NCBI GenBank assembly: GCA_029719485.1
Contig: CP120722.1
Location: forward strand, 1,178,001-1,242,000
Origin: Kiritimatiellota bacterium B12222
GTDB lineage: Bacteria; Verrucomicrobiota; Kiritimatiellia; SS1-B-03-39; UBA6053
Reading direction: 5' to 3'
Length of the DNA stretch: 64,000 nt
Numbering within the stretch: the stretch's first letter is position 1; each line of letters opens with the position of its first letter. The position numbers were made by a program, and so were the translations under genes. Below, piece after piece: positions 1-64,000 of this stretch. A model generated the notes under the pieces. The model did not search any database, was not told where the DNA came from, and was given only the letters and a program-made list of their open reading frames with translations.

Positions 1-1064
1 TCTAAGCGGGATTGGTTCAAAACGTCGATCACGTCGGATTCGGATTCCGGATTTTTGCCCGCTTGCAGCACGGCCCAAGTGATTCCCCGGTACATGGCGC
101 CTGAGTCCACATAGAGGGAGCTCATTTTTTTAGCAATGGATTTGGCTACGGTGGATTTTCCTGAGGCGGAAGGGCCATCAATGGCAATAACGCCATTGGC
201 TTGAGGTGGGTTACCTGATCCGGCAACGAGTTCTTGGCGACGATTTACGCCCTCGGTTAAAAAGGCTTCTACCGCAGGGAGATCATTTGCTTCAACGGAT
301 GCGAGGAGTCGTGAAAGTTGGGCTTGGACTTCGCGAATACCTTGGGCGACTGAAGCGGCATTGGTTTTGACGATGTCGCGCCAAATACATGGGGCGCCTT
401 CCGCAATCCGGGTGGTATCTCGAAAGCCCGGACCAATAAGAGGCTGAAGTTTTTCGGGTGATTGCTGGCAGGCCACGACCAAAGCGGATGCCACTAAATG
501 AGGAACGTGGCTTGTAACTGCGGCCAATCCGTCATGTTCTTCTGCAGGCATTTCGAGGACTTGCGCGCCGATTCGGGTCCAAAATTGAGTTACTTTCCAT
601 ACCTCTGCTCGAGAAGATTCGTCTGCACAAACGACGCACACAGCACCTTGATACAGTTGAGGGTCTGCGACTTCTACACCTGTTTTTTCGCTGCCACACA
701 TGGGGTGGCTCCCGACAAACAAAGCGTCACATCCTGCAAGTGCTTCGGTGCATGCGGAGGCAAGCCAAGCTTTGGTGCTACCTACATCTGTAACGACCGC
801 CCCTGGTTTTAAGCCGGGTTTGGCTAGCGCGATTAAATCAGGAATAGCGCAAACGGGAACACACACGATCACCAAGTCAGCATCGCGTACGGCTTCAGCA
901 GGATGGTCGTAAACTGCATCTGCAATACCTCGTGACAGGGTTTCATTTCGGGTTTCTTCCCGACGTGCATAGGCTTGAATACGTAAAGGAATACCACGAT
1001 TTCGTAAAGCCAATCCGATACTTCCACCCATGAGGCCTACACCCAGTAATGCAATGGTCTTCAT
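1..1064 (-). CDS. Prephenate dehydrogenase fused to cytidylate kinase (partial at window edge)
   Basis: A single open frame runs from ATG at 1064 to the window edge (354 codons visible, no stop). Residues 1-285 are a TyrA-type prephenate dehydrogenase: NAD-binding GVGLMGGSIG at 8-17, the family motif SHPMCGSEKTG near 119-129 and a conserved-type SHVPH near 185-189. From residue 291 the frame continues directly into a cytidylate kinase start, VIAIDGPSASGKST (P-loop 297-305), followed by the family's YVDSGAMYRG near 318-327. TyrA makes 4-hydroxyphenylpyruvate for tyrosine; Cmk phosphorylates CMP/dCMP. Most bacteria encode these separately, although cmk commonly lies beside aro genes. The start overlaps the hisC stop by 4 nt (ATGA), so it is the last visible gene of pheA-hisC-tyrA/cmk. 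The fusion is seen directly; the Cmk C-terminus lies outside the window. Confidence 0.9.
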   Translation of the reverse strand, partial: MKTIALLGVGLMGGSIGLALRNRGIPLRIQAYARREETRNETLSRGIADAVYDHPAEAVRDADLVIVCVPVCAIPDLIALAKPGLKPGAVVTDVGSTKAWLASACTEALAGCDALFVGSHPMCGSEKTGVEVADPQLYQGAVCVVCADESSRAEVWKVTQFWTRIGAQVLEMPAEEHDGLAAVTSHVPHLVASALVVACQQSPEKLQPLIGPGFRDTTRIAEGAPCIWRDIVKTNAASVAQGIREVQAQLSRLLASVEANDLPAVEAFLTEGVNRRQELVAGSGNPPQANGVIAIDGPSASGKSTVAKSIAKKMSSLYVDSGAMYRGITWAVLQAGKNPESESDVIDVLNQSRL

Positions 1065-2164
1065 GACAATAACTCCTTTAACACATCCATGGCCTGTTTG
1101 TTTTCGTGGGCCAGGCCCACGGAAAAACGCAACCATTCGGGCAGGCCGTATCCATCCATGGGACGAGCAATGATGCCTCGTTTTTGCAAGGCTAAAAATG
1201 TTTCCCGGCCTTTGCCGGTTTTAATTAAGAGGAAATTTCCAGATGACGGAACGGTCTCGAGATTCATTTCCTCACAGGTCTTTTCAAAATAGGCTAAGCC
1301 TTCGCGAATACAGGTACGGGTCTCTTGGACATAGGCATCATCTTCGATCGCGGCAATGGCGGCGGCTTGGGCCATGGCATTGACGTTAAAGGGCTGACGG
1401 AATTTTCCTAACCAATTGATCAGTTCTGGTTGGGCGATTCCGTATCCCAAACGCAAACCGGCAAGGCCGTAGGTTTTGGAAAAGGTGCGAAGTAAAATAA
1501 GGGGACGTCCATTTTTGACCCAGTCAATGGAGTCAGGTTGATCTTCGGGTGCCAACAGTTCTACATAAGCCTCGTCTAAAACAGGAAGTACATGTGCGGG
1601 TAGGGCATCTAAAAAGTCTTTCAAATCTTGATTGCTGACCCGAGTACCGGTGGGGTTGTTGGGGTTTGCCACAAAAACCAAGCGGGTGTTTTCATCAACC
1701 AGGGATGCGATGCGATCCAAGTCATGGGTGAAATTTTGCATGGGGGCCATGCGGGTTTCCGCGCCACAGGCATCGGCCACCAGTTTATAAATAATAAAGG
1801 CGCATTCGCTCATTACCAAGTTGGTGCCGGGTTGAAGAAAGACGTGTCCCAGAAATTCAATTAATTCGTTGCTGCCATTGCCAAAGATCAGCATGTCCGG
1901 GGAGAGATTTAATTTTTCAGCCAGTGCATTGCGAAGATAAAAGGCGCCACCATCGGGGTATAAATGCATTTTTGAAGCGGCATTTTTCATGGCCTCGACG
2001 GCTTTAGGAGAGGGGCCTAAATTATTCTCATTGGAGGCAAGTTTTACGAGATCAGATGGAACCAGCCCATGTTCACGGGCGACTTCTTCCAAAGGACGAC
2101 CTGGTTCATAAACCATCAGGGAGTCGATCCCTGTGCGGGGTTTCAGTGCGTTGATGCCTGACAT
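1061..2164 (-). CDS. hisC: Histidinol-phosphate / aromatic aminotransferase (class I/II PLP)
   Basis: 367 aa, the usual HisC length. The PLP lysine is K230 in RTFSKTYGLAG, with NPNNPTGT at 167-174, DEAY at 197-200 and the GLRLG arginine near 238. HisC enzymes transfer the amino group of glutamate to imidazole-acetol phosphate, and many also accept phenylpyruvate or prephenate. Here the gene sits between pheA (3-nt gap) and tyrA (4-nt overlap), so its likely job is the last step of phenylalanine and tyrosine synthesis, perhaps shared with histidine synthesis. The family call is certain; the exact substrate is inferred from neighbours. Confidence 0.93.
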   Translation of the reverse strand: MSGINALKPRTGIDSLMVYEPGRPLEEVAREHGLVPSDLVKLASNENNLGPSPKAVEAMKNAASKMHLYPDGGAFYLRNALAEKLNLSPDMLIFGNGSNELIEFLGHVFLQPGTNLVMSECAFIIYKLVADACGAETRMAPMQNFTHDLDRIASLVDENTRLVFVANPNNPTGTRVSNQDLKDFLDALPAHVLPVLDEAYVELLAPEDQPDSIDWVKNGRPLILLRTFSKTYGLAGLRLGYGIAQPELINWLGKFRQPFNVNAMAQAAAIAAIEDDAYVQETRTCIREGLAYFEKTCEEMNLETVPSSGNFLLIKTGKGRETFLALQKRGIIARPMDGYGLPEWLRFSVGLAHENKQAMDVLKELLS

Positions 2165-2167
2165 ATT

Positions 2168-3238
2168 CTAACTCCGGAAAGCAATGGGGTAAGAACCGAG
2201 TATGGTAAATTCCAAACAGTGTTCTGATAAATCATCTAAAACCGCGCGTACCTCAGGGTCGTCGGCATGGCCTTCGAGATCCACGAAAAAGGTATATTCC
2301 CATGCGCGTTGTTTGCTGGGGCGTGATTCAATTTTGGTGAGGTTGAGTCCTGCACGATGCAAGGGTTCCAGGGATTGAAATAATGCGCCTGTTTTATGGC
2401 GAACACCAAAGAAAACAGAGGTTTTGTCATTCCCGGAGGGGGGGCCATATTCGCGACCCAACACGAGGAAGCGGGTGGTGTTGCCTGAAATGTCTTGAAT
2501 ATTTTCCGCCAGAATTTCGAGTCCGAAATCTTCCGCGGCCAGACGGGAGGCGATGGCGGCGGCTTTGGGGTCATTTTTCACTTTATCGGATGCGCCAGCG
2601 GTACTCCGCGTGGGGATCAATTCTGCGTGGGGAAAATGCTTGGTTAGCCAGTTGCGACATTGTCCCAGGGCTTGGGGATGACTGTAAATTCGCTCGGGAT
2701 GTTCTTCTCCGGGTTGCACAATCAAACAGTGGTGAATCGGAAGGTAGAGTTCTGCTGTGACCTTTAATGGGGTTTGGGTGAGCCGATCTTGGGTAAAGGT
2801 TACCCCGCCTTCAATCGAATTCTCGATGGGGACTACTCCATATTGAGCTGAGCCTTTTTCGACTTCTTCAAACACTTGTTCAATGGTTTCGCAGGGCAGA
2901 TAATTCAGGCTTTGCCCAAATTTAGACAGGGCGGCCTGGTGAGTGAAGGTGGTTGCTGGACCTAAGAACGCGATGCATGATTCGAGTTCCATGGAAATGG
3001 CCGCGGACATGATTTCGCGATAAATGGCCCGTACATGGCTGTCGGACATGGGGCCTTCATTGAGGGCCATGACTTTTTCAAATACCTGCATTTCACGTGC
3101 AGGAACGTAAACAGGGGCGTTGGTTTCTTGCTTCAGGCGGCCAATTCCCATGGCGCAACTAATCCGTTCATTTAAACGGGAAACAATTTCGGCATCTAAG
3201 GCATCAATGCGTTGGCGATATTCATCAAAAGTAGACAT
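2168..3238 (-). CDS. pheA: Bifunctional chorismate mutase / prephenate dehydratase (P-protein)
   Basis: 356 aa from ATG 3238. An AroQ-type chorismate mutase helix bundle occupies about residues 1-88 (YRQRIDALDAEIVSRLNER opening). The prephenate dehydratase domain follows (IAFLGPATTFTHQAA near 89-103, catalytic TRF motif in SGNTTRFLVLG), and a C-terminal ACT domain carries the Phe-binding ESRPSK motif. It converts chorismate to phenylpyruvate and is expected to be feedback-inhibited by phenylalanine through ACT. ATG 3238 is preferred over an in-frame GTG at 3244 because AGGG lies 7 nt upstream of the ATG. First gene of the minus-strand operon pheA-hisC-tyrA/cmk. Confidence 0.94.
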   Translation of the reverse strand: MSTFDEYRQRIDALDAEIVSRLNERISCAMGIGRLKQETNAPVYVPAREMQVFEKVMALNEGPMSDSHVRAIYREIMSAAISMELESCIAFLGPATTFTHQAALSKFGQSLNYLPCETIEQVFEEVEKGSAQYGVVPIENSIEGGVTFTQDRLTQTPLKVTAELYLPIHHCLIVQPGEEHPERIYSHPQALGQCRNWLTKHFPHAELIPTRSTAGASDKVKNDPKAAAIASRLAAEDFGLEILAENIQDISGNTTRFLVLGREYGPPSGNDKTSVFFGVRHKTGALFQSLEPLHRAGLNLTKIESRPSKQRAWEYTFFVDLEGHADDPEVRAVLDDLSEHCLEFTILGSYPIAFRS

Positions 3239-3314
3239 GCGCACACCCTAATCACCGGCAAGGGCTGAGGCAAGCCCGAAACTTTTTTTCGATACAGGAT
3301 GCTTGGGAATGATT

Positions 3315-3337
3315 TTTCAATATCATCGATATTGAAA
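3315..3337. promoter_or_regulatory. Perfect 10-bp inverted repeat upstream of pheA
   Basis: TTTCAATATC and GATATTGAAA are exact inverted repeats separated by three bases. The site lies 77 nt upstream of the pheA start, between pheA and the divergent membrane-protein gene at 3470. It lacks a T-tract, so an operator is more likely than a terminator. The binding protein is unknown. Confidence 0.4.
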
Positions 3338-3469
3338 TAGAACGGCGTAACCCACATACAATCTCTTCGAAATAACGTTTCACCCCTATGTACTCCTGGC
3401 GTGTTGTTTTGTGGCGTTTTAGTGTTTTTTTAGTACTTTCGACTTTTGTAGCGCTCCAGGCTAGAAAAA

Positions 3470-4009
3470 ATGCAAATTTCAGCTCTTCTTAAATATTTTG
3501 TGTTGGCGTGGGGTGTTCCTGTTTTGATGGCATTTGTGGTACGAGTGAGTACTCCAGACCCGAAACAGGAGAGAGGTTCATTTCTTCAGCAGTCTTTCAT
3601 ACCTACCTGTGTAGGGATTGCTGAACAAAAGGGGACGAAGAGGTCAGAATATTTTGAGTTGCGCGTTGAAAGTCCGAAGGGTGAGCGGTTTTATTACCGT
3701 AGTCCTAACCGTGTAACGATAGAGGCTCTTGAGCGCAAGTTTCCGAAGGGTGTCGAAGTGGACGTCTTGTATGCCCCAGGGGGAGAGGGGCATTCTTTGA
3801 TGGAGCTACTCGCAAAGGATTCAGATGTTACATTTGTTGTACTCTCTTACGAGGAAGTGATGGATGAATATGCTTCGCGACGACGGGTTGTCTACATGGT
3901 GGCGATGGTCTGGTGTCTTTTGGCTAATCTTTTAGCTTACGCCTTGTGGAAAGTTGATATTTCCGAGTCTCAAGTAGCGTCCAAAGCGCTCAAAGTGGGT
4001 AGGGGCTAG
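3470..4009 (+). CDS. DUF3592-like two-pass membrane protein
   Basis: 179 aa. A hydrophobic segment at about 8-25 and a second near 141-162 flank an extracytoplasmic-type region. The middle (YYRSPNRVTIEALERKFPKGVEVDVLYAPGGEGHS in pieces) has the pattern of DUF3592 proteins, where a tyrosine/glycine-rich strand precedes a V.V.Y.P motif. Function of the family is unknown. It stands alone between the divergent pheA operon and the convergent sensor gene at 4019. No clear Shine-Dalgarno sequence precedes the ATG, so the start is moderately certain. Confidence 0.6.
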   Translation: MQISALLKYFVLAWGVPVLMAFVVRVSTPDPKQERGSFLQQSFIPTCVGIAEQKGTKRSEYFELRVESPKGERFYYRSPNRVTIEALERKFPKGVEVDVLYAPGGEGHSLMELLAKDSDVTFVVLSYEEVMDEYASRRRVVYMVAMVWCLLANLLAYALWKVDISESQVASKALKVGRG

Positions 4010-4018
4010 TAGTATAGG

Positions 4019-5044
4019 TCACTTGGACGCCCTTTCCCCGTTTGAGTTGGGGTCTTGCTTGTAGAAGTCGGGGTAATATTTCTTCTGGCAGTCGGGGCAC
4101 ATGCCATGACTAAATTCGGCATCTGTTTGGTCGCGTAAATAGATTTCGATGCGTTGCCAAAATCCTTCATCATCCCGAATACTTTTACAGCCTGCACATA
4201 TGGGGATCATCCCTTTGAGGGTTTTTACTTCCGAGAGGGCTTTTTGCAATTCGGCTTCCGCGATGAGTCTGCGTTGAATTTCGGCTTGGGCTTCGGTGAG
4301 TTCGTGTTCGATTTCCGCGATTTGCTTGAGAATCGATAACACCGGGCGGTTTTCCATGTGGACATCTTTTCTACGACGCTGCAGTCGAATATAAAGATAC
4401 AGCATCGGAAATGCGAGCACAGCGACGGCAAAGCGGGTAAGTAAAGTGCCGGTCATAATGGAAAGGTAGCCTGATTTGCCACCAAAAGCCAAGCTGGTGA
4501 ACAGCATCACATCCAGCCACATCACACCTAAAAGTGTGAGGAAGGTTCTCATTCCCAAGTGGATGAATTTGTTGTGTTTACCTAAAAATTCCCATACGAT
4601 GGCGAGGAAAATTAGATCTATGAAGGTGGTAAACACAGATGCGCAGTTAATGCGTAAGCTGGGAATAGGTACATTGCTCAAAGGTATATCGCTAATTAAT
4701 GCGTTTTGCATGTGCAATAGCATGGCGATGAGAGGTACCATGGCGGATACCCCTACAATGGTTGAAATCATCACGCGGGTGATTTTAGGACCATCAAATA
4801 CATAAATTACAAATACGGCTAAGAGCAGAGAGGTATAAAAAACGGTGGAGCCCACATAGAAAGTAATTCCCCCTGCAGTGACGGCCATACCGGCATCGGT
4901 GACCCAAGACATCACCGCGGTGAGTCCGCCAATCAATGCATAAAAATGGATGGGACCAAAATGATGTCGGAGGGAGTGTGCCCAGAGTACAAAGAAGTAG
5001 ACCGAAATTGCTTCAGTCACCAGTATCAGAACTTCCGTGCTCAT
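4019..5044 (-). CDS. Multi-pass membrane sensor with coiled coil and C-terminal Cys-rich domain
   Basis: 341 aa. About seven hydrophobic segments fill residues 1-225, followed by a predicted coiled coil (about 240-275, rich in E, A, Q and L). The C-terminus contains IPICAGCKSIRDDEGFWQRI and later HGMCPDCQKKYYPDF. That pair of CxxC motifs is a recurring tail of PAS proteins, response regulators and kinases in deltaproteobacteria and relatives, and looks like a zinc site. No kinase, GGDEF or PAS domain is visible, so output is unknown. It starts 7 nt after the der stop on the same strand, so the two are probably co-transcribed. Confidence 0.7.
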   Translation of the reverse strand: MSTEVLILVTEAISVYFFVLWAHSLRHHFGPIHFYALIGGLTAVMSWVTDAGMAVTAGGITFYVGSTVFYTSLLLAVFVIYVFDGPKITRVMISTIVGVSAMVPLIAMLLHMQNALISDIPLSNVPIPSLRINCASVFTTFIDLIFLAIVWEFLGKHNKFIHLGMRTFLTLLGVMWLDVMLFTSLAFGGKSGYLSIMTGTLLTRFAVAVLAFPMLYLYIRLQRRRKDVHMENRPVLSILKQIAEIEHELTEAQAEIQRRLIAEAELQKALSEVKTLKGMIPICAGCKSIRDDEGFWQRIEIYLRDQTDAEFSHGMCPDCQKKYYPDFYKQDPNSNGERASK

Positions 5045-5051
5045 GTGTTTT

Positions 5052-6416
5052 TTAAGAGTGGTCTTCTAAGGCGCGGCGACGATTCAAAATCAATACCAAG
5101 GGCGCACCGTCTAAACCAAAGGTTTCTCGCAAGCAACGGGTAAGGTATTTTTTGTAGGCCGGGGTGAGCAGACTAGGACTATTGACGAAGATCTTGAGTC
5201 GCACGGGGCGAATACCCACTTGAGTGGCGTAATACATTTTTAAACGTCGCCCTTTCACCATGGGAGGCAGGGTTTTGTCAAAAGAGTTTCGAAGGACACG
5301 GTTCAACACGCCGGTAGAAAGTTCTGAGGAAATATTTCGTGAAACCTCTTCGATGGCGTCGACCATGCGTTTCATGTTGAAACCAGAAGTTGCGGAACCA
5401 TATAAAATCGGGACGTGACTTAAGTAAGGGAGTTCACGGCGTAAGGCTTCTTCGTATTGACGTTGGGTGGTCAGATTTTCGGCCAAATCCCATTTATTAA
5501 CGACGACCAAGCAACCGGCTTCCGCTTTTTCGATCAAGGACATGATCTTTTTATCCCGCAAGGTTGGGCCTTCACTGGCATCCATGACCAACAAGGTGAG
5601 GTCAGCATGTTCAATGGCTTTTTCAGTGCGGAGATTGCTGTATTTATCAACGGCTTCTTTTACTTTGCCCCATTTACGCAGTCCTGCAGTATCAATGAGT
5701 TTGTAGTGTCGCGCAGACTCACCGCTGCCTACTTGGAAGGGCACTTCGATGCTGTCGCGGGTGGTGCCTGCGACTTCAGATACAATGACCCGTTGTCCTT
5801 TGACCAAACGATTGATGATGCTGGATTTGCCGGCATTGGGGCGACCGACCACGGCAATACGCAAAGGGTTTGCAATGGTGGGGTTTTCCATTTCGGGCAA
5901 CGCTTTGAGAATATCGAAGACGAGATCCCCAATTCCCCGGTTGTGTAAAGAGCTGATGCAATAAATTGGGAAGGTGAATTCTTCGAATTCTACACTTTGA
6001 TCGTCCAGAGTGGGGTTATCCGATTTATTGCTGATGACCCAAACGGTTCGTCCGGATTGATGAAGATGGCGGGCGACTTCGCGATCTAAAGGGGTGATGC
6101 CTCGCATGACATCGACGACAAACAGGATGAGACCTGCATCTTCAATTGCGGCCTCTGCCTGATCCAGAATGCCAGATTCAATGGTGTCCTCGGACGCTTT
6201 TTGGTCAATTACGCCAATGCCTCCGGTATCAATGAGTTCAAAACGTTCTTCGCCGCTGATGACCTCTGCGGAGAGGCGATCGCGGGTAACGCCGCTTTGT
6301 TCGTGGACAATAGCGATGCGGCGACCGGCCATGCGGTTGAATAAGGAAGATTTTCCGACATTCGGTCGGCCAACGATGGCGACCGTGCGGTTAGGAATGG
6401 AAATTGTTTGAGACAT
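5052..6416 (-). CDS. der: Ribosome biogenesis GTPase Der (EngA)
   Basis: 454 aa with the diagnostic tandem GTPase domains: GRPNVGKSS at 16-24 with DTGG at 63-66 and NKSD at 130-133, and a second P-loop GRPNAGKSS at 191-199 with DTAG and NKWD later. The C-terminal KH-like domain follows (VKGRRLKMYYATQ). Der assists 50S subunit assembly and is usually essential. Length and domain order are normal. The membrane sensor gene follows immediately downstream. Confidence 0.97.
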   Translation of the reverse strand: MSQTISIPNRTVAIVGRPNVGKSSLFNRMAGRRIAIVHEQSGVTRDRLSAEVISGEERFELIDTGGIGVIDQKASEDTIESGILDQAEAAIEDAGLILFVVDVMRGITPLDREVARHLHQSGRTVWVISNKSDNPTLDDQSVEFEEFTFPIYCISSLHNRGIGDLVFDILKALPEMENPTIANPLRIAVVGRPNAGKSSIINRLVKGQRVIVSEVAGTTRDSIEVPFQVGSGESARHYKLIDTAGLRKWGKVKEAVDKYSNLRTEKAIEHADLTLLVMDASEGPTLRDKKIMSLIEKAEAGCLVVVNKWDLAENLTTQRQYEEALRRELPYLSHVPILYGSATSGFNMKRMVDAIEEVSRNISSELSTGVLNRVLRNSFDKTLPPMVKGRRLKMYYATQVGIRPVRLKIFVNSPSLLTPAYKKYLTRCLRETFGLDGAPLVLILNRRRALEDHS

Positions 6417-6523
6417 GGGGTGCCTTTAGCAGGTTCAGTCCTTAAAAGAAAGCCTTCCCTGAATGATCCTTTGGGCCTTTGGGGAGGGAAAGGGCGTGGT
6501 TTTTGATAGTCGAAAGTTCCGCA

Positions 6524-6558
6524 TATAAAAAAAGCCGCGTCCCTGAGAACGCGGCTTT
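6524..6558 (-). terminator. Intrinsic terminator of the superoxide dismutase gene
   Basis: A perfect 10-bp stem (AAAGCCGCGT / ACGCGGCTTT) with an 8-nt loop is followed on the minus strand by a run of seven T. It lies about 20 nt after the sod stop codon. Confidence 0.9.
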
Positions 6559-6576
6559 CGAGCGACAGTAAAGCGA

Positions 6577-7203
6577 TTAAGCTTTAGCGGCGGCGTAGTT
6601 TTCTGCAACTTTGTCCCAGTTGATCACATTAAAGAATGCGGTCACGTAGTCAGGACGACGGTTTTGGAAGTTGAGGTAATACGCGTGTTCCCAAACATCA
6701 AGTCCGAGGATGGGGGTGCACTCATTGTCTACGAACCCTTTCATCAATGGATTGTCTTGATTGGGGGTAGAGGTGACCACGAGGTTGCCATCTTCTGCCA
6801 CACCCAACCAGGCCCAACCAGAACCGAAGCGGGTGGCCGCGGCGTTAGAAAAGGTTTCTTTGAAGGCATCGAATGAACCGAATGCGCTATCAATGGCTGC
6901 GGCCAATTCGCCTGAGGGTGCTCCGCCTTCTGGGCTGAGGATTTCCCAGAACAGGGAATGGTTAGCGTGTCCACCGGCATTGTTGCGCAGGGCGCCACGA
7001 ATTTCGGCAGGTACGGATGAGAGGTCTGAAATCAGTTCTTCAACTGATTTTGCGGACAGTTCTGCTTGTCCTTCTAAGGCTGCATTTGCTTTAGCGATGT
7101 AGGCAGCGTGATGTTTGTCATGGTGAATTTCCATGGTTTTGGCATCGATGCTGGGTTCCAAAGCGTCAAAGGCGAAGGGTAGGTCGGGCAATGTATATGC
7201 CAT
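6577..7203 (-). CDS. sodA: Superoxide dismutase, Fe/Mn family (Mn-type signature)
   Basis: 208 aa, standard length. Metal ligands are H27 (EIHHDKHH), H82 ([10 protein letters not shown]), D169 and H173 (DVWEHAYYL). The GGHANHS stretch and GSGWAWL favour the manganese or cambialistic subtype over the iron type. It dismutates superoxide in the cytoplasm; no signal peptide is present. A strong GGAG lies 9 nt upstream of the ATG. The gene is monocistronic, with its own terminator downstream. Confidence 0.95.
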
Positions 7204-7299
7204 AATGATTATCTCCTCGTTATTAGGTTAACTATCGTTTTTACGAATGAGCTCACTATAGAGGCTTTCTGTGATCTGTCCAGATTGGTACGCTGATTT

Positions 7300-8061
7300 C
7301 TAGTTAGAATTTTCTGCAGGAGTGAGGGTTTCTGTTAGGAAAGTGAGTAAGCGGGTCCATGAGTGGTTGTCGGCTTCTTTTGTGTAGGCGTCGGTATCGA
7401 GTAGGGTAAAGCTATGGGGGGCTCCGCCGTAGGTGATCATTTCGTGTGAGACCTTGGCGGCTTCTAGTTCTTTACCGAGTTGGGTAAAATCATCTAGGCT
7501 GATGTGGCTGTCTGCGGAGCCATGAAAAATGAGGAGTTTGGCTTCGGTTTGTTCGTAATTTTGACCTTCAGGGGTGCCGAGTCCGCCGTGAAAGGTTACC
7601 ACGCCTTTGACGGGCATGCCGGCACGGGCGACTTCAAGGGCTGCGGCACCACCGAAACAATATCCTATGACGACGACATGTTCAGTATCGGCCCCTTGGG
7701 CTTTGGCTGCATCGAGAGCGCCTTGGAGCAGGCTGCGTAACTTTTCCCGATCCTGATAGAGCTCTCCGGTATGTTGACGTTTGTCTTTGTTTTCCGTGGG
7801 GCGAATGCCTTTACCGAAAAGATCGGCGGCAAATACGGCGTAGCCTTGTGCCGCGAGCATGTCGGATCGAATCACTTCATAGCCGGTGAGGCCATCCCAG
7901 TCGTGGAGTAGTAAAACCAAGGGAGCGTTGGGTGTTTCTGCGCTGTAATATCCTTCGTAAGTCTGTCCATTTACATCGTAGTCGACGACATGTGAATCGG
8001 CATGAATCAGAAAGTAAGGAAAGAAGGATATCAAGCTGAGGGTGAAGAAAGTACGAATCAT
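7300..8061 (-). CDS. Exported dienelactone hydrolase family protein
   Basis: 253 aa from the ATG at 8061, chosen because AGG sits 7 nt upstream and the product then begins with a clean signal peptide (residues 1-20, cleavage near HA-DS); a longer reading from 8094 would bury it. The alpha/beta hydrolase triad of the DLH family is visible: nucleophile C135 in GYCFGG, D184 in GSADSHI and H216 in GAPHSF. Such proteins hydrolyse small esters or lactones; the periplasmic substrate is unknown. It diverges from the alkyltransferase gene at 8111. Confidence 0.85.
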   Translation of the reverse strand: MIRTFFTLSLISFFPYFLIHADSHVVDYDVNGQTYEGYYSAETPNAPLVLLLHDWDGLTGYEVIRSDMLAAQGYAVFAADLFGKGIRPTENKDKRQHTGELYQDREKLRSLLQGALDAAKAQGADTEHVVVIGYCFGGAAALEVARAGMPVKGVVTFHGGLGTPEGQNYEQTEAKLLIFHGSADSHISLDDFTQLGKELEAAKVSHEMITYGGAPHSFTLLDTDAYTKEADNHSWTRLLTFLTETLTPAENSN

Positions 8062-8110
8062 AAGAAAGCCTGGGGTTGGAATGTGTTTAGGCATACGGTA
8101 CCCTTATTTG

Positions 8111-8458
8111 ATGATGAATCAAACAAATGAAGCGCTTACGGACTTTCAAAGGAAAGTGTATGAGGCCTGCAGTCAAATTCCTGCAGGAAAAGTGAGTACC
8201 TATGGACTGCTGGCTAAAGCCATTTCCTGTGGATCTGCGCAAGCGGTGGGGCAGGCGTTGAAGGTGAATCCCTTCGCGCCAGAAGTGCCTTGTCATCGGG
8301 TGGTGAAAACGGACCGAAGTATTGGAGGTTTTTTTGGACAGAGGGAAGGAGCAGAGGTGACGAGAAAAGTAAACTTACTGAAAGAGGAAGGGGTAAAGTT
8401 TGATGAGCGCGGCAGAGTGGCGCAGGGGCAGTTATGGGCCTTCAGCAGGGAGGGGTAA
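8111..8458 (+). CDS. MGMT-family DNA repair protein, single C-terminal domain
   Basis: 115 aa containing only the DNA-binding/active-site domain of O6-alkylguanine-DNA alkyltransferases: FQRKVYEACSQIPAGKVSTY, then VPCHRVV with the acceptor cysteine at about C61. Because PCHR is intact it should be able to accept alkyl groups, unlike alkyltransferase-like proteins with PWHR. The N-terminal domain of Ogt/Ada is absent. The ATG pair at 8111/8114 is preferred over an upstream reading that would overlap the divergent hydrolase gene. Confidence 0.85.
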   Translation: MMNQTNEALTDFQRKVYEACSQIPAGKVSTYGLLAKAISCGSAQAVGQALKVNPFAPEVPCHRVVKTDRSIGGFFGQREGAEVTRKVNLLKEEGVKFDERGRVAQGQLWAFSREG

Positions 8459-8564
8459 TGGAGAAGGCTTTTCACGCTGAGCGCCATCAGAGCTTCGCTT
8501 CTATTCTTAGCACGTATTTTCACTTGCCATGATCGAATAAATCGATATGAACCCACACCAAGGC

Positions 8565-8641
8565 GGGCGATTAGCTCAGTTGGTTAGAGCGCATGCTTGA
8601 CATGCATGAGGTCGCTGGTTCGAATCCAGTATCGCCCACCA
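8565..8641 (+). tRNA. tRNA-Val (GAC)
   Basis: A 77-nt cloverleaf with 7-bp acceptor stem GGGCGAT/ATCGCCC, anticodon stem CATGC/GCATG with loop TTGACAT (anticodon GAC), a T-loop TTCGAAT and an encoded CCA end. Confidence 0.97.
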
Positions 8642-8867
8642 ACTTATCCGACTGTTGTCGGTACGGATAAGCAGATCAGATGAAGTTGACCAAGAATATC
8701 ACAAAACTGTATACGCGGGCCCTCACCGGGATTACCGCCACTACGGCTTGTATTCCTGTATGAATGACTTCGTCCCCCCAATTTATTTGCCGTGGTTCAC
8801 TGGGTTCATTCAGAACGTAGCGTACTCACGGCTTTTTCGTACCTGCAACCTCACTTAGGAGCTTATT
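8642..8867 (+). promoter_or_regulatory. infC leader with AGGAG ribosome-binding site deciding an AUU start
   Basis: About 226 nt without a convincing gene lie between tRNA-Val and infC. A hairpin CTTATCCG (8643-8650) / CGGATAAG (8664-8671) directly follows the tRNA. AGGAG at 8857-8861 is 6 nt from ATT 8868, in frame with infC, but 18 nt from the first ATG at 8880. This spacing argues that translation starts at ATT. Confidence 0.7.
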
Positions 8868-9431
8868 ATTGCCAGCAAAATGAACAACCGCCGAAATTTC
8901 AACCGTACTCGGGAACCCGATATTCGTTATAATCGATATATTCGGGCGCGACAAGTGCGACTTATTGGACCAAACGGTGAGAACGGCGGGGTCGTGGATA
9001 CCCGCGATGCCCTACAAAAGGCAACAGAATTTGGATTGGATTTGGTGGAGATTTCCCCAAATGCAGAACCTCCCGTATGTCGGATCATGGATTACGGCAA
9101 ACATAAGTACGAGATCGATAAACGCAAAAAAGACGCGAAGAAAAAGCAGTCTGTGGTGAAAGTAAAAGAAGTGAAATTTCACGCCAATGTGGAAGAGCAC
9201 GATTATGCGACCAAAATGCGGCATGCCCGAGACTTTTTGGAAGATGGAAACCGGGTCAAATGTACCTTGTGGTTTCGTGGGCGTGAAAATACGCATACCG
9301 AAATTGGGTTTCAATTATATGCGCGTATTCAGGAAGAGCTTGCAGACATTGCCTTTGCAGAACAGCCCCCTAAACTTGCAGGTAAAAACTTGAGCATGTT
9401 GCTCAGCCCTGGCTCTAAGAAGAAAAAATAG
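8868..9431 (+). CDS. infC: Translation initiation factor IF-3, probable AUU start
   Basis: About 187 aa from ATT 8868 (183 aa from ATG 8880). Motifs typical of IF3 are present: IRARQVRLIGPNGENGGVV near the N-terminus, LDLVEISPNAEPPVCRIMDYGK, then a lysine-rich linker and the C-terminal domain. IF3 binds the 30S subunit and rejects non-AUG starts. In Escherichia coli infC itself starts with AUU, giving autoregulation; the AGGAG spacing here fits the same arrangement. The stop is just ahead of thrS, giving the classic infC-thrS order (thrS upstream in E. coli, downstream here). The family call is certain; the AUU start is a strong inference. Confidence 0.95.
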   Translation: MASKMNNRRNFNRTREPDIRYNRYIRARQVRLIGPNGENGGVVDTRDALQKATEFGLDLVEISPNAEPPVCRIMDYGKHKYEIDKRKKDAKKKQSVVKVKEVKFHANVEEHDYATKMRHARDFLEDGNRVKCTLWFRGRENTHTEIGFQLYARIQEELADIAFAEQPPKLAGKNLSMLLSPGSKKKK

Positions 9432-9445
9432 GATTGATTGAAATC

Positions 9446-11275
9446 ATGCAGGATGCACCCGTTGTAAAAGATGACCTTTATAAAATCCGTCACAGTTTGG
9501 CCCATGTAATGGCTCAGGCTGTTTTGGAAATGCGCCCGGATTCTAAATTAGGATTTGGGCCTCCCATTGATAATGGATTCTATTACGACTTCATCCTCAC
9601 GGAGCCTTTGGTCGATAAAGACTTTAAAGAGCTTGAAAAACGCATGCGCAAAATCATCAATCAGGATCAAGTTTTCGAAGAAGAAAACTTATCCTATGAG
9701 GATGCGATGGCGCGTTTGGATGACATGGGTGAGCCTTATAAAAAGGAATACGCACAGGAATTGTTTGATAAAAAAGGCATCGATTCCCTGCGTTTTTATC
9801 GCAATGGTCCTTTCTTGGACATGTGCGAAGGTCCTCATGTTCCCTCAACCAAAGCGATTCCTGCTGATGGGTTTAAAGTGCGTTCCTTGGCGGGAGCTTA
9901 CTGGCGCGGCGATAGTAACAATGTGATGATGACTCGTATTTATGCTTGGGCGTATCCTTCGAAAGAAGAGCTCAAAGATGCGATGAAAGCACATGAAGAA
10001 GCGTTGCGTCGTGATCATAAGAAACTCGGGAAAGAGTTGTCGTTATTCCGTATTGATGAGCAGGTCGGAAAAGGGTTACCCCTGTGGATGCCGAATGGGA
10101 CAGTAGTCCGGGATCAGCTGGAAGCCTATATGAAGGAACTTGAGTTCCGGGATGGATACAAGCGGGTCGCCACTCCGGTGCTGGCCAAGACGAAGTTATA
10201 TCACACGACCGGACATCTTCCTTATTATAAAGAGGGCATGTTCCCGTTTATGGAGTTCAAAGAAACGACCCGTGAGGGTGGTGAGATCCTAGAAGAATAT
10301 GTGATCAAACCCATGAACTGCCCCCATCATCATTTGATTTTCGGCGCAGAGAAACATAGTTACCGTGATCTACCTATCCGCTTGGCGGAATATGGAATGT
10401 GTCATCGTTACGAAGAATCCGGATCGCTTTCCGGCTTATTGCGGGTTCGTGGGATGTGCATGAATGATGCGCATATTTATTGTACTGAGGAACAGATCGA
10501 AGATGAGTTCCTGAAAGTCATGAAGATGCACGAAACCTTGTATAACAAACTCGGTATCAAAAATTATTACATGCGTTTGTCCACTTGGGATCCGGATGAT
10601 CCTAAAGGAAAACAAAAATATGTGGATAATCCTGAAGCTTGGGAACGTACTCAAAAGTTGGTGCGCAGTGCCATGGAGAAATCCGGATTACCCTTTATCG
10701 AAGTGAAAGGGGAAGCTGCATTTTACGGACCTAAAATTGACTTCCAATTCAAGACGGTTACCGGGCGTGAAGAAACGGCATCCACCAATCAATTGGATTT
10801 TGCGGTGCCCGAACGCATGAGTATCACGTACACGGATTCCAATAATGAAGAGCAGTATCCCTACGTCATTCACCGTGCACCGGCGGGAACACACGAACGT
10901 TTTGTGGCGTTCCTGATCGAACATTTTGCCGGCGCATTTCCGACCTGGTTATCGCCCCTGCAGGTGAAAATCATTACCGTAAATGACGAGTTTAACGACG
11001 CCGCTCAAAAATTGGTCGATGACTTACGTAATGAAATGGTAAGGGCTGAATTGGATTCCGGTCACGATACCATGGGTAAAAAAGTCCGTAATGCCATTAA
11101 AGCCAAGATTCCTCATGTGTTGGTGATCGGTCAGCAAGAAATTGATAATGGCACAGTGACGCACCGTCGTTATGGTTCTGAAGAGCAAAACACGCTGCCG
11201 TTTGCTGAGTTTAAAGCGGATATTTTACGGCGCATTCGCGACCGCGAATTGGATGCTGCTCGTATTCACGTGTAA
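9446..11275 (+). CDS. thrS: Threonyl-tRNA synthetase lacking the TGS domain
   Basis: 609 aa from ATG 9446 (an in-frame TTG at 9434 is an alternative). The editing domain begins almost at once (IRHSLAHVMAQAV, a HxxxH-type motif), then the class II core with YVIKPMNCPHHHLIF (zinc cysteine), RYEESGSLSGLLRVRGM and GAFYGPKIDFQF-like AAFYGPKIDFQF. The anticodon-binding domain closes it. E. coli ThrRS has about 60 additional N-terminal residues forming a TGS domain; here infC ends 14 nt upstream, so that domain cannot be encoded in frame. Co-transcribed with infC. Confidence 0.96.
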   Translation: MQDAPVVKDDLYKIRHSLAHVMAQAVLEMRPDSKLGFGPPIDNGFYYDFILTEPLVDKDFKELEKRMRKIINQDQVFEEENLSYEDAMARLDDMGEPYKKEYAQELFDKKGIDSLRFYRNGPFLDMCEGPHVPSTKAIPADGFKVRSLAGAYWRGDSNNVMMTRIYAWAYPSKEELKDAMKAHEEALRRDHKKLGKELSLFRIDEQVGKGLPLWMPNGTVVRDQLEAYMKELEFRDGYKRVATPVLAKTKLYHTTGHLPYYKEGMFPFMEFKETTREGGEILEEYVIKPMNCPHHHLIFGAEKHSYRDLPIRLAEYGMCHRYEESGSLSGLLRVRGMCMNDAHIYCTEEQIEDEFLKVMKMHETLYNKLGIKNYYMRLSTWDPDDPKGKQKYVDNPEAWERTQKLVRSAMEKSGLPFIEVKGEAAFYGPKIDFQFKTVTGREETASTNQLDFAVPERMSITYTDSNNEEQYPYVIHRAPAGTHERFVAFLIEHFAGAFPTWLSPLQVKIITVNDEFNDAAQKLVDDLRNEMVRAELDSGHDTMGKKVRNAIKAKIPHVLVIGQQEIDNGTVTHRRYGSEEQNTLPFAEFKADILRRIRDRELDAARIHV

Positions 11276-11443
11276 GACCTGTGCGTACGTGCGTTCCGCG
11301 TACGAGTGTGTGGTGAGGACTGCAGTAGCGGGGTAGTTTTTTTCTTAGGTCGTGGTTTGCTTTAGCGGCGTGGCCACTAAAGATCACAGACATGAATCAT
11401 GCCTACGCCTACGGCGTACAAGTTCGACAGACAAGTGTCTGTG

Positions 11444-12568
11444 TTACCGCTGGTGGAAGAATACAGAGAAAGAGTCCAGGACTTGAATGCGACAGAGGGG
11501 GTCTTCGAGAACGTCGGACATGTCGCGGAGCACTTGTACTACCCGGTCGGAAATGCTGGTGGGTACACAGATAATTCCCCGCTCACGGGCACCGATACCA
11601 CCCTCTAAATCACTGGCGCTGAGGCAACGCACGCGTTCGGTAGTGGCTCCGCCAGCGCCTGCGTCCATGGCGGCGAGCACGAAGTCATCCGCTTTTCCTT
11701 CTGAGCAGACCAACGTAACTTCCGCATACCTGCGGCGGGTGATGAAGCGGGCGTCTCGTTTTTGTTCTTCGAGATCTGCAAAACGTTTCCGCCAACCCGT
11801 CCCTTTTTTAATTTCATCCATGGCCGCAATTAATTGTTCCATACTGGCGGCATGTTCCTGTTGACCAATTCGCAATAAGGGATCGACAATGCCGGCGGCG
11901 ATGGGGGTTTGGTAGAGGAAACCGCCACCGGAGCGGTCCATGCGGGCATTTTCAATGAGCAGGCGTTGAATCCCCGCCGCATCTTGAGAGGGAACCATGA
12001 GTTGGATCATTTCTTTTTCAGGGGGAATGGTGATGCGGAGCAATCCCAGTTGATCGCGGAGTCCTGTTCCAAACCCTCGGGTGACGATGGGAACACATGC
12101 ACCTAAACGGAGGGCCGTTTCGGTGACGCGTTCGCCGCCTCCCACTTTGGAAAGAATGCCATTGATGAGGGTGTAATCCCGAAAAGCTGTGGTTTCTTGG
12201 CAGGGATCTGCTTGAATGATCGGAGGTTCGAGTTGGCTGTATTCGATTATGTCTTGAGCATAGACACAGCCCCGTCCAGGTGTTTGGAGTTCGAGGGTTT
12301 GAGTGAGGGTCTCGATGACTTGCAGTGCGGAGTCTCTGGGAACCGTGGTCCGAAAAAGCTCTATGGGGCTGTTCTCGAGTTCGACGTGTTGACCGGGCAG
12401 CCCCCATGCGCGGGGGCGGATGCGCTGACGAACAGAACGGGCATTCTCAACCAGTACGGTATGTGCCCCGAGAGTGATGAGGCATTCGGCAACTTGGGCG
12501 CCGAGTTCGGGATGTACAGCGCAGGTGATGCGGGTAACTTTCGTGGAGGTGTTGACTTCGTTATTCAT
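11444..12568 (-). CDS. Multi-domain PII-like protein partnered with DUF1538 membrane protein
   Basis: 374 aa from ATG 12568, chosen because GGAGG lies 6 nt upstream. Three successive alpha/beta units of about 100-120 residues resemble PII (GlnB-like) ferredoxin folds: one ending GRGCVYAQDI, a second with TRGFGTGLRDQLGLL, a region in the place of the PII T-loop, ending GGGFLYQTPI, and a third starting YAEVTLVCSEGKADDF. PII-type domains usually bind nucleotides and regulate a neighbouring transporter. The start overlaps the end of the DUF1538 gene by 8 nt, so translation is coupled and a direct partnership is likely. Domain assignment is by pattern, not by search. Confidence 0.65.
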   Translation of the reverse strand: MNNEVNTSTKVTRITCAVHPELGAQVAECLITLGAHTVLVENARSVRQRIRPRAWGLPGQHVELENSPIELFRTTVPRDSALQVIETLTQTLELQTPGRGCVYAQDIIEYSQLEPPIIQADPCQETTAFRDYTLINGILSKVGGGERVTETALRLGACVPIVTRGFGTGLRDQLGLLRITIPPEKEMIQLMVPSQDAAGIQRLLIENARMDRSGGGFLYQTPIAAGIVDPLLRIGQQEHAASMEQLIAAMDEIKKGTGWRKRFADLEEQKRDARFITRRRYAEVTLVCSEGKADDFVLAAMDAGAGGATTERVRCLSASDLEGGIGARERGIICVPTSISDRVVQVLRDMSDVLEDPLCRIQVLDSFSVFFHQR

Positions 12569-14504
12569 CTTCATCCTCCACATCGGCTTCCCGAATCCGT
12601 TTTTTCTGACGTGAGCGCACCACTAATCCAAAAATGAGTACGGTGACGATGGGATAGGCTGAAGCCATGGCCAGAAGGCCGAAACCGTCAGAAACATTCA
12701 GTTCTCCACCGATGCCTAGCCCCATCGCCAATACCAGGGGAACGGTGATGCCCCCTGTGGTCACGCCGCCACAGTCCCAGGCGATGCCGGCAAAATCTTC
12801 TTCGCTAAAATAGGTGAGGGGAAGCAAAATCAAGTAAGGAGGGAGAATCAACCAAAAGGTAGGAATGTCGTAGAGCAGTCGCGCTACGCCCACCATCAGG
12901 CCTGTTCCTACCCCTAATGACACGGCGAGAACAACGTTTTTGCTGCGGATGGTGCCCACGCTTACCTCTTCCACCGTACGACCCAAAGCGCTTAATGCAG
13001 GTTCGGCCAAGGTGGATCCGTAGCCTAACCCAAAGGCGAAAAGAAAGACCAATCCTATGCCGGCGATGGTTAATTCAGGTCCGAAGAGCGGTTTACTTTT
13101 GAGGATGTGCTCGTAACTGGCGGTGCTGGCATCGAAGCGTTGAGGGTCAAAACTTTCAACTTGAGGGGTGCCATGTTTGTCTTGGAAATAGAAAAATTGG
13201 GTTGAAGATCCGTCGGGAGCAAAGGCTGTTCTTACCTCATCGAGAGAGAACGGACTCAAGATGACGCGCCCTTCTATTTTAGCGACACTGCTAAAAACCC
13301 TGGGGAGAGGGCGCCCTACCTGGTCTCCTAAAGGAGCTAATCCTGTTTGGATACCTGTGGTGAGTAGAGCCATGCCTACGATAGCCAGTCCGATGCCCAA
13401 TACCACTTCGTCCATATGACGGAGTCGATCCCGCAACATCCATAATACGGCCAGCAGGAGGGCGGTGAGAGGGAGTACGGCTCGAAGAGCGAGCAGACTT
13501 TCCTGTCGGATGATTTCAGAAATGGGGCGTAGGCTATCTGTGATACTCGATGTCAGCTCTCCCATGCGTTGGTCAGGAAACCAGGCACGGGCATCCTCTC
13601 CAGCCATGCGCAGAGCGTGTTGGTGCATGGCGTTTTCATCTTCAAACAGGCTAAGGGCCTGTTGGAGATGTTCGGTATTGAAAAATTCAGCACCTGAGGC
13701 CGGGGAGGGCATGTCGGTGTTTAAAATCAGACCGAGGGTGAGCACGGCCAAAACGGGGAAAGCGGAGGCGAGCATGATGATGCCGAAACCGCCTGCGGCA
13801 TCTTCTTGTTTACCTGATGCGCGCGAGACGCCAATACCCAGAGCCAGTACGAGGGGGACGGTGACGGCGCCAGTGGTAACCGCACCTGCATCCCAAGCCA
13901 AACCCAGGATAGATTGCAAATTTTCATCCATCGCGCAGTAGCCCGAAATGAGCAATAAAAGAGGGATGAGGATAAAAATAAATGGTTTGATCGAGAGTCC
14001 ATAAAAAAAGCGGACCATTCCAAACGCGACCGCGACGCCTACACCGATGGCCACGGCCGCCACCAAGGCAAGTGCATTTTGGTTGAGCATGGAAAAGAGC
14101 AGAGGAGATCCCCAAGCCGTAACGGTACTGCCGGCCGCGCGCAAAGAAGCCATGGCGGGTTCGGCAAATGTTGAACCCATGCCGAGCAGTAATCCAAAGA
14201 CGACAATCACTAAAATACCACAGCGTCGAGGGAGTTGAACTCCAACGCGTTCACCAACGGGCATCAATCCTAGAATCAGTCCCTCTAAAAAGAAGGCGAG
14301 TCCTAAGACGACCATGGAGATGCCTCCTGCAACGCGAAGCGCATGCGCAGGGGTGGATCCTAAGACTAAAATTTGAAATCCGACCAAATAGAGCAAGATG
14401 AAGGAGACGGATTTCAGTTGGTCCAAGATCCGGCTTTTTGCATAATCTCCTACCATCACCACAGCGGTGCGAAAGGGGATTTTGATACGGGAAGAAGAGG
14501 ACAT
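12561..14504 (-). CDS. Duplicated DUF1538 integral membrane protein
   Basis: 647 aa, largely hydrophobic with probably 12 or more membrane segments. It is an internal duplication: the first half carries GMGSTFAEPAMASL and LAWDAGAVTTGAVTVPLVLA, and the second GYGSTLAEPALSAL and IAWDCGGVTTGGITVPLVLA. A region of about 110 residues around 265-375 connects the halves. DUF1538 proteins are thought to be transporters, but no substrate is established to my knowledge. A PII-like gene overlaps its 3' end, which suggests regulated transport, perhaps of an ion or a small nutrient. The N-terminus begins in a polar stretch, so it is not a signal peptide. Confidence 0.8.
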   Translation of the reverse strand: MSSSSRIKIPFRTAVVMVGDYAKSRILDQLKSVSFILLYLVGFQILVLGSTPAHALRVAGGISMVVLGLAFFLEGLILGLMPVGERVGVQLPRRCGILVIVVFGLLLGMGSTFAEPAMASLRAAGSTVTAWGSPLLFSMLNQNALALVAAVAIGVGVAVAFGMVRFFYGLSIKPFIFILIPLLLLISGYCAMDENLQSILGLAWDAGAVTTGAVTVPLVLALGIGVSRASGKQEDAAGGFGIIMLASAFPVLAVLTLGLILNTDMPSPASGAEFFNTEHLQQALSLFEDENAMHQHALRMAGEDARAWFPDQRMGELTSSITDSLRPISEIIRQESLLALRAVLPLTALLLAVLWMLRDRLRHMDEVVLGIGLAIVGMALLTTGIQTGLAPLGDQVGRPLPRVFSSVAKIEGRVILSPFSLDEVRTAFAPDGSSTQFFYFQDKHGTPQVESFDPQRFDASTASYEHILKSKPLFGPELTIAGIGLVFLFAFGLGYGSTLAEPALSALGRTVEEVSVGTIRSKNVVLAVSLGVGTGLMVGVARLLYDIPTFWLILPPYLILLPLTYFSEEDFAGIAWDCGGVTTGGITVPLVLAMGLGIGGELNVSDGFGLLAMASAYPIVTVLIFGLVVRSRQKKRIREADVEDEDE

Positions 14505-14684
14505 ACGTTGTATTTAGCAGGTCTGTAAAGCTGTTGAAACAATTTCTATACGAAAAGTAGTTTGCCCCCTTATTTTTTCCGCGGAGAACAGGGGGAGGAT
14601 TTTAGGTTCCGGGCACATGAGACCCTCATGGATTTTATTTCAAAGGGTATTGATTTTTAAAACTTTATAACGCAAAGCTTTGTT

Positions 14685-15587
14685 ATGTTTGAGAGTTTGA
14701 CGATTGTGTATCTGGTGTTTGTGATGGTGCTTCCTTTTTTTGCCATGTTATCTCCTGCTACTGGAGGGGTGAAAAAAGGTTGGCGTGCTTTTGCGGGGAT
14801 CCTCTTTTTGGTCGTTCTTCCTCTGTTGGTTTTTGGATTTAGTGGGCTGGTCATACCCGATTCTAAAGCGGCCTGTGGCGTGCCGGGTTGGATTGCTGCG
14901 ATGCATGTCGGCAAGTATGCCTTATCGCCATTCGTGTTGTGGGCGGTAGTTGCGTACTGTCGGCATTTGGATTTTCCGCCAGAGGGGCCTTATCCTCGTT
15001 GGGTGATTTTAGGGCTGAGTCATGGCGCAGGGATTGCGGGCGTGTGTAGTCTGTTTGGATTGATCGTTTATGAAAGCATTTGGTTGTTTCCGCTTTTGAT
15101 TTGCGTGCCCATATACACTGCGATTGGATACTTTTGTACGGCTGTTCATTGTTTTAAGCGTAATCGTATTTCGCCACTTCGCTTGTTGATTCATCTGGTG
15201 ATGGAGATTCCCTTTTGGTGGGTTGCCATGGAGTGGAGTCAAAAGATTTACGAAAATCTTCCTGATGAAAGTACAGATTGTTTTGTCGTTACGGCCGCCT
15301 CCAAGGGGCACCCTCAATGGGTAGGTCCTTTTACGGCATATCATCAGTCGGGACGAACCCGGGTGATGAATCGTCAACTTCATACTTTTAGGGAGTTTGA
15401 AGCGTTATGGTGCTTGAGAGGGCCTCGATCCCACAAATGGTTTCGAAAGATTTATAATGTTATCGGTCCACGAATTGCGGCACGTATTCAAAATCCATTT
15501 TGGGCGGATGTGGTCTTTGGTTGCTTGAAGCCGATCGAATGGCTGCTGAGGTTTTGTTTAAAGGCAAAGGGGCTTTACGTGCGGTAA
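14685..15587 (+). CDS. DUF6688-like membrane protein
   Basis: 300 aa. About five hydrophobic segments lie in residues 1-190. A cytoplasmic-type C-terminal part contains CFVVTAASKGHPQW, then NRQLHTFREFEALW and RSHKWFRKIYNVIGPRIAARI, ending in KPIEWLLRF. The Cys-V-V-T-A-A motif followed by a NRQL..FR.FE..W pattern is what I recall for DUF6688; function unknown. There is no obvious Shine-Dalgarno sequence before ATG 14685. It stands alone between DUF1538 (divergent) and leuS (same direction, 96-nt gap). Confidence 0.55.
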   Translation: MFESLTIVYLVFVMVLPFFAMLSPATGGVKKGWRAFAGILFLVVLPLLVFGFSGLVIPDSKAACGVPGWIAAMHVGKYALSPFVLWAVVAYCRHLDFPPEGPYPRWVILGLSHGAGIAGVCSLFGLIVYESIWLFPLLICVPIYTAIGYFCTAVHCFKRNRISPLRLLIHLVMEIPFWWVAMEWSQKIYENLPDESTDCFVVTAASKGHPQWVGPFTAYHQSGRTRVMNRQLHTFREFEALWCLRGPRSHKWFRKIYNVIGPRIAARIQNPFWADVVFGCLKPIEWLLRFCLKAKGLYVR

Positions 15588-15683
15588 TTTTCGGGTGTTC
15601 TCTGCCGATAAAGCGATTGAAAACTTGATTTTCGGGGCTGAAAAGCGCATGGAAGAGCCCGATTTTAACCTGTAGGTGTTTTT

Positions 15684-18263
15684 ATGTCCCATTATCCTTT
15701 TTCAGAAATTGAACCCAAATGGCAACGTCATTGGTCAGAGCAACAAACCTTCCGCACGCCGGATGAGATTGATACCTCTAAACCCAAATACTACGTTTTG
15801 GATATGTTTCCCTATCCGTCGGGCGATGGATTGCATGTGGGGCATCCTGAGGGTTATACCGCCACGGATATTTTGGCGCGGTACAAACGGATGAAAGGCT
15901 TTAACGTTTTACATCCCATGGGCTGGGATGCCTTTGGTTTACCTGCGGAGCAATATGCGTTGCAAACGGGAACGCATCCTGAGGTGACCACGAAAAAGAA
16001 TATAGATCGGTTTCGTGAGCAATTGCAGTCTTTAGGATTTTCCTATGATTGGCAGCGTGAAATCTCCACGACCGATCCTGATTACTTTAAATGGACGCAG
16101 TGGATCTTTCTGAAGCTGTTTGAAAAAGACTTGGCCTATGAAGCGGAAGCTCCGGTGAACTGGTGCCCTGAATTGGGGACGGTGTTGTCGAACGAAGAGG
16201 TGGTGAATGGGAAATCCGAGCGGGGGAATCATCCGGTGGTGCGTAAGCCCATGCGTCAGTGGATGTTGAAAATCACGGCTTATGCCGAACGGTTGATCGA
16301 TGATTTGGAGTTGGTGGACTGGCCGGATAGCATTAAAGAAATGCAGAAGAACTGGATTGGGAAATCTGAAGGGGCTGAAGTTGATTTTGCGGTGGCGGGG
16401 CAAAATGCTGCATTGCGGGTGTATACCACGCGTCCGGATACCTTGTTTGGTGCGACTTACATGGTGGTGGCGCCTGAGCATCCTTTGTTGGAGCAATTGG
16501 TGACAGACGAAACGCGTGACGCGGTTGAGGCCTACAAAACAGCTGCTGCCAACAAATCTGATTTGGAGCGTACCGAATTGGCCAAAGGCAAAAGTGGGGT
16601 GTTTACCGGAAGCTATGCGATTAATCCTGTGAATGGTCAGCAGATTCCCATTTGGACATCGGACTATGTATTGATTTCTTACGGGACCGGCGCGATTATG
16701 GCGGTGCCTGCACATGATGAACGCGATTACGAATTTGCGAAAACTTTTGATTTGCCGATTATCGAAGTGATTTCCGGTGGAAATATCGAAGAAGAAGCTT
16801 TCACGGGCAATGGTGTATTGGTGAATTCTGCGAATGATGAGATTTCGTTAGACGGCATGGAAGTGGCTGAATCTAAAGCGGCGATCACCGCGTGGTTGGA
16901 AGAGAAAAAAGTGGGAGCAGGAAAGGTAAATTACAAATTGCGGGACTGGCTGTTTAGCCGTCAACGCTATTGGGGTGAACCTTTTCCTTTGACCCATGTA
17001 GATGGCAAAGTGGTGCCGGTATCGGAAAGTTTGCTGCCGTTGATGCCACCGATCGTGGATGAATACAAACCCAGCCCCGATGGTGATCCACCCTTTGCCC
17101 GTAATCAGGAGTGGGTAAATACCACAGATCCGGAAACGGGAAAACCTGCGCGTCGCGAATGTAACACCATGCCCCAATGGGCGGGCAGTTGCTGGTATTT
17201 CTTGCGTTATATTGACCCCAGTAACAACGAAGCCCTGGTGGATCCCGAAAAAGAAAAATACTGGATGCCAGTCGATTTGTATGTGGGTGGCGCGGAACAC
17301 GCTGTTTTGCATTTGCTCTACGCCCGTTTCTGGCACAAAGTGCTGTTTGATTGCGGCGTGGTGAGTCATCCTGAACCTTTCCATCGCTTGGTGAATCAGG
17401 GTATGATCCTCGGGGATATGGAATACACCTTGTATCGAAATGCGGACGGAAAGGTCGTGAGTGAATCCGAAGTGAAGAATCGCGAAGATGAATTTACGGC
17501 CGAACGCATACCTGAAGCGGATGCGGTGAAAAAAGGTGAAAGCTTTGTTTGGAAAGAAGACCATACGATTCGTCTGCGTGCGAAAGCGAATAAGATGTCG
17601 AAGAGCCGTGGCAATGTGATCAATCCCGATGATGTGGTCAAACAATACGGTGCGGACTCCTTACGTTTATACGAAATGTTTATGGGTCCCTTGGAGCAGG
17701 TAAAACCATGGTCCATGAAAGGGGTGGAAGGGGTGTTCCGCTTCTTAAATAAAGTTTGGCGGATGTTTGAAATTCCTTTGACCGACGAAGCTTGCGATAA
17801 AGATCAGGCGCGATTGTTGCATGGATTGATCAAAAAAGTCACCGAAGATATCGAAGGCTTGCGCTTCAACACTGCGATTGCCGGCATGATGGAATTTGTG
17901 AATGCCGCGGGAAAATGGAAGGCTTTACCTCAAGAAGCTGCGGAAGCATTTGTATTAGTTTTGAATCCTTTTGCACCACATATGGCGGAAGAGTTATGGG
18001 CGAAAATGGGTAAAACCGAGGCACTTTCTTATGTGGAATGGCCTGCATTTGATGCGGCGGCTTTGGTGGAAGACGAAGTTGAAATCTTGGTGCAGATCAA
18101 AGGGAAGCCTGTCGCGCGGATGAACGCGTCGCCTGCGGCGACGGCTGATGAGTTGATTGCGATGGCGAAAGCTATACCTGAAGTTGCATCCGCGATTGAA
18201 GGCAAACGATTGGTGAAGGAGATTGCCGTGCCGGGTCGCTTGGTGAATCTGGTGGCGGTGTAA
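15684..18263 (+). CDS. leuS: Leucyl-tRNA synthetase
   Basis: 859 aa, the usual length. The class I HIGH-type motif is [20 protein letters not shown] near residues 42-61 and KMSKS occurs in [14 protein letters not shown]. The CP1 editing insertion ([20 protein letters not shown], with [12 protein letters not shown]) is present, so the enzyme should proofread mischarged tRNA-Leu. An AGG lies 9 nt before the ATG. Its TAA stop codon lies inside the terminal repeat of the downstream REP element. Confidence 0.97.
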
Positions 18264-18360
18264 CTCAGGCATTCCTTCCTGAAGGAGTTGAGGCTTTCAG
18301 CCTTCTTTTTCAGAGCAAGGCTGAAAGCCTCGGTTCCTTCAGACTGAAAGTCTGAGTTAC
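18260..18360 (+). repeat. REP-like palindromic element, copy A
   Basis: A 101-bp element bounded by GTAACTCAG at the left and CTGAGTTAC at the right. Inside are CCTGAAGGA paired with TTCCTTCAG, and an inner perfect 15-bp stem GAGGCTTTCAGCCTT / AAGGCTGAAAGCCTC with a 12-nt loop. GGAG sits just before the inner hairpin, like the conserved tetranucleotide of REP elements. Two further copies lie at 19297-20593 (interrupted by an IS110) and 21232-21338. Confidence 0.9.
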
Positions 18361-18378
18361 TCTATCCAGAAAACCAAA

Positions 18379-19269
18379 ATGACAACCCATCCCTACAAAA
18401 CCATTCGCTTTTCTGGCTACCTTATCTGTGTGTTGCTAGGTTTTGGGTTTTTCTACGCCTGGTTTAAGGCAGATCAGGAGATGTTTCAACTTGCGACCTA
18501 TGGAGCTTCCGCAAGTATGGATCTCCTTGAGCATTTCCCTTGGTTTCATCAAATGATGAAGCTTTCGCGTGTCGATTTATTATATAACTATGGATCACTG
18601 GCAGAACCCAATGCCGTACTCTCGGAGTTTTGGTTTCAAATGCGGGTTCAGCAACAGCTTGCGATGGCGCTTGGATTGGCAGGGTTTTCCGGCTTGCTTC
18701 AAGGGTGGAATGTAAAGCGACTAGCACAAATTCTGTTGAAAAGCCTACAGCTTTTATGTCTGGTGCTCGCTCTCCTCAAAACAATACAAGTGGGTTGGGT
18801 GGTACTTACGACGCCACGCTATGCGCCAATATTGACAGAAAATACCGTGGACAATTTCCTATATCAAATGATGTATTTTGACCAAGGGGAGAATAGTATT
18901 TCAAGCATGTATATGGTGTTACCACGCCATCAGGGAGGCATTGTCCCTTCTGAAGGCGAAGCGGATATACATCTTATACTTTCTCGTCAGGGGGATTTTC
19001 AGTTAGGAACCGCTATCTATACACCCGCCGCTCTTGAAGGGGTTTTTGTTGCTGTGCAGGAGAAATATGGATCCTGTATGGTTTATATTTGGACAGAAGA
19101 TGACGTGATTCTTCATAATCACTGGGTAATTGATCGTATTAAGTCCTTGAGGCAGAAGTACATGACACCGAACTGGTACTGGGTCGTGGAGACTGACAAT
19201 GTGGTGCAAGGTCATCCCGAAATCAGAGCCTTGCCGTTTGATGAGTTGGAGGTAAAACAGGCATTTTAA
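18379..19269 (+). CDS. Membrane-anchored protein with an ExbD/TolR-like C-terminal part
   Basis: 296 aa, not recognised as a named family. Hydrophobic segments occur at about 12-30, near 92-108 and 113-135. The C-terminal region (about 185-285) has the alternation ADIHLILSRQGDFQLG, then AALEGVFVAVQEKYG and VIDRIKSLRQKY, which loosely resembles the periplasmic domain of ExbD/TolR proteins. That resemblance is an inference from pattern only. It lies between REP copy A and the IS110-interrupted REP copy B, in the mobile island. Confidence 0.5.
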   Translation: MTTHPYKTIRFSGYLICVLLGFGFFYAWFKADQEMFQLATYGASASMDLLEHFPWFHQMMKLSRVDLLYNYGSLAEPNAVLSEFWFQMRVQQQLAMALGLAGFSGLLQGWNVKRLAQILLKSLQLLCLVLALLKTIQVGWVVLTTPRYAPILTENTVDNFLYQMMYFDQGENSISSMYMVLPRHQGGIVPSEGEADIHLILSRQGDFQLGTAIYTPAALEGVFVAVQEKYGSCMVYIWTEDDVILHNHWVIDRIKSLRQKYMTPNWYWVVETDNVVQGHPEIRALPFDELEVKQAF

Positions 19270-19296
19270 CTGCTGGGATTCAGGCTGAAAGCCGGT

Positions 19297-19310
19297 GTAA
19301 CTCAGGCATT
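19297..19310 (+). repeat. REP copy B, left fragment split off by the IS110 insertion
   Basis: GTAACTCAGGCATT is identical to the left end of REP copy A. It ends exactly at the TT core that is repeated at the other end of the IS110 element (20502-20503), where the rest of the REP resumes. Confidence 0.85.
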
Positions 19311-19325
19311 TGTATCTTCTGAATG

Positions 19326-19334
19326 TGCTATACT
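19326..19334 (+). promoter_or_regulatory. Extended -10 promoter element for the bridge RNA/transposase
   Basis: TGCTATACT matches an extended -10 (TGnTATAAT) with one mismatch. It lies just inside the left end and would place a transcript start near 19341. No good -35 hexamer is seen in the integrated form. Confidence 0.5.
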
Positions 19335-19341
19335 CCACATT

Positions 19342-19540
19342 GTCCTAGAGGGCCTTTGCCCCTAAGGAGTCCTAGCTGGGGTGGCCACCCCAGCTAGGAC
19401 GGTGTGAGTGAGATTCGTCAGGCATAAGAACCTTGAGTTCGCGCAGGAGCAAAATCCCTCGCACCCACTTTCGTGAAAACTCGAACAGTTGCATGAGCCA
19501 GTGGTAGGCCAGCCCAGAGCTCGGATTACAAGTAGGAGTA
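19342..19540 (+). ncRNA. Candidate bridge RNA of the IS110 element
   Basis: Structure read by eye: a small hairpin (GGGC-CTTT-GCCC, 19350-19361), then a perfect 16-bp palindrome (19369-19400). Next is a target loop closed by GGTGTGAG (19401-19408) with CTCGCACC (19458-19465) and GATT/AATC, capped by GAAC-CTTGA-GTTC (19428-19440). Its left strand TCAGGCAT (19418-19425) equals the left target flank, and its right strand GCAGGAGCAA (19443-19452) is the exact complement of core plus right flank. A donor loop closed by ACTC/GAGT (19479-19482, 19536-19539) has ACAGTT (19485-19490), identical to the right end plus core, and TACAA (19527-19531), complementary to core plus left end. This matches the IS621 bridge RNA architecture. 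Confidence 0.82.
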
Positions 19541-19549
19541 TACGATACC

Positions 19550-20485
19550 ATGAATGGCATCCAAATAATAATCGGCATAGATGTTTCTAAAGCCTCTTTG
19601 CAAATCAGCACCTTTGATAAAGGGAAAGCACTGATACCTAATACCGCTGCAGGAATCCGTAGTCTAATAAACCGGACAGAAAAGTTGAAATCCTCATTTA
19701 TTTTTTGCTGTGAAGCTACGGGAGGATATGAACGTCTTTTCGTCGATCACTGTCATACATATGACATCCCAGTGGCGGTTTTAAATGCGAGGCAAGTACG
19801 GGACTTTGCCCGTTCTAAAAATATCTTAGCCAAAACCGATGCCATCGATGCCGAAGTCATCAGGATGTTTGCAGAGAATAATGACCTGCGTTTATACCCT
19901 AAACCTGAATCCTGGAGGTTAAGTCTTCAAGCCCTTCTCACCCGGAGGGATGAACTTAAAGACATGATCACCCAAGAACGCAATCGACTCGAAACCCTTC
20001 AGGATCCCTTGATCCGTAAAATGATCAAGGCGCATCTGCGCTCATTGGCGTCTCAGGATAAACGTTTGATAATAGAGCTTAAAGACTTAGTATCTTCCCA
20101 TGAATCACTCCGGGTATTTTGCGATAGACTCATAAGCGTGAAGGATATCGGTCTACTCTCAGCACTCAGTCTGTTCGCCTATCTTCCTGAACTAGGCCAA
20201 ATTACAGACAACCAGGCAGCCGCCCTCGCGGGCCTCGCTCCATGGTGTCAGGATAGTGGCAATTGGAAAGGTGAACGTCATATCTCAGGTGGACGCTCCA
20301 AAGTCCGAAGAGCTTTATATATGCCTGCAATCAACGCAAGTACATCGAACCCTATCTTAAAAGAATATTATCAAAAAATGATCCGGCGGGGTAAACCCGC
20401 AAAAGTGGCTTTAACTGCGGTGATGAGGAAAATGGTCTGTCTTGCCAATAAGGTCGCTTCAGACCCCGATTTCATCCCCGCATAA
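19550..20485 (+). CDS. IS110-family transposase (DEDD recombinase)
   Basis: 311 aa. The N-terminal RuvC-like DEDD domain has D11 (IGIDVSK), E55 (CCEATGGYE), D97 and D100 (AKTDAIDA). A coiled-coil-like middle is followed by the C-terminal Tnp_20 domain (AALAGLAPWCQDSGNWKG, then RHISGGRSKVRRALY) that carries the family's catalytic serine, here probably one of the serines in NASTSNP. IS110 recombinases use a bridge RNA to pair donor and target. Nothing is truncated, so the gene looks functional. AGGAG at 19534-19538 is 11 nt before the ATG and is partly inside the donor-loop stem of the bridge RNA, which could couple RNA folding to translation. Confidence 0.95.
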   Translation: MNGIQIIIGIDVSKASLQISTFDKGKALIPNTAAGIRSLINRTEKLKSSFIFCCEATGGYERLFVDHCHTYDIPVAVLNARQVRDFARSKNILAKTDAIDAEVIRMFAENNDLRLYPKPESWRLSLQALLTRRDELKDMITQERNRLETLQDPLIRKMIKAHLRSLASQDKRLIIELKDLVSSHESLRVFCDRLISVKDIGLLSALSLFAYLPELGQITDNQAAALAGLAPWCQDSGNWKGERHISGGRSKVRRALYMPAINASTSNPILKEYYQKMIRRGKPAKVALTAVMRKMVCLANKVASDPDFIPA

Positions 20486-20501
20486 TCTTTTCGAAAGACA
20501 G

Positions 20502-20593
20502 TTGCTCCTGCCTGAAGGAGTTGAGGCTTTTAGCCTTCTTTTTCAGAGCAAGGCTGAAAGCCTCGGTTCCTTCAGACTGAAAGTCTGAGTTAC
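20502..20593 (+). repeat. REP copy B, right part
   Basis: Begins with the TT core and GCTCCTGC, then CCTGAAGGAGTTGAGG, the inner hairpin (one mismatch, CTTTTAGCC) and the right end CTGAGTTAC. It is nearly identical to copy A from CCTGAAGG onward. Its last bases supply the TAA stop of the RAYT gene on the opposite strand. Confidence 0.9.
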
Positions 20594-21177
20594 ATCAACC
20601 AATACGCTCCGTTTTTTAGACCTGCTTTTTTGGGGTTCTCATTGATGTAGCGGAAGTAATGTTGGTATTCCTTTTCGTTGCGTACAATGTGATCATAGGT
20701 TTCGGGCATCCAGAAGGGGCCGCTTGTTCCGAGGATCTGATTGCAGTTGCGGGAGCTGGCGCCTTTGATGCCCTGCATGATTTTCGATAAACGCTGTTCA
20801 TGCAGAGGTTCCATGAGTGCATGGACATGAGTGGGCATGATCACGGCATGATGAATATGGACCCGGGTTTTATGGAAGCGAAGTAGGAAGGTCTTCACTT
20901 GTGCTCTGCAATCCCGCCTGCTTAAGGTGCAGGAGCCGTAACCGGCATCGAGCCAGTTTTCATATCGTTCCCCAAAGCTCATGTGGTATTCGCGTGACAC
21001 TTTTGGGGACCAGGGTTTGGGATGGAGGGTCATCCATATGTCCCTTTCCCGTTGCTATTGATTCATTTTTTGGCAGGGGATGGCGTCGACGAGTCGGAAG
21101 GTGATCCAGTAGATAGCGCCGGTTTGGGTCCAGTGGGGGAGGTTACGTTTTGTTTTGTATATCTGTGAGTGGTTCAT
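20590..21177 (-). pseudogene. REP-associated tyrosine transposase (RAYT) interrupted by an amber codon
   Basis: Reading from ATG 21177 gives 40 codons (NLPHWTQTGAIYWITFRLVD, the typical RAYT opening), then TAG at 21055-21057, then the same frame continues to 20590 through ATG 21033 (147 aa). The downstream part holds the Y1 transposase HUH pair (VIMPTHVHALME) and the catalytic-tyrosine region (ETYDHIVRNEKEYQHYFRYI, then NENPKKAGL). RAYTs nick and mobilise REP elements. Two REP copies flank this gene. The 147-aa piece keeps the catalytic residues but lacks the first beta strand, so inactivity is likely but not proven; reinitiation at 21033 or amber readthrough is possible. Confidence 0.85.
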
Positions 21178-21231
21178 ACCCGCTTGAAAGCGGGGGAAGT
21201 CACATTTTCCGCAAAAAAAGTGAAAAAAAAG

Positions 21232-21338
21232 GTACTCAAGTATGATGCCTGAAGGAGTTGAGGCTTTTCGCTTGCCGATTTACGAGGGTTGTGAGAGGCT
21301 GAAAGCCTCGGTTCCTTCAGGCTGAAAGCCTGAGTTAC
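21232..21338 (+). repeat. REP-like palindromic element, copy C
   Basis: Left end degenerate (GGTACTCAAG), then CCTGAAGGAGTTGAGGC as in the other copies, a diverged loop, GAGGCTGAAAGCCTCGG and the right end GCCTGAGTTAC. Same orientation as copies A and B. Its terminal bases provide the TAA stop of the PfkB gene on the minus strand. Confidence 0.88.
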
Positions 21339-22492
21339 AGTCTTTCGGGTAGGCTGCCTGCGGCCCAGGATTCGACGAAGGTAATGAGGTCGTGGATAGC
21401 GGGAGTGCGTCCGGAGCGAACGTAGTAACCGCTGGTGCTGTTGCCGGTAAGGAGCATGCCTGCATTATCGAGTCCCAGTAAACAGGCGGCCATACAACCC
21501 GCACCAAAGTTGTCGCCTGCTCCCGTTGAAATGAGGGGGCTTTGGCAGTAGGGGCCAGGTACAAAGGTGCACCCATCGGCATCGGCACAGGCCGCGCCAT
21601 CATTGGGGTGGATGATGATTTTGTCTACATCGAGGTTTTTGCGGAGCAACAAGGCGAGCTCGGTGACCGCCTTTGCATCTTTTTTGCCTTGAAAATTCCC
21701 ACCAAAACGATCGCCCATTTGCCAGGCTTCTTTGAGGTTAAAACTCATCAGGGTGGTGAACTGAGCTGTGATTTCAGAGAGCCGCGCAATGAGACCTTGT
21801 ACGTCTGCTTCACTGCGATGTTCAAATTCAGCAAGATCCATAAAACAGAAAACCTCTTTGGCGTTTCGCCCCAAAGCTTTCGAGCGGGTGGCAAGATAGG
21901 ACCAGATATCGCCGACGTGTGGAAGTTTTCCCCAGTTGACTGCAGAGATGAATGCGGTGTTCTGGAGCTCCTGATCGATCGCATCTTGTCCCATAACCTT
22001 GAGCATGCGTGCTAGGGTAATTTCTTCGCAGGCGTCAAAATCGCCTAACATGATTTTGCCATCGGTAAATTCCATGCAGTCGCTGTGTGCGGGAGGAGCG
22101 ATGGTGAAAAGTCGATTAACTTTGCCGGCTAAGGCCTCGGCAAAAATGGGGGCAACCTTACCCTCGCCGAGACCTCCAACATAACTGAGGTCTGCTTGAT
22201 TCGAGAAGAGGTCACTGAACGCTGCCACAAAAAGCGGGCCGTTTCCGCCAAACTTGTCACCTTGATGGTCGACAGCATACGAGGCGGCAATGCCTGCGGC
22301 TTGGGCTACTTTGGGACCAAACTCTTTCATGGAATCCGGTTGGCGCATGCGAATGAGGGTATCTATAAATCCATCAAATCCCACCATGCCCGTAAATGTC
22401 GATGAGGGTGGATCAAGGAGCTTTTCGCGGAATGAGGGAATTAAGGCGCAGAGGTCATCGATGTTTTGATAGAGATGGGTTGTCGGATTCAT
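21335..22492 (-). CDS. PfkB-family carbohydrate kinase
   Basis: 385 aa. The ribokinase-fold signatures are GFDGFIDT with a preceding VGFDG near residue 37, KFGGNGPL, and the ATP/active-site motif ISTGAGDNFGAGCM near the C-terminus with the catalytic aspartate. It phosphorylates a sugar or nucleoside; the substrate cannot be fixed from the sequence. It follows the DUF1365 gene by 41 nt on the same strand and may be the end of that operon. Its stop codon is formed by REP copy C. Confidence 0.85.
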   Translation of the reverse strand: MNPTTHLYQNIDDLCALIPSFREKLLDPPSSTFTGMVGFDGFIDTLIRMRQPDSMKEFGPKVAQAAGIAASYAVDHQGDKFGGNGPLFVAAFSDLFSNQADLSYVGGLGEGKVAPIFAEALAGKVNRLFTIAPPAHSDCMEFTDGKIMLGDFDACEEITLARMLKVMGQDAIDQELQNTAFISAVNWGKLPHVGDIWSYLATRSKALGRNAKEVFCFMDLAEFEHRSEADVQGLIARLSEITAQFTTLMSFNLKEAWQMGDRFGGNFQGKKDAKAVTELALLLRKNLDVDKIIIHPNDGAACADADGCTFVPGPYCQSPLISTGAGDNFGAGCMAACLLGLDNAGMLLTGNSTSGYYVRSGRTPAIHDLITFVESWAAGSLPERL

Positions 22493-22533
22493 GTGGTGAT
22501 CCTACCCCAGACGGCCGTGGGTCTCAAGAGATT

Positions 22534-23307
22534 TCAGGATGAACCACGATTCAAAATACTGTGGGGGTGGGAGGGCTCCGGACGTTTGAATACCGTCAGT
22601 TTTTTTCGGTACTTGAGTAGGATCGCTTGCCAGACGATGCGGGGAAGGGTGAGCCAGGGTTGAAAAGGGTGGCGCAGGTAGTGTCTTCGAAGGTTTTTTG
22701 TGCTGAGAGGGAGTCCTGTTCCTTCCATCCACGTAATGAGGAATTTTTCGTTTTTCTTGTACAAATTGACACCGATATAGAGCGCATCCCCCTCAGAGCG
22801 AACGCTGAATTGATAGTTCCCCTCCAAATCATTAAATGGGGAAACATGAAACTGTTTGTTGTTTTCAGCCATGTGAATCCCAGAGGCTGTTTCGAGTCGT
22901 AGGGGGTAAATATGCCGGTCGCCGAAGGTGTTGTTTACCTCTGCAATCATACCCACTAGATTTTCTTGTCGGTCTCGCAAAAGATAAAAGCTGACAGGAT
23001 TAAAACTTTTTCCGAACCATTTTGGATTTGTGACCAAGGTGATGCTGTCAGTGTTTTCTGTTAACTCAAGTGTAGCGATCCATGGGGCTAGTTTTTCATC
23101 AAATGATTGAGTGCCGGAGCTTAAATAATCTTTTTCGTGAATACTGACAGGTGCAAATCGATTAAATCCAAAGCCTTTAAGCTCTTGATCGAGCAAAGGG
23201 AGTTCTTTGAGGTCAATTGCCATGAAACCCACAGGAGTGGCAAAGGCATGTCGGACAGGTTTGAGGCGGATATGTTCGACCTTGCCCTGGAAGATTTTCG
23301 AGTTCAT
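22534..23307 (-). CDS. DUF1365 domain protein
   Basis: 257 aa. The family pattern is clear: GKVEHIRLKPVRHAFATPVG at the N-terminus, then LVTNPKWFGKSFNPVSFYLL, VNNTFGDRHIYPL, HVSPF and the C-terminal LRRHYLRHPFQPWLTLPRI in pieces. DUF1365 genes nearly always accompany an FAD-dependent amine-oxidoreductase-like gene and a CFA-type methyltransferase, as here, in clusters tied to modification of unsaturated fatty acids. The start overlaps the end of the oxidoreductase gene by 4 nt (ATGA). Cytoplasmic or membrane-peripheral; biochemical role unknown. Confidence 0.88.
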   Translation of the reverse strand: MNSKIFQGKVEHIRLKPVRHAFATPVGFMAIDLKELPLLDQELKGFGFNRFAPVSIHEKDYLSSGTQSFDEKLAPWIATLELTENTDSITLVTNPKWFGKSFNPVSFYLLRDRQENLVGMIAEVNNTFGDRHIYPLRLETASGIHMAENNKQFHVSPFNDLEGNYQFSVRSEGDALYIGVNLYKKNEKFLITWMEGTGLPLSTKNLRRHYLRHPFQPWLTLPRIVWQAILLKYRKKLTVFKRPEPSHPHSILNRGSS

Positions 23308-24572
23308 GGTAGGGCCGATATGATTTGGTCTGAAGCTTCTACGCCTGAGCGAACGGCATCTTCATGGAATCCGTATCCAAAGTAACTGCCTGCCAACCAG
23401 GTATTGCGGGTGCCATTGCGTTCGCGCAAGGGTTTTTGGGTGTCGATGGCTTTGCGGTCGTATTGGGGATGGTGCAACACGGTTCGATTGATAATTTCGC
23501 TTTTCGGAATCTCTCCCTTGCGATTGAGAGTGACAAAATAATTGTGTTTCGTTTTCAGGTTTTGCAGGCGGTTCATCCAGTAGCTAACACTGACAGGATC
23601 CTGAGAGGTCGCCCCTTGTTCGCAGGCAAAGTTCCAGGCTGCCCAGCAACTCTGTGGGTGAGGCATGACGCCTTCCCAGCGATGTAACACAACCTCATTG
23701 GCTTGATAGGTCCATGAACCCAATAAGGCCTGTTCTTGTGGATCAGGATCTCCCAGGAGGCCAAGTGCTTGGTCGGCATGGGTGGCGATGACGACATGAT
23801 CAAAGTCCTGTTTCCGACCATCGGAAAAGTGAAGGGTGACCCCTTCCGACCTTCGGAAGATTTTTTCAGGACTACGACCGAGTTCAACCCTGGCGTTTAG
23901 TTTGCTGAGTGCGGTTTGAACATAGCGGTTGCTTCCACCGGAAACCACCCGCCACTGCGGACGATTTTTGAGTGTCAGCAATCCATGGTTTTGGAAAAAA
24001 TGTAAGTAGGGTTCGGCGGGGAAGTCGGCGAGTTGATCGGGTGGGGATGACCAAATGGCTGCACCCATGGCGAAGAGGTATCGATTGATGAAGTTCGGAC
24101 TGAAGTGATGGATCTTTAGAAATTCACCTAAGGAAAGGCTGGCGGCTTCTCCGGAGTTTAAGCAGTGGGTGCCGACCTTTCCAAATCGTCGCAGTTCTTT
24201 GAGCAGTGACCAATGCCGAGGGTCGAAGAGGCGTTGAATTGAGGGGAAAACTCCTTTGAAGGTGGTGCCGGCGTAGGCGTAGCCACTGTTGTTTTCATGA
24301 TAGGAAAATGACATTTCGCTGTCTTCCAAGGGAACGTCCCATTCGCTGAGCAGTTGGGTGAAGTGAGGATAGTTGCGGTGGTTCATTACGATGAAGCCCG
24401 TATCGATGGGGGTCCCGGCGTCGACGCCATCCGGCACGCGAAGTGTGCGGGTGTGACCGCCCACATAGTCGTTTTTTTCAAACAGGGTAATGTCGGCATG
24501 GTGTTGAAGTTTCCATGCGGTGGTGAGGCCGGCTACGCCGCCTCCAATTACTGCGATTTTAGGTTTCGTCAT
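23304..24572 (-). CDS. FAD-dependent oxidoreductase (amine oxidase-like, COG2907 type)
   Basis: 422 aa. A dinucleotide-binding motif IAVIGGGVAGLTTAWKL at residues 5-21, then FEKNDYVGGHTRTL, are typical of flavin amine oxidase-fold proteins; the C-terminus has the second FAD contact TWLAGSYFGYGFHEDAVRSG. COG2907 proteins are the constant partners of DUF1365 and CFA-like enzymes. The likely substrate is a lipid acyl chain, by inference from neighbours. It starts 1 nt after the methyltransferase stop and overlaps DUF1365. Confidence 0.87.
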   Translation of the reverse strand: MTKPKIAVIGGGVAGLTTAWKLQHHADITLFEKNDYVGGHTRTLRVPDGVDAGTPIDTGFIVMNHRNYPHFTQLLSEWDVPLEDSEMSFSYHENNSGYAYAGTTFKGVFPSIQRLFDPRHWSLLKELRRFGKVGTHCLNSGEAASLSLGEFLKIHHFSPNFINRYLFAMGAAIWSSPPDQLADFPAEPYLHFFQNHGLLTLKNRPQWRVVSGGSNRYVQTALSKLNARVELGRSPEKIFRRSEGVTLHFSDGRKQDFDHVVIATHADQALGLLGDPDPQEQALLGSWTYQANEVVLHRWEGVMPHPQSCWAAWNFACEQGATSQDPVSVSYWMNRLQNLKTKHNYFVTLNRKGEIPKSEIINRTVLHHPQYDRKAIDTQKPLRERNGTRNTWLAGSYFGYGFHEDAVRSGVEASDQIISALP

Positions 24573-24573
24573 G

Positions 24574-25599
24574 TCAGGCCTTCTTCGTTAAGCGATAGTG
24601 ATGCACGGGCCATTCGTTACCCTTATTGTAGTTAAAAAGCTCCGAGCACGCCATCCAGAAAATGCGCCAGCGTTGAAACCAGAGGGACGCTTGGTCTTCG
24701 CCGTAGGTTTTGGCGAGAATGGGAATGATGCGTTCCTTAAACTGATCTTGACGTGCTAACCATGCTTCGAGGGTTTTGCTGTAATGGGTGCCATTGACGA
24801 TCCATTCTTCCTCTAGTTCCAGCGCGGTGCTTGCGCGTGGTAGGAGGTCGGGAGAGGGCATCATACCGCCAGTAAAAAAGTATTTGGACATCCAGTCCTC
24901 TGGATTTCCGTGGTCTTCAAACAGATAGGGCGAGCCTTGGTGGGTGAAGACGTGGAGGAAAAGTTTTCCCTGGGGCTGCAGCCAGTTTGCGGCCCGGTCG
25001 AGGAGTTTTCCGGGATTGCGCATATGTTCAAACATTTCGATGGAGACGATACGGTCGAACTGTTTTCCGGGATTGAATTGGTTGACGTCTGCGGAGCGCA
25101 CTTCGATGTTGGTGAGTCCACGGTCAAGGGCTTGGGTTTCGATGTGGGCGCGCTGGGTGGCGGAGTTACTTACGGCGAGAATGCGTGAGTCGGGGTAATT
25201 TTTGGCCATCCACAGGGTGAGGGATCCCCAGCCACAACCGAGTTCGAGTATGTCCATACCGTTGGCGAGTTCAGCGCGTTGACAACTCAGATCGAGCATC
25301 GCGGCTTCGGCATCTTTAAGGGTTTCGACACCCTCAGGCCAAATACATGAACTGTACTTCATGTGTTGTCCGAGGACTTTCATAAAGAATCCGGTAGGCA
25401 CTTCGTAATGTTGTTGATTGGCGGCATCGGTGTCGACGGCGATGGGTAAGCTGGCAAGTCGACGCAGAAAGTCATCTGTACTTTCGGGATGGGCTTCGAG
25501 ATCTCTCAGTCTTTGTTTGAGTAGAGAACGAATGCCGATTCTGATTAAAAAGTCAGGGAGTTTTCCTGAATCGGCGAGGGAGAGTAGGCGTTTTTTCAT
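24574..25599 (-). CDS. Cyclopropane-fatty-acyl-phospholipid synthase-like methyltransferase
   Basis: 341 aa. The SAM-binding motif is ILELGCGWGSLTLWMA near residues 115-130; upstream is AVDTDAANQQHYEVPTGFFMKVLG with the CFA-family pattern HYEVP..FF...LG and YSSCIWPEG. E. coli Cfa is about 380 aa; the N-terminal domain here is shorter. It would methylate unsaturated acyl chains in membrane lipids. Position in the operon is between the chalcone-isomerase-like gene (10-nt gap) and the oxidoreductase (1-nt gap). Confidence 0.88.
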   Translation of the reverse strand: MKKRLLSLADSGKLPDFLIRIGIRSLLKQRLRDLEAHPESTDDFLRRLASLPIAVDTDAANQQHYEVPTGFFMKVLGQHMKYSSCIWPEGVETLKDAEAAMLDLSCQRAELANGMDILELGCGWGSLTLWMAKNYPDSRILAVSNSATQRAHIETQALDRGLTNIEVRSADVNQFNPGKQFDRIVSIEMFEHMRNPGKLLDRAANWLQPQGKLFLHVFTHQGSPYLFEDHGNPEDWMSKYFFTGGMMPSPDLLPRASTALELEEEWIVNGTHYSKTLEAWLARQDQFKERIIPILAKTYGEDQASLWFQRWRIFWMACSELFNYNKGNEWPVHHYRLTKKA

Positions 25600-25609
25600 G
25601 TGGGACTGT

Positions 25610-26140
25610 TTAGGGAAGGAGGGCCGTTTTTAAAGAGATGGAAATGGGGGCTTCCCCGATCCAAATTTTGAGATACCAGATGCCAAAATCAGCTTGGGGG
25701 GTGTAAAAGATTTCTTTGTCATTGAGATGTAGCCAGGTGCCTTGCTCTTGGATGACTGTGATTGCATAACGATCATCCGGCTGAACATCGATGAACGCGG
25801 CTTGGATTTCTTCTAGAGGCTCTGTGAATTTTTCGAGGGTTTGTGGGTCGTTTTGTTTGCGTAGGGTTTTCATGGCCTGATCACGAAGATCATCGGCTTT
25901 AAGTTTTCGAGTGTAGGTGAAGGATAGTTTTTGTCCATTTCCTTCGTCAGACTCATGATAGGCGGCGGTGAAAACGGAGAAAATGCCTTTATATTTAAAG
26001 TGATCGCTACCCTGAAGCTGCCACGTGAGCGATTGGGCTTCGAAGGTCAGGGGATAGCTGTGGTCTGCTACTTCGATGCTTTCAGCCCCTGAGGGGAAAG
26101 CGGTGATGAACAGCAAAGTGGAAAAGAATATGTATTTCAT
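25610..26140 (-). CDS. Exported chalcone-isomerase-like protein
   Basis: 176 aa from ATG 26140 (a GTG at 26146 is an alternative). Signal peptide at residues 1-19 (cleavage near GA-ES). The rest has the pattern of bacterial chalcone_isomerase-like domains: HFKYKGIFSVFTAAYHES, then LSFTYTRKLKADDLRDQA and the ending FGIWYLKIWIGEAPISISLK. Such proteins probably bind fatty acids rather than flavonoids. First gene of the predicted operon with CFA, FAD oxidoreductase and DUF1365. Confidence 0.8.
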   Translation of the reverse strand: MKYIFFSTLLFITAFPSGAESIEVADHSYPLTFEAQSLTWQLQGSDHFKYKGIFSVFTAAYHESDEGNGQKLSFTYTRKLKADDLRDQAMKTLRKQNDPQTLEKFTEPLEEIQAAFIDVQPDDRYAITVIQEQGTWLHLNDKEIFYTPQADFGIWYLKIWIGEAPISISLKTALLP

Positions 26141-26245
26141 ATTCACTAAACGTGAAAAGGGTCTGAAACTTACAGCAAATATAAGATTGTTTTGTGAAGG
26201 TGTTCAAAGCTTGCGGAAGTGAAGGTGGGCTGGTAGGTTTTGGAC

Positions 26246-26809
26246 ATGAAGTCCATCTTTCCTTTGTCTTTTCTCTCTGTTTTATTGTTTACGGCTTGTA
26301 CCTCTGTACCCGACCCAGATCATCAGCCCACTATGAGTCAAAAAGACTGTAGTGAGCGTATTGAAGCGAGTTTGGAATTCTCGTCTCTGCCAGGCCAAAC
26401 GCTTAATTTTATCAATTATATGGCGTCGAATCCGACCACAGACATGGAAGTGTTTTTTGAAGCCTTAGGTAAAAATATTTCGAGCACGCTGTTGGTCATT
26501 CGGGATCCTTACGCACAGGTCATCAGTATCCGGATTAATACAAATATGACTACGTTTACGCCTGCATGGAACGACCGTTTGGTGGAAGGGAAATCTTTTG
26601 TCTGTATGGAAGATGTGGTGGACACCCAAATGGTGGGTGACTTTTTGCGTGTGCAAATTGATGCTCCCAACATTGCGAGTGGGTATTTCTACATCATGTG
26701 CAAAGAAATTGAAGGTCGGAATTTGTCCGAACAAGTTTTTGTGGACTATTTCCGTCCGGGGGATGCTCCTGCAAAAATATCGATCGAAGCCTTATCCGGT
26801 TTGTTGTAA
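26246..26809 (+). CDS. Lipoprotein of unknown function
   Basis: 187 aa from ATG 26246; an upstream in-frame TTG at 26240 is less likely. The lipobox is LLFTAC near residues 13-18, so it should be lipid-anchored. The mature part (about 165 residues) has no motif I recognise; it looks like an alternating beta/alpha globular domain with few charged clusters. It diverges from the chalcone-isomerase-like gene, with a 105-nt gap between starts, and converges on the membrane-protein gene ending at 26818. Confidence 0.7.
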   Translation: MKSIFPLSFLSVLLFTACTSVPDPDHQPTMSQKDCSERIEASLEFSSLPGQTLNFINYMASNPTTDMEVFFEALGKNISSTLLVIRDPYAQVISIRINTNMTTFTPAWNDRLVEGKSFVCMEDVVDTQMVGDFLRVQIDAPNIASGYFYIMCKEIEGRNLSEQVFVDYFRPGDAPAKISIEALSGLL

Positions 26810-26817
26810 TCGTGTAC

Positions 26818-27243
26818 TTAGGTAAGCGTTGTTGAGCAAACGGACGCTAAGAGCAGAGCTCTGGCTGTCCATAAGACGGTGCGAATCCAATTGGTATGAA
26901 GTAAATATCGTTGCTGTTGCGCATTGAATTCGAGTTGCAACTTTTGATGGGTGGGCACTTGGAGCAGGAAAGTGCTCAGCCAAATGACCACCAAAAAACT
27001 TAATCCGAGTAAGCTGGTGTAGGAAGGGGCGGCGAGCGCCCACCATGCTTGTATTCCCATTTCTGCCAGCATTACAGGAATGACCACTCTACCCATGCGA
27101 TGGGTGTATTCCGCATGGCCTGCTTTCGTATCCGCTCCGTTGCTGTGATGTAGCATCGGATAGTGAACGAGTTGCACAAACCAAATGATCCCGGTCATGT
27201 AGGCCGCACAGAAAAACTGTGCGCAGATGAGCATGGGGGTCAT
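26818..27243 (-). CDS. Four-pass membrane protein
   Basis: 141 aa. Hydrophobic segments occur near 5-22, 52-68, 74-95 and 117-138. The motif IWFVQLVHYPMLHH in the first part and QVPTHQKLQL before the last segment recur in a family of small uncharacterised bacterial membrane proteins. It overlaps the 3' end of the large secreted-protein gene by 4 nt (ATGA), so the pair is translationally coupled. Confidence 0.7.
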   Translation of the reverse strand: MTPMLICAQFFCAAYMTGIIWFVQLVHYPMLHHSNGADTKAGHAEYTHRMGRVVIPVMLAEMGIQAWWALAAPSYTSLLGLSFLVVIWLSTFLLQVPTHQKLQLEFNAQQQRYLLHTNWIRTVLWTARALLLASVCSTTLT

Positions 27244-29243
27244 TCTTCTGGAACGGTGAACTCAATGAGACCATCAATTTCAAAGACCAGATCCTTACGA
27301 ACGGAGACGCTCATGCTTTGTTTGATCAGGTTGAATAAGGGGCTGAAGTCTGGAAGCTCTAAGTCCTCATTTTCATTTTGGAACATGCCTAAGGTGGCCT
27401 GCATGACCTGAATCGATGCGTTCTGTTGTTCGGCACTGACGTATTCAATGGCGGTGGCATGAGGAAGTAATTTTTGACGAATGCTTTGATAGTCGGGTGT
27501 ATGGGCCATACGTAGGCTTGCATCTTTGCTGGCGTGTACGGCTTGTTTGAGCAATTCATCATCACCGATGGCTAAAATAATATATCCATCGAGGTAGGTA
27601 TAGCTGATGATGTTTTTGAATTTTCCACCCTGTAGGTTGTCAGGAATGGGGTAGAATAATTCTTGTTCTTCGAATAAGACGGATTCTATTTCTCCGTTGG
27701 GATGAAAGCGGTTGCCCAGGCGTTCAAAGGCGTCTTGAATCTGGGCCTCATCTTTCATGCCGAAAGCCAAGAGATAATTTTGTCCACCGGTGGGGTGCTC
27801 CATTTGAACCTGCATGATTTGGCTGAGATCGCCCTCTTCGGTGGCTTGAATCATTTTTTCAATAACTTCAGGATCGAAGGTTTGCACAAATACGCATTTT
27901 CCGTTGAGTTGATCGAGGAATTGGAGTTTGAGATCAAAACCTACTTGTCCGGAGGCGAGCATACGACCGAGTCCCATGGCTGCGGCAGCTTGTGGGGCGA
28001 TCCCCATCATTTCTGTTTCCAGTCGCGACCATCCTTCACCTAAATTCCAATTAAAGCAGGAGAGTTTACTGAAGTTCTGATGAACGAAAGGAGGGAGAAT
28101 TGCAGGTTCTTCATTGGGATCGATGATGATGCGTGAAATGGCGCATTCGCGGTTGAATCCATAACGCCCACGAATACGGAAGCCTTCTGGATCGAGTTGG
28201 CTGCCGATGACATAGGGGAGCATGGCATCGAAGGCTAACCATTCGATCACTTTTTTAGGTTCAGGAAGTTTTCCGAATATGGATGCGTCGTTATTTTGTG
28301 CCGAAGCGGTTTCGGCAATTTCCAACAATAAAGGTTCCAGAGGCGCAAAGTTGAAATACAACAAGTGGTCGGTGTTACCCATGAATGTGCTGGCTTCTTG
28401 GAAGGCTTGGCGATTTGCAAGAGATGCTTTTAACGGAGTGCTGAGGTTTTGAAGAGCGTCGAGCAGTCCGGTCCGTGAAAGGCTGACCACCAAGACATCT
28501 TGTTGAATCGCCCAGTTGAGGGAGGGTGCGTCTTCATTTTCTTCGCTGATGATGCGATAAAGGGTTACGCCGTTTAGATCCTTTTTTTCGATTTGGATGT
28601 CATCTTCCTCTTCCTCATCCATGAGTTCGGTGAGCCAGGTTTCGATTTGCTTTTCCAAGGCGGGAGCATCTTTGATGTCGGCCCAAAATCTAAATTGACC
28701 CAAGATGCTATTGAGCTCTTGCAGGTCCAAGAGGTCTTCCTCTGCTTGGCGTTTTATACGGTTTTCGAGCTCTTCTTCTGTGAGTTCTTCATCTGTAAGG
28801 AATTCATTGTCATTCCCGTAGGTCAGTTGGAGAGTTTTCCTAATTTTGCCGTTTACTTGGAAAACCTTGAGGACGTCTTGGAAGTTTCCTACGGAGACTG
28901 CGACATCTCCACTGAGATGATCGGTGATATTTTTCCAGTTTTTTTCAGCCCCGTCGATAAACGCGTTTACGTCTTCGAGGCTGGGGGTGTCTTCGTCCAG
29001 GTCGATCGTATCATCGGATTCCAAACCAATTTGATAAAGTTGGAGAATGAGGTTTTTCCAGCCTAAGTCCTTGATGGCGTTAAAGGCGGGGGTTTCATTG
29101 ATCCGTTGCAGGTAACCAGGAAAATCCCGGGTTTCCATGTAGAGAAAGCTATCTGCAGGAACTTGTTTGGAAAATTGACCTGCGGAGGTGCGGATGCAAA
29201 TTCCCGCCAGTACGATGAGGGAAAAACGGACGAGAATATGCAT
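27240..29243 (-). CDS. Large exported protein (DUF3352-like)
   Basis: 667 aa. Signal peptide at about 1-21 (cleavage near SA-GQ). The mature N-terminus VPADSFLYMETRDFPGYLQRI resembles DUF3352-type proteins, which begin with a vPadt..y.....d pattern and contain repeated alpha/beta units. Two acidic stretches are present near 77-90 and 155-175 and 210-225. Such proteins are widespread in Verrucomicrobia and Planctomycetes and of unknown function. AGGAG is 6 nt before the ATG. Co-transcribed with the small gene at 29264, and coupled to the membrane protein downstream. Confidence 0.7.
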   Translation of the reverse strand: MHILVRFSLIVLAGICIRTSAGQFSKQVPADSFLYMETRDFPGYLQRINETPAFNAIKDLGWKNLILQLYQIGLESDDTIDLDEDTPSLEDVNAFIDGAEKNWKNITDHLSGDVAVSVGNFQDVLKVFQVNGKIRKTLQLTYGNDNEFLTDEELTEEELENRIKRQAEEDLLDLQELNSILGQFRFWADIKDAPALEKQIETWLTELMDEEEEDDIQIEKKDLNGVTLYRIISEENEDAPSLNWAIQQDVLVVSLSRTGLLDALQNLSTPLKASLANRQAFQEASTFMGNTDHLLYFNFAPLEPLLLEIAETASAQNNDASIFGKLPEPKKVIEWLAFDAMLPYVIGSQLDPEGFRIRGRYGFNRECAISRIIIDPNEEPAILPPFVHQNFSKLSCFNWNLGEGWSRLETEMMGIAPQAAAAMGLGRMLASGQVGFDLKLQFLDQLNGKCVFVQTFDPEVIEKMIQATEEGDLSQIMQVQMEHPTGGQNYLLAFGMKDEAQIQDAFERLGNRFHPNGEIESVLFEEQELFYPIPDNLQGGKFKNIISYTYLDGYIILAIGDDELLKQAVHASKDASLRMAHTPDYQSIRQKLLPHATAIEYVSAEQQNASIQVMQATLGMFQNENEDLELPDFSPLFNLIKQSMSVSVRKDLVFEIDGLIEFTVPEE

Positions 29244-29263
29244 GGGAGCTCCTGGGATCTATT

Positions 29264-29482
29264 TTAAAATTCAGAGGTTTCGTTCAAATGTTCAATAAGG
29301 GTAAAGGCGAGAGTCGCTTGTTCGTTCCGGGTGAACTCTTTTTCCAGAGTGGCCACCATATCGCGGATTTTTTTGCCGCTGTCTGAATCTTCAGTGAACA
29401 GGCGACGGGCCTGATCCATTTGATGTTGGTTAAAGCAATAGACGGATTTTCCGCCAGTAAGATCGATAGGTTTGAGAGACAT
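29264..29482 (-). CDS. Small conserved-looking cytoplasmic protein
   Basis: 72 aa, mostly helical (QMDQARRLFTEDSDSGKKIR, LEKEFTRNEQATLAFTLIEH) with no membrane segment and no recognised family. It starts 6 nt after the stop of the A-type Fe-S gene, with AGGA formed across the iscA stop codon, so it is co-transcribed and probably real despite its size. A link with Fe-S assembly is only suggested by position. Confidence 0.6.
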   Translation of the reverse strand: MSLKPIDLTGGKSVYCFNQHQMDQARRLFTEDSDSGKKIRDMVATLEKEFTRNEQATLAFTLIEHLNETSEF

Positions 29483-29488
29483 CGTGGT

Positions 29489-29812
29489 TTATCCTGCGAA
29501 GCTTGCGCCACAACCGCATGAGCCGCTGGCGTTGGGGTTGGTGAACCGAAATCCGGAACGAATGAGGTCATCGCTGAAATCGATATTCAAACCTTCGAGG
29601 AAGATGGCGCTCCCTTCATCGGTGACGATGCGCAGGTCTTCGGTTTCAAAGACGGCGACATCTTCGGATGAAAAGTCAGTATCTACGGCTGCGGTGTAGG
29701 TCATGCCTGAGCAACCGCCCGGAATCACATTGATGCGTAAGAAGCCGCCTTCACCTAAGTCAAGCTTGGCGAGCTCGCCTTGTGCACGTTCGGTAATGGT
29801 AATTTGAGTCAT
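29489..29812 (-). CDS. A-type iron-sulfur cluster carrier
   Basis: 107 aa. The three conserved cysteines are present: C34 in PGGCSGMTY and C99/C101 in SCGCGASF, the IscA/SufA/ErpA signature. These proteins carry Fe-S clusters to apo-enzymes. A strong AGGAG lies 7 nt upstream of the ATG. It heads a likely four-gene transcript that includes a small protein and the DUF3352-like protein. Which of ErpA, IscA or SufA it corresponds to cannot be decided. Confidence 0.93.
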   Translation of the reverse strand: MTQITITERAQGELAKLDLGEGGFLRINVIPGGCSGMTYTAAVDTDFSSEDVAVFETEDLRIVTDEGSAIFLEGLNIDFSDDLIRSGFRFTNPNASGSCGCGASFAG

Positions 29813-29893
29813 AGTTTATCTCCTGAAAATAGTGAGTTGCAGATTAGTGCAGGAGACGGATGATGTCAAGCGAGGTGGGGGAAAGTTAGAGGG

Positions 29894-30715
29894 TCAACCC
29901 CGCTCGGCACTTGGAGGGTGTTTCCAGAATTTTCGATAGGTTCGGGTGAAGTATTGAGGATCCTGAAATCCGCAGGTCATGGCGATTTCTTTGACGGAGC
30001 GATTGCTTTGACGAAGATAAAATCTTGCCGCTTTCATGCGAAGTTGAGTGAGGTATTGCTGCGGGGTGAGATGTGTTTGTTTGTGGAAAAGATCCCTGAA
30101 ATAATCCATATTCAGGGATACGTGCTGATGAAGGTCAGCTAAGGCGGTTGGTTCCGTGAAGTGTGAGCGCAACCAACTGGTCGCCATGCGCACTTCGGGA
30201 TGAAGGTGGTTGGGTGCGTTTTCTCCCATGCGATCAAGCGCGCGGTGGACCTTAGGATCTTCAAAAAAGTGGCTGAGAATGACCTTGAGCATGGCTTCTT
30301 GCATCAGTGCAGACGCTTTATGGGCTTGCGTGAAGTGAAACAACTCGGTCATTTTAGATTTTAGGATATCGAAGGCGAGGGGTTTTACTTCAATATCTCG
30401 TTCTAAATTTGCAAATATTCCTGAATTTGCAGAGAACACCACCCAAAGTAGATCTAAGTGTTTCTCTTGAGGGACCTGCCAGGTTCTCCACAGCCATGGG
30501 GGGACAAAGAGGGCGTGGCCAGGACCTAAAAGAGCGCGTTGGTCTTCCACCCGGTATTCTACCTCTCCTTCACAGATGAGGATGAAACGCGCGCTGGACA
30601 CCACTTCCGAACGGGTGGTGAATCCTTCATTAAAGCGCTCCATTCTCATTTGCTTCAGGGACAGTGGTGAACGCAAGATTAACGACAGGATGGCTTCAGC
30701 TGCTGGAGTTTGCAT
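29894..30715 (-). CDS. AraC-family transcriptional regulator
   Basis: 273 aa. An N-terminal cupin-like sensing domain (VEYRVEDQRALLGPGHALFVPP near 50-72) precedes two helix-turn-helix motifs in the C-terminal 100 residues (LADLHQHVSLNMDYFRDLFH and VKEIAMTCGFQDPQYFTRTY). AraC proteins of this type sense sugars. It diverges from the PEP-CTERM gene and FAD oxidoreductase gene at 30871-34434, which are plausible targets. The ATG at 30715 lacks a strong Shine-Dalgarno sequence. Confidence 0.88.
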   Translation of the reverse strand: MQTPAAEAILSLILRSPLSLKQMRMERFNEGFTTRSEVVSSARFILICEGEVEYRVEDQRALLGPGHALFVPPWLWRTWQVPQEKHLDLLWVVFSANSGIFANLERDIEVKPLAFDILKSKMTELFHFTQAHKASALMQEAMLKVILSHFFEDPKVHRALDRMGENAPNHLHPEVRMATSWLRSHFTEPTALADLHQHVSLNMDYFRDLFHKQTHLTPQQYLTQLRMKAARFYLRQSNRSVKEIAMTCGFQDPQYFTRTYRKFWKHPPSAERG

Positions 30716-30870
30716 ATCTATTGGTAGAAGAGATCTCAGGTATTTACAAGAGAGCTTTTGTAAAATCTAGGTTTTGTCCATGTTATTTGTGCTTTGCACA
30801 ATATGCAGTTACGGTCCTGTATAGTATGTTTAAATGGTCAATTGCGTTTAAAGTCTTAAAAGGAAAACCC

Positions 30871-31644
30871 ATGAATTTTACGAAAACTCTTTTTAACATG
30901 TTGGTCTTGCTGTCTGTGGCTTCGCTTGCTCAGGCGTCGACGGTTCTTTTTAATTTTGGTGGTACAACGTATGCTGGCATTAATGCGCCGGGTCACGTTG
31001 ATGGGGCTGCGACAGGTACGACCTGGAATACGCTGGCCGTGGATACGGGTTCAGGAATTTTGGATGAAAATGGGGCTGCAACCACTGTGGTGGTTGATTT
31101 TGGTACCTCGGCAGGAGGCGGGACCACGGTAGATTATGCGGGCGCTACAAAAAATGCAGATTACGATACCTATGGGGGGGTAAATGCGACCATTTTTCAG
31201 ACGACCCTCATGGAGGGAAATGCGGTGCGGGACTCCGGAAGTCTTGAAGGTATTGCGCTGAATGTAAGCGGATTGGCTGCCGGATCTTATGAGTTTTATT
31301 TCACCGCTCTGCGGGCAGAGACCAGTTCCAATGCTGTGAGAACTCACAATGTTTTTGCGGGCGTTGCCGCAGATGCCATCACTGATTTTTCTTCATTGTC
31401 TGTCGGGACTCTGACCAATGTTGGTTTTGGCACTGCGTCTACGCCTTGGACTGAGGGTACGAATTACATTAAAGGTCAATTTACGATTGATGGTACCCAG
31501 AATTTTTCATTGCTCACGACCTCCCCGGATTATATTGGGGTCATGAGTTCCTTGGAAATTGTGGCGATTCCGGAAGCGTCGAGTTTGATGCTTTCATTGT
31601 TTGCCTTTGTTGCCCTTGGGGTATGCTGTCGCCGCAAAGTTTAA
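30871..31644 (+). CDS. PEP-CTERM-type secreted protein
   Basis: 257 aa from ATG 30871 (AGGA 8 nt upstream). Signal peptide at 1-22 (cleavage near QA-ST). The mature protein is small-residue rich (G, A, T, S) and likely beta-structured. The C-terminal tail has the PEP-CTERM layout: a short IPEASS motif (IPEA rather than VPEP), a hydrophobic segment and CCRRKV. PEP-CTERM tails are processed by exosortase and are typical of biofilm/EPS-producing bacteria. Ligand or function unknown. Confidence 0.85.
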   Translation: MNFTKTLFNMLVLLSVASLAQASTVLFNFGGTTYAGINAPGHVDGAATGTTWNTLAVDTGSGILDENGAATTVVVDFGTSAGGGTTVDYAGATKNADYDTYGGVNATIFQTTLMEGNAVRDSGSLEGIALNVSGLAAGSYEFYFTALRAETSSNAVRTHNVFAGVAADAITDFSSLSVGTLTNVGFGTASTPWTEGTNYIKGQFTIDGTQNFSLLTTSPDYIGVMSSLEIVAIPEASSLMLSLFAFVALGVCCRRKV

Positions 31645-31695
31645 AGGACTTATGATGTTTCAGGTCGACTTAATACAAGACGGCTTCTTTTTCCT

Positions 31696-34434
31696 ATGAA
31701 ATCTTTGCTTGGACTGTTCCTTATGTCTTTATTTTTAACCGCTGTTCAGGCGGTAGAGTATATCCAACGTGATATTTGTGTTTATGGTGATTCCCCCGCA
31801 GCCTTGACGGCTGCGTTGCAAGCCCAATCGCAAGGAGCCTCCGTGGCCTTGATTGTGCCGGTTCAGCATATGGGAGGCATGTTGGTGGAGGGCTTGGGAA
31901 GTCAGGATGTAAATAAAAATGGGACCAAGAACGAGCAGGTGATTTCGGGTTTATCTCAAGAGTTTTACCAACGGGTGGGGGCGAAGTATGGGAAATCTGT
32001 GCAGTATCGATTTGAACCGCATGTCGCAGAAGCCGTCATTGATGAATGGTTGGCCGAAGCGGGTATCGATGTATTTCGCAACAACCGTTTGGTTGAAGAT
32101 TATCGTGCGGTGGTGAAAGAGGGGACCCGTATCGTCGAAGTACATATGGAGAATGGGAATATTTTTCGCGCATCGGTATTTATAGACGGTACGATTGAGG
32201 GGGATCTTATGAAGTGGGCCGGGGTTTCTTATGCTGTGGGCCGGGAAAGTAATGCCAGGTATGGCGAAACGCTCAATGGGATTCGGGGGAGCAACACGTA
32301 TCGTCAATTTTCGGTAAATGTTGATCCCTATATTGTGCCCGGAGATCCTGAGAGTGGGTTGATTGCGACAATTCAAGATGAGGCGTTGGGAACTCCCGGC
32401 GATGGTGATGATGGGGTGATGGGATTCTGTTTCCGCCAAACCCTCACCACCACCCCTGAGAACAAAATCTCATTTACGCCGCCCCTTGATTATGATCCGG
32501 AGAACTATGAAATTTACCGACGTTATTTTGCGGCCGGCGGATCGATTTACAAACCGGTTGCGAATTTACCCGGCAATAAAACGGATTTGGGGAGTTGGCA
32601 TGATCTTTCCGGTAACCTTTATGGTTATAACAAGGGATATCCGGATGGGTCTTATGCTGATCGCCAAGCCATTTATACCTATCACAAAAACTTTATTCAG
32701 GGCTTGTATTGGTTTTTGAGCAATGACCCCGCGGTACCCGAATCGGTGCGCGCTGAATGGGCGCAGTGGGGGTTGGCTGCGGATGAATTTACCGACAATG
32801 GGGGGTGGCCACGTACTTTGTATATTCGTGCAGGCCGGCGGATGATTTCGGATGTGGTGATTACCGAAGCGCATACCCAGGGTCAGCAGGTGGCCACGGA
32901 TTCGATCGGGGTCGCCTGGTGGCCGCCGGATATGCACCATGCCAGAAGAATTGTGAAAAATGGCTACGCCTACAATGAAGGTTTTGTGTTCGCTTCTGAT
33001 TATGTGCCATTCCCCATCCCTTACGGGGCTATTGTGCCTAAAGTTTCTGAATGTAGCAATTTGTTGGTTCCGGCCGCGTTGTCCTCCAGTTATGTGGGGT
33101 ATGGATCTATCCGCTTAGAATGGACAATGATGGTTTTGGGGCAGTCTGCGGGGGCTGCTGCTGTGGAAGCTATTCGTGCTGATGTGAGGGTACAAGAAGT
33201 GGACTATGCAAGGTTGCGGGTGGACTTACTGGCTGCCGGATTGGTTTTGAAAGTTCCTGACGATGAGTCTGAGGGGATCGGACCGGTGATTGACAATACT
33301 GACGCCACGCAATTCAGCATGTCCGGATCCTGGCAAACCAGTACCTATATTCCGGGTTATGTGGGGACGAATTACTTGCATGATGGAGATGCCCTCAAGG
33401 GGGAGTTGTCTGCAACTTTCCGTCCGGAGATTATCACGGCCGGTACTTATCGACTTTATTTGCGCTGGTCTGCTGATGATCGACGGTCCGGGGCGGTGCC
33501 GGTAACGGTTACCCATGCAAAGGGTGTTTCGGAAGTGAGTCTCAATCAAAAAGAGAAGGGGAATCAATGGAACGCCATAGGTGATTTTGAATTTGCAGAA
33601 GGGAGTGGCGGGTCGATTGAAATCAAAAATGAAGGGACGACGGGTTATGTGATAGTGGATGCGCTGAAGTTGGTGCAGGTGGATGAGTTGATCCGACCCA
33701 GACTGTCGCTGGCGGTACAGCAAAATGAGTTGTCTGAACAGGCGGAGCAGCAAGGGGATTTCTTGGTGTTGAGGGAGGGGAGTTTGGAAGGGGATTTGTT
33801 GGTGAATCTGCAGTGGGAAGGTGAGGCCTCTTTAGGGGGAGATGTAAGTGCCTTGCCACTTCAAATTACCTTAGGGTCAGGTGTGGATGTGACGAAGATT
33901 CCGGTGAGGGTCCTGAGGGATGAGCTTGCGGAAGGAGATGAGGTGCTGGGTTTAACGTTGTTGCCGGGCAGCGGCTATGATCTGAATGCTGTCCATCAGC
34001 GCGAGGTGGTTTTGAAAGATGATCCGGTTCAAAATTGGCAGGCGCGCTACTTCAGTCCAGCGGAAATTGAGCAAGGGATTGTGACCGCTTGGGAAAATGA
34101 TCCAGATCTCGATCAGCAAAACAATCTGTTTGAATTTATATTTAACCGAAATCCACGTGGTGCAGATCATGCGCAGCTGCAGGTTCGTATCGGTAAAGAA
34201 ATGGTGGGGGGGCAGCTGCAGATGTTTATGGAATTTCCGCTCAATTCGGATGCCACATTTTTATCCATTGTGATGGAGCAGACAGATGAATTAGTCGATG
34301 GGTGGAGAGAGGTCTCTGGAACGCCTGTCACCGCGGGGTGGGATACTGAAACCGGGGTGGCGCTGATGCGCTATCCGCTCTCCTTGGACCCGAAGTGTTT
34401 CTATCGATTAAAAGTAAAGTTACCTGTCCGTTAA
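31696..34434 (+). CDS. Secreted FAD-dependent oxidoreductase with golvesin-like and Calx-beta-like tail
   Basis: 912 aa. Signal peptide at 1-19, then a FAD-dependent oxidoreductase of the xanthan-lyase-associated type: DICVYGDSPAALTAALQAQS near 26-45, HMGGMLVEGLGSQDV near 60-74, and later GRRMISDVVITEAH. After about residue 515 a golvesin/xanthan-lyase C-terminal-like domain follows (IDNTDATQFSMSGSWQTSTY), then a Calx-beta-like domain (about 655-770) and a C-terminal domain of a kind common in Verrucomicrobia. Probably acts on a polysaccharide or its fragments outside the cytoplasm; the substrate is unknown. It lies 51 nt after the PEP-CTERM gene and probably shares its transcript. Confidence 0.82.
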   Translation: MKSLLGLFLMSLFLTAVQAVEYIQRDICVYGDSPAALTAALQAQSQGASVALIVPVQHMGGMLVEGLGSQDVNKNGTKNEQVISGLSQEFYQRVGAKYGKSVQYRFEPHVAEAVIDEWLAEAGIDVFRNNRLVEDYRAVVKEGTRIVEVHMENGNIFRASVFIDGTIEGDLMKWAGVSYAVGRESNARYGETLNGIRGSNTYRQFSVNVDPYIVPGDPESGLIATIQDEALGTPGDGDDGVMGFCFRQTLTTTPENKISFTPPLDYDPENYEIYRRYFAAGGSIYKPVANLPGNKTDLGSWHDLSGNLYGYNKGYPDGSYADRQAIYTYHKNFIQGLYWFLSNDPAVPESVRAEWAQWGLAADEFTDNGGWPRTLYIRAGRRMISDVVITEAHTQGQQVATDSIGVAWWPPDMHHARRIVKNGYAYNEGFVFASDYVPFPIPYGAIVPKVSECSNLLVPAALSSSYVGYGSIRLEWTMMVLGQSAGAAAVEAIRADVRVQEVDYARLRVDLLAAGLVLKVPDDESEGIGPVIDNTDATQFSMSGSWQTSTYIPGYVGTNYLHDGDALKGELSATFRPEIITAGTYRLYLRWSADDRRSGAVPVTVTHAKGVSEVSLNQKEKGNQWNAIGDFEFAEGSGGSIEIKNEGTTGYVIVDALKLVQVDELIRPRLSLAVQQNELSEQAEQQGDFLVLREGSLEGDLLVNLQWEGEASLGGDVSALPLQITLGSGVDVTKIPVRVLRDELAEGDEVLGLTLLPGSGYDLNAVHQREVVLKDDPVQNWQARYFSPAEIEQGIVTAWENDPDLDQQNNLFEFIFNRNPRGADHAQLQVRIGKEMVGGQLQMFMEFPLNSDATFLSIVMEQTDELVDGWREVSGTPVTAGWDTETGVALMRYPLSLDPKCFYRLKVKLPVR

Positions 34435-34501
34435 ACGGCAGATCCATGAGCTGATTTGAGCGGTCACCGTTCAGCTTCATCTGCGAGGTGGATGTGGCGG
34501 A

Positions 34502-34957
34502 TTAGGCCAAGAGCCCCACGATAATGCCGACGGACATTCCTGCAAAGACTTCGACCCGGGTATGGCCGAGGAGCTCTTTGAGTTTGGTTTGGGAGATATG
34601 GTGTTCCGTCATCACTTCTTCCACGATTTGGTTGAGGATGGCGGCTTGTTCCCCTGCGGCCCGGCGTACGCTTTGGGCGTCGAACATTACGATGAGCGCA
34701 AACCAGAGTGCTAAAGCAAAAATGGAGCTGGTGAATCCGTTTTGGATTCCAATTTTAGTGGCGAGGCCGCACACACTGGCGGAATGCGCGGAGGGCATGC
34801 CACCGGTGCTGACAAAATAGGTAAAGTCGAAACGTTTGGCTTTGATGGCTTCCGTTGAAAACTTAATGAGTTGGGCGACCATCCAAGCAATAAAGGCTGC
34901 TTTGATGGCGCCGTTCCCCCAGTCTGACTGAAAGGCCACTATGGGAAAAGTTCCCAT
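34502..34957 (-). CDS. Divergent PAP2 family (DUF212) membrane protein
   Basis: 151 aa. The phosphatase-like signature GGMPSAHSASV is at residues 52-62, followed by the helix with LVMFDAQSVRRAAGEQA-type sequence (IVMFDAQSVRRAAGEQA) and GHTRVEVFAG, the pattern of the divergent PAP2 family related to phosphatidic acid phosphatases. About three to four hydrophobic segments are present. It starts 2 nt after the kinase gene stop, so it is co-transcribed. The lipid or pyrophosphate substrate is unknown. Confidence 0.88.
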   Translation of the reverse strand: MGTFPIVAFQSDWGNGAIKAAFIAWMVAQLIKFSTEAIKAKRFDFTYFVSTGGMPSAHSASVCGLATKIGIQNGFTSSIFALALWFALIVMFDAQSVRRAAGEQAAILNQIVEEVMTEHHISQTKLKELLGHTRVEVFAGMSVGIIVGLLA

Positions 34958-34959
34958 AA

Positions 34960-36036
34960 CTATCGGCGAACTCGTGCGTTACCGTTCCAGATGCTCCAGA
35001 CTTGTTCTTCGTCGGCGGGTTGTCCGTAATCCGAAAGCAGGGTGGCAGCCAATGCACCACTCGCCCAAGCAAATTGAGAAGATTTTTCAGCGTCCCAACC
35101 TTTGAGGATCCCGTAGAGCAAGCCACCGACAAATCCATCACCACCGCCAATACGGTCGAGCACATAAATATCGCGAGGTTCGACCACTTGCCATTCGTCA
35201 CCACAGGAAACGATACAGCCCCAGAGATGGTGATTGGCAGAGATGACTTCGCGCAGAGTGGTGGCAAAGATTTTGGTGTTGGGGAATTTCAGTTTGGCGT
35301 TTCCGATCATCCCTTTAAAGGAGTCGATTTTCGCGGAGAGATCTTCACCACCGGCTTCGGGACCTTCTACACCGAGGCAGAGTTGGAAATCTTCTTCGTT
35401 GCCGACCAAGATATCAGTCAGTGAAGCGATTTCATGGAAGATGGCGAAGAGTTCTTCTTCGCGGTCTTTCCAGAAGGTCGCGCGGTGATTGAGGTCGAAA
35501 GAGATGAGGCTGCCATTCTTTTTCGCGATGCGGGCAATATCTAAGCAGAATTTGCCGGTTTCGGGGGAGAGGGCGGCGATGAGGCCGGAAAGATGGACGA
35601 TTTGTACGCCTTCGGTGGCAAAAATGCGTTCGAGGTCGAAATCTTCGGTGCTGAGAGTGCGGCCGACTTCTCCGGCACGGTCATTTTGAACCCGAGGACC
35701 CCGAGATCCAAATCCTGAATCCGCCATGTTGATTTGGTGGCGATATCCCCAAGGGCCACCTTGTGGGATGTGGGGGCCTTCGACATCGATATGACGTGAA
35801 GCCAAATTGTCTAAAATGAGGCGGGAAACGGGGCTACCTTCTACAAATTTCGATAAGATTTTGACCGGAAGTCCTAAATAAGAGGCCACAGACACCACAT
35901 TGGATTCTGCACTGGTTACCTGCATTTTGAGGTTCGTGGCATTGTGAAAGGGTTGGCCCTCATCGGGAGTGAGACGTATCCCCATGCTGGTGGGGGTCAA
36001 AAGAGCGGTGGTTGCATTATTGTTTAATTCGATCAT
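34960..36036 (-). CDS. PfkB-family sugar kinase (KdgK-like)
   Basis: 358 aa. Ribokinase fold with an N-terminal SNVVSVASYLGLPV-type strand and the C-terminal DRIGGGDGFVGGLLYGIL, the GAGD motif in its GGGD form with catalytic aspartate. The central FDLNHRATFWKDREE resembles 2-keto-3-deoxygluconate kinases, which act in uronate and pectin/alginate breakdown. It is upstream of the DUF212 gene on the same strand and diverges from prc. The keto-deoxy-gluconate assignment is an inference by similarity of pattern. Confidence 0.85.
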   Translation of the reverse strand: MIELNNNATTALLTPTSMGIRLTPDEGQPFHNATNLKMQVTSAESNVVSVASYLGLPVKILSKFVEGSPVSRLILDNLASRHIDVEGPHIPQGGPWGYRHQINMADSGFGSRGPRVQNDRAGEVGRTLSTEDFDLERIFATEGVQIVHLSGLIAALSPETGKFCLDIARIAKKNGSLISFDLNHRATFWKDREEELFAIFHEIASLTDILVGNEEDFQLCLGVEGPEAGGEDLSAKIDSFKGMIGNAKLKFPNTKIFATTLREVISANHHLWGCIVSCGDEWQVVEPRDIYVLDRIGGGDGFVGGLLYGILKGWDAEKSSQFAWASGALAATLLSDYGQPADEEQVWSIWNGNARVRR

Positions 36037-36198
36037 ATTACGTTACCTAGGTTTTGAACTGAGCGAACATTGCCGAAAAGCCTACGAAATGCCAAGTTCA
36101 TTTACGAAATTGTTGTCGGCAGGCGTTTAATTGTGAAGAAGTCTTGAAGTTGATCTGTTTTTAGAATGTCTTAACGCGATCTGTAACCCTTATTTACT

Positions 36199-38358
36199 AT
36201 GAAATATTCCCTGAGAATTCTACCTATATTTGTCCTGCTGCTTTTTCCGCTGATTCGTGGAGAAGAAATTTTACCTGAAGAAAATTCCGCAGAGGTCATG
36301 CGTTTGGTGGTGCGAGCCTTACCGGCCAGCCATTTGAGTCATCAGCCGCTTTCCGAAGGATTGATGCGCCGCACCTTGGATAATTTTCTCCGGGCCTTGG
36401 ACTATGACCGTTCTTTATTCTTAGCGTCGGATGTGGCGGAATTTAGAAAACACACGGTGCAGATGCAGGCTGACTTTGAAAGTGGCAATATTACGTTTCC
36501 GTTTGAAGCGTTTGCTTTGCTCAAGGAGCGGGTGGCCAATCGGGTGGCATATGTAAATGTGCTGTTGGATGAAGGCTTTGATTTGGATGAGGACGAAGTG
36601 TATGTGTGGCGTCGTAAAGATGCGGCTTGGCCTGAAGATGAAGCGGCATGGAATGATTTGTGGCGGAAAAAAGTTAAAAATGAATACATTGGCCTGCTGG
36701 TTAGTCAGAAGATGCGTGAATTGGATGCGGAAGATTTAGCTGCTGAAAAAGCCGAGGAAGCGTTGGAAGAGGTTGCGGAAGAGGTTGCGGAAGAGGTTGC
36801 GGAAGAACAGCCCGGTGTGGAGAATGTCGAGGTGGAGGCTGATGTGGTGGTGGAAGCGGATCTCGAAGTAGATCTTAGTCCTGAAGAACGAATTCGCAAA
36901 CGCTACGGACAATTTGTCGAAGTGATGAACGGCCATGATTCTGAATATGTTTTGGGTATGTATTTGAGCAGTTTGGCAAGTGCTTATGATGCGCATTCCA
37001 GTTATCTCTCTCCTCGCCGGGAAGAAGATTTTGATATTCAAATGAAGCTCTCGCTTACGGGAATTGGCGCAGAATTGACTTATGACGAAGGTGCTGCCAA
37101 AATTCAACGGGTGATGAAAGGTGGTCCTGCTGATTTAGATGGCCGTTTGCAAAGTGGTGATAAAATTATTGCTGTGCAGCAGGAGGGAGAGGAGCCTGTG
37201 GATATTCTTTACTGGCCGTTGTATAAATCGGTTCGCTTGATTCGTGGCGAAAAGGGGTCTACCGTTATTTTACATGTGATTCCTGCGAGTGATGCGACAG
37301 GGACTCAAGTGCGTTTGATCGATATTGTGCGCGATGAAATTAAATTGGAAGAAAAGGCGGCGAAGTCGCTGGTTTATCCTATGGAACGTGATGATCGGAC
37401 CTTTAAGATGGGGATTATTAATCTTCCCGATTTTTATGCTGATTTTAATGGAGATACAAGTTCTGCGGCGGATGTGAAAAAATTATTGGAGGGCTTGAAT
37501 GCCGATCAGGTGGATGGTCTGGTGTTGGATTTACGGAATAATGGAGGCGGAAGTCTGCGGGATTGCGTAGAGATGAGCGGTTTCTTTATTGATCAAGGTG
37601 TGGTGGTTCAGGTGAAGTCGGGTCAAAAAGTGTCTGTAATGATGGATCCCGACAAGGGTATCTTGTTTGATAAGCCGATGGTGGTTTTGGTGAATAAGTT
37701 GAGTGCATCGGCATCGGAAATTTTGGCGGCCGCGTTACAGGATTATGGACGCGCGGTGATTGTTGGTGATTCGAAAACGCATGGTAAAGGATCCGTGCAG
37801 AGTTTAATGCCCATTGATCGTCGTGAAGATTTGGGTGCGTTGAAGGTAACGACTGCAGGTTTTTATCGGGTGGATGGTCGTTCCACTCAACTGAAAGGTG
37901 TGAGTCCTGATGTGGTGATTCGCACACCAACCGATGTGATGGAGTTGGGTGAAGAGTATTTACCCAATGTTTTGCCCTGGTCTTGGGTGGCTCCCGTGAC
38001 CGGTTTTCCTCCCTATTCTGATTTGCGAGAAGTGAACGCCCAATTGAGTGCCAATTCGATTGCTCGTTTAGAAGCCAATGAGAAATATGAAATTTACCAA
38101 GATAAAGTAGATCGTTTAGAGGAGCGGGTTCAACGTCGGGAAGTTTCGTTAAACTATGATGTGCGCTTAGAGCAAATGTTGGAAGATCGTGAATTGGACA
38201 AACTCGAAGACAAAGGGTTGCTGATCGCTGATCAAGATGTGGATGAAGACGCTGAAGAGGATGAAGATGACAATGCGTCTGAAATTCAGCCTGACGAAGA
38301 TATGATTCTGATGGAAGGTCTTGAAATTCTTGCAGATTTGATCGAGTTGACTGCGTAA
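36199..38358 (+). CDS. prc: C-terminal processing protease Prc (Tsp), S41 family
   Basis: 719 aa. Signal peptide at 1-21 (cleavage near RG-EE). A Tsp-type N-terminal domain (RTLDNFLRALDYDRSLFL) precedes a PDZ domain (SLTGIGAELTYDEGAAKIQ) and the S41 catalytic domain with DLRNNGGGSL, the serine in KLSASASEILAAALQ and the lysine in KTHGKGSVQSL. It degrades or trims periplasmic proteins. An acidic insertion near residues 175-235 contains three exact tandem 12-bp repeats (36769-36804, encoding EVAE units), a likely slippage site. No clear Shine-Dalgarno sequence precedes the ATG. Confidence 0.93.
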   Translation: MKYSLRILPIFVLLLFPLIRGEEILPEENSAEVMRLVVRALPASHLSHQPLSEGLMRRTLDNFLRALDYDRSLFLASDVAEFRKHTVQMQADFESGNITFPFEAFALLKERVANRVAYVNVLLDEGFDLDEDEVYVWRRKDAAWPEDEAAWNDLWRKKVKNEYIGLLVSQKMRELDAEDLAAEKAEEALEEVAEEVAEEVAEEQPGVENVEVEADVVVEADLEVDLSPEERIRKRYGQFVEVMNGHDSEYVLGMYLSSLASAYDAHSSYLSPRREEDFDIQMKLSLTGIGAELTYDEGAAKIQRVMKGGPADLDGRLQSGDKIIAVQQEGEEPVDILYWPLYKSVRLIRGEKGSTVILHVIPASDATGTQVRLIDIVRDEIKLEEKAAKSLVYPMERDDRTFKMGIINLPDFYADFNGDTSSAADVKKLLEGLNADQVDGLVLDLRNNGGGSLRDCVEMSGFFIDQGVVVQVKSGQKVSVMMDPDKGILFDKPMVVLVNKLSASASEILAAALQDYGRAVIVGDSKTHGKGSVQSLMPIDRREDLGALKVTTAGFYRVDGRSTQLKGVSPDVVIRTPTDVMELGEEYLPNVLPWSWVAPVTGFPPYSDLREVNAQLSANSIARLEANEKYEIYQDKVDRLEERVQRREVSLNYDVRLEQMLEDRELDKLEDKGLLIADQDVDEDAEEDEDDNASEIQPDEDMILMEGLEILADLIELTA

Positions 38359-38558
38359 GTCGAGGGGCGGGAATGAAAAGTTGTCACTCTTGGCTGGCAA
38401 TGGCCGCATGCGGCTCTTGGGTCCGTTGTGGTTCGAAAGTTGAAGGACGCTGGCCATTCATCTTTTCATATGACTCGGCCTTTGTTGCACGTCCCTCCAC
38501 GCGGAGTGTCGTTGGGTTCACAAATGAACTGGTGACACAGGTTTAAAGGAGCATACAT
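38359..38558. other. Intergenic stretch after prc
   Basis: 200 nt with no convincing gene on either strand. A 12-bp palindrome GCCGCATGCGGC at 38403-38414 lacks a T-tract, so it is at most a weak terminator. Nothing else is evident. Confidence 0.4.
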
Positions 38559-38687
38559 ATGAGAACGAGGCAAGTTGATCGGGAGAATGGGGATGAAATA
38601 GAGGAGTGGCTTGCACCTTTTTGGAGGGATGAACTATTGGGAAATATGCTATCCTCGGAAATCACGCCCCGTAGTTTTTTGTTGTAG
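38559..38687 (+). CDS. Possible small ORF (42 aa) upstream of the oxidoreductase gene
   Basis: ATG 38559 is preceded by AAAGGAG 7 nt upstream and reads 42 codons to TAG 38685. The predicted product (opening MRTRQVDRENGDEIEEWLAP) is charged, with no membrane segment or known motif. The good ribosome-binding site is the only support; it may be a leader peptide for the dehydrogenase gene that starts 70 nt downstream, or chance. Confidence 0.3.
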   Translation: MRTRQVDRENGDEIEEWLAPFWRDELLGNMLSSEITPRSFLL

Positions 38688-38757
38688 TCCAACAGCTGAA
38701 GTAGGTGTAAGCTTTTACCATTCCGTTTTGTTTTAGAAATCATTAAGGAGAAGTGAT

Positions 38758-40062
38758 ATGAGTGAAGTTGCGAAGAAAAAACGTTATGCCTTGGTCGGAA
38801 CTGGGGCACGCTGTGGCATGTATATTAAGGCGATCCTGGGGACGTTCTCAGCAGATGCGGAGTTGGTTGGCTTTTGTGATGTTAATCAAACCCGTATGCG
38901 CAACCATTTGAAAAATGCGCAAGCAGAATTCTCTTGCGAGCAGATTCCTTTTTATGGGGCTGAGGATTTTGAAAAAATGTTGGAGGAACAAAAGGTCGAT
39001 GTGGTGATTGTGACCACCATTGATCGTCAGCACCATCACTATATCATTCGTGCGATGGAATGTGGTTGCGATGCGGTGACTGAAAAACCGATGACGGTAG
39101 ATGTCGAGAAGTGCAAAGCCATTGTGGATGCGGTGGAGCGTACCGGACGTTCTTTGCGGGTGACCTTTAATTATCGTTACTCTCCTGCACGTACGAAAGT
39201 GAAAGATTTGTTGATGCAAGGGGTGATCGGCAAGGTGAAAGCGATACACTTTGAGTGGTTGTTGGATACGGTGCACGGCGCAGACTATTTCCGGCGTTGG
39301 CATCGGGATAAACGAAATTCAGGTGGACTGATGGTGCATAAAGCCACGCATCACTTTGACTTGGTGAACTGGTGGTTGGATTCTTCACCGGAAACGGTTT
39401 TTGGATTGGGGGATTTAAAATTTTATGGCCGCGAAAATGCGGAAGGTCGCGGGGTGACTTCCTTTTATGATCGGGGAACGGGTCATCCGAATGCAAAAGG
39501 GGATCCTTTTGCATTGGATCTGAGTGAAGAGCCGGACTTGAAGGAAATGTACAAGGACGCGGAACACGAAGATGGTTATTTGCGTGATCAAAGTGTCTTC
39601 GGTGATGGCATTAATATTGAAGACACCATGAATGTGGTGGTCCGTTATAAGAGTGGCACTCAGATGTCCTACACCCTGAGTGCCTACAACCCTTGGGAAG
39701 GATATAAAATCAATTTCATCGGTGAAAAAGGGCGTATTGAACTCGAAGATTTAGAGAAATCTTATATCAGTGCCGCCTCTGGTGAATTGGGAGAATCCTT
39801 AAGCAAAAGCCAAAAATTGTTGGTGTTGCCTCATTGGGAAAAAGCCTACGAAGTCGAGGTGCCAGAAGCGGTGGGAGGACACGGAGGAGGGGATGACCCC
39901 ATGTTGGAGTCTCTCTTTTCTCCACATGCCCCTGCAGATCCCTACGGTCGCACTGCGAATCACATTGATGGTGCGCGTTCAATTTTGACGGGCCTTGCGG
40001 CCAATCAAAGTTTCATGACGGGATTACCTGTGCAGGTTGATGCTCTGTTGTGTTTGCTGTAG
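38758..40062 (+). CDS. Gfo/Idh/MocA family oxidoreductase
   Basis: 434 aa. N-terminal Rossmann fold with ALVGTGARCGMYIKAIL near residues 11-27 and the substrate-loop motif ECGCDAVTEKPMTVDVEKC, where EKP carries the catalytic lysine of the family. The C-terminal half is the GFO/IDH/MocA dimerisation domain. It would oxidise a sugar or cyclitol with NAD(P); HWHRDKRNSGGLMVHKATHH near 180-200 is typical of large-substrate members. AAGGAG lies 8 nt before the ATG. It ends before a 53-bp tandem repeat and a bidirectional terminator. Confidence 0.88.
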   Translation: MSEVAKKKRYALVGTGARCGMYIKAILGTFSADAELVGFCDVNQTRMRNHLKNAQAEFSCEQIPFYGAEDFEKMLEEQKVDVVIVTTIDRQHHHYIIRAMECGCDAVTEKPMTVDVEKCKAIVDAVERTGRSLRVTFNYRYSPARTKVKDLLMQGVIGKVKAIHFEWLLDTVHGADYFRRWHRDKRNSGGLMVHKATHHFDLVNWWLDSSPETVFGLGDLKFYGRENAEGRGVTSFYDRGTGHPNAKGDPFALDLSEEPDLKEMYKDAEHEDGYLRDQSVFGDGINIEDTMNVVVRYKSGTQMSYTLSAYNPWEGYKINFIGEKGRIELEDLEKSYISAASGELGESLSKSQKLLVLPHWEKAYEVEVPEAVGGHGGGDDPMLESLFSPHAPADPYGRTANHIDGARSILTGLAANQSFMTGLPVQVDALLCLL

Positions 40063-40081
40063 TCGATGCCCTTTAGGGGAA

Positions 40082-40232
40082 GGGATGGGGTTCAGGTCTG
40101 GGCCGTAAACGGCGCCAGCTACGGAGGAGGGCATGGGATGGGGTTCAGGTCTGGGCCGTAAACGGCGCCAGCTACGGAGGAGGGCATGGGCTGGGGTTCT
40201 GGTCTGGGCCGTAAACGGCGCCAGCTACGGAG
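40082..40232 (+). repeat. Three-copy 53-bp tandem repeat
   Basis: Units begin at 40082, 40135 and 40188 with GGG(A/C)TGGGGTTC and run through GCCGTAAACGGC (a palindrome) to GCTACGGAGGAGGGCAT; the third unit is shortened to 45 bp. The units are nearly identical. A partial fourth (TGGTCTGGGCCGTGG) follows. No variable spacers are present. It lies between convergent genes. Confidence 0.9.
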
Positions 40233-40261
40233 TGGTCTGGGCCGTGGCAGGGTCTGAATGA

Positions 40262-40296
40262 AAAACTCTCCGGGTCCTTGGGGCCCGGAGAGTTTT
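40262..40296. terminator. Bidirectional intrinsic terminator
   Basis: A perfect 13-bp stem AAAACTCTCCGGG / CCCGGAGAGTTTT with a 9-nt loop, flanked by A-tract and T-tract. It sits between convergent genes (oxidoreductase ending 40062 and GH16 ending 40320) and can serve both. Confidence 0.85.
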
Positions 40297-40319
40297 GGCT
40301 TGAGTTGCTATGGTTGGAT

Positions 40320-42608
40320 TTATTCTTGGGTAAGCTCTCGTTTATTCAGCTCGATCTGTTCCTGAGATTGCCACACTCGAATGTAGTCGATGTAGGTACG
40401 ATCGGGTAAGTTTTTGGCTTTCTTGGGATCGCCAGACCAGCCACCCATTTCATCAGAGAGGATGATGTTTAAGGGTATCCGACAGCCCCCACCGGCATCG
40501 GTGCGCCAGGTTTCTTTGCCATCCACAAAGAAGATGTAACCTTCGGGTGACCAATTGACGGCAAAGGTATGAAACCCTTCTTGAACGCCGGGAACGTCGA
40601 CATGTTGTCCTCTGGATTGGTGATCCAGAGAATAGCCGTCCCAATGCAAGGCGTGGCTTACTTTATCTTGACCGTTAAAGGGGCATTCAACGATGTCGAT
40701 CTCGGTTCCGTCCCGGCCATCATTTCCCACATTTTTCACACCGCCACCCATCAGCCAAATTCCTGGCCAATGACCTTGTTCTTTTGGTAATTTCATGCGC
40801 GCTTCCACATATCCGTAGCGAAAGGTGAAGCTGTTTTGGGTATTTACTTCTCCCATAGAGTAGACGCCGTCTTTTTCGGAGAAGGTGAGGACTAAATTGC
40901 CATCTTCTACAGACACGTTATCAGGATTCCACCAGCCGCCGGTGCGGGGTTGATGAGAGGCTTCCCATTTATCGGTATCTAAGGTGTCGCCATCAAATTC
41001 ATCGCTCCAGATCAGCACAGCTTCTTCCGGTACGATGGGTTCAAGAGTGGTAATGGCTTTCTCGCCGATGGGTTCACGTCTGACCACAATATCATCAATC
41101 ACGGCTTTGCCTTGTTTATAGATCGCAAAGTCCAAAGCGCCGGATTGACCTTCGGGAATCTCAAAGGAGGTGTACACGGAGTGAGGAATTCCCACGGGAC
41201 CGCGCCAGCGTTTCCACACCAGGGTTTTCTTTTCGCCTTGGGCTTCTTTAATCACCATGTAGGCATAAGGATTTCCTTGGCCCCATGCTTTGGCCTCGGA
41301 TGTCAGATAGACATAATAGCGATATCCTCCGGGAAGGATTTCCTTAGGGATCGATGCCACTATATTCCAGGACTTGGAGGAATCTAAACTATCCAGCATC
41401 AAACTGGTTTCGCCTGCCAATGCATGTTCTGTGATCAAGGCTTGGGGATTGCCAATGCGAAGTTCATTGTCCGTGGTTTCAAAATTCCAACTGCGATAAA
41501 ATTCCGCTGACTCGGGAATGGCGGCAATGTGCTGATCTTCGAGATCGATTTCAACATACTCCTCACCACGGATCACTTCAATGTTATCAATGACCACGGA
41601 TGCATTTCCTTTAATACCAAAGTTCAATTGATAATCCTCTTGGGTTTGCAGACCAAAAGTCAATTCTCCTTCTTGCACTTCATCCGAAGCCATGGCTTCC
41701 AAGGAAATATTTGTCCATCCCTTATCCCAACGTCCCCAGCCTTGTGATTGTGAGCGCATAAACGCATACACCTGCGCATCAGGGTCGCGACTTAACACGC
41801 GGAATTGATACTTCACGGTGTATTCATAACCGGGTGCAAAGATGCCGGGAGCGGTTTTGGCAAATTCAAACCAAGGACGATTCTTCCCCTTGGAATCTCC
41901 AAACAACGAGGTGGTACCGTCGATGACGAGTGAAGGGTCGCGGGTTAAGATTCCGCCGTCCATGCCCAGGAGGGATGGGCTTTCTTCAAGGGTAATCTGT
42001 AGGGGATAGGTATCGATCGTTACGGGTGCCATGAGCACTTTTGGCGCTTTCTTGGGAGGTTGTACGATTTTTCGTTCACCTGAAAAGGCCCGGATTGATT
42101 TGACCGCAATTGTGCGATTTGTGGGGGCTTTTCCTGAGAAGATTTGTAGCGCTTGAATTTCTGTGGTATCTAAATCGGCTGTTTTATTTCCATATGAGAT
42201 GCCAAAAGTAACGGGTAACAGGGCTGTGGTGCCTGGATGTACGCGAATCCATTCGGAATTGCAGTGATCCTTTCCATTTGCACCCGCATTATCTACGCGT
42301 AAATGAACTTGTAGGGTCGCATCGGATAGATTTTCCACTTCGATTTCTACGCCAGAATATTTGGAGAGATCCCAACGTCCTGTGGAGGGATAAATGGCGG
42401 CCCCGGGATAGGATTTGGCAGGATCCAGAACGATCTGTAGTTCCTTACCTGCGTTGGTTTCGACCAATGAGACCTTGGCATCTTTGCCTTTGATATAACG
42501 GGCCGCTTCTGGATCATTCAAATCGAAAAAATCAAGATCGGGTAAAGGGTCGGCGGCCATGCAGGCCAGGGGCAACCAGGCTAATAAAAACAAACGACAA
42601 TACTTCAT
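40320..42608 (-). CDS. Secreted GH16 glycoside hydrolase with N-terminal carbohydrate-binding-like domains
   Basis: 762 aa from ATG 42608, chosen because GGAG lies 9 nt upstream and a signal peptide follows (residues 1-18, cleavage near MA-AD). The C-terminal 240 residues form a GH16 domain opening ILWSDEFDGDTLDTDKW (as VLIWSDEFDGD) with catalytic TEIDIVE (E636, D638, E641; ExDxxE). GH16 enzymes cleave beta-glucans, agar, carrageenan or porphyran. The first 500 residues appear as two or three beta-sandwich modules (GMDGGILTRDPSL and LRIGNPQALITEH start similar segments), likely carbohydrate-binding. The exact polysaccharide is not decided by the sequence seen here. Confidence 0.9.
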   Translation of the reverse strand: MKYCRLFLLAWLPLACMAADPLPDLDFFDLNDPEAARYIKGKDAKVSLVETNAGKELQIVLDPAKSYPGAAIYPSTGRWDLSKYSGVEIEVENLSDATLQVHLRVDNAGANGKDHCNSEWIRVHPGTTALLPVTFGISYGNKTADLDTTEIQALQIFSGKAPTNRTIAVKSIRAFSGERKIVQPPKKAPKVLMAPVTIDTYPLQITLEESPSLLGMDGGILTRDPSLVIDGTTSLFGDSKGKNRPWFEFAKTAPGIFAPGYEYTVKYQFRVLSRDPDAQVYAFMRSQSQGWGRWDKGWTNISLEAMASDEVQEGELTFGLQTQEDYQLNFGIKGNASVVIDNIEVIRGEEYVEIDLEDQHIAAIPESAEFYRSWNFETTDNELRIGNPQALITEHALAGETSLMLDSLDSSKSWNIVASIPKEILPGGYRYYVYLTSEAKAWGQGNPYAYMVIKEAQGEKKTLVWKRWRGPVGIPHSVYTSFEIPEGQSGALDFAIYKQGKAVIDDIVVRREPIGEKAITTLEPIVPEEAVLIWSDEFDGDTLDTDKWEASHQPRTGGWWNPDNVSVEDGNLVLTFSEKDGVYSMGEVNTQNSFTFRYGYVEARMKLPKEQGHWPGIWLMGGGVKNVGNDGRDGTEIDIVECPFNGQDKVSHALHWDGYSLDHQSRGQHVDVPGVQEGFHTFAVNWSPEGYIFFVDGKETWRTDAGGGCRIPLNIILSDEMGGWSGDPKKAKNLPDRTYIDYIRVWQSQEQIELNKRELTQE

Positions 42609-42742
42609 AATATCATACTCCATGCTATTCAGAAAAAAGTACATCCCGAAGGTGTACACAACAATTGCGTTAATGTTACCCTTAGAAAGGCCCTGCTGTC
42701 AAGAGGGGAGTTCAGGTCTGAGAGCTGTTACATGTCGACGGA

Positions 42743-42769
42743 CAAAAAGAAAGCCCGCAATATACGGGC
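42743..42769 (-). terminator. Intrinsic terminator of the sugar isomerase/epimerase operon
   Basis: GCCCG and CGGGC are inverted repeats around a 7-nt loop; on the minus strand this 5-bp stem is followed by TTTCTTTTT. It lies 22 nt after the stop at 42791. Confidence 0.7.
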
Positions 42770-42790
42770 GTGGTGAGGAGGAGTTAAGGA

Positions 42791-43657
42791 TTAAGAAAAG
42801 AGGTGTTTGAGTTTCTCTGCGGTGTCCTGGGCTAAGAGTGGGTCGGGTAAAACCATCTCGGGTAGACGAGAGAAGGGGATCATTTCGGCGGTGAAGGGAT
42901 GTGCTTCTAATCCGTTTCGTTTGATAGCGGCGAGGAGGGCTTCGAGGTCGAGGTCGCCTTGAAGCAGGTCGTCACCAAATCCGGAGAGGGTTCCGCCAGC
43001 CATTTCACGGGAGTAGTTCTTCACATGAACGGCTTTGACACGTGGTCCCAACACATCCAACCAGTGTTCAGGATAGGCATTGACCAAGCAGTTGCCGGTA
43101 TCAAAATACACCCCCAGGTGGTCGGATTCAAATTGATCGACAAAGATCTTCATTTCGATGGGGGAGAGCAGGAATTTATTCCATACGTTTTCCAAAGCGA
43201 TGTTGATGTGTAAGCTTTCTGCCAAGGGCAACAGTTCCTTGAGAGAGGCGGTGGCACAATCCCATACTTGTTGATAAGGAACTACGGGACGGTCGGGTTC
43301 CCAGGCCACATCTACTGCGCCCGGAACCACCAAGATACTTTCCACGCCGATCCAGGCCGCGATCTGAAGATAGCTGCGGGTGAACGCCAAGGCCTGTTTC
43401 CGTTCGGCTTCATCTGGACTGCCCAAAGAACAGCCCCAGTAAAAACCGGTGGCCAGTGTGCGGAGGCCTATGCCTGCTTCATCTGCGAGTTTGCGAATGC
43501 GTTTGCATTCTTCTTGAGTGATATCGATGGGCAGGCAGTCGCCCACGGTGAGCTCTACGCCGTCCATGCCCCAGCTTGCGGCATCTTTGATGGCGGCATC
43601 AGGACCTTTGTTTCCGTCGAACCCGCCTAAAACCCAATAATTGATTGCAGTATACAT
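42791..43657 (-). CDS. Sugar phosphate isomerase/epimerase (AP-endonuclease-2-like TIM barrel)
   Basis: 288 aa. Pattern of the xylose-isomerase-like TIM barrel: WGMDGVELTVGD near 30-41, GVESILVVPGAVD near 102-114, INIALENVWNKF near 149-160, GVYFDTGN and VKAVHVKNY, with metal-ligand type E/D/H residues. Members isomerise or epimerise sugars and inositols. It follows a Gfo/Idh dehydrogenase (18-nt gap) and a PIG-L deacetylase on the same strand, so a catabolic operon is likely; the substrate is not fixed. Confidence 0.87.
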   Translation of the reverse strand: MYTAINYWVLGGFDGNKGPDAAIKDAASWGMDGVELTVGDCLPIDITQEECKRIRKLADEAGIGLRTLATGFYWGCSLGSPDEAERKQALAFTRSYLQIAAWIGVESILVVPGAVDVAWEPDRPVVPYQQVWDCATASLKELLPLAESLHINIALENVWNKFLLSPIEMKIFVDQFESDHLGVYFDTGNCLVNAYPEHWLDVLGPRVKAVHVKNYSREMAGGTLSGFGDDLLQGDLDLEALLAAIKRNGLEAHPFTAEMIPFSRLPEMVLPDPLLAQDTAEKLKHLFS

Positions 43658-43675
43658 GTTGATGATTCCTTTGGG

Positions 43676-44713
43676 TTATCCGAGGGTGATCGGGGTATTG
43701 CTGCGAATAGATTTTTCTTCGGCTTCGATGAGTCGGATTGATTCGACGACACCGTCGAGATCCATGCCGACGTCACTGTCGTTTTGAATGCAGGAAAGCA
43801 GGTGATCGATTTCAACATGCCAGCCTGTGGGTCCGGCGTCGTTGGATATATCAGGAGTCTCGATGCGACCATCTTCATGGATGATCTGATATCCTTCAGC
43901 ACCCATGCGAATCGTGAGGGTTTCTCCTACGATGAGGAAACTCATTTCGAAGGGGGTTCCTTTGGCAGGAGTCCAGCTGCCTTCGAGAGTGATCAACGCG
44001 TCATTGCCATAATCAAAACGGGCGAATACGTGATCGATCCCGGTATCGCTACGCACGCCCATGGCCCCGAAAGCCGAAAGGCTGCGGGGGCATCCAAAAA
44101 TTTCGCGCACGTAATCAACATCGTGGAGATGGAGATCCAGCAAAGCTCCTCCGCTGAGTGTTTCTTTCATGAACCAATTTTCCCATCCATTGCCATCGAT
44201 GCTGGGAGAAACACGTTTAAAGCTGGCGGTACGGATTTTTCCGGCTTTACCTGATTTTACCAGTTCGCCAGCGTGACGATATTCAGGCCAATAGCGAATA
44301 CATTGACCTACCAGTACTTTACCGGGGGAGCTTTTGGCTGCGTCTGCGATATCCTGGGCTTGTTGCGAGGTACGTGCGAATGGTTTTTCAACCATCACAT
44401 TTTTACCAGTAGCCAACGCGGCCAATGCGAATTCACGGTGAGTGGTGACGGGTGTGCAGATGTCGACAAGATCGATGTCGGGATCTTGGATTAATTCCAA
44501 TCCACTGTGATAGGTACGGATGTCAGAGAAATCGAGTTGCGAGTTGCCGCCCTCTCCAAGGTTTCCTGCTACCGCAGAAATATCTCCGCTTTGTTTGACG
44601 GGATTGATGTCTGCAATCGCGACAATACGCGCTTTAGGGTTATTTTTATAAATGTCAAAATGGGTGGTGCCCATGAATCCGAGGCCAATGATGCCTACAC
44701 GTACTTCTTTCAT
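43676..44713 (-). CDS. Gfo/Idh/MocA family oxidoreductase
   Basis: 345 aa. Rossmann motif VGIIGLGFMGTTHFDIY near residues 6-22 and the family lysine in NVMVEKPFARTSQQA. The C-terminal domain has the usual ESGGALLDLHLHDVD-like GALLDLHLHDVDYV. It would oxidise a sugar or amino-sugar with NAD(P). Same strand and close to the TIM-barrel gene downstream (18 nt) and the PIG-L gene upstream (49 nt). Confidence 0.9.
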   Translation of the reverse strand: MKEVRVGIIGLGFMGTTHFDIYKNNPKARIVAIADINPVKQSGDISAVAGNLGEGGNSQLDFSDIRTYHSGLELIQDPDIDLVDICTPVTTHREFALAALATGKNVMVEKPFARTSQQAQDIADAAKSSPGKVLVGQCIRYWPEYRHAGELVKSGKAGKIRTASFKRVSPSIDGNGWENWFMKETLSGGALLDLHLHDVDYVREIFGCPRSLSAFGAMGVRSDTGIDHVFARFDYGNDALITLEGSWTPAKGTPFEMSFLIVGETLTIRMGAEGYQIIHEDGRIETPDISNDAGPTGWHVEIDHLLSCIQNDSDVGMDLDGVVESIRLIEAEEKSIRSNTPITLG

Positions 44714-44762
44714 GTGATGTTCCTGGAGTTCGATGATAGTTAAAACCTGTCGCCTATGTTGG

Positions 44763-45614
44763 TTAGCTCTTGATGTGTTGGAGATGTGTTTTTGTGTGAA
44801 CGGCGAATCGTTTGATGAATCCGAAGATATAATCGGTCATGGAGGGGGCATCAGCTTTGGTCAGAGGCATCAAGTCTATTCCAAAGCACACTTGATCGCC
44901 GTTCTCTTCTTGAGAGCTTCCTAAAATCGCCGCATTGGCGAGACGCCGTCCGGTAGTCGCAAGGTCATAGCGTATGCCTCCTGAAATTTGAGAGACGTAT
45001 ACGCCATTGAGTTTTTCGGCCAGTTCGGGGTTGCCTCCGACATGCATGATTATTTTTTCATGGTCCAGCATCCAGTCGAGCCCGCGCCAGGTTTCGCAAC
45101 CGATCAGCTGTTGAGGTTGTTCTGAAGGGGAAAGTTGTCGTATGGCTCGAATCACTGTCGACATCACTCCAAGATGGGCAGGGTCCTGGTCCATGGGATG
45201 GTGGGTGTAGATGATTTCGGGACGGGAGGCTTTTAAGATTTCGACCAGATCAGATACAGGGCCAGAGGCGTGGGGGTCGTTGACGATTTCGCTGGGATAA
45301 TCTAACTGGATCATGGCGGCGTATTGTCCAATATCCGCAGCCCGATTTTGTTCGATACGGCGAATCGCCTGCATTTCTTTGTCGGAATAGGTCACAAATT
45401 TTCCTTCGCGAGGACTTCCGGATCCGTTGGTGCAGGTGATCCCTCCAAACCATTTTTCGGTGGAATCGTAGCCTGCGAGTATGCCGTGATAGGCCATGAA
45501 TTCGAGGTCATCTTGGTGCGCGCCAATTCCTAAATGGGTGATGCGCGCAAGATCTTGGGGTTCTTGCACACGATCGGGTACATAAAAAGAGGCTGTAGAT
45601 TGAGAAAGTTTCAT
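44763..45614 (-). CDS. PIG-L (LmbE-like) deacetylase family protein
   Basis: 283 aa. The zinc motif AHQDDLEF at residues 32-39 is the H-x-DD signature of PIG-L/LmbE enzymes, and THHPMDQDPAHLGV later supplies the second zinc histidine. These enzymes remove N-acetyl groups from amino sugars. With a dehydrogenase and a sugar isomerase/epimerase downstream, a pathway for an N-acetylated or acetylated sugar is plausible. It is the first gene of the minus-strand operon and diverges from an AraC gene (173-nt gap between starts). Confidence 0.85.
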   Translation of the reverse strand: MKLSQSTASFYVPDRVQEPQDLARITHLGIGAHQDDLEFMAYHGILAGYDSTEKWFGGITCTNGSGSPREGKFVTYSDKEMQAIRRIEQNRAADIGQYAAMIQLDYPSEIVNDPHASGPVSDLVEILKASRPEIIYTHHPMDQDPAHLGVMSTVIRAIRQLSPSEQPQQLIGCETWRGLDWMLDHEKIIMHVGGNPELAEKLNGVYVSQISGGIRYDLATTGRRLANAAILGSSQEENGDQVCFGIDLMPLTKADAPSMTDYIFGFIKRFAVHTKTHLQHIKS

Positions 45615-45787
45615 GTGTTACTCCGCAAGGAAGGATAGGCTGGGAAATGGTTGGGACGCATTGCCCGGGGGATCTGTAGGCTGTTGTTACTATATGCCCT
45701 CTTCGCATTTATAGTTAATAAAATTTACATTTCCGCCAGTTAATTAACAATATCGACAAAAAGAAGAGGCTGAGGTAGGGATTGGAA

Positions 45788-46660
45788 ATGAATATGCTGG
45801 CTCAAAACTTAAAACAGATCCAACTTCCTGATGATTATTTCGGAGGGGTGGGTAAGGAAAATCGATTGCCGACTCCGACGGATATTTTGTTATTTGTGCG
45901 TCACTCGAAAAGCATGTTGCAACAACAAGCTCTTCAGAACAGATCTCATCACCGTTACGTGTTGGTTTTGAATTTAGGGACTCAGGGAAAAGTTCATGTG
46001 GATCACATTACGTTCACCTTTCGAGAAGGGGAGGCCTTGCTCATTCATCCCTATCAATTTCATCATTTTTCTCATTTAGAGTCCTCGGAGCTTAGGTGGT
46101 TGGTGTGTACCTTTGAGCTAACGTCGACTGACTTTTTGATGCCTTTCCGAAATCGGGTATTTCCTACGGGGGCGCAGAGTCACTCCTCGATAGAAGATGT
46201 GGTTGCTCAATGGTTGGAAACCACCCAGTCGTCTCCTTCGGATGAAGGAAAAGAGATGTTGTTACAGACGGCATGTATGCGTTTATTAATACATTTGGAG
46301 GCTGATCTTCGTACGACCTCGATACATCCTCCCATTGTTTCTGCGGATAGTTTGGTAAATCGCATCAATAAACTACTGATGCGTGAAACTCAAAAAGGTC
46401 CTGTCACGGTGGCACAATTGGCGGAGAGATTACACTTATCGGAATCGGGATTGCGGACTAAATTTAAACGAACTGCGGGAATTTCATTAGGAAGTTATAT
46501 TCAAAATTACCGTATTAACCGAGCGATGGCGTTGTTACGGACGACGGACCTCTCCATTGCCGCGGTTTCCGAGGAGGCGGGTTTTGGATCCCCGCAGGCC
46601 TTTTGCCGAACATTTAAAAGTGAAACAGGTCAATCTCCCCGCGACCACCGCCGCTCTTAG
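45788..46660 (+). CDS. AraC-family transcriptional regulator
   Basis: 290 aa from ATG 45788 (AGGG 7 nt upstream); a TTG at 45782 is the longer alternative. An N-terminal cupin-like domain (KVHVDHITFTFREGEALLIH) senses the ligand, and the C-terminus carries two helix-turn-helix motifs (VAQLAERLHLSESGLRTKFK and IAAVSEEAGFGSPQAFCRTF). It diverges from the PIG-L/dehydrogenase/isomerase operon and precedes the SGNH hydrolase gene, both plausible targets. Confidence 0.9.
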   Translation: MNMLAQNLKQIQLPDDYFGGVGKENRLPTPTDILLFVRHSKSMLQQQALQNRSHHRYVLVLNLGTQGKVHVDHITFTFREGEALLIHPYQFHHFSHLESSELRWLVCTFELTSTDFLMPFRNRVFPTGAQSHSSIEDVVAQWLETTQSSPSDEGKEMLLQTACMRLLIHLEADLRTTSIHPPIVSADSLVNRINKLLMRETQKGPVTVAQLAERLHLSESGLRTKFKRTAGISLGSYIQNYRINRAMALLRTTDLSIAAVSEEAGFGSPQAFCRTFKSETGQSPRDHRRS

Positions 46661-46786
46661 GGGCTGTGTTTCTGGTGGTCTGCAAACGCCAGGTGGAACG
46701 TTCGTCTTTTTAAAAGCTTGATTTGACATTGTGTAGGTCTTTCCACAAACACGGGAGTTCATTTTAACACCCACACAAGAAGTATT

Positions 46787-47797
46787 ATGGAAATTAAATT
46801 AGATCAGTCTTATTTTCAAGGAGCCGTAAGTCTGGAAATGAAAGAGGATGGGATTCATCCTTGGCGCTTGCCCTTGCAGGATTTGGCGTTGTATAAAAGT
46901 CATGATGGTCTTTCTCATAAATTAAAAGAAGCTGCGGGTGTGCGCATTCGATTTCATACGGACAGTCCTTTTGTGGAACTCGATGTTGGTTGGGTAGAAG
47001 GGGAGCATCTTGACGCGCTTTTTGATTTAGTTGTCGACGGTGACTTAACGTCATCTGTCTGTAGAGGTGAAGAGCGCGCTCCCATTCGTTTTGAAAATTT
47101 ATCTGGAGCGTTAGATCAGATTCAGGAAATTTGGTTGCCGGTTGGTGGCGCGATAGTGTTGCGTTCGCTGAAGATTGAGGAGGGACGTTCGTTAACTCCG
47201 GTTGACGATCAACGGTTACGATGGGTGACCTACGGCAGTTCCATTTCACATTGTAATGGATGCGCAAGTCCTTCGCGGACGTGGCCTGCAGTCTGTGCCC
47301 GCACGCATAATCTTGACCTGACCTGCTTAGGGGTAGCTGGCCAGTGTCACATTGACTCCATGATCGCCATGATGATTCGTGATTTACCCGCAGATGTCAT
47401 CACGTTAAAACTGGGCATCAATGTCTACGGTCGCGGCTCCTTAAATGCCCGGAGTTTTGTTCCGGCAGTGGTCGGGTTTGTTCGCATCGTTCGCGAAAAG
47501 CATCCGAACACACCGATAGGACTGATCACGCCGATTTACTCGGACAATCGCGAAACGGAAGCCAATCATGTGGCGTGGACTTTGGAAAACTATCGCGAAG
47601 CACTGCGCTCAGCTTATGAAGTGTTAAGGGCACATGGGGATGAACACATCTTCATGTTTGAAGGACCCGAGTTGTTGAGTGAGCGCGAAGCTTCGCTGTT
47701 GCCCGATAATCTACATCCGAATGGAGAAGGGTACGAATTGATGGGTACACGCGCGGCCCAAAACGTTCTTCCTTTGTTATTAAACGACAGAATATAA
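46787..47797 (+). CDS. SGNH/GDSL hydrolase with N-terminal beta domain
   Basis: 336 aa. No signal peptide. Residues about 1-135 form a separate, probably beta-sandwich domain. Then the SGNH blocks appear: YGSSISHCNG (Ser in block I), CLGVAGQCHIDSM (Gly block), LGINVYGRGS (Asn block) and LPDNLHPNGEGYEL (Asp/His block). It should cleave an ester, such as acetyl groups from a sugar. The domain order recalls SsfX3-type hydrolases. The neighbourhood (AraC, PIG-L, dehydrogenases) supports carbohydrate deacetylation. Confidence 0.8.
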   Translation: MEIKLDQSYFQGAVSLEMKEDGIHPWRLPLQDLALYKSHDGLSHKLKEAAGVRIRFHTDSPFVELDVGWVEGEHLDALFDLVVDGDLTSSVCRGEERAPIRFENLSGALDQIQEIWLPVGGAIVLRSLKIEEGRSLTPVDDQRLRWVTYGSSISHCNGCASPSRTWPAVCARTHNLDLTCLGVAGQCHIDSMIAMMIRDLPADVITLKLGINVYGRGSLNARSFVPAVVGFVRIVREKHPNTPIGLITPIYSDNRETEANHVAWTLENYREALRSAYEVLRAHGDEHIFMFEGPELLSEREASLLPDNLHPNGEGYELMGTRAAQNVLPLLLNDRI

Positions 47798-47894
47798 GAT
47801 TATTATTGAATAACCCTTTGACAATAATGTGGGATGATTTTATGAATTCATCTCGTCGCATTAGTTTCCTCTTTTAGAGAACCCTTATTTTATT

Positions 47895-48695
47895 ATGAAA
47901 AGTATCAAATTGTCTACCGCCCTACTTGTCGCTTCGTTTTTTCTGTTGATGGCTCCATTTTCCGCAATGGCCCAAGCCGAAATTGCGGTTGAAGTTGACG
48001 TTGATGGCGAGCCCGAAGTTCTGGTTATTGAAGAAGTCTCCTCCTCCAACGCATTGGTTGAAAAACTCCGTGGGAGTGGTAAGACCGGTTTTGCCTTGTT
48101 TGTGATTTCTATCGTGGGCTTCTCGTTTGCATTTGAACGGGTGTATAACCTGCGCAAATCCCGGATCACACCCGCGGGGTTGGCCGGGAAGGTTGATAAG
48201 TTATGGCAGAGCGGTGATATCGCCGGTATTAAAAAAGTGGCAGCCCAAAGTCACTCTACACTTGGACGGGTGATTATTGAAATTGTAGATCATAAAGAAT
48301 CTCCCCGCAGTGATGTGACGACTATGGCGGGTGATGTGGCGAGTCGCGAAATGCGCTACCATTTGCAATGGGCCTATCCACTGGCGGTGGTTGCAACCAT
48401 CAGTCCTCTGTTGGGATTGTTTGGAACGGTGTACGGAATGATTGGCGCATTTGAATCGGTTGCGTTGGCCGGTGAGATGGGGGATCCCTCCATCATGGCC
48501 GGTGACATTTCTTTTGCGCTGATTACCACGGCCTTAGGTTTGGTCATCGCGGTACCTGCTTTGTCCTGTTATCACTTTTTCCGTATTCGTACCAATATGT
48601 TGGCGCTGGGACTTGAGGAACAGCTCAGTCATTTGATCAGTCGTTGGTTTGGTCCCAACGCAGAAGCGGCGAGCACTACAGCACAGGGCGAATAA
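47895..48695 (+). CDS. exbB: ExbB/TolQ/MotA-type proton channel subunit
   Basis: 266 aa. A signal-like hydrophobic segment at 10-28 is followed by acidic spacer, then the MotA/TolQ/ExbB channel: a membrane helix near 62-80 (TGFALFVISIVGFSF), and PLAVVATISPLLGLFGTVYGMIGAFE and ISFALITTALGLVIAVPALSCYHFF for the second and third helices. ExbB forms a pentamer around ExbD dimers in the inner membrane and harvests the proton motive force. First gene of a four-gene operon; exbD begins 1 nt after its stop. Confidence 0.9.
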   Translation: MKSIKLSTALLVASFFLLMAPFSAMAQAEIAVEVDVDGEPEVLVIEEVSSSNALVEKLRGSGKTGFALFVISIVGFSFAFERVYNLRKSRITPAGLAGKVDKLWQSGDIAGIKKVAAQSHSTLGRVIIEIVDHKESPRSDVTTMAGDVASREMRYHLQWAYPLAVVATISPLLGLFGTVYGMIGAFESVALAGEMGDPSIMAGDISFALITTALGLVIAVPALSCYHFFRIRTNMLALGLEEQLSHLISRWFGPNAEAASTTAQGE

Positions 48696-48696
48696 G

Positions 48697-49140
48697 ATGC
48701 GTCTCGATTTAGATGATGGCGATGATATCACCGTCGATATGGGGCCGCTCATTGACTGTGTATTCCTGTTGTTGATTTTCTTTTTGGTCTCCACGACCAT
48801 GAAGAAGCCTGAACAGGAAATTCCAATTGAACTCCCTGAACCTGCAATTTCTTCTATCGACAGTCCTGCGATGCAGATTCAAAGTGTCGTGGTTGATGCT
48901 CAGGGCAAATTTTACTGGGGAGCCACTCCGATTGGACAGCAAGAACTTCATAATCAAATTAAACAATGGGGCGAGCTGAGTCCAGATAGCCATTTGCGCA
49001 TTCGGGTCGACCGCAATACACCCTCACGTTATTTGGTTCAAATTATGGATCTTTGTGCCTATGAAGGCCTGACCAATTACGCCATTCACACCCAAGATAA
49101 ATCTGCGCCCCACGCTAACAAGATTGAAGAAACTCCATGA
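48697..49140 (+). CDS. exbD: ExbD/TolR-type channel subunit
   Basis: 147 aa from ATG 48697. A short cytoplasmic N-terminus, one membrane helix (MGPLIDCVFLLLIFFLVST) bearing the conserved aspartate D20, then a periplasmic domain with the ExbD pattern IQSVVVDAQGKFYWGATPIG and LRIRVDRNTPSRYLVQIMD. It works with ExbB. Overlaps the next gene by 4 nt (ATGA). The final 15 residues are polar and may be disordered. Confidence 0.9.
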   Translation: MRLDLDDGDDITVDMGPLIDCVFLLLIFFLVSTTMKKPEQEIPIELPEPAISSIDSPAMQIQSVVVDAQGKFYWGATPIGQQELHNQIKQWGELSPDSHLRIRVDRNTPSRYLVQIMDLCAYEGLTNYAIHTQDKSAPHANKIEETP

Positions 49141-50381
49141 GTGAATCTGACGAAGACTTTTCTCCCTTTGAGGAAGAGAAAAAGAATCTATGGGTCTGGA
49201 TCGTTCCCTCGGTCCTTTTGCATGTGGTCCTTTTAATTGTGTGGATGGCGATGCCGGAAGAACCTCCGCGCAAACCTTCGCAGCGCAAGCTCACGATCAA
49301 CAGTGCGCAAGCAGAACAATTGCAACAGCATGTTGAAGATGCCAATCTGAAAATGCTTCATTCCCAAGTCTCCGAATTACAGGAGATCAAACTGGCGATG
49401 GCAAAAATTCGCGATGCGAAAATGAACCAGTTGCGTAGCTTTGAAGAGGAAATGGTGGTGGTGGCTCCTGCAGATGCGACGGAGTTATTTCAGCAGTTTA
49501 TGGCGGCCCAAGTCCTCATTGTTCAGAATTATGAAGGGCTGATTCAAAGCGTAAACAAAAGTGAAGCGCTGACGGTGTCTGCCAAAGAGTTGATTGCAAA
49601 AGAAGACCTGGCCGGAGCGATGCCGGCGATGCAGGAGATCGATCAATTGTATTCCGCTGTGGGAAGGCATTTATCGATCATCAATGAGCAGTTTGGAGTC
49701 TCCTTTGCTTTGGTGAGTACGGGGGAAGTGCAGTTGGACTGGATCTTGAATGATGCCATCACCACTGAGCTGTCGAATCTGAATGCGGCCATGGAGTCCG
49801 CATTGGCCGCAAAAAATACCGCAAGTGGATCAATATGGAGTGCTTATGGTGGCAAAGCCGGACAGGCCTTGGATCGGCTCACGCAAGATGCTGAAAAATC
49901 GATAAAGACACTTGAAGTCTACAAACAAAGTTTGGTGGATGGACAACGTGAACTTGAGAAAAATCAAAAAGAACTCAATGATCTTATTGCTCAAAACGAG
50001 GCGGGGATCGCTGAGCTGGACGCTCAAATCAAGGCGCTGAATCTTGAAGTCAAAGCGTTAGGGAATGCCAAGGAGAATCAGCAGGCCAAGCGAGAAGTGA
50101 TGGCCAAAAGTAAAAAACTTACGGCGCAACTTAATCGAGACAAACGCACCTTGTCCGGTCAAAAAACGAAACTGAAAAGATTATCGTTTAAACCCGATCG
50201 CTCCCTACAAAATCAAGTGAATAAAATAAACGCATACATGGGGAATTTGTTTGCTACGCAACCGGACACCACAAAAATTGCAGCCGCATTACAGGCGCAA
50301 CTTGAAGTCACCCAGGCTTCGAAAGCGTTATTAGAGTCCTTGGCTCAGGCATCGCAAGGGAACGGGGAGGAAGGATCATGA
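49137..50381 (+). CDS. Single-pass coiled-coil protein in the ExbBD operon (TonB/TolA position)
   Basis: 414 aa. A cytoplasmic N-terminus (EEEKKN) precedes one membrane helix at about 20-41 (WIVPSVLLHVVLLIVWMAM), with the rest outside. Residues about 55-100 and 265-365 are long coiled coils (QREL.K.QKELNDLIAQ; KSKKLTAQLNRDKRTL). The topology matches TonB or TolA, but no TonB C-terminal domain is visible, so it probably replaces TonB by a filament-like arm. Overlaps both exbD (4 nt) and the next gene (4 nt). Confidence 0.72.
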   Translation: MSESDEDFSPFEEEKKNLWVWIVPSVLLHVVLLIVWMAMPEEPPRKPSQRKLTINSAQAEQLQQHVEDANLKMLHSQVSELQEIKLAMAKIRDAKMNQLRSFEEEMVVVAPADATELFQQFMAAQVLIVQNYEGLIQSVNKSEALTVSAKELIAKEDLAGAMPAMQEIDQLYSAVGRHLSIINEQFGVSFALVSTGEVQLDWILNDAITTELSNLNAAMESALAAKNTASGSIWSAYGGKAGQALDRLTQDAEKSIKTLEVYKQSLVDGQRELEKNQKELNDLIAQNEAGIAELDAQIKALNLEVKALGNAKENQQAKREVMAKSKKLTAQLNRDKRTLSGQKTKLKRLSFKPDRSLQNQVNKINAYMGNLFATQPDTTKIAAALQAQLEVTQASKALLESLAQASQGNGEEGS

Positions 50382-52267
50382 GTTTTTCAGTCAACTGGAA
50401 GAGCGTGCTTACGGGCAGTCTGCTGTGGGGATCTTTCACCTTTTTGCAGGCGGAAAGTCCTGCAGAACCGAAGGCCCAATTATTAATCACGGGCTTGGAA
50501 CTTCATCAGCTTCGTAATGATAAAAAAGCTCCGGAGTTAGGGGTGTATGATTCCTATGAAGAAGCTCAGGAACTTGAAGCGGAAATTGTGCAGATGTATC
50601 GGGAAATTCGGGCGGCAGAATTATCGTTAATTCAGCGCCAAACCTTGGAGAGGTCCTTGGTGTCTACGCTTACTCCTTTGAGTGAACGTGCTTCAGTAGA
50701 TGCCGCGTTGTTGACGGATTCCGCCAAAGATGCTGAGACCGTAAAGCTTTATCAAAAAGAATTAGGGGTGGTGATTCAGGAGACGGATGCCATTGTCGCG
50801 AATGCCCGTGAATTGCTGAATAGTTTTATTGTTGAATCTACGACGCCTCCTCCACCGCTTTCGGAAGATGTTCCTCCTCCGGAACCGCTCACACCAGAAG
50901 AAATTGCTGAAATGGTCACTCAGCCTCAAGTTGAATTGTCCGAAATCGAGCAGTTGGAAATGGAGCAACAACAGCAGGAGCTTCAAGAGCAGCAGGCGGA
51001 ACTTGAAAAGCAGATCCAGCAGGAACTTGCGAACGTAGAGATGAATCTTGAAGAGGCCTTGGAAGAAATTAAGGACGCTCAGGAAGTGGTCAAGGAAGAG
51101 CTGAAAGAAGTGGAGAAGCAGGTAGAAGAAAAAGAGCAAGAACTTGCTGAAGTAGACTCCACCGAAACAGAACCTGAAAAGAAAGAAGAGCTTCAGGCCG
51201 AAAAAGCAGAAGAGCTGGCTGTGGAAAAAGAAAAACAAGAAGAGTTGAAAGAGCTCGAAGAGAAGATTGTTGAAGCGGAAAAGGTTGTGGCCAAAGTGGT
51301 CGAAGATCTAAAAAATGTCGTTGAGGTACCTGAAGAGCAGGTGGAAAAAGCGGAAGAAGTAGTGAAAGAACTTCGGGAAGCTCTGGCGAAAGTGCAGGAA
51401 GCCGATGAGGCGGTTCCCGAAGTGGAGCAGCAAGCCGCGAAAGAGCATACGGAAGAAGCCGTGGAACAAATGGAATCCGCCCAAGCCGCGATGGAAACCG
51501 CAAGTCAAGCCATGAAAGAAATGGCGACCATGGCTCAATTGCTGAAAGAAATGGAAGCGGGTAAAAAACTTTCTAAAGATAACGCAATTGCGCAAATGCA
51601 GTCCTTAGGGTCCTTGGCCAATGCGGGTTCTGGAAGATGGTTGGATATTACCGCGCAAATGCGTGGGAAAAATTTAAACATGCCGCCGGTTGAAGTTCCT
51701 GAGAATCAGCGTCCTTCTTTGTGGGGGAAAAATGAATTAAACAGTGCTCCCAGTGCACGGAAAGTGATTCCGAGCAGTACACGTGGCGGGCAATGGATTT
51801 TCATTGGAGATTGGTATGTTTTAAGTCGCTATGACAATCCTCACCGGGCTAACCGTCAAAAAGTGTATCCTCCAGAGTCTATTTTGGATATTGATGCCCG
51901 TTACGCCAGTGAAGATGGGAAACCCATGCGTTGGGAATATGAAAGTTTCATGCCGCCGTATGTCAAACCGTATGGTTGGGAAGAATGGAAGATTTACTAC
52001 TTCTATACAGAACTCTATTTTGAAGAAGCGACCGATGCGTGGTTGGCGATCGGAAGTGATGACCGTTCGGATATTTGGATCAATGACTTGCCGATTTGGC
52101 ACAGTTCAAATGAGCATAAAAATTGGCGTGCCAATGAGGGGTTTCGAAAGGTTCATTTCAAACAGGGACGTAACAAAGTGCTGGTACGTCTTGAAAATGG
52201 ACACCATGGCATGTCCTTTTCCTTGTATATGAATTTACATGACGGTCCGCGACCCACAGCCCCCTAA
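50378..52267 (+). CDS. Large exported coiled-coil protein with C-terminal beta-sandwich domain
   Basis: 629 aa. Signal peptide at about 1-26 (cleavage near QA-ES). Residues about 55-100 and 165-395 are long coiled coils, extremely rich in E, K, Q and V (VEKQVEEKEQELAEVD). The C-terminal 180 residues (from about 450) have a beta-sandwich pattern with GGQWIFIGDWYVLSRYD, DAWLAIGSDDRSDIWINDLP and NKVLVRLENGHHG, like PA14/glycosyl-hydrolase-associated sugar-binding modules. It may bridge the periplasm and touch the outer membrane or cell-wall glycans. Last gene of the operon, followed by a terminator. Confidence 0.7.
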   Translation: MSFSVNWKSVLTGSLLWGSFTFLQAESPAEPKAQLLITGLELHQLRNDKKAPELGVYDSYEEAQELEAEIVQMYREIRAAELSLIQRQTLERSLVSTLTPLSERASVDAALLTDSAKDAETVKLYQKELGVVIQETDAIVANARELLNSFIVESTTPPPPLSEDVPPPEPLTPEEIAEMVTQPQVELSEIEQLEMEQQQQELQEQQAELEKQIQQELANVEMNLEEALEEIKDAQEVVKEELKEVEKQVEEKEQELAEVDSTETEPEKKEELQAEKAEELAVEKEKQEELKELEEKIVEAEKVVAKVVEDLKNVVEVPEEQVEKAEEVVKELREALAKVQEADEAVPEVEQQAAKEHTEEAVEQMESAQAAMETASQAMKEMATMAQLLKEMEAGKKLSKDNAIAQMQSLGSLANAGSGRWLDITAQMRGKNLNMPPVEVPENQRPSLWGKNELNSAPSARKVIPSSTRGGQWIFIGDWYVLSRYDNPHRANRQKVYPPESILDIDARYASEDGKPMRWEYESFMPPYVKPYGWEEWKIYYFYTELYFEEATDAWLAIGSDDRSDIWINDLPIWHSSNEHKNWRANEGFRKVHFKQGRNKVLVRLENGHHGMSFSLYMNLHDGPRPTAP

Positions 52268-52293
52268 GGGATAAACGCGGATTGAGGGATCCC

Positions 52294-52330
52294 CTCCTGT
52301 TTCCTTTTAGAAGGATGCAGGAGTTTTTTT
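52294..52330 (+). terminator. Intrinsic terminator of the ExbBD operon
   Basis: Stem CTCCTG / CAGGAG with an inner TCCTT / AAGGA stem, followed by seven T. It lies 27 nt after the last gene of the operon. Confidence 0.85.
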
Positions 52331-52335
52331 CTTTC

Positions 52336-53328
52336 TTAGGTTGCGGTGCTCATACGTGAAGTAAGTAACACGCTTTGTTGGTAGGCCGGTATGCCAAATT
52401 CTCGGTTGGTAATGAGACGATGTAGAATATTGACGGCGCTGGGGCCGGCCGAACTGAAGGGGGGCCTGAAGGAGAGCATATGCTCGGGAAGCTGAATGTC
52501 GGAATGTGAGAGTTGTACCTGGGGAAGCTCACGAAGTTGTTTGCCCACGGATAATTTATCGAAACCATGTAAATGAGAAAGCACCAGACTGTCGGGTTGA
52601 TTGGTCATAAACCACTCACTAAGATCTTGGGGGCGATCGACTTGTTCTTCGAAGTAGGGCTGAGGAAGGGCGTTGGGTTGACCTTGGTAATGCGCATAGG
52701 CCGCTTGAATGAGAGGGGTGCGCAGGAAGGGATTGTGCGTGCTGTTTAAGATGAATCCGGGTCGGGTGCATCCCCGTTCTCTTAGCCAGTCGATACCGTT
52801 TCGAAGATCCAGTAAAAAATCACGCCCCACGACATGAATACTGTGGTTGACCCAGGTATGTCCCAAGGCGACCCAGGCAAAAGGTTCCCAAGGAAAAGGA
52901 AGTTCATCGTAGTGATGTTCAAACGGGCCGAGGATCACGCCGCGTATTCCGCGCGCTTCCCAAATGGATGCCAAGCGTTTGAGTTCGCGTTGCGTTGGAT
53001 TTTTAAAGGCATAGTGCTCGATGCGATACCCCACCCGACTGCCAAACTCCTCGGCCGTGTCAAAGAGTTCTTGCAGCCAAATCATTTGTGCAGGCGTTTT
53101 GTCGGTGCACCAAGCAATGGTTTCCTTGTGGAAGGTTCCGCGACGTACACGAGAGAGGCCTGCGGAGACCACAGGGTCTAATTGATATCCTTCATTTTTG
53201 AGGGCATCGAGAATTTTTTGAGCCGTTTCGGGTGCCACCCGCGGATCCTGATGTAAGGCGCGGGAAACCGTAGAAGCGGAAATGCCGAGACGGGCTGCGA
53301 TTTCTCGTTGGGAGGGTGGTTTACTCAT
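52336..53328 (-). CDS. LacI-family transcriptional regulator
   Basis: 330 aa from ATG 53328. The start is chosen so that the LacI helix-turn-helix (SQREIAARLGISASTVSRAL at residues 6-25) is at the N-terminus, as in the family. The rest is a type 1 periplasmic-binding-protein-like sugar-sensing domain with RGIRGVILGPFEHH. It diverges from the dehydrogenase operon at 53414, its probable target. The stop converges with the terminator of the ExbBD operon. Confidence 0.9.
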   Translation of the reverse strand: MSKPPSQREIAARLGISASTVSRALHQDPRVAPETAQKILDALKNEGYQLDPVVSAGLSRVRRGTFHKETIAWCTDKTPAQMIWLQELFDTAEEFGSRVGYRIEHYAFKNPTQRELKRLASIWEARGIRGVILGPFEHHYDELPFPWEPFAWVALGHTWVNHSIHVVGRDFLLDLRNGIDWLRERGCTRPGFILNSTHNPFLRTPLIQAAYAHYQGQPNALPQPYFEEQVDRPQDLSEWFMTNQPDSLVLSHLHGFDKLSVGKQLRELPQVQLSHSDIQLPEHMLSFRPPFSSAGPSAVNILHRLITNREFGIPAYQQSVLLTSRMSTAT

Positions 53329-53341
53329 GCAACTGTTGCAT
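53327..53341. promoter_or_regulatory. Perfect 15-bp palindrome at the LacI gene start
   Basis: ATGCAACTGTTGCAT is an exact palindrome around a central T and overlaps the first codon of the LacI gene. LacI-type operators are palindromes, but usually carry a central CG, which this one does not. It is a reasonable autoregulatory site; the target operon start is 73 nt away. Confidence 0.5.
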
Positions 53342-53413
53342 AGCATGAGAGGTTGTGAAAAGACAAGTCTCATTCTATAAGGGATCGCCATGAATCGGAT
53401 TGAAGGTGAAACT

Positions 53414-54493
53414 ATGATGAATGCTATAAAAATTGGTGTGTGTGGTGTGGGTCGCATTGGCGCACACCATTGTCGGCAATTTACGCAAGAGGCCGCGAAC
53501 TATCGCTATGAATTGGTCGCGCTATGTGACGCAGATCCAAAGAGGTTGCATGAAATGGCCTCTGAATTTGGGGCTGAGCCTTATGCAGATTTTGCAGATT
53601 TCCTTGAAAATCCTGAAATGGAGTTGGTGATCATTGCCACTCGTTCTTTGGATCATGCGGTGAATGCACAGCAAGCGCTGGCGGCAGGTAAAAAGGTATT
53701 GTTGGAAAAACCCATCGGGGTGACTGCGGCAGATTACGAGTTGTTGCAGGAACTCGACCGTGACTATCCTGGTAAACTATTTTTCATGCATAATCTGCGT
53801 TTTCAGCCGGCCTTTATGAATATGCAGGAAATTCTTGCTTCGGGCCTGTTGGGCAAAGTGCAGGTAGTTAAACTTTGTAAGCATCACGGTTTCATGCGTC
53901 GCAATGATTGGCAGATGCGTTTGGATTGCGGAGGGGGGCAATTGAGTGTGTGGGGGCCACATCTGATTGATCAGGCTTTGCAATTGATGGGAGCGCCTGT
54001 CGAAAATGTCTGGAGCGATTTGCAGCGGGTGTTGACTCCGGGGGATGCGGATGATCAGGTGAAAATTATCTTGTCCGCAACCAATGGTATGGTGGTGGAC
54101 ATAGAGATCAGTAACTCGGTTGCGTTAGTTAGTCCTTATTACACTGTTTATGGGGATCGAGGTAGTTTGTGCTGCGATCAAGATCAGAAGGTGATTCAGT
54201 TGAGGTATTTGGATCCTTCGTTTACATGGCCTGAGGCTAAAGCCGAGGCGGGGAGTCCGGTAGCTAATGGTTATGGCGCGGCGGATCCTGAGTTGCCCTG
54301 GATTGAAGAAACCCGTAAAGTGACTCCGGAGACCAGTCCTTGGGATCAGGTGGAAATTGAGATCGCCACTCATCTTTATCAAACGTTACGACATGACCTT
54401 CCTTTCCCGATAAAAAATGCGGATGCGCTGGAGGTGTTTCGCATCACGGAAGTGGTGAAAAAACAAAATTCTCAATTTAAGTGGGTGGGTTAA
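53414..54493 (+). CDS. Gfo/Idh/MocA family oxidoreductase (inositol 2-dehydrogenase-like)
   Basis: 359 aa from ATG 53414 (AAGGTG 6 nt upstream); ATG 53390 is a longer reading. Rossmann motif IGVCGVGRIGAHHCRQF and the family lysine in KVLLEKPIGVTAADYE. GAHH and the lysine region resemble inositol/sugar dehydrogenases. It opens a run of three related dehydrogenases under the divergent LacI regulator. The stop is ahead of the next gene by 5 nt. Confidence 0.9.
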   Translation: MMNAIKIGVCGVGRIGAHHCRQFTQEAANYRYELVALCDADPKRLHEMASEFGAEPYADFADFLENPEMELVIIATRSLDHAVNAQQALAAGKKVLLEKPIGVTAADYELLQELDRDYPGKLFFMHNLRFQPAFMNMQEILASGLLGKVQVVKLCKHHGFMRRNDWQMRLDCGGGQLSVWGPHLIDQALQLMGAPVENVWSDLQRVLTPGDADDQVKIILSATNGMVVDIEISNSVALVSPYYTVYGDRGSLCCDQDQKVIQLRYLDPSFTWPEAKAEAGSPVANGYGAADPELPWIEETRKVTPETSPWDQVEIEIATHLYQTLRHDLPFPIKNADALEVFRITEVVKKQNSQFKWVG

Positions 54494-54498
54494 TTCAA

Positions 54499-55521
54499 AT
54501 GAAAAGAATAAAAATAGGTCAGCTCGGAATTTGTCATGAACATGCTGCTGCAAAAATCGATACCTTGCGGGAGTTGAGTGATGTCTTTGAATTCGTAGGG
54601 GTAGTGGATGATCGCGCCACCACTGCGAATCGTTTTGCGGGGGATGATTTGAGATCTTACGAGGGCCTTACCTGGATGAGTGAAGAGGAATTGTTTGCGA
54701 CGCCAGGCTTACAAGCTGTCGTCGTGGAGACGCCCAATTTAGATTTGGTTCCGACGGCGTTGCGTTGCATGGAACAGGGCTTTCATATGCACATGGATAA
54801 ACCGGCAGGGAACGATCTCGCTTTATTTGATCAACTGTTGAAAGGCTGCCAAGAAAAACAACTCTCCCTGCAGTTGGGGTATATGTTGCGGAGTAATCCC
54901 GCGGTTCAATTTTGTCAGCGCATCGTTCAAGAGGGGTGGTTAGGTGATGTGTTTCAGGTTCAAGCCGATATGAATCATGATTACGGGGGAGAGGGGTATC
55001 AGCAGTATATCGGGAAAATTGAAGGGGGAATTATGTTTAACTTGGGTTGCCACCTTATTGACTTCATGGTGGCCTTGCTGGGACGACCTGAAGCTGTAAC
55101 GCCTTTTCTGTCGGGAACGGCGAATGTAGACAAAGGCATTCAAAATAATGGTTTGGCAGTTTTGAGTTATCCGCATGCCACAGTGACGATCTGTAGTTGT
55201 AGTCAGGCTGTGGATGGAATTCGTCAGCGGCGTTTAACCGTGAATGGCACCAAGGGGACTTTCGATGTACAGCCTTTGGAACTCTACGATGGAAGTCCCA
55301 TTCATGCACGTTTGATATTGGCTGAGGGCAATGCGGAATTTGAAGCGGGGAGTCATGACATAGAACTTCCCGGTTTTACCGATCGGTATCGCGCACAATT
55401 TTTGGAGTTGGCTCAAATGATAAACGGAGAACTTGTGAACCCCTACAGTTTTGAGCACGATCGTGTGGTGCAAGAAGTGGTGATGGCGGCTTCGGGGTTG
55501 ACGACATGGAGATCGATATGA
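54499..55521 (+). CDS. Gfo/Idh/MocA family oxidoreductase
   Basis: 340 aa from ATG 54499. Rossmann region IKIGQLGICHEHAAAKIDTL is atypical: the usual glycine-rich GxGxxG is degraded to QLGICHEH, so cofactor use is uncertain. The loop HMDKPAGNDLALFDQL carries DKPAG where the family lysine normally is. The C-terminal domain is intact (GGIMFNLGCHLIDFM). Substrate probably chemically related to that of its neighbours, since all three dehydrogenases are linked by short gaps or overlap. An upstream in-frame GTG at 54481 overlaps the previous gene. Confidence 0.87.
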   Translation: MKRIKIGQLGICHEHAAAKIDTLRELSDVFEFVGVVDDRATTANRFAGDDLRSYEGLTWMSEEELFATPGLQAVVVETPNLDLVPTALRCMEQGFHMHMDKPAGNDLALFDQLLKGCQEKQLSLQLGYMLRSNPAVQFCQRIVQEGWLGDVFQVQADMNHDYGGEGYQQYIGKIEGGIMFNLGCHLIDFMVALLGRPEAVTPFLSGTANVDKGIQNNGLAVLSYPHATVTICSCSQAVDGIRQRRLTVNGTKGTFDVQPLELYDGSPIHARLILAEGNAEFEAGSHDIELPGFTDRYRAQFLELAQMINGELVNPYSFEHDRVVQEVVMAASGLTTWRSI

Positions 55522-56678
55522 GCGAAAAAACTTGGAATGTTGTGATTTCACGAGACAGCGCGGTACCTAGCTTGGGATTGCATGGACTGCATGTGGCCTT
55601 TCGCGGACTGCCCCATGTGGAGGTAGGAGGTTTCTTCGATTCACGAGCAGATGATCTTGAAAGCATCATGGCTGCGACCCAAGCGAAACGTCATTATCGA
55701 AACTACGTTGAAATGCTCGATACGGAAAAACCGGATATCGTGGTGATCTGTTCCCGTCATCCCAACGATCACTTTGATCAAATTATACAAGCTGCCGAAC
55801 GAGGGATTCATATCTACTGTGAAAAGCCGATGACGGTGAGTCTCGCAGAAGCAGATGCGATTATTGAATGTCTTGAAAAGACAGGTGTGAAACTCTGCAT
55901 GGCGCATCCGGCCCGCTATGATGCTCATTTTTTACAGATGAAAAATATGATTGAGGCAGGGGAGATCGGCAAACCCATGACGGTTTATGGACGTGGAAAA
56001 AGTGATCATCGAGGCGGAGGGGAAGACTTGATGGTTTTGGGTACCCATATACTTGATGTGCAAACCTGGATGTTTGGTCAGCCCGAATCGGTTTGGGCGG
56101 AAGTGTTGACGGAAGGTCAAGCGATTAAAGCGGGAGTATGTGCGGAAACGGTAGAGCCGATTGGCCCCACGGCGGGAGATCATGTTTTTGCGTCTTTTCG
56201 CTTTCCTCATGAGGTTCGGGGATTGTTTGAAAGTCGACGCGGTTTGGTCTCGGATCCACATCGTCAACGCGGTCGCTTGGGCCTGTCTGTAATCGGAACC
56301 AAAGGAACCCTCTCGTTACGATTTGATGACATGGCGGATGCAACCCTCAAATGGAGCCGGCTTTCCTCGCCACCCGATGATGATGCGCTCTTCGAAGAGG
56401 TTCCGGTCATAGAAGGGAAAGAGGTTCCGGGAGCGCTCCCCCTAGAGTATTCCTTACTGGGCAATCAAACGCCCATGGCGTCCATGTTCCTTAAAAGCAA
56501 TCGCTATGCGGCCTGGGACTTAATGCAGTCTATTTTGACTGACCGTCAACCCGTTTCAAATATGATGAATGCCCGTGTCGCCTTAGAAATGATTTACGGG
56601 ATTTATGCCTCACAACTTTCGGAGAGCGTTATTCGTTTTCCCTTAACCCACCGAGAACATCCTTTGGAAATGAAATGA
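55518..56678 (+). CDS. Gfo/Idh/MocA family oxidoreductase
   Basis: 386 aa from ATG 55518, chosen because GGAG lies 6 nt upstream and the start overlaps the previous stop (ATGA). The N-terminus lacks the standard GxGxxG motif (TWNVVISRDSAVPSLGLHGL), but the downstream features fit: IHIYCEKPMTVSLAEADAI with the family lysine, and the dimerisation domain (GGGEDLMVLGTHILDVQ). It is the third dehydrogenase in a row, suggesting stepwise oxidation or epimerisation of a sugar or cyclitol. Confidence 0.87.
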   Translation: MSEKTWNVVISRDSAVPSLGLHGLHVAFRGLPHVEVGGFFDSRADDLESIMAATQAKRHYRNYVEMLDTEKPDIVVICSRHPNDHFDQIIQAAERGIHIYCEKPMTVSLAEADAIIECLEKTGVKLCMAHPARYDAHFLQMKNMIEAGEIGKPMTVYGRGKSDHRGGGEDLMVLGTHILDVQTWMFGQPESVWAEVLTEGQAIKAGVCAETVEPIGPTAGDHVFASFRFPHEVRGLFESRRGLVSDPHRQRGRLGLSVIGTKGTLSLRFDDMADATLKWSRLSSPPDDDALFEEVPVIEGKEVPGALPLEYSLLGNQTPMASMFLKSNRYAAWDLMQSILTDRQPVSNMMNARVALEMIYGIYASQLSESVIRFPLTHREHPLEMK

Positions 56679-56727
56679 TGTTACGTTCAATTTTATCTCA
56701 ACACCCTATTCGAAAAAGGAAATGACC

Positions 56728-57699
56728 ATGCACGCAATTCTTATTAATGAACAAAATGAACTTGTTTGGAGTGAAGTTCCAAACCCTACTCGTAAAACTG
56801 GCGAAGTGATTATCGATATTCGCGCCGCGGCCCTGAATCGGGCTGATTTAATGCAACGCGCCGGGAACTATCCTCCTCCGCCTGAATGGCCGGATTGGAT
56901 GGGCTTGGAAGTGTCCGGGGTGATTGCTGAAGCTTCGGCCGAGAGCCGTTGGAAGGTGGGGGACAAGGTGTGTGCTCTATTGGGTGGTGGTGGATATGCC
57001 GAGCAAGTGACCGTTCCTGAAGATATGGTGTTGTCCATTCCTGAGGGCCTTTCTTTTGTAGAAGCGGCCGCAATCCCAGAAGCTTTTGCCACTAGCTATT
57101 TGAATCTTTGCTGTGAAGGCGGAATGAAGAAAGGCGACACGGTGTTTATTCAGGCGGGGGCCAGTGGTTTGGGAATGGCTGCGATTCAGTTGGCCAAAAC
57201 CTATGGTGCAAAAGTAGTGACTACGGTGAGTAGCGAAGAAAAAGCCGCATTCGTACGTTCGTTGGGGGCAGACGTCGTAATCAACCGTAAAAAAGAAGAT
57301 ATTGCCACCGTGTTGGCTGACCATCCGGTGGATGTGGCCATGGACTGTGTCGCGGGTAAAAACTTAGGGCCATGCCTTAAAACCATGGCACGCGGTGGAC
57401 GCTGGATTGTGATTGCTACTTTGGGAGGGCCGGGCAGTGATCTCGATATGCTGGATTTCTTCAAGCGCGGGGTCAAATTGATCGGCAGTACCTTGCGGAG
57501 TCGCAGCAGTGAAATGAAAGCTGAAATTTTGGGTGGACTTGAAAAAGAGCTATGGGAGGCCTTCTCTTCGGGTGCACTTCAACCTATTATCCATGCTTCT
57601 CTGCCCATTGAACAGGCGGCGGCGGCTCATGATATCCTGCAGGCGGATCAAAACCTCGGAAAGGTGGTGTTGACCGTGGGGGATGCGGAGGAACTGTGA
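56728..57699 (+). CDS. Zinc-independent quinone oxidoreductase (MDR family, PIG3-like)
   Basis: 323 aa from ATG 56728 (AAGGA 7 nt upstream); a start at 56722 would be too close to it. MDR fold: [36 protein letters not shown]-type N-terminus ([16 protein letters not shown]), then the cofactor motif [16 protein letters not shown] and the HLGG-type region. The [10 protein letters not shown]..YPPP signature matches NADPH:quinone oxidoreductases of the PIG3 group. Follows the dehydrogenase run by 49 nt. Confidence 0.88.
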   Translation: [323 protein letters not shown]

Positions 57700-58127
57700 A
57701 AATAACCGCCCCCCGCTGTTAGGGATCAGAGGCCATCACACTTGCTCGCGTGGAGCATGTAAAGCTCATAAAGCCCTTCTCCGTTAAGGGGAGGGGCTGT
57801 GATGTATGCGACGCATGTGTGTCCCTCGAAGTCAGAGTGGATGTATCGCTTGAATTGAGTTGGAGGATGTTGTCACCCTGGGCCCAGCCCTCGCTTGTCA
57901 TAGGATGGGGAGTATTTGCCTACCCCCTTTTGGGGCATCTTTGTTGAGGAAGCGCTGGCTGGAAAAGCAGATGATTCTCCGCCGATTTCTGAATAAGTTC
58001 GGGAGAGAATTCTTTTGTGTGATCCTGGATGGAAAGCATGGTAGAAAAGGGGGCAAGGTTGCATGATGCATATTGCGTACGTCTGTACCTTGACCCTAAA
58101 GTGTTTTTCGGATACCGGGATGAAGTT
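57700..58127. other. Intergenic stretch before the CE7-like esterase
   Basis: 428 nt without a convincing gene. A hairpin AGCCCTTCTCC / GGGGAGGGGCT (57772-57798, 11 bp with two G-T pairs, 5-nt loop) could be a weak terminator of the preceding operon, though no long T-tract follows. An upstream extension of the next gene to 58029 is open but not supported by family length. Confidence 0.4.
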
Positions 58128-59114
58128 ATGAAATTTGCTTCCACTCCTCACGAATTTGATTTTGACCCCACTTACGGACATTCGGTTCCCGATTTACAGA
58201 ATATCCGTTATCATGATCCTGAACCTGAAGATTTTGCTGATTTTTGGCAGGATCTTTATCGCAAAGCGATGGAGGTTCCTTTGGAGTTGGAGATCGAAGA
58301 GGATAAGCCTTTAGACGACGGATTCCGCTGTTTGTTGGTGCGCTATCAGGTCTGGGGAGGATATCGGGCTGGCGCCTGGGTGATTTTTCATGAAGATCAC
58401 CCGCGTCCTGATTTAGGGATCGTATACGGCCATGGTTATGGCGGACGGGAAGCCCCGGAGATTTCTTTAGCTGCTAAAGATCGGATTTTGATTTTCACTC
58501 TGGCACCAGGTTTTCATCTTTCACAAGATCCTGCTTTGCCGGTAAATGATTCGAGCCTTCATGTGCTTTATGGGATTGAGTCACGGGAGAGTTATGTGTT
58601 GGCCTCTTGTGCGGCCACAATTTGGAGAGGGGTGGATGTATTGTCGGAGCTTACGCAAGGATCGATCACACGTTTTCATTATCACGGGTGGAGTTTTGGT
58701 GGGGGGATGGGGGCTTTGTCAGTGCCCTGGGAATCGCGTTTCCAAAGTGCCGAACTGGGACATGTCACCTTTGCAAACCATCCTTTCCGTCTGCGGAATG
58801 AGTGTGTGGGCAGTGGTGCTGCGGTGAGACGGCGTTGGTTGGAAGATCCTGCTATCGAAGAGACGCTACGCTATTATGACGCGGCCTTTTCTGTAAGGCA
58901 TCTGCGTATTCCTGTGGTCTTTGGATGTTCATGTTTTGATCCGGCGGTGCCACCTCCGGGGCAATGGTCTGCCGCTAATTCCCATCCTGGACCTAGTCTT
59001 GCGACCGCCTTTCCTGTGGGCCACTTTGATTATACGCATCCGCAATCCCCAGAGGCGGAAGAGCAGCATACTCAAAACCTCAAGGAGTTGATGCCTTGGG
59101 TGCTGAGAGTGTAA
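58128..59114 (+). CDS. Acetylxylan-esterase-like alpha/beta hydrolase (CE7 type)
   Basis: 328 aa from ATG 58128, matching CE7 length (about 320); ATG 58029 would add 33 non-family residues. Family opening EFDFDPTYGHSVPDLQNIRY then EPEDFADFWQDLY. The nucleophile is Ser in GWSFGGGMG (most CE7 have GxSQGG, so F replaces Q), Asp in CFDPAVPP and His in GHFDYTHP. It should remove acetyl groups from sugars or cephalosporin-like esters. No signal peptide, so it acts in the cytoplasm on imported acetylated oligosaccharides. Confidence 0.82.
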   Translation: MKFASTPHEFDFDPTYGHSVPDLQNIRYHDPEPEDFADFWQDLYRKAMEVPLELEIEEDKPLDDGFRCLLVRYQVWGGYRAGAWVIFHEDHPRPDLGIVYGHGYGGREAPEISLAAKDRILIFTLAPGFHLSQDPALPVNDSSLHVLYGIESRESYVLASCAATIWRGVDVLSELTQGSITRFHYHGWSFGGGMGALSVPWESRFQSAELGHVTFANHPFRLRNECVGSGAAVRRRWLEDPAIEETLRYYDAAFSVRHLRIPVVFGCSCFDPAVPPPGQWSAANSHPGPSLATAFPVGHFDYTHPQSPEAEEQHTQNLKELMPWVLRV

Positions 59115-59174
59115 TTCGTTCCTGAGAGAGGTATTGCTGTCGTGCAGGATTCGTGGTGTTTTAGAGGGGAGGTC

Positions 59175-59738
59175 TTAGGTCCAAGGAAGCCAGGGAAGTC
59201 CTTCCTGTAATCCCTGCCGCATGCGATCCTCAGAGTCTTGCTGATAGCCATAAACCCTGATCCCAAAAATATGGAGCATGATGCTGGTCGCGCGCCGTTG
59301 GCTGAGTTCCGGGTTGAATTCCGTCTCGAGGCTGCTTCTGAACAGGGCTTCCATCAGTGCTAGTTTTTCGGAGGCCAATTTGTGAAGTTCATTCCCTTCC
59401 GCGGCGAGTTCCAGACGGGTTTTTAACAAAAAGCAACTGCAGTAATTGTCTTGGGTGGATTGGGCGATGTTATCTTCGAAGATCTGACAGATGCCTTTCA
59501 GAACATTGGGGGCATTTTCCAGCACTTGCCTTGTGCGGGTAATGGATGTTTGGGCGTAACGTTCCAAGGCTTCCCGAAAGAGGCCTTCTTTGTTTCCGAA
59601 TGCCAAATAGATCGATCCCGGCTTTAGACCCGTCGCTTGTACCACCTGTTGCATGGAGGACGCGCTGTATCCGTGTTGCCAGAACAGGAGGATCGCCTTG
59701 TCGATTACTTCTTCTCGATTAAATTGTGCTTTGGCCAT
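59175..59738 (-). CDS. TetR-family transcriptional repressor
   Basis: 187 aa from ATG 59738 (GAGGAG 7 nt upstream); a longer reading to 59786 is less likely. The N-terminal helix-turn-helix is NREEVIDKAILLFWQHGYSA then MQQVVQATGLKPGSIYLAFG, typical for TetR. The C-terminus is the ligand domain. CSCFLLKTRLELA is typical of the TetR_C domains of peroxide/electrophile regulators. It diverges from the carboxymuconolactone-decarboxylase-like gene; two palindromic operators lie in between. Confidence 0.92.
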   Translation of the reverse strand: MAKAQFNREEVIDKAILLFWQHGYSASSMQQVVQATGLKPGSIYLAFGNKEGLFREALERYAQTSITRTRQVLENAPNVLKGICQIFEDNIAQSTQDNYCSCFLLKTRLELAAEGNELHKLASEKLALMEALFRSSLETEFNPELSQRRATSIMLHIFGIRVYGYQQDSEDRMRQGLQEGLPWLPWT

Positions 59739-59793
59739 GAGACTCCTCGGGTCGTAGTGCTGAACTGTGTTTGATGTAGTATACAACTTTATT

Positions 59794-59809
59794 TTGAATA
59801 GTCATTCAA
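59794..59809. promoter_or_regulatory. TetR operator candidate 1
   Basis: TTGAATAGTCATTCAA has perfect 6-bp arms (TTGAAT / ATTCAA) around AGTC. A near-identical copy lies 24 bp away. The site lies between the divergent TetR and CMD genes. Confidence 0.7.
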
Positions 59810-59817
59810 AATATTAC

Positions 59818-59833
59818 TTGAATAATCGTTCAA
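59818..59833. promoter_or_regulatory. TetR operator candidate 2
   Basis: TTGAATAATCGTTCAA repeats the first operator with three changes and keeps the inverted TTGAA/TTCAA arms. The 24-bp centre-to-centre spacing is a little over two helical turns. Confidence 0.65.
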
Positions 59834-59902
59834 CATGACATAGTTTGTGAATCTGAAACAAAATGTTTTGGATAACCCTACTCTTAACCCCATGGAGAAT
59901 TT

Positions 59903-60451
59903 ATGAAGCCCTTTACAATTCACAACATCGAAACAGCCCCCGAAGACAGCAAAGCTCTCTTGGAAGATATACAGAGCAAGAGTGGCATGATTGCTAACCT
60001 TCAAGGAATTATGGCGGAGGCTCCAGGATTATTGGCAGGGTATCAAACCCTGCATGCGCTGGCCTTGCAAAGCTCCTTCACCGACGAAGAAGTGACCGTG
60101 ATCTGGCAAACCTTTAATGTGGAACACGCCTGTCATTACTGTGTACCGGCCCATACCATGATTGCTCAAATGATGAAAATTGATCCGGCTATCACCGAAG
60201 CCCTACGCACACGCAGTACTTTACCCACAGAAAAACTGCAGGTGTTGCATGAAACTGCTTTGTTGATGAGTCAAAAAAGAGGGAATTTGACGGACGAAGA
60301 TGTAGAAAAATTTTATGCCGTTGGGTATGAAAACCGTCAACTCTTAGAGATTGTGCTTATCCTGTCTCAGAAAGTGATCAGCAATTATGTAAATCATTTA
60401 GCTGAAACGCCCTTAGATCCTCCCTTTGTACCCTTTGCTTGGGAAAAGTAA
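59903..60451 (+). CDS. Carboxymuconolactone decarboxylase / AhpD-like protein
   Basis: 182 aa. The redox/proton-relay motif is E74-HAC-HYC-VPAH (C77, C80, H84), the CxxC...H arrangement of AhpD-like alkylhydroperoxidases. CMD-family proteins either reduce peroxides or decarboxylate lactones; with CxxC present, peroxidase or peroxide-related detoxification is favoured. GGAG lies 5 nt before the ATG. Transcribed divergently from TetR and followed by an MFS transporter in the same direction (53-nt gap), so the trio looks like a stress-responsive unit. Confidence 0.87.
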   Translation: MKPFTIHNIETAPEDSKALLEDIQSKSGMIANLQGIMAEAPGLLAGYQTLHALALQSSFTDEEVTVIWQTFNVEHACHYCVPAHTMIAQMMKIDPAITEALRTRSTLPTEKLQVLHETALLMSQKRGNLTDEDVEKFYAVGYENRQLLEIVLILSQKVISNYVNHLAETPLDPPFVPFAWEK

Positions 60452-60504
60452 GCCTACCCACTCGCACGAGTGACAGTACTGAAAACGGCTGAAAAAAAAA
60501 CTTC

Positions 60505-61701
60505 ATGGACCTTTATTCAAAAAACACAATGTTGTGGGTGCTCGGGTTTATGTTGTTCCTCGCGAATGGTGACAACTATGCCGCGGCATCATTACTCAAT
60601 GACATCGCTGTCGATTTGGATCTCACCTTAAGTAAAGCCGCTTTGTCGGTGATGGCTTACATGATGTCCTTTGGACTCTTTACGTTGGTCTTTGGTCCCT
60701 TGTCGGACCGCTTTGGCAAAGTGAAGGTGTTTTTGACGGCCTCCATGGGGACAGCCGTTTTCAGTATTCTGGGTGCTTTTGCTTTTGATCTGCCTTCCTT
60801 GGTGGTTTTACGAGCCATCAATGGCATGTTTGGAGCCGGCATTTTTCCGGTGGCCTTTGCGTTGATTGGTGACTGCTTTGACGCAGAAGAGCGACAGATG
60901 GCCATTGCTAAAACCATGGGTATGGCTTTTCTGGGGGCGGCCACGGCCACAGCCATTGGAGGAGCTGTGGCCTATTGGGGTTCTTGGCGTTTTGTGTATT
61001 TGATCTACGGTATTGCAGAACTCATTTTGGTGGTGATGATGATGCGGATCCTGAAAAAAGATAAACCCTCCCTAAACCGAATTCCTTCCTGGGTCGCGTA
61101 TCGACGGGTGTGGAGTCATCTGCGGTTTATGCGACTTACTTTCGTGATCTTTTGGGTCGGGTTCAGTGTATTTGGCACCTTCACCTATTCCGGAATCTTG
61201 ATTCAGCAGTCCACTTCATACACTGTACTTACCGTGGGGCTGTTTCTTTCCCTGTTTGGCGTTGGGACGGTTGCGGGAGGTCGTTTAGCCCCCATGTTAC
61301 GTCGAAAAACGCGAAATGCATTTCTAGTGATTACGGGATTTCTGGGCTTTGGTTCAATGCTGATTCTCTCAGCCGGCTTGCCTATAGGTTTTACCGCCAT
61401 GGGATTGCTAGGATTCGGAATGGCCTTTGTCTTATTGCAATCGACGTTGGTCGCCACCATCATCGAAAAGCATCCTGAAATTAAAGGAACAGTAATGTCG
61501 ATGTCAGGATTTAATCTTTTTTTGGGAGGGGCATGTGGCACGGCCCTCAATGCAGGAGTGATGAATGCGCATGGACCTGAAGTTATATTTTATTATGCCT
61601 CATTCCTTTTTTTGACCGCCAGCCTTTTGGCTGCAGTCTTTGTGGCACGATTTGAAATGCGAAAGAAAATCGCTCTTCGCTCGTGTGAAGTGGTGTACTG
61701 A
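60505..61701 (+). CDS. MFS transporter
   Basis: 398 aa with 12 predicted membrane helices. The MFS signature GPLSDRFGKVKVFL near residues 66-79 (loop 2-3) is intact. Likely a drug or small-molecule exporter of the DHA1 type, as suggested by the neighbouring TetR and CMD genes; the substrate is unknown. The start has a weak Shine-Dalgarno sequence. The stop is immediately followed by a field of tRNA-Pro-derived repeats. Confidence 0.9.
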   Translation: MDLYSKNTMLWVLGFMLFLANGDNYAAASLLNDIAVDLDLTLSKAALSVMAYMMSFGLFTLVFGPLSDRFGKVKVFLTASMGTAVFSILGAFAFDLPSLVVLRAINGMFGAGIFPVAFALIGDCFDAEERQMAIAKTMGMAFLGAATATAIGGAVAYWGSWRFVYLIYGIAELILVVMMMRILKKDKPSLNRIPSWVAYRRVWSHLRFMRLTFVIFWVGFSVFGTFTYSGILIQQSTSYTVLTVGLFLSLFGVGTVAGGRLAPMLRRKTRNAFLVITGFLGFGSMLILSAGLPIGFTAMGLLGFGMAFVLLQSTLVATIIEKHPEIKGTVMSMSGFNLFLGGACGTALNAGVMNAHGPEVIFYYASFLFLTASLLAAVFVARFEMRKKIALRSCEVVY

Positions 61702-61850
61702 AAGTACTTCTTTGCGCTTACTACGCTTCGCTTCGTTTGCCGTTTCGTTTCACTTCACTCGCAATGGGAATACATTGCGCTTACTCCGCTGCGCTTCGTT
61801 TCAAACACTGCTTCGCAGGTTCGAACCCTGTCGCGACTATTGTTAAAACC

Positions 61851-61882
61851 AAAAAACCCTGTAAACATTACTGTTCACAGGG
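61851..61882 (-). terminator. Terminator-like hairpin behind a tRNA-Pro remnant
   Basis: On the minus strand CCCTGTGAAC / GTTTACAGGG (10 bp with one G-U pair, 6-nt loop) is followed by six T. It lies 5 nt beyond the 3'-end remnant of a tRNA-Pro (61888-61909), just as the intact tRNA-Pro has a terminator. Confidence 0.75.
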
Positions 61883-61887
61883 AAATT

Positions 61888-61909
61888 AGATGGTCGGAGC
61901 GACAGGATT
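61888..61909 (-). other. tRNA-Pro 3'-end remnant
   Basis: These 22 bases are identical to the 3' end of the intact tRNA-Pro (62107-62128), including CCA. Beyond that the tRNA sequence is lost. Confidence 0.85.
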
Positions 61910-62063
61910 GACGTTTCGTTTTACTTCACTCGCAATGAGAATACATTGCGCCTACTCCGCTGCGCTTCGTTTGACGGGCTTCGCCCTCCCGTGGGAATAC
62001 ACGGGCTTACTCCGCTGCGCTTCGGTTCGAACACTGCTTCGCAGGTTCGACTCCTGTCGTGAC

Positions 62064-62097
62064 AAAAAAAGAATCAGACCGAGAAGATCTGATTCTT
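62064..62097 (-). terminator. Intrinsic terminator of tRNA-Pro
   Basis: On the minus strand AAGAATCAGA / TCTGATTCTT forms a perfect 10-bp stem with a 9-nt loop, followed by seven T. It lies 13 nt beyond the tRNA-Pro 3' end. Confidence 0.85.
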
Positions 62098-62109
62098 ATA
62101 AAAGGTAGA

Positions 62110-62186
62110 TGGTCGGAGCGACAGGATTCGAACCTGCGACCCCTTGCCCCCCAGGCAAGTGCTCTACCAGGCTGAGCCACGCTCCG
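62110..62186 (-). tRNA. tRNA-Pro (GGG)
   Basis: A 77-nt cloverleaf with acceptor stem CGGAGCG/CGCTCCG, anticodon stem CTTGC/GCAAG and loop CTGGGGG (anticodon GGG), T-loop TTCGAAT and an encoded CCA. Confidence 0.97.
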
Positions 62187-62239
62187 ACCGAGGAAGGACG
62201 TTGTTACTGGTATTTTTATTAAAATCAAACTAAGAATTC

Positions 62240-62287
62240 AAAAAACCGAAGGTCGGAAGAGTCGGCGGGCATTTTTCCGACCTTCGG
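62240..62287 (-). terminator. Intrinsic terminator of the TonB-dependent receptor gene
   Basis: Perfect 11-bp inverted repeat CCGAAGGTCGG / CCGACCTTCGG with a 20-nt loop, followed on the minus strand by six T. It lies 9 nt after the receptor stop. Confidence 0.8.
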
Positions 62288-62296
62288 AAGCGCTTT

Positions 62297-64000
62297 TTAC
62301 CAGTTATATTGGGTGCTGAGGGTGAAGGAACGCCCTGGCGAGGGCACTTCTTCTCCGGCAGTGAGGTCTCCGGCGGGCATGAGGGCCTCTTCGCTGAGAT
62401 ATTCGTAGTATTCGGTGTTGAAGAGGTTATCGATGCCCGCTTCGATGATCCATCCTTTTCGTATTTCGAGTCCGCCACGGAGATGGAATACGATAAAGGA
62501 GGGGGACTCATTTTCTCCAAAGTTTTCATCCACATGGTCTTGTCTGGCATTGAAGGTGAATCCAAATTCGGCGTAGGGGTGTAGGTTTTGTTCTCCTCTC
62601 CAGTTGAGCGCCGCGTCTATTTCTAAGGGCGGTATCTCAGGGAGATCCTGTCCTTCAGTGGTTTCTCCGCGTACCCAGCTGAGGCTGAGGGGGAGGCTGA
62701 GGGTTGGGCTGAGTTGCAAACGCAGGGCGGCTTCGAGTCCCCACATTTCTGCATCTTGATTGACGGTCCCTTTTATGCGGTCGACTTGACCGTCTGCATT
62801 TACATCAGCCATGGCCACCGTGCTGGGCAGGAGGTAGTCATTGATCCGAGCTGCAAAGAGGGAAAGTCCGGCGCCGTGTGCGCCTATTTTTCCTTCGGTC
62901 CTGAGTTCAATTTCATATTTGGTCTCAGGTTTCAGGGAGGGGGTGCCGATCCCGTATCCACCAGGCACTGGTCCAAAGGAGAGGTAGCGCTGGGTGAGGT
63001 TCGGCGCGGCTTCTGTGCGGCCTAAGCCCAAGTGAAGCAACCAGTCGGGATGAATGCTTTGGGTGAAGATGAGGTTCCCCGAGAGGGGGGTGTCTGTTTG
63101 TTCTACACTCTCGGTGGTGGATCCTCCTACACTTTGCCAGGCGTCCGCTACGGTGATTTTGCCAATACCGGGGCCGGGTACGATAATGGCGTCGGCTCCA
63201 TCGGCGTCGCTACGGATTTGATCGATTCTTACGCCTGCTCGCAGGCTTAAGGTTTGAGAAAGTTGACCTTCCCATTCACCGTAGACGCCGATTTGTTCCT
63301 GACTGACATCAGGCCAGACCGGATCTTGAAAGGTCATGCCGGTGGCCAGTATGGTTCGGGTGCGGAGTGCACTGCGTTCAAGACTGGAACCGTCAATTCC
63401 TGCACGCAGTTCGCCATTGCCCAGGGTCGACCGACTGAGCAGGCCCAGGGTATAGGTATCTGCGGTACTGGGGGTCGAGGCTTGCATGATCTTGCTGTTC
63501 GCTTTGTCGCGGTTGTCCATGAGATGCTCGGTGGTGCCGGCCCCTGCGCTCAGACTGAGCTCTTTGAGTCGTTCGCCTTCCGGTTTCCACTGTAGGGCTC
63601 CGGTGTACAAATTGTTTTTGGAGTGTCGGGTGTCCATGGGGAGGGAGACGTAGTCGACATCGGTATCGTAGATCCACCGCGTGTTTAAGCTGAGGATAAG
63701 GTCATCGCTGAGTTTTCCTTTCCACAGGGCGCTGGCTTCTTGGGTTTGCGCATCGGCGGGAACTTTTTGTCCATCACCGGATACATAATCTTCGGAAGTG
63801 CTGGTGCCTAAGTCGATCTGCCAGGCATTTCGATCGGAAGCTCCTCCTGTTTTGATGGCCACGTTTCTATTTTTACCGTTGCTCCCTGCGCCTCCGATCA
63901 GAGAGCCTCCATAGCGGTGTTCACCTGCTTCGGCGAGTTCGAGGGACGAATCCAGAAGGATCCGGCCTGCCGTACTCAGGGGGCCTTGGGTTACGGAGGG
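62297..64000 (-). CDS. TonB-dependent outer-membrane receptor (partial)
   Basis: The frame is open to the window edge (568 codons including the stop visible). The visible N-terminal part includes plug-domain features (PSVTQGPLSTAGRILLDSSL, then RYGGSLIGGAGSNG), followed by a long beta-barrel domain with alternating aromatic and polar residues, and the C-terminus ends in an aromatic residue (STQYNW), as in outer-membrane barrels. It probably imports a metal chelate or a vitamin; the substrate cannot be read. It requires an ExbBD-TonB system, such as that at 47895-52267, though no TonB is seen there. Confidence 0.88.
   Translation of the reverse strand, partial: PSVTQGPLSTAGRILLDSSLELAEAGEHRYGGSLIGGAGSNGKNRNVAIKTGGASDRNAWQIDLGTSTSEDYVSGDGQKVPADAQTQEASALWKGKLSDDLILSLNTRWIYDTDVDYVSLPMDTRHSKNNLYTGALQWKPEGERLKELSLSAGAGTTEHLMDNRDKANSKIMQASTPSTADTYTLGLLSRSTLGNGELRAGIDGSSLERSALRTRTILATGMTFQDPVWPDVSQEQIGVYGEWEGQLSQTLSLRAGVRIDQIRSDADGADAIIVPGPGIGKITVADAWQSVGGSTTESVEQTDTPLSGNLIFTQSIHPDWLLHLGLGRTEAAPNLTQRYLSFGPVPGGYGIGTPSLKPETKYEIELRTEGKIGAHGAGLSLFAARINDYLLPSTVAMADVNADGQVDRIKGTVNQDAEMWGLEAALRLQLSPTLSLPLSLSWVRGETTEGQDLPEIPPLEIDAALNWRGEQNLHPYAEFGFTFNARQDHVDENFGENESPSFIVFHLRGGLEIRKGWIIEAGIDNLFNTEYYEYLSEEALMPAGDLTAGEEVPSPGRSFTLSTQYNW

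What the first reader, a model, noticed from the sequence alone, without database searches (positions are those of the whole stretch)
19297..20593. IS110 element with a decipherable bridge RNA whose guides match both its REP target and its own ends
Seen directly: the two strands of the first loop upstream of the transposase are TCAGGCAT (19418-19425), identical to the left flank 19302-19309, and GCAGGAGCAA (19443-19452), exact complement of the right flank plus core TTGCTCCTGC (20502-20511). The second loop has ACAGTT (equal to right end plus TT core) and TACAA (complement of core plus left end). Established: IS621 (IS110 group) uses a bridge RNA with target- and donor-binding loops. The agreement of four guides with four element ends, all meeting at the same TT core, gives the exact boundaries and target specificity of a probably undescribed bridge-RNA recombinase with a non-CT core.
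Basis: partly seen in the sequence, partly recalled or inferred. Interest (0 to 1): 0.92.

Follow-up and report, generated by a model that had tools for sequence, protein, structure and literature searches.

The report
IS110 element with bridge RNA

Summary
In detail: all four guide/end matches are at the stated coordinates. The element is a single-copy IS110-group insertion sequence with intact DEDD/Tnp20 recombinase, all catalytic residues, and a bridge RNA upstream that a covariance model built only from relatives finds once in the whole 4.43-Mb genome (40.9 bits).

The 'non-CT core' claim does not stand as written. Forty comparable elements and a six-copy relative fix the family's ends as RE ...ACAGTTG|CT and CT|TGTATC... 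So the element is 19311-20504. Its left core is 19309-19310 = TT, its right core 20505-20506 = CT. RTG and RDG both encode CT.

What remains unusual: a TT target core joined by a CT donor core, left TT in all four copies of this lineage. IS621 is already reported to tolerate TT. New member of a known kind.

The parts
19311..20504 (+). IS110-group element (LE 239 bp, recombinase, RE 19 bp), corrected boundaries
   Evidence: ends aligned with 40 relatives and six-copy relative; joined flanks fit REP without gaps
19302..19308 (+). left target (LT) TCAGGCA in REP
   Evidence: identical to LTG
19309..19310 (+). left core, TT (target-type)
   Evidence: position before conserved LE TGTATC; REP paralogues have TT here
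19311..19316 (+). right donor (RD) TGTATC, start of LE
   Evidence: conserved LE start in relatives
19329..19334 (+). -10-like TATACT; with TTGCTT across the circle junction (20502-20504+CT+19311), 17-nt spacer
   Evidence: suggestive only
19369..19400 (+). 5' stem-loop of the bridge RNA region
   Evidence: folding, perfect 16-bp inverted repeat
19401..19465 (+). target-binding stem-loop of bridge RNA
   Evidence: covariance model R1 match 19396-19536; fold z -3.85
19418..19424 (+). left target guide (LTG) TCAGGCA; next two nt (core positions) are TA
19443..19449 (+). right target guide (RTG) GCAGG plus AG = complement of CT core
   Evidence: complement of 20505-20511
19450..19452 (+). target-loop handshake guide CAA, complement of donor TTG 20502-20504
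   Evidence: first base covaries with donor position 7 in relatives, 33/34
19485..19491 (+). left donor guide (LDG) ACAGTTG
   Evidence: identical to RE 20498-20504; covaries (ACCGTTG, ACTGTTG, ACGGTTG) with RE in relatives
19527..19532 (+). right donor guide (RDG) TACAAG = complement of CT+TGTA
19533..19533 (+). donor-loop handshake guide T, pairs with LT position 7 (A, 19308)
   Evidence: covaries with LT position 7, 34/39
19550..20485 (+). IS110 recombinase, 311 aa, DEDD + Transposase_20
20498..20504 (+). left donor (LD) ACAGTTG, end of RE
   Evidence: conserved in relatives
20505..20506 (+). right core, CT (donor-type)
20507..20511 (+). right target (RT) CCTGC, continuing into REP
20507..20593 (+). 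right part of the interrupted REP composite
   Evidence: 98% identical to 18273-18360
18256..18360 (+). uninterrupted REP paralogue, the empty-site comparison

Best explanation
An IS110-group insertion sequence working like IS621. Its LE encodes a bridge RNA whose first loop (LTG TCAGGCA, RTG GCAGGAG) reads a REP palindrome loop and whose second loop (LDG ACAGTTG, RDG TACAAG) reads the RE-LE junction of the excised circle. The recombinase joins target and donor at a dinucleotide core. The donor core is the usual CT; the target core in this host's REPs is TT. The present copy kept the target's TT on the left and the donor's CT on the right, as expected from top-strand exchange just 3' of the core followed by replication or repair of the mismatched cores. 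Shown: anatomy, ends, guide matches, guide and handshake covariation. Inferred: RNA is made, recombinase is active, TT was the target core at insertion, strand polarity.
For: PF01548+PF02371; 2e-31 and 1.7e-30 to ISCro4 and IS621 with D11, E55, D97, D100, S236 in the catalytic positions. R1, trained without this element, finds 19396-19536 at 40.9 bits, one hit in the genome; 15 of 26 model pairs show compensatory change. Flank-swapping among 40 elements: LTG matches 201 vs 176.8+-3.7, RTG 260 vs 197.3+-4.2, 0 of 1000 each. Handshake pairs 33/34 and 34/39, 0 of 5000 permutations each. Six copies in one relative all follow the same rule with CT cores. Empty-site reconstruction fits the REP without gaps only with these ends.
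Against: One intact copy in the genome; no orthologous empty site found in the four same-genus genomes. Bridge RNA scores lower than many relatives. LTG core position 9 is A, not T, and in the 93% sister copy position 8 is A as well. Left TT could be later mutation or lineage drift, though four copies share it. Right ends of the other three lineage copies are deleted.
Confidence: 0.88

Rival explanations
1. One reading: core TT at 19310-11/20502-03 in both donor and target, a recombinase with a shifted non-CT core.
For: TTG is shared by both ends; GCAGGAGCAA pairs through TTG.
Against: GTTG at the RE is conserved in relatives with unrelated targets and is followed by CT; donor-loop handshake T pairs with A19308, which is LT position 7 only with the corrected ends; leaves 4 extra bases in the empty REP; the 15 places matching the predicted 18-mer with 3 mismatches are no closer and none of the REP copies listed is among them.
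Confidence: 0.04
2. Target core was CT; the left copy mutated to TT after insertion.
For: 39 of 40 elements with both ends readable have left CT.
Against: Four copies of this lineage at four loci in two genomes all have left TT; uninterrupted REPs have TT at that place.
Confidence: 0.1
3. A relic: guide matches survive but the element is no longer active.
For: Single copy; sister copies in G311 are decayed.
Against: Intact ORF, catalytic residues, ends and guides.
Confidence: 0.25

Closest known systems
IS621 (IS110 group, E. coli; PMC11208160, PMC11208158)
   Same: DEDD/Tnp recombinase with the same catalytic residues, LE bridge RNA with target and donor loops, REP target, CT donor core, handshake guides
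   Different: distant recombinase (109.5 bits); another REP family and other guides; TT target core joined to CT donor core; LTG core positions TA
ISCro4 (solved structure 9t56)
   Same: closest solved recombinase by sequence (112.6 bits)
   Different: distant; other host and target
IS110-family insertions in REPs (PMC1525189); ISPpu9 (PMC8450116)
   Same: insertion into REP palindromes
   Different: other REP and IS lineages
seekRNA of IS1111/IS110 (PMC11187229)
   Same: the same idea, an RNA guiding target choice
   Different: IS1111 members carry the RNA region in the RE with subterminal repeats; here it is in the LE

Membership tests
IS110 family | DEDD_Tnp_IS110 and Transposase_20 domains | tested here: met
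   77.4 and 47.6 bits, above cut-offs
IS110 family | catalytic D, E, D, D and S | tested here: met
   D11, E55, D97, D100, S236 invariant in A1 and aligned to IS621 D11, E60, D102, D105, S241
IS110 group (not IS1111) | long LE with bridge RNA, short RE | tested here: met
   LE 239 bp, RE 19 bp; R1 hit in LE
IS110 group | two-loop bridge RNA conserved with relatives | tested here: met
IS110 group | guides complement target and donor | tested here: met
IS110 group | CT core at both ends | tested here: inconclusive
   right CT, RTG and RDG encode CT; left is TT
IS110 group | handshake guides reading the other DNA partner | tested here: met
   CAA and T; covariation in relatives
IS110 group | circular intermediate and RNA-guided recombination | not testable with these tools
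   needs cells or purified protein
Rfam families | match to a curated RNA family | tested here: not met
   no match over a gathering score at 18000-22000, none in the LE

The most novel reading that the evidence does not exclude
A lineage that habitually inserts a CT-core donor into TT-core REP loops and keeps the two cores apart: target TT always stays on the left and donor CT on the right, so each insertion records which strand was exchanged and the donor core is never overwritten by the target.
Probability: 0.4. Interest if true: 0.45.

Novelty: new member of a known kind. Interest (0 to 1): 0.36.

Why it matters
It shows that the bridge-RNA code can be read from one raw genomic copy of an undescribed element, including the handshake guides, and it offers a natural case of mismatched target and donor cores. 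Such asymmetric junctions let the strand-exchange model of IS621 be checked against natural insertions, and they warn that shared dinucleotides at the two ends are not enough to place an IS110 core.

Tried and rejected
The micro-RNA family hits in Rfam at the REPs are palindrome artefacts far below gathering scores. The 20 places with ATTTGTATC[CT]T fetched from same-genus genomes G309, G311 and G312 as possible solo ends are chance matches, not copies. Orthologous empty site via the upstream gene: no match in four same-genus genomes. A circle-junction promoter is present in the closest relatives but not general in the set. A first attempt to align all target loops with MAFFT and RNAalifold gave no structure because the mixed set was misaligned; a cleaner set of 20 worked. 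The script printed nothing (its search pattern was too strict).

Full report
Check of the observation. The loops match the flanks and ends far beyond chance. The recombinase ORF is 19550-20485, 311 aa, with the two IS110 domains above cut-off. It is the only IS110-family recombinase found in the genome.

Where the element ends. I fetched relatives from the same class, 80 loci from many phyla and the copies of a six-copy relative. Printed side by side, the right ends read ...ACAGTTG|CT (or ACCGTTG, ACTGTTG, ACGGTTG, each copied in the donor guide of the same element) and the left ends CT|TGTATC or TGTATG or TGTCTC. In the window this puts the element at 19311-20504, with 19309-19310 = TT as left core and 20505-20506 = CT as right core. 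Among 40 distinct elements with both ends readable the left core is CT in 39 and TT only here. A few rows with right core 'AC' are a one-base register shift (ACAGTTGA|CT).

Three independent checks agree with these ends. Other REPs in the genome read CTCAGGTATTCCTACC and ATCAGGCATTTCTGCC. Second, RTG (GCAGG+AG) and RDG (TACA+AG) both end in AG, the complement of CT. Third, the nucleotide after the RDG pairs with the last base of the left target in 34 of 39 elements (21.2 expected on shuffling, 0 of 5000), and the nucleotide after the RTG pairs with the last donor base in 33 of 34 (27.6 expected, 0 of 5000). These are the handshake guides of the IS621 structure paper (PMC11208158). In the window they are T19533 (pairs with A19308) and C19450 (pairs with G20504), which fixes the core next to those bases.

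GCAGGAGCAA pairs with TTGCTCCTGC because the RTG reads the right target plus core, and the following CAA reads the last three donor bases; the ten bases are the right junction as it exists after strand exchange.

The bridge RNA. Twenty relatives gave a consensus of 26 pairs, 15 with compensatory changes. The model, which does not contain the window's element, hits 19396-19536 at 40.9 bits and nothing else in the genome at E below 0.001. The region folds better than 200 shuffles, z = -3.85. Swapping flanks among elements destroys the guide matches. In the six-copy relative, five copies with the same loop sit in targets matching it, and the sixth, with altered LTG and RTG, sits in an accordingly altered target.

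The cores. IS621 cuts the top strand just 3' of the core. Joining a TT target with a CT donor then gives LT-TT-LE and RE-CT-RT on the top strand, which is what the window shows. Same-genus genome G311 holds a 93% identical partial copy in TTAGGCA-TT-CCTGCCTAA, a second partial copy after GCGGGCA-TT, and an older decayed copy after CAGACA-TT. All four have left TT; in three the right end is lost. If either strand's core were kept at random, four of four has a chance of 1 in 16, so the bias is only suggestive. LTG position 8 is U in the window and in one G311 copy, matching TT, but A in the 93% copy, so guide adaptation to TT is not established. IS621 is reported to accept TT cores (PMC11208158).

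Verdict. A new IS110-group member that follows the published bridge-RNA rules. The host is probably of the Kiritimatiellae class, judged only from named relatives among the hits. Activity, transcription and circle formation are inferred.

Noticed in passing
L083:54-79, L216:1384-1409, L069:2253-2277, L005, L184-L187, L219 and others: A subset of related IS110 elements carries, between the left end and the bridge RNA, a long hairpin with variable stem and conserved GAGAATGGG...CGTCGGA inside; no Rfam family matched it in four loci. Absent from the window's element.
   Followed up: partly
window 20590-21033 (-): Y1_Tnp (IS200-like) protein of 147 aa directly beside REP copies, a likely RAYT that mobilises the REPs used as target.
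   Followed up: partly
L145 (reverse complement about 1406-1750): Copy in G311 with an internal deletion joining the recombinase (GATACCT) straight to the right target CCTGCCTAA, leaving LE, bridge RNA and the first codons only; the shared CCT suggests a microhomology deletion.
   Followed up: partly
window 20502-20504 joined to 19311-19334: The excised circle would bring TTGCTT 17 nt before TATACT (extended -10), weaker in the integrated form; the same spacing in L003, L004, L010, L012.
   Followed up: partly
L153 about 1500-1635: Another G311 fragment of the element breaks off inside the right target guide.
   Followed up: no
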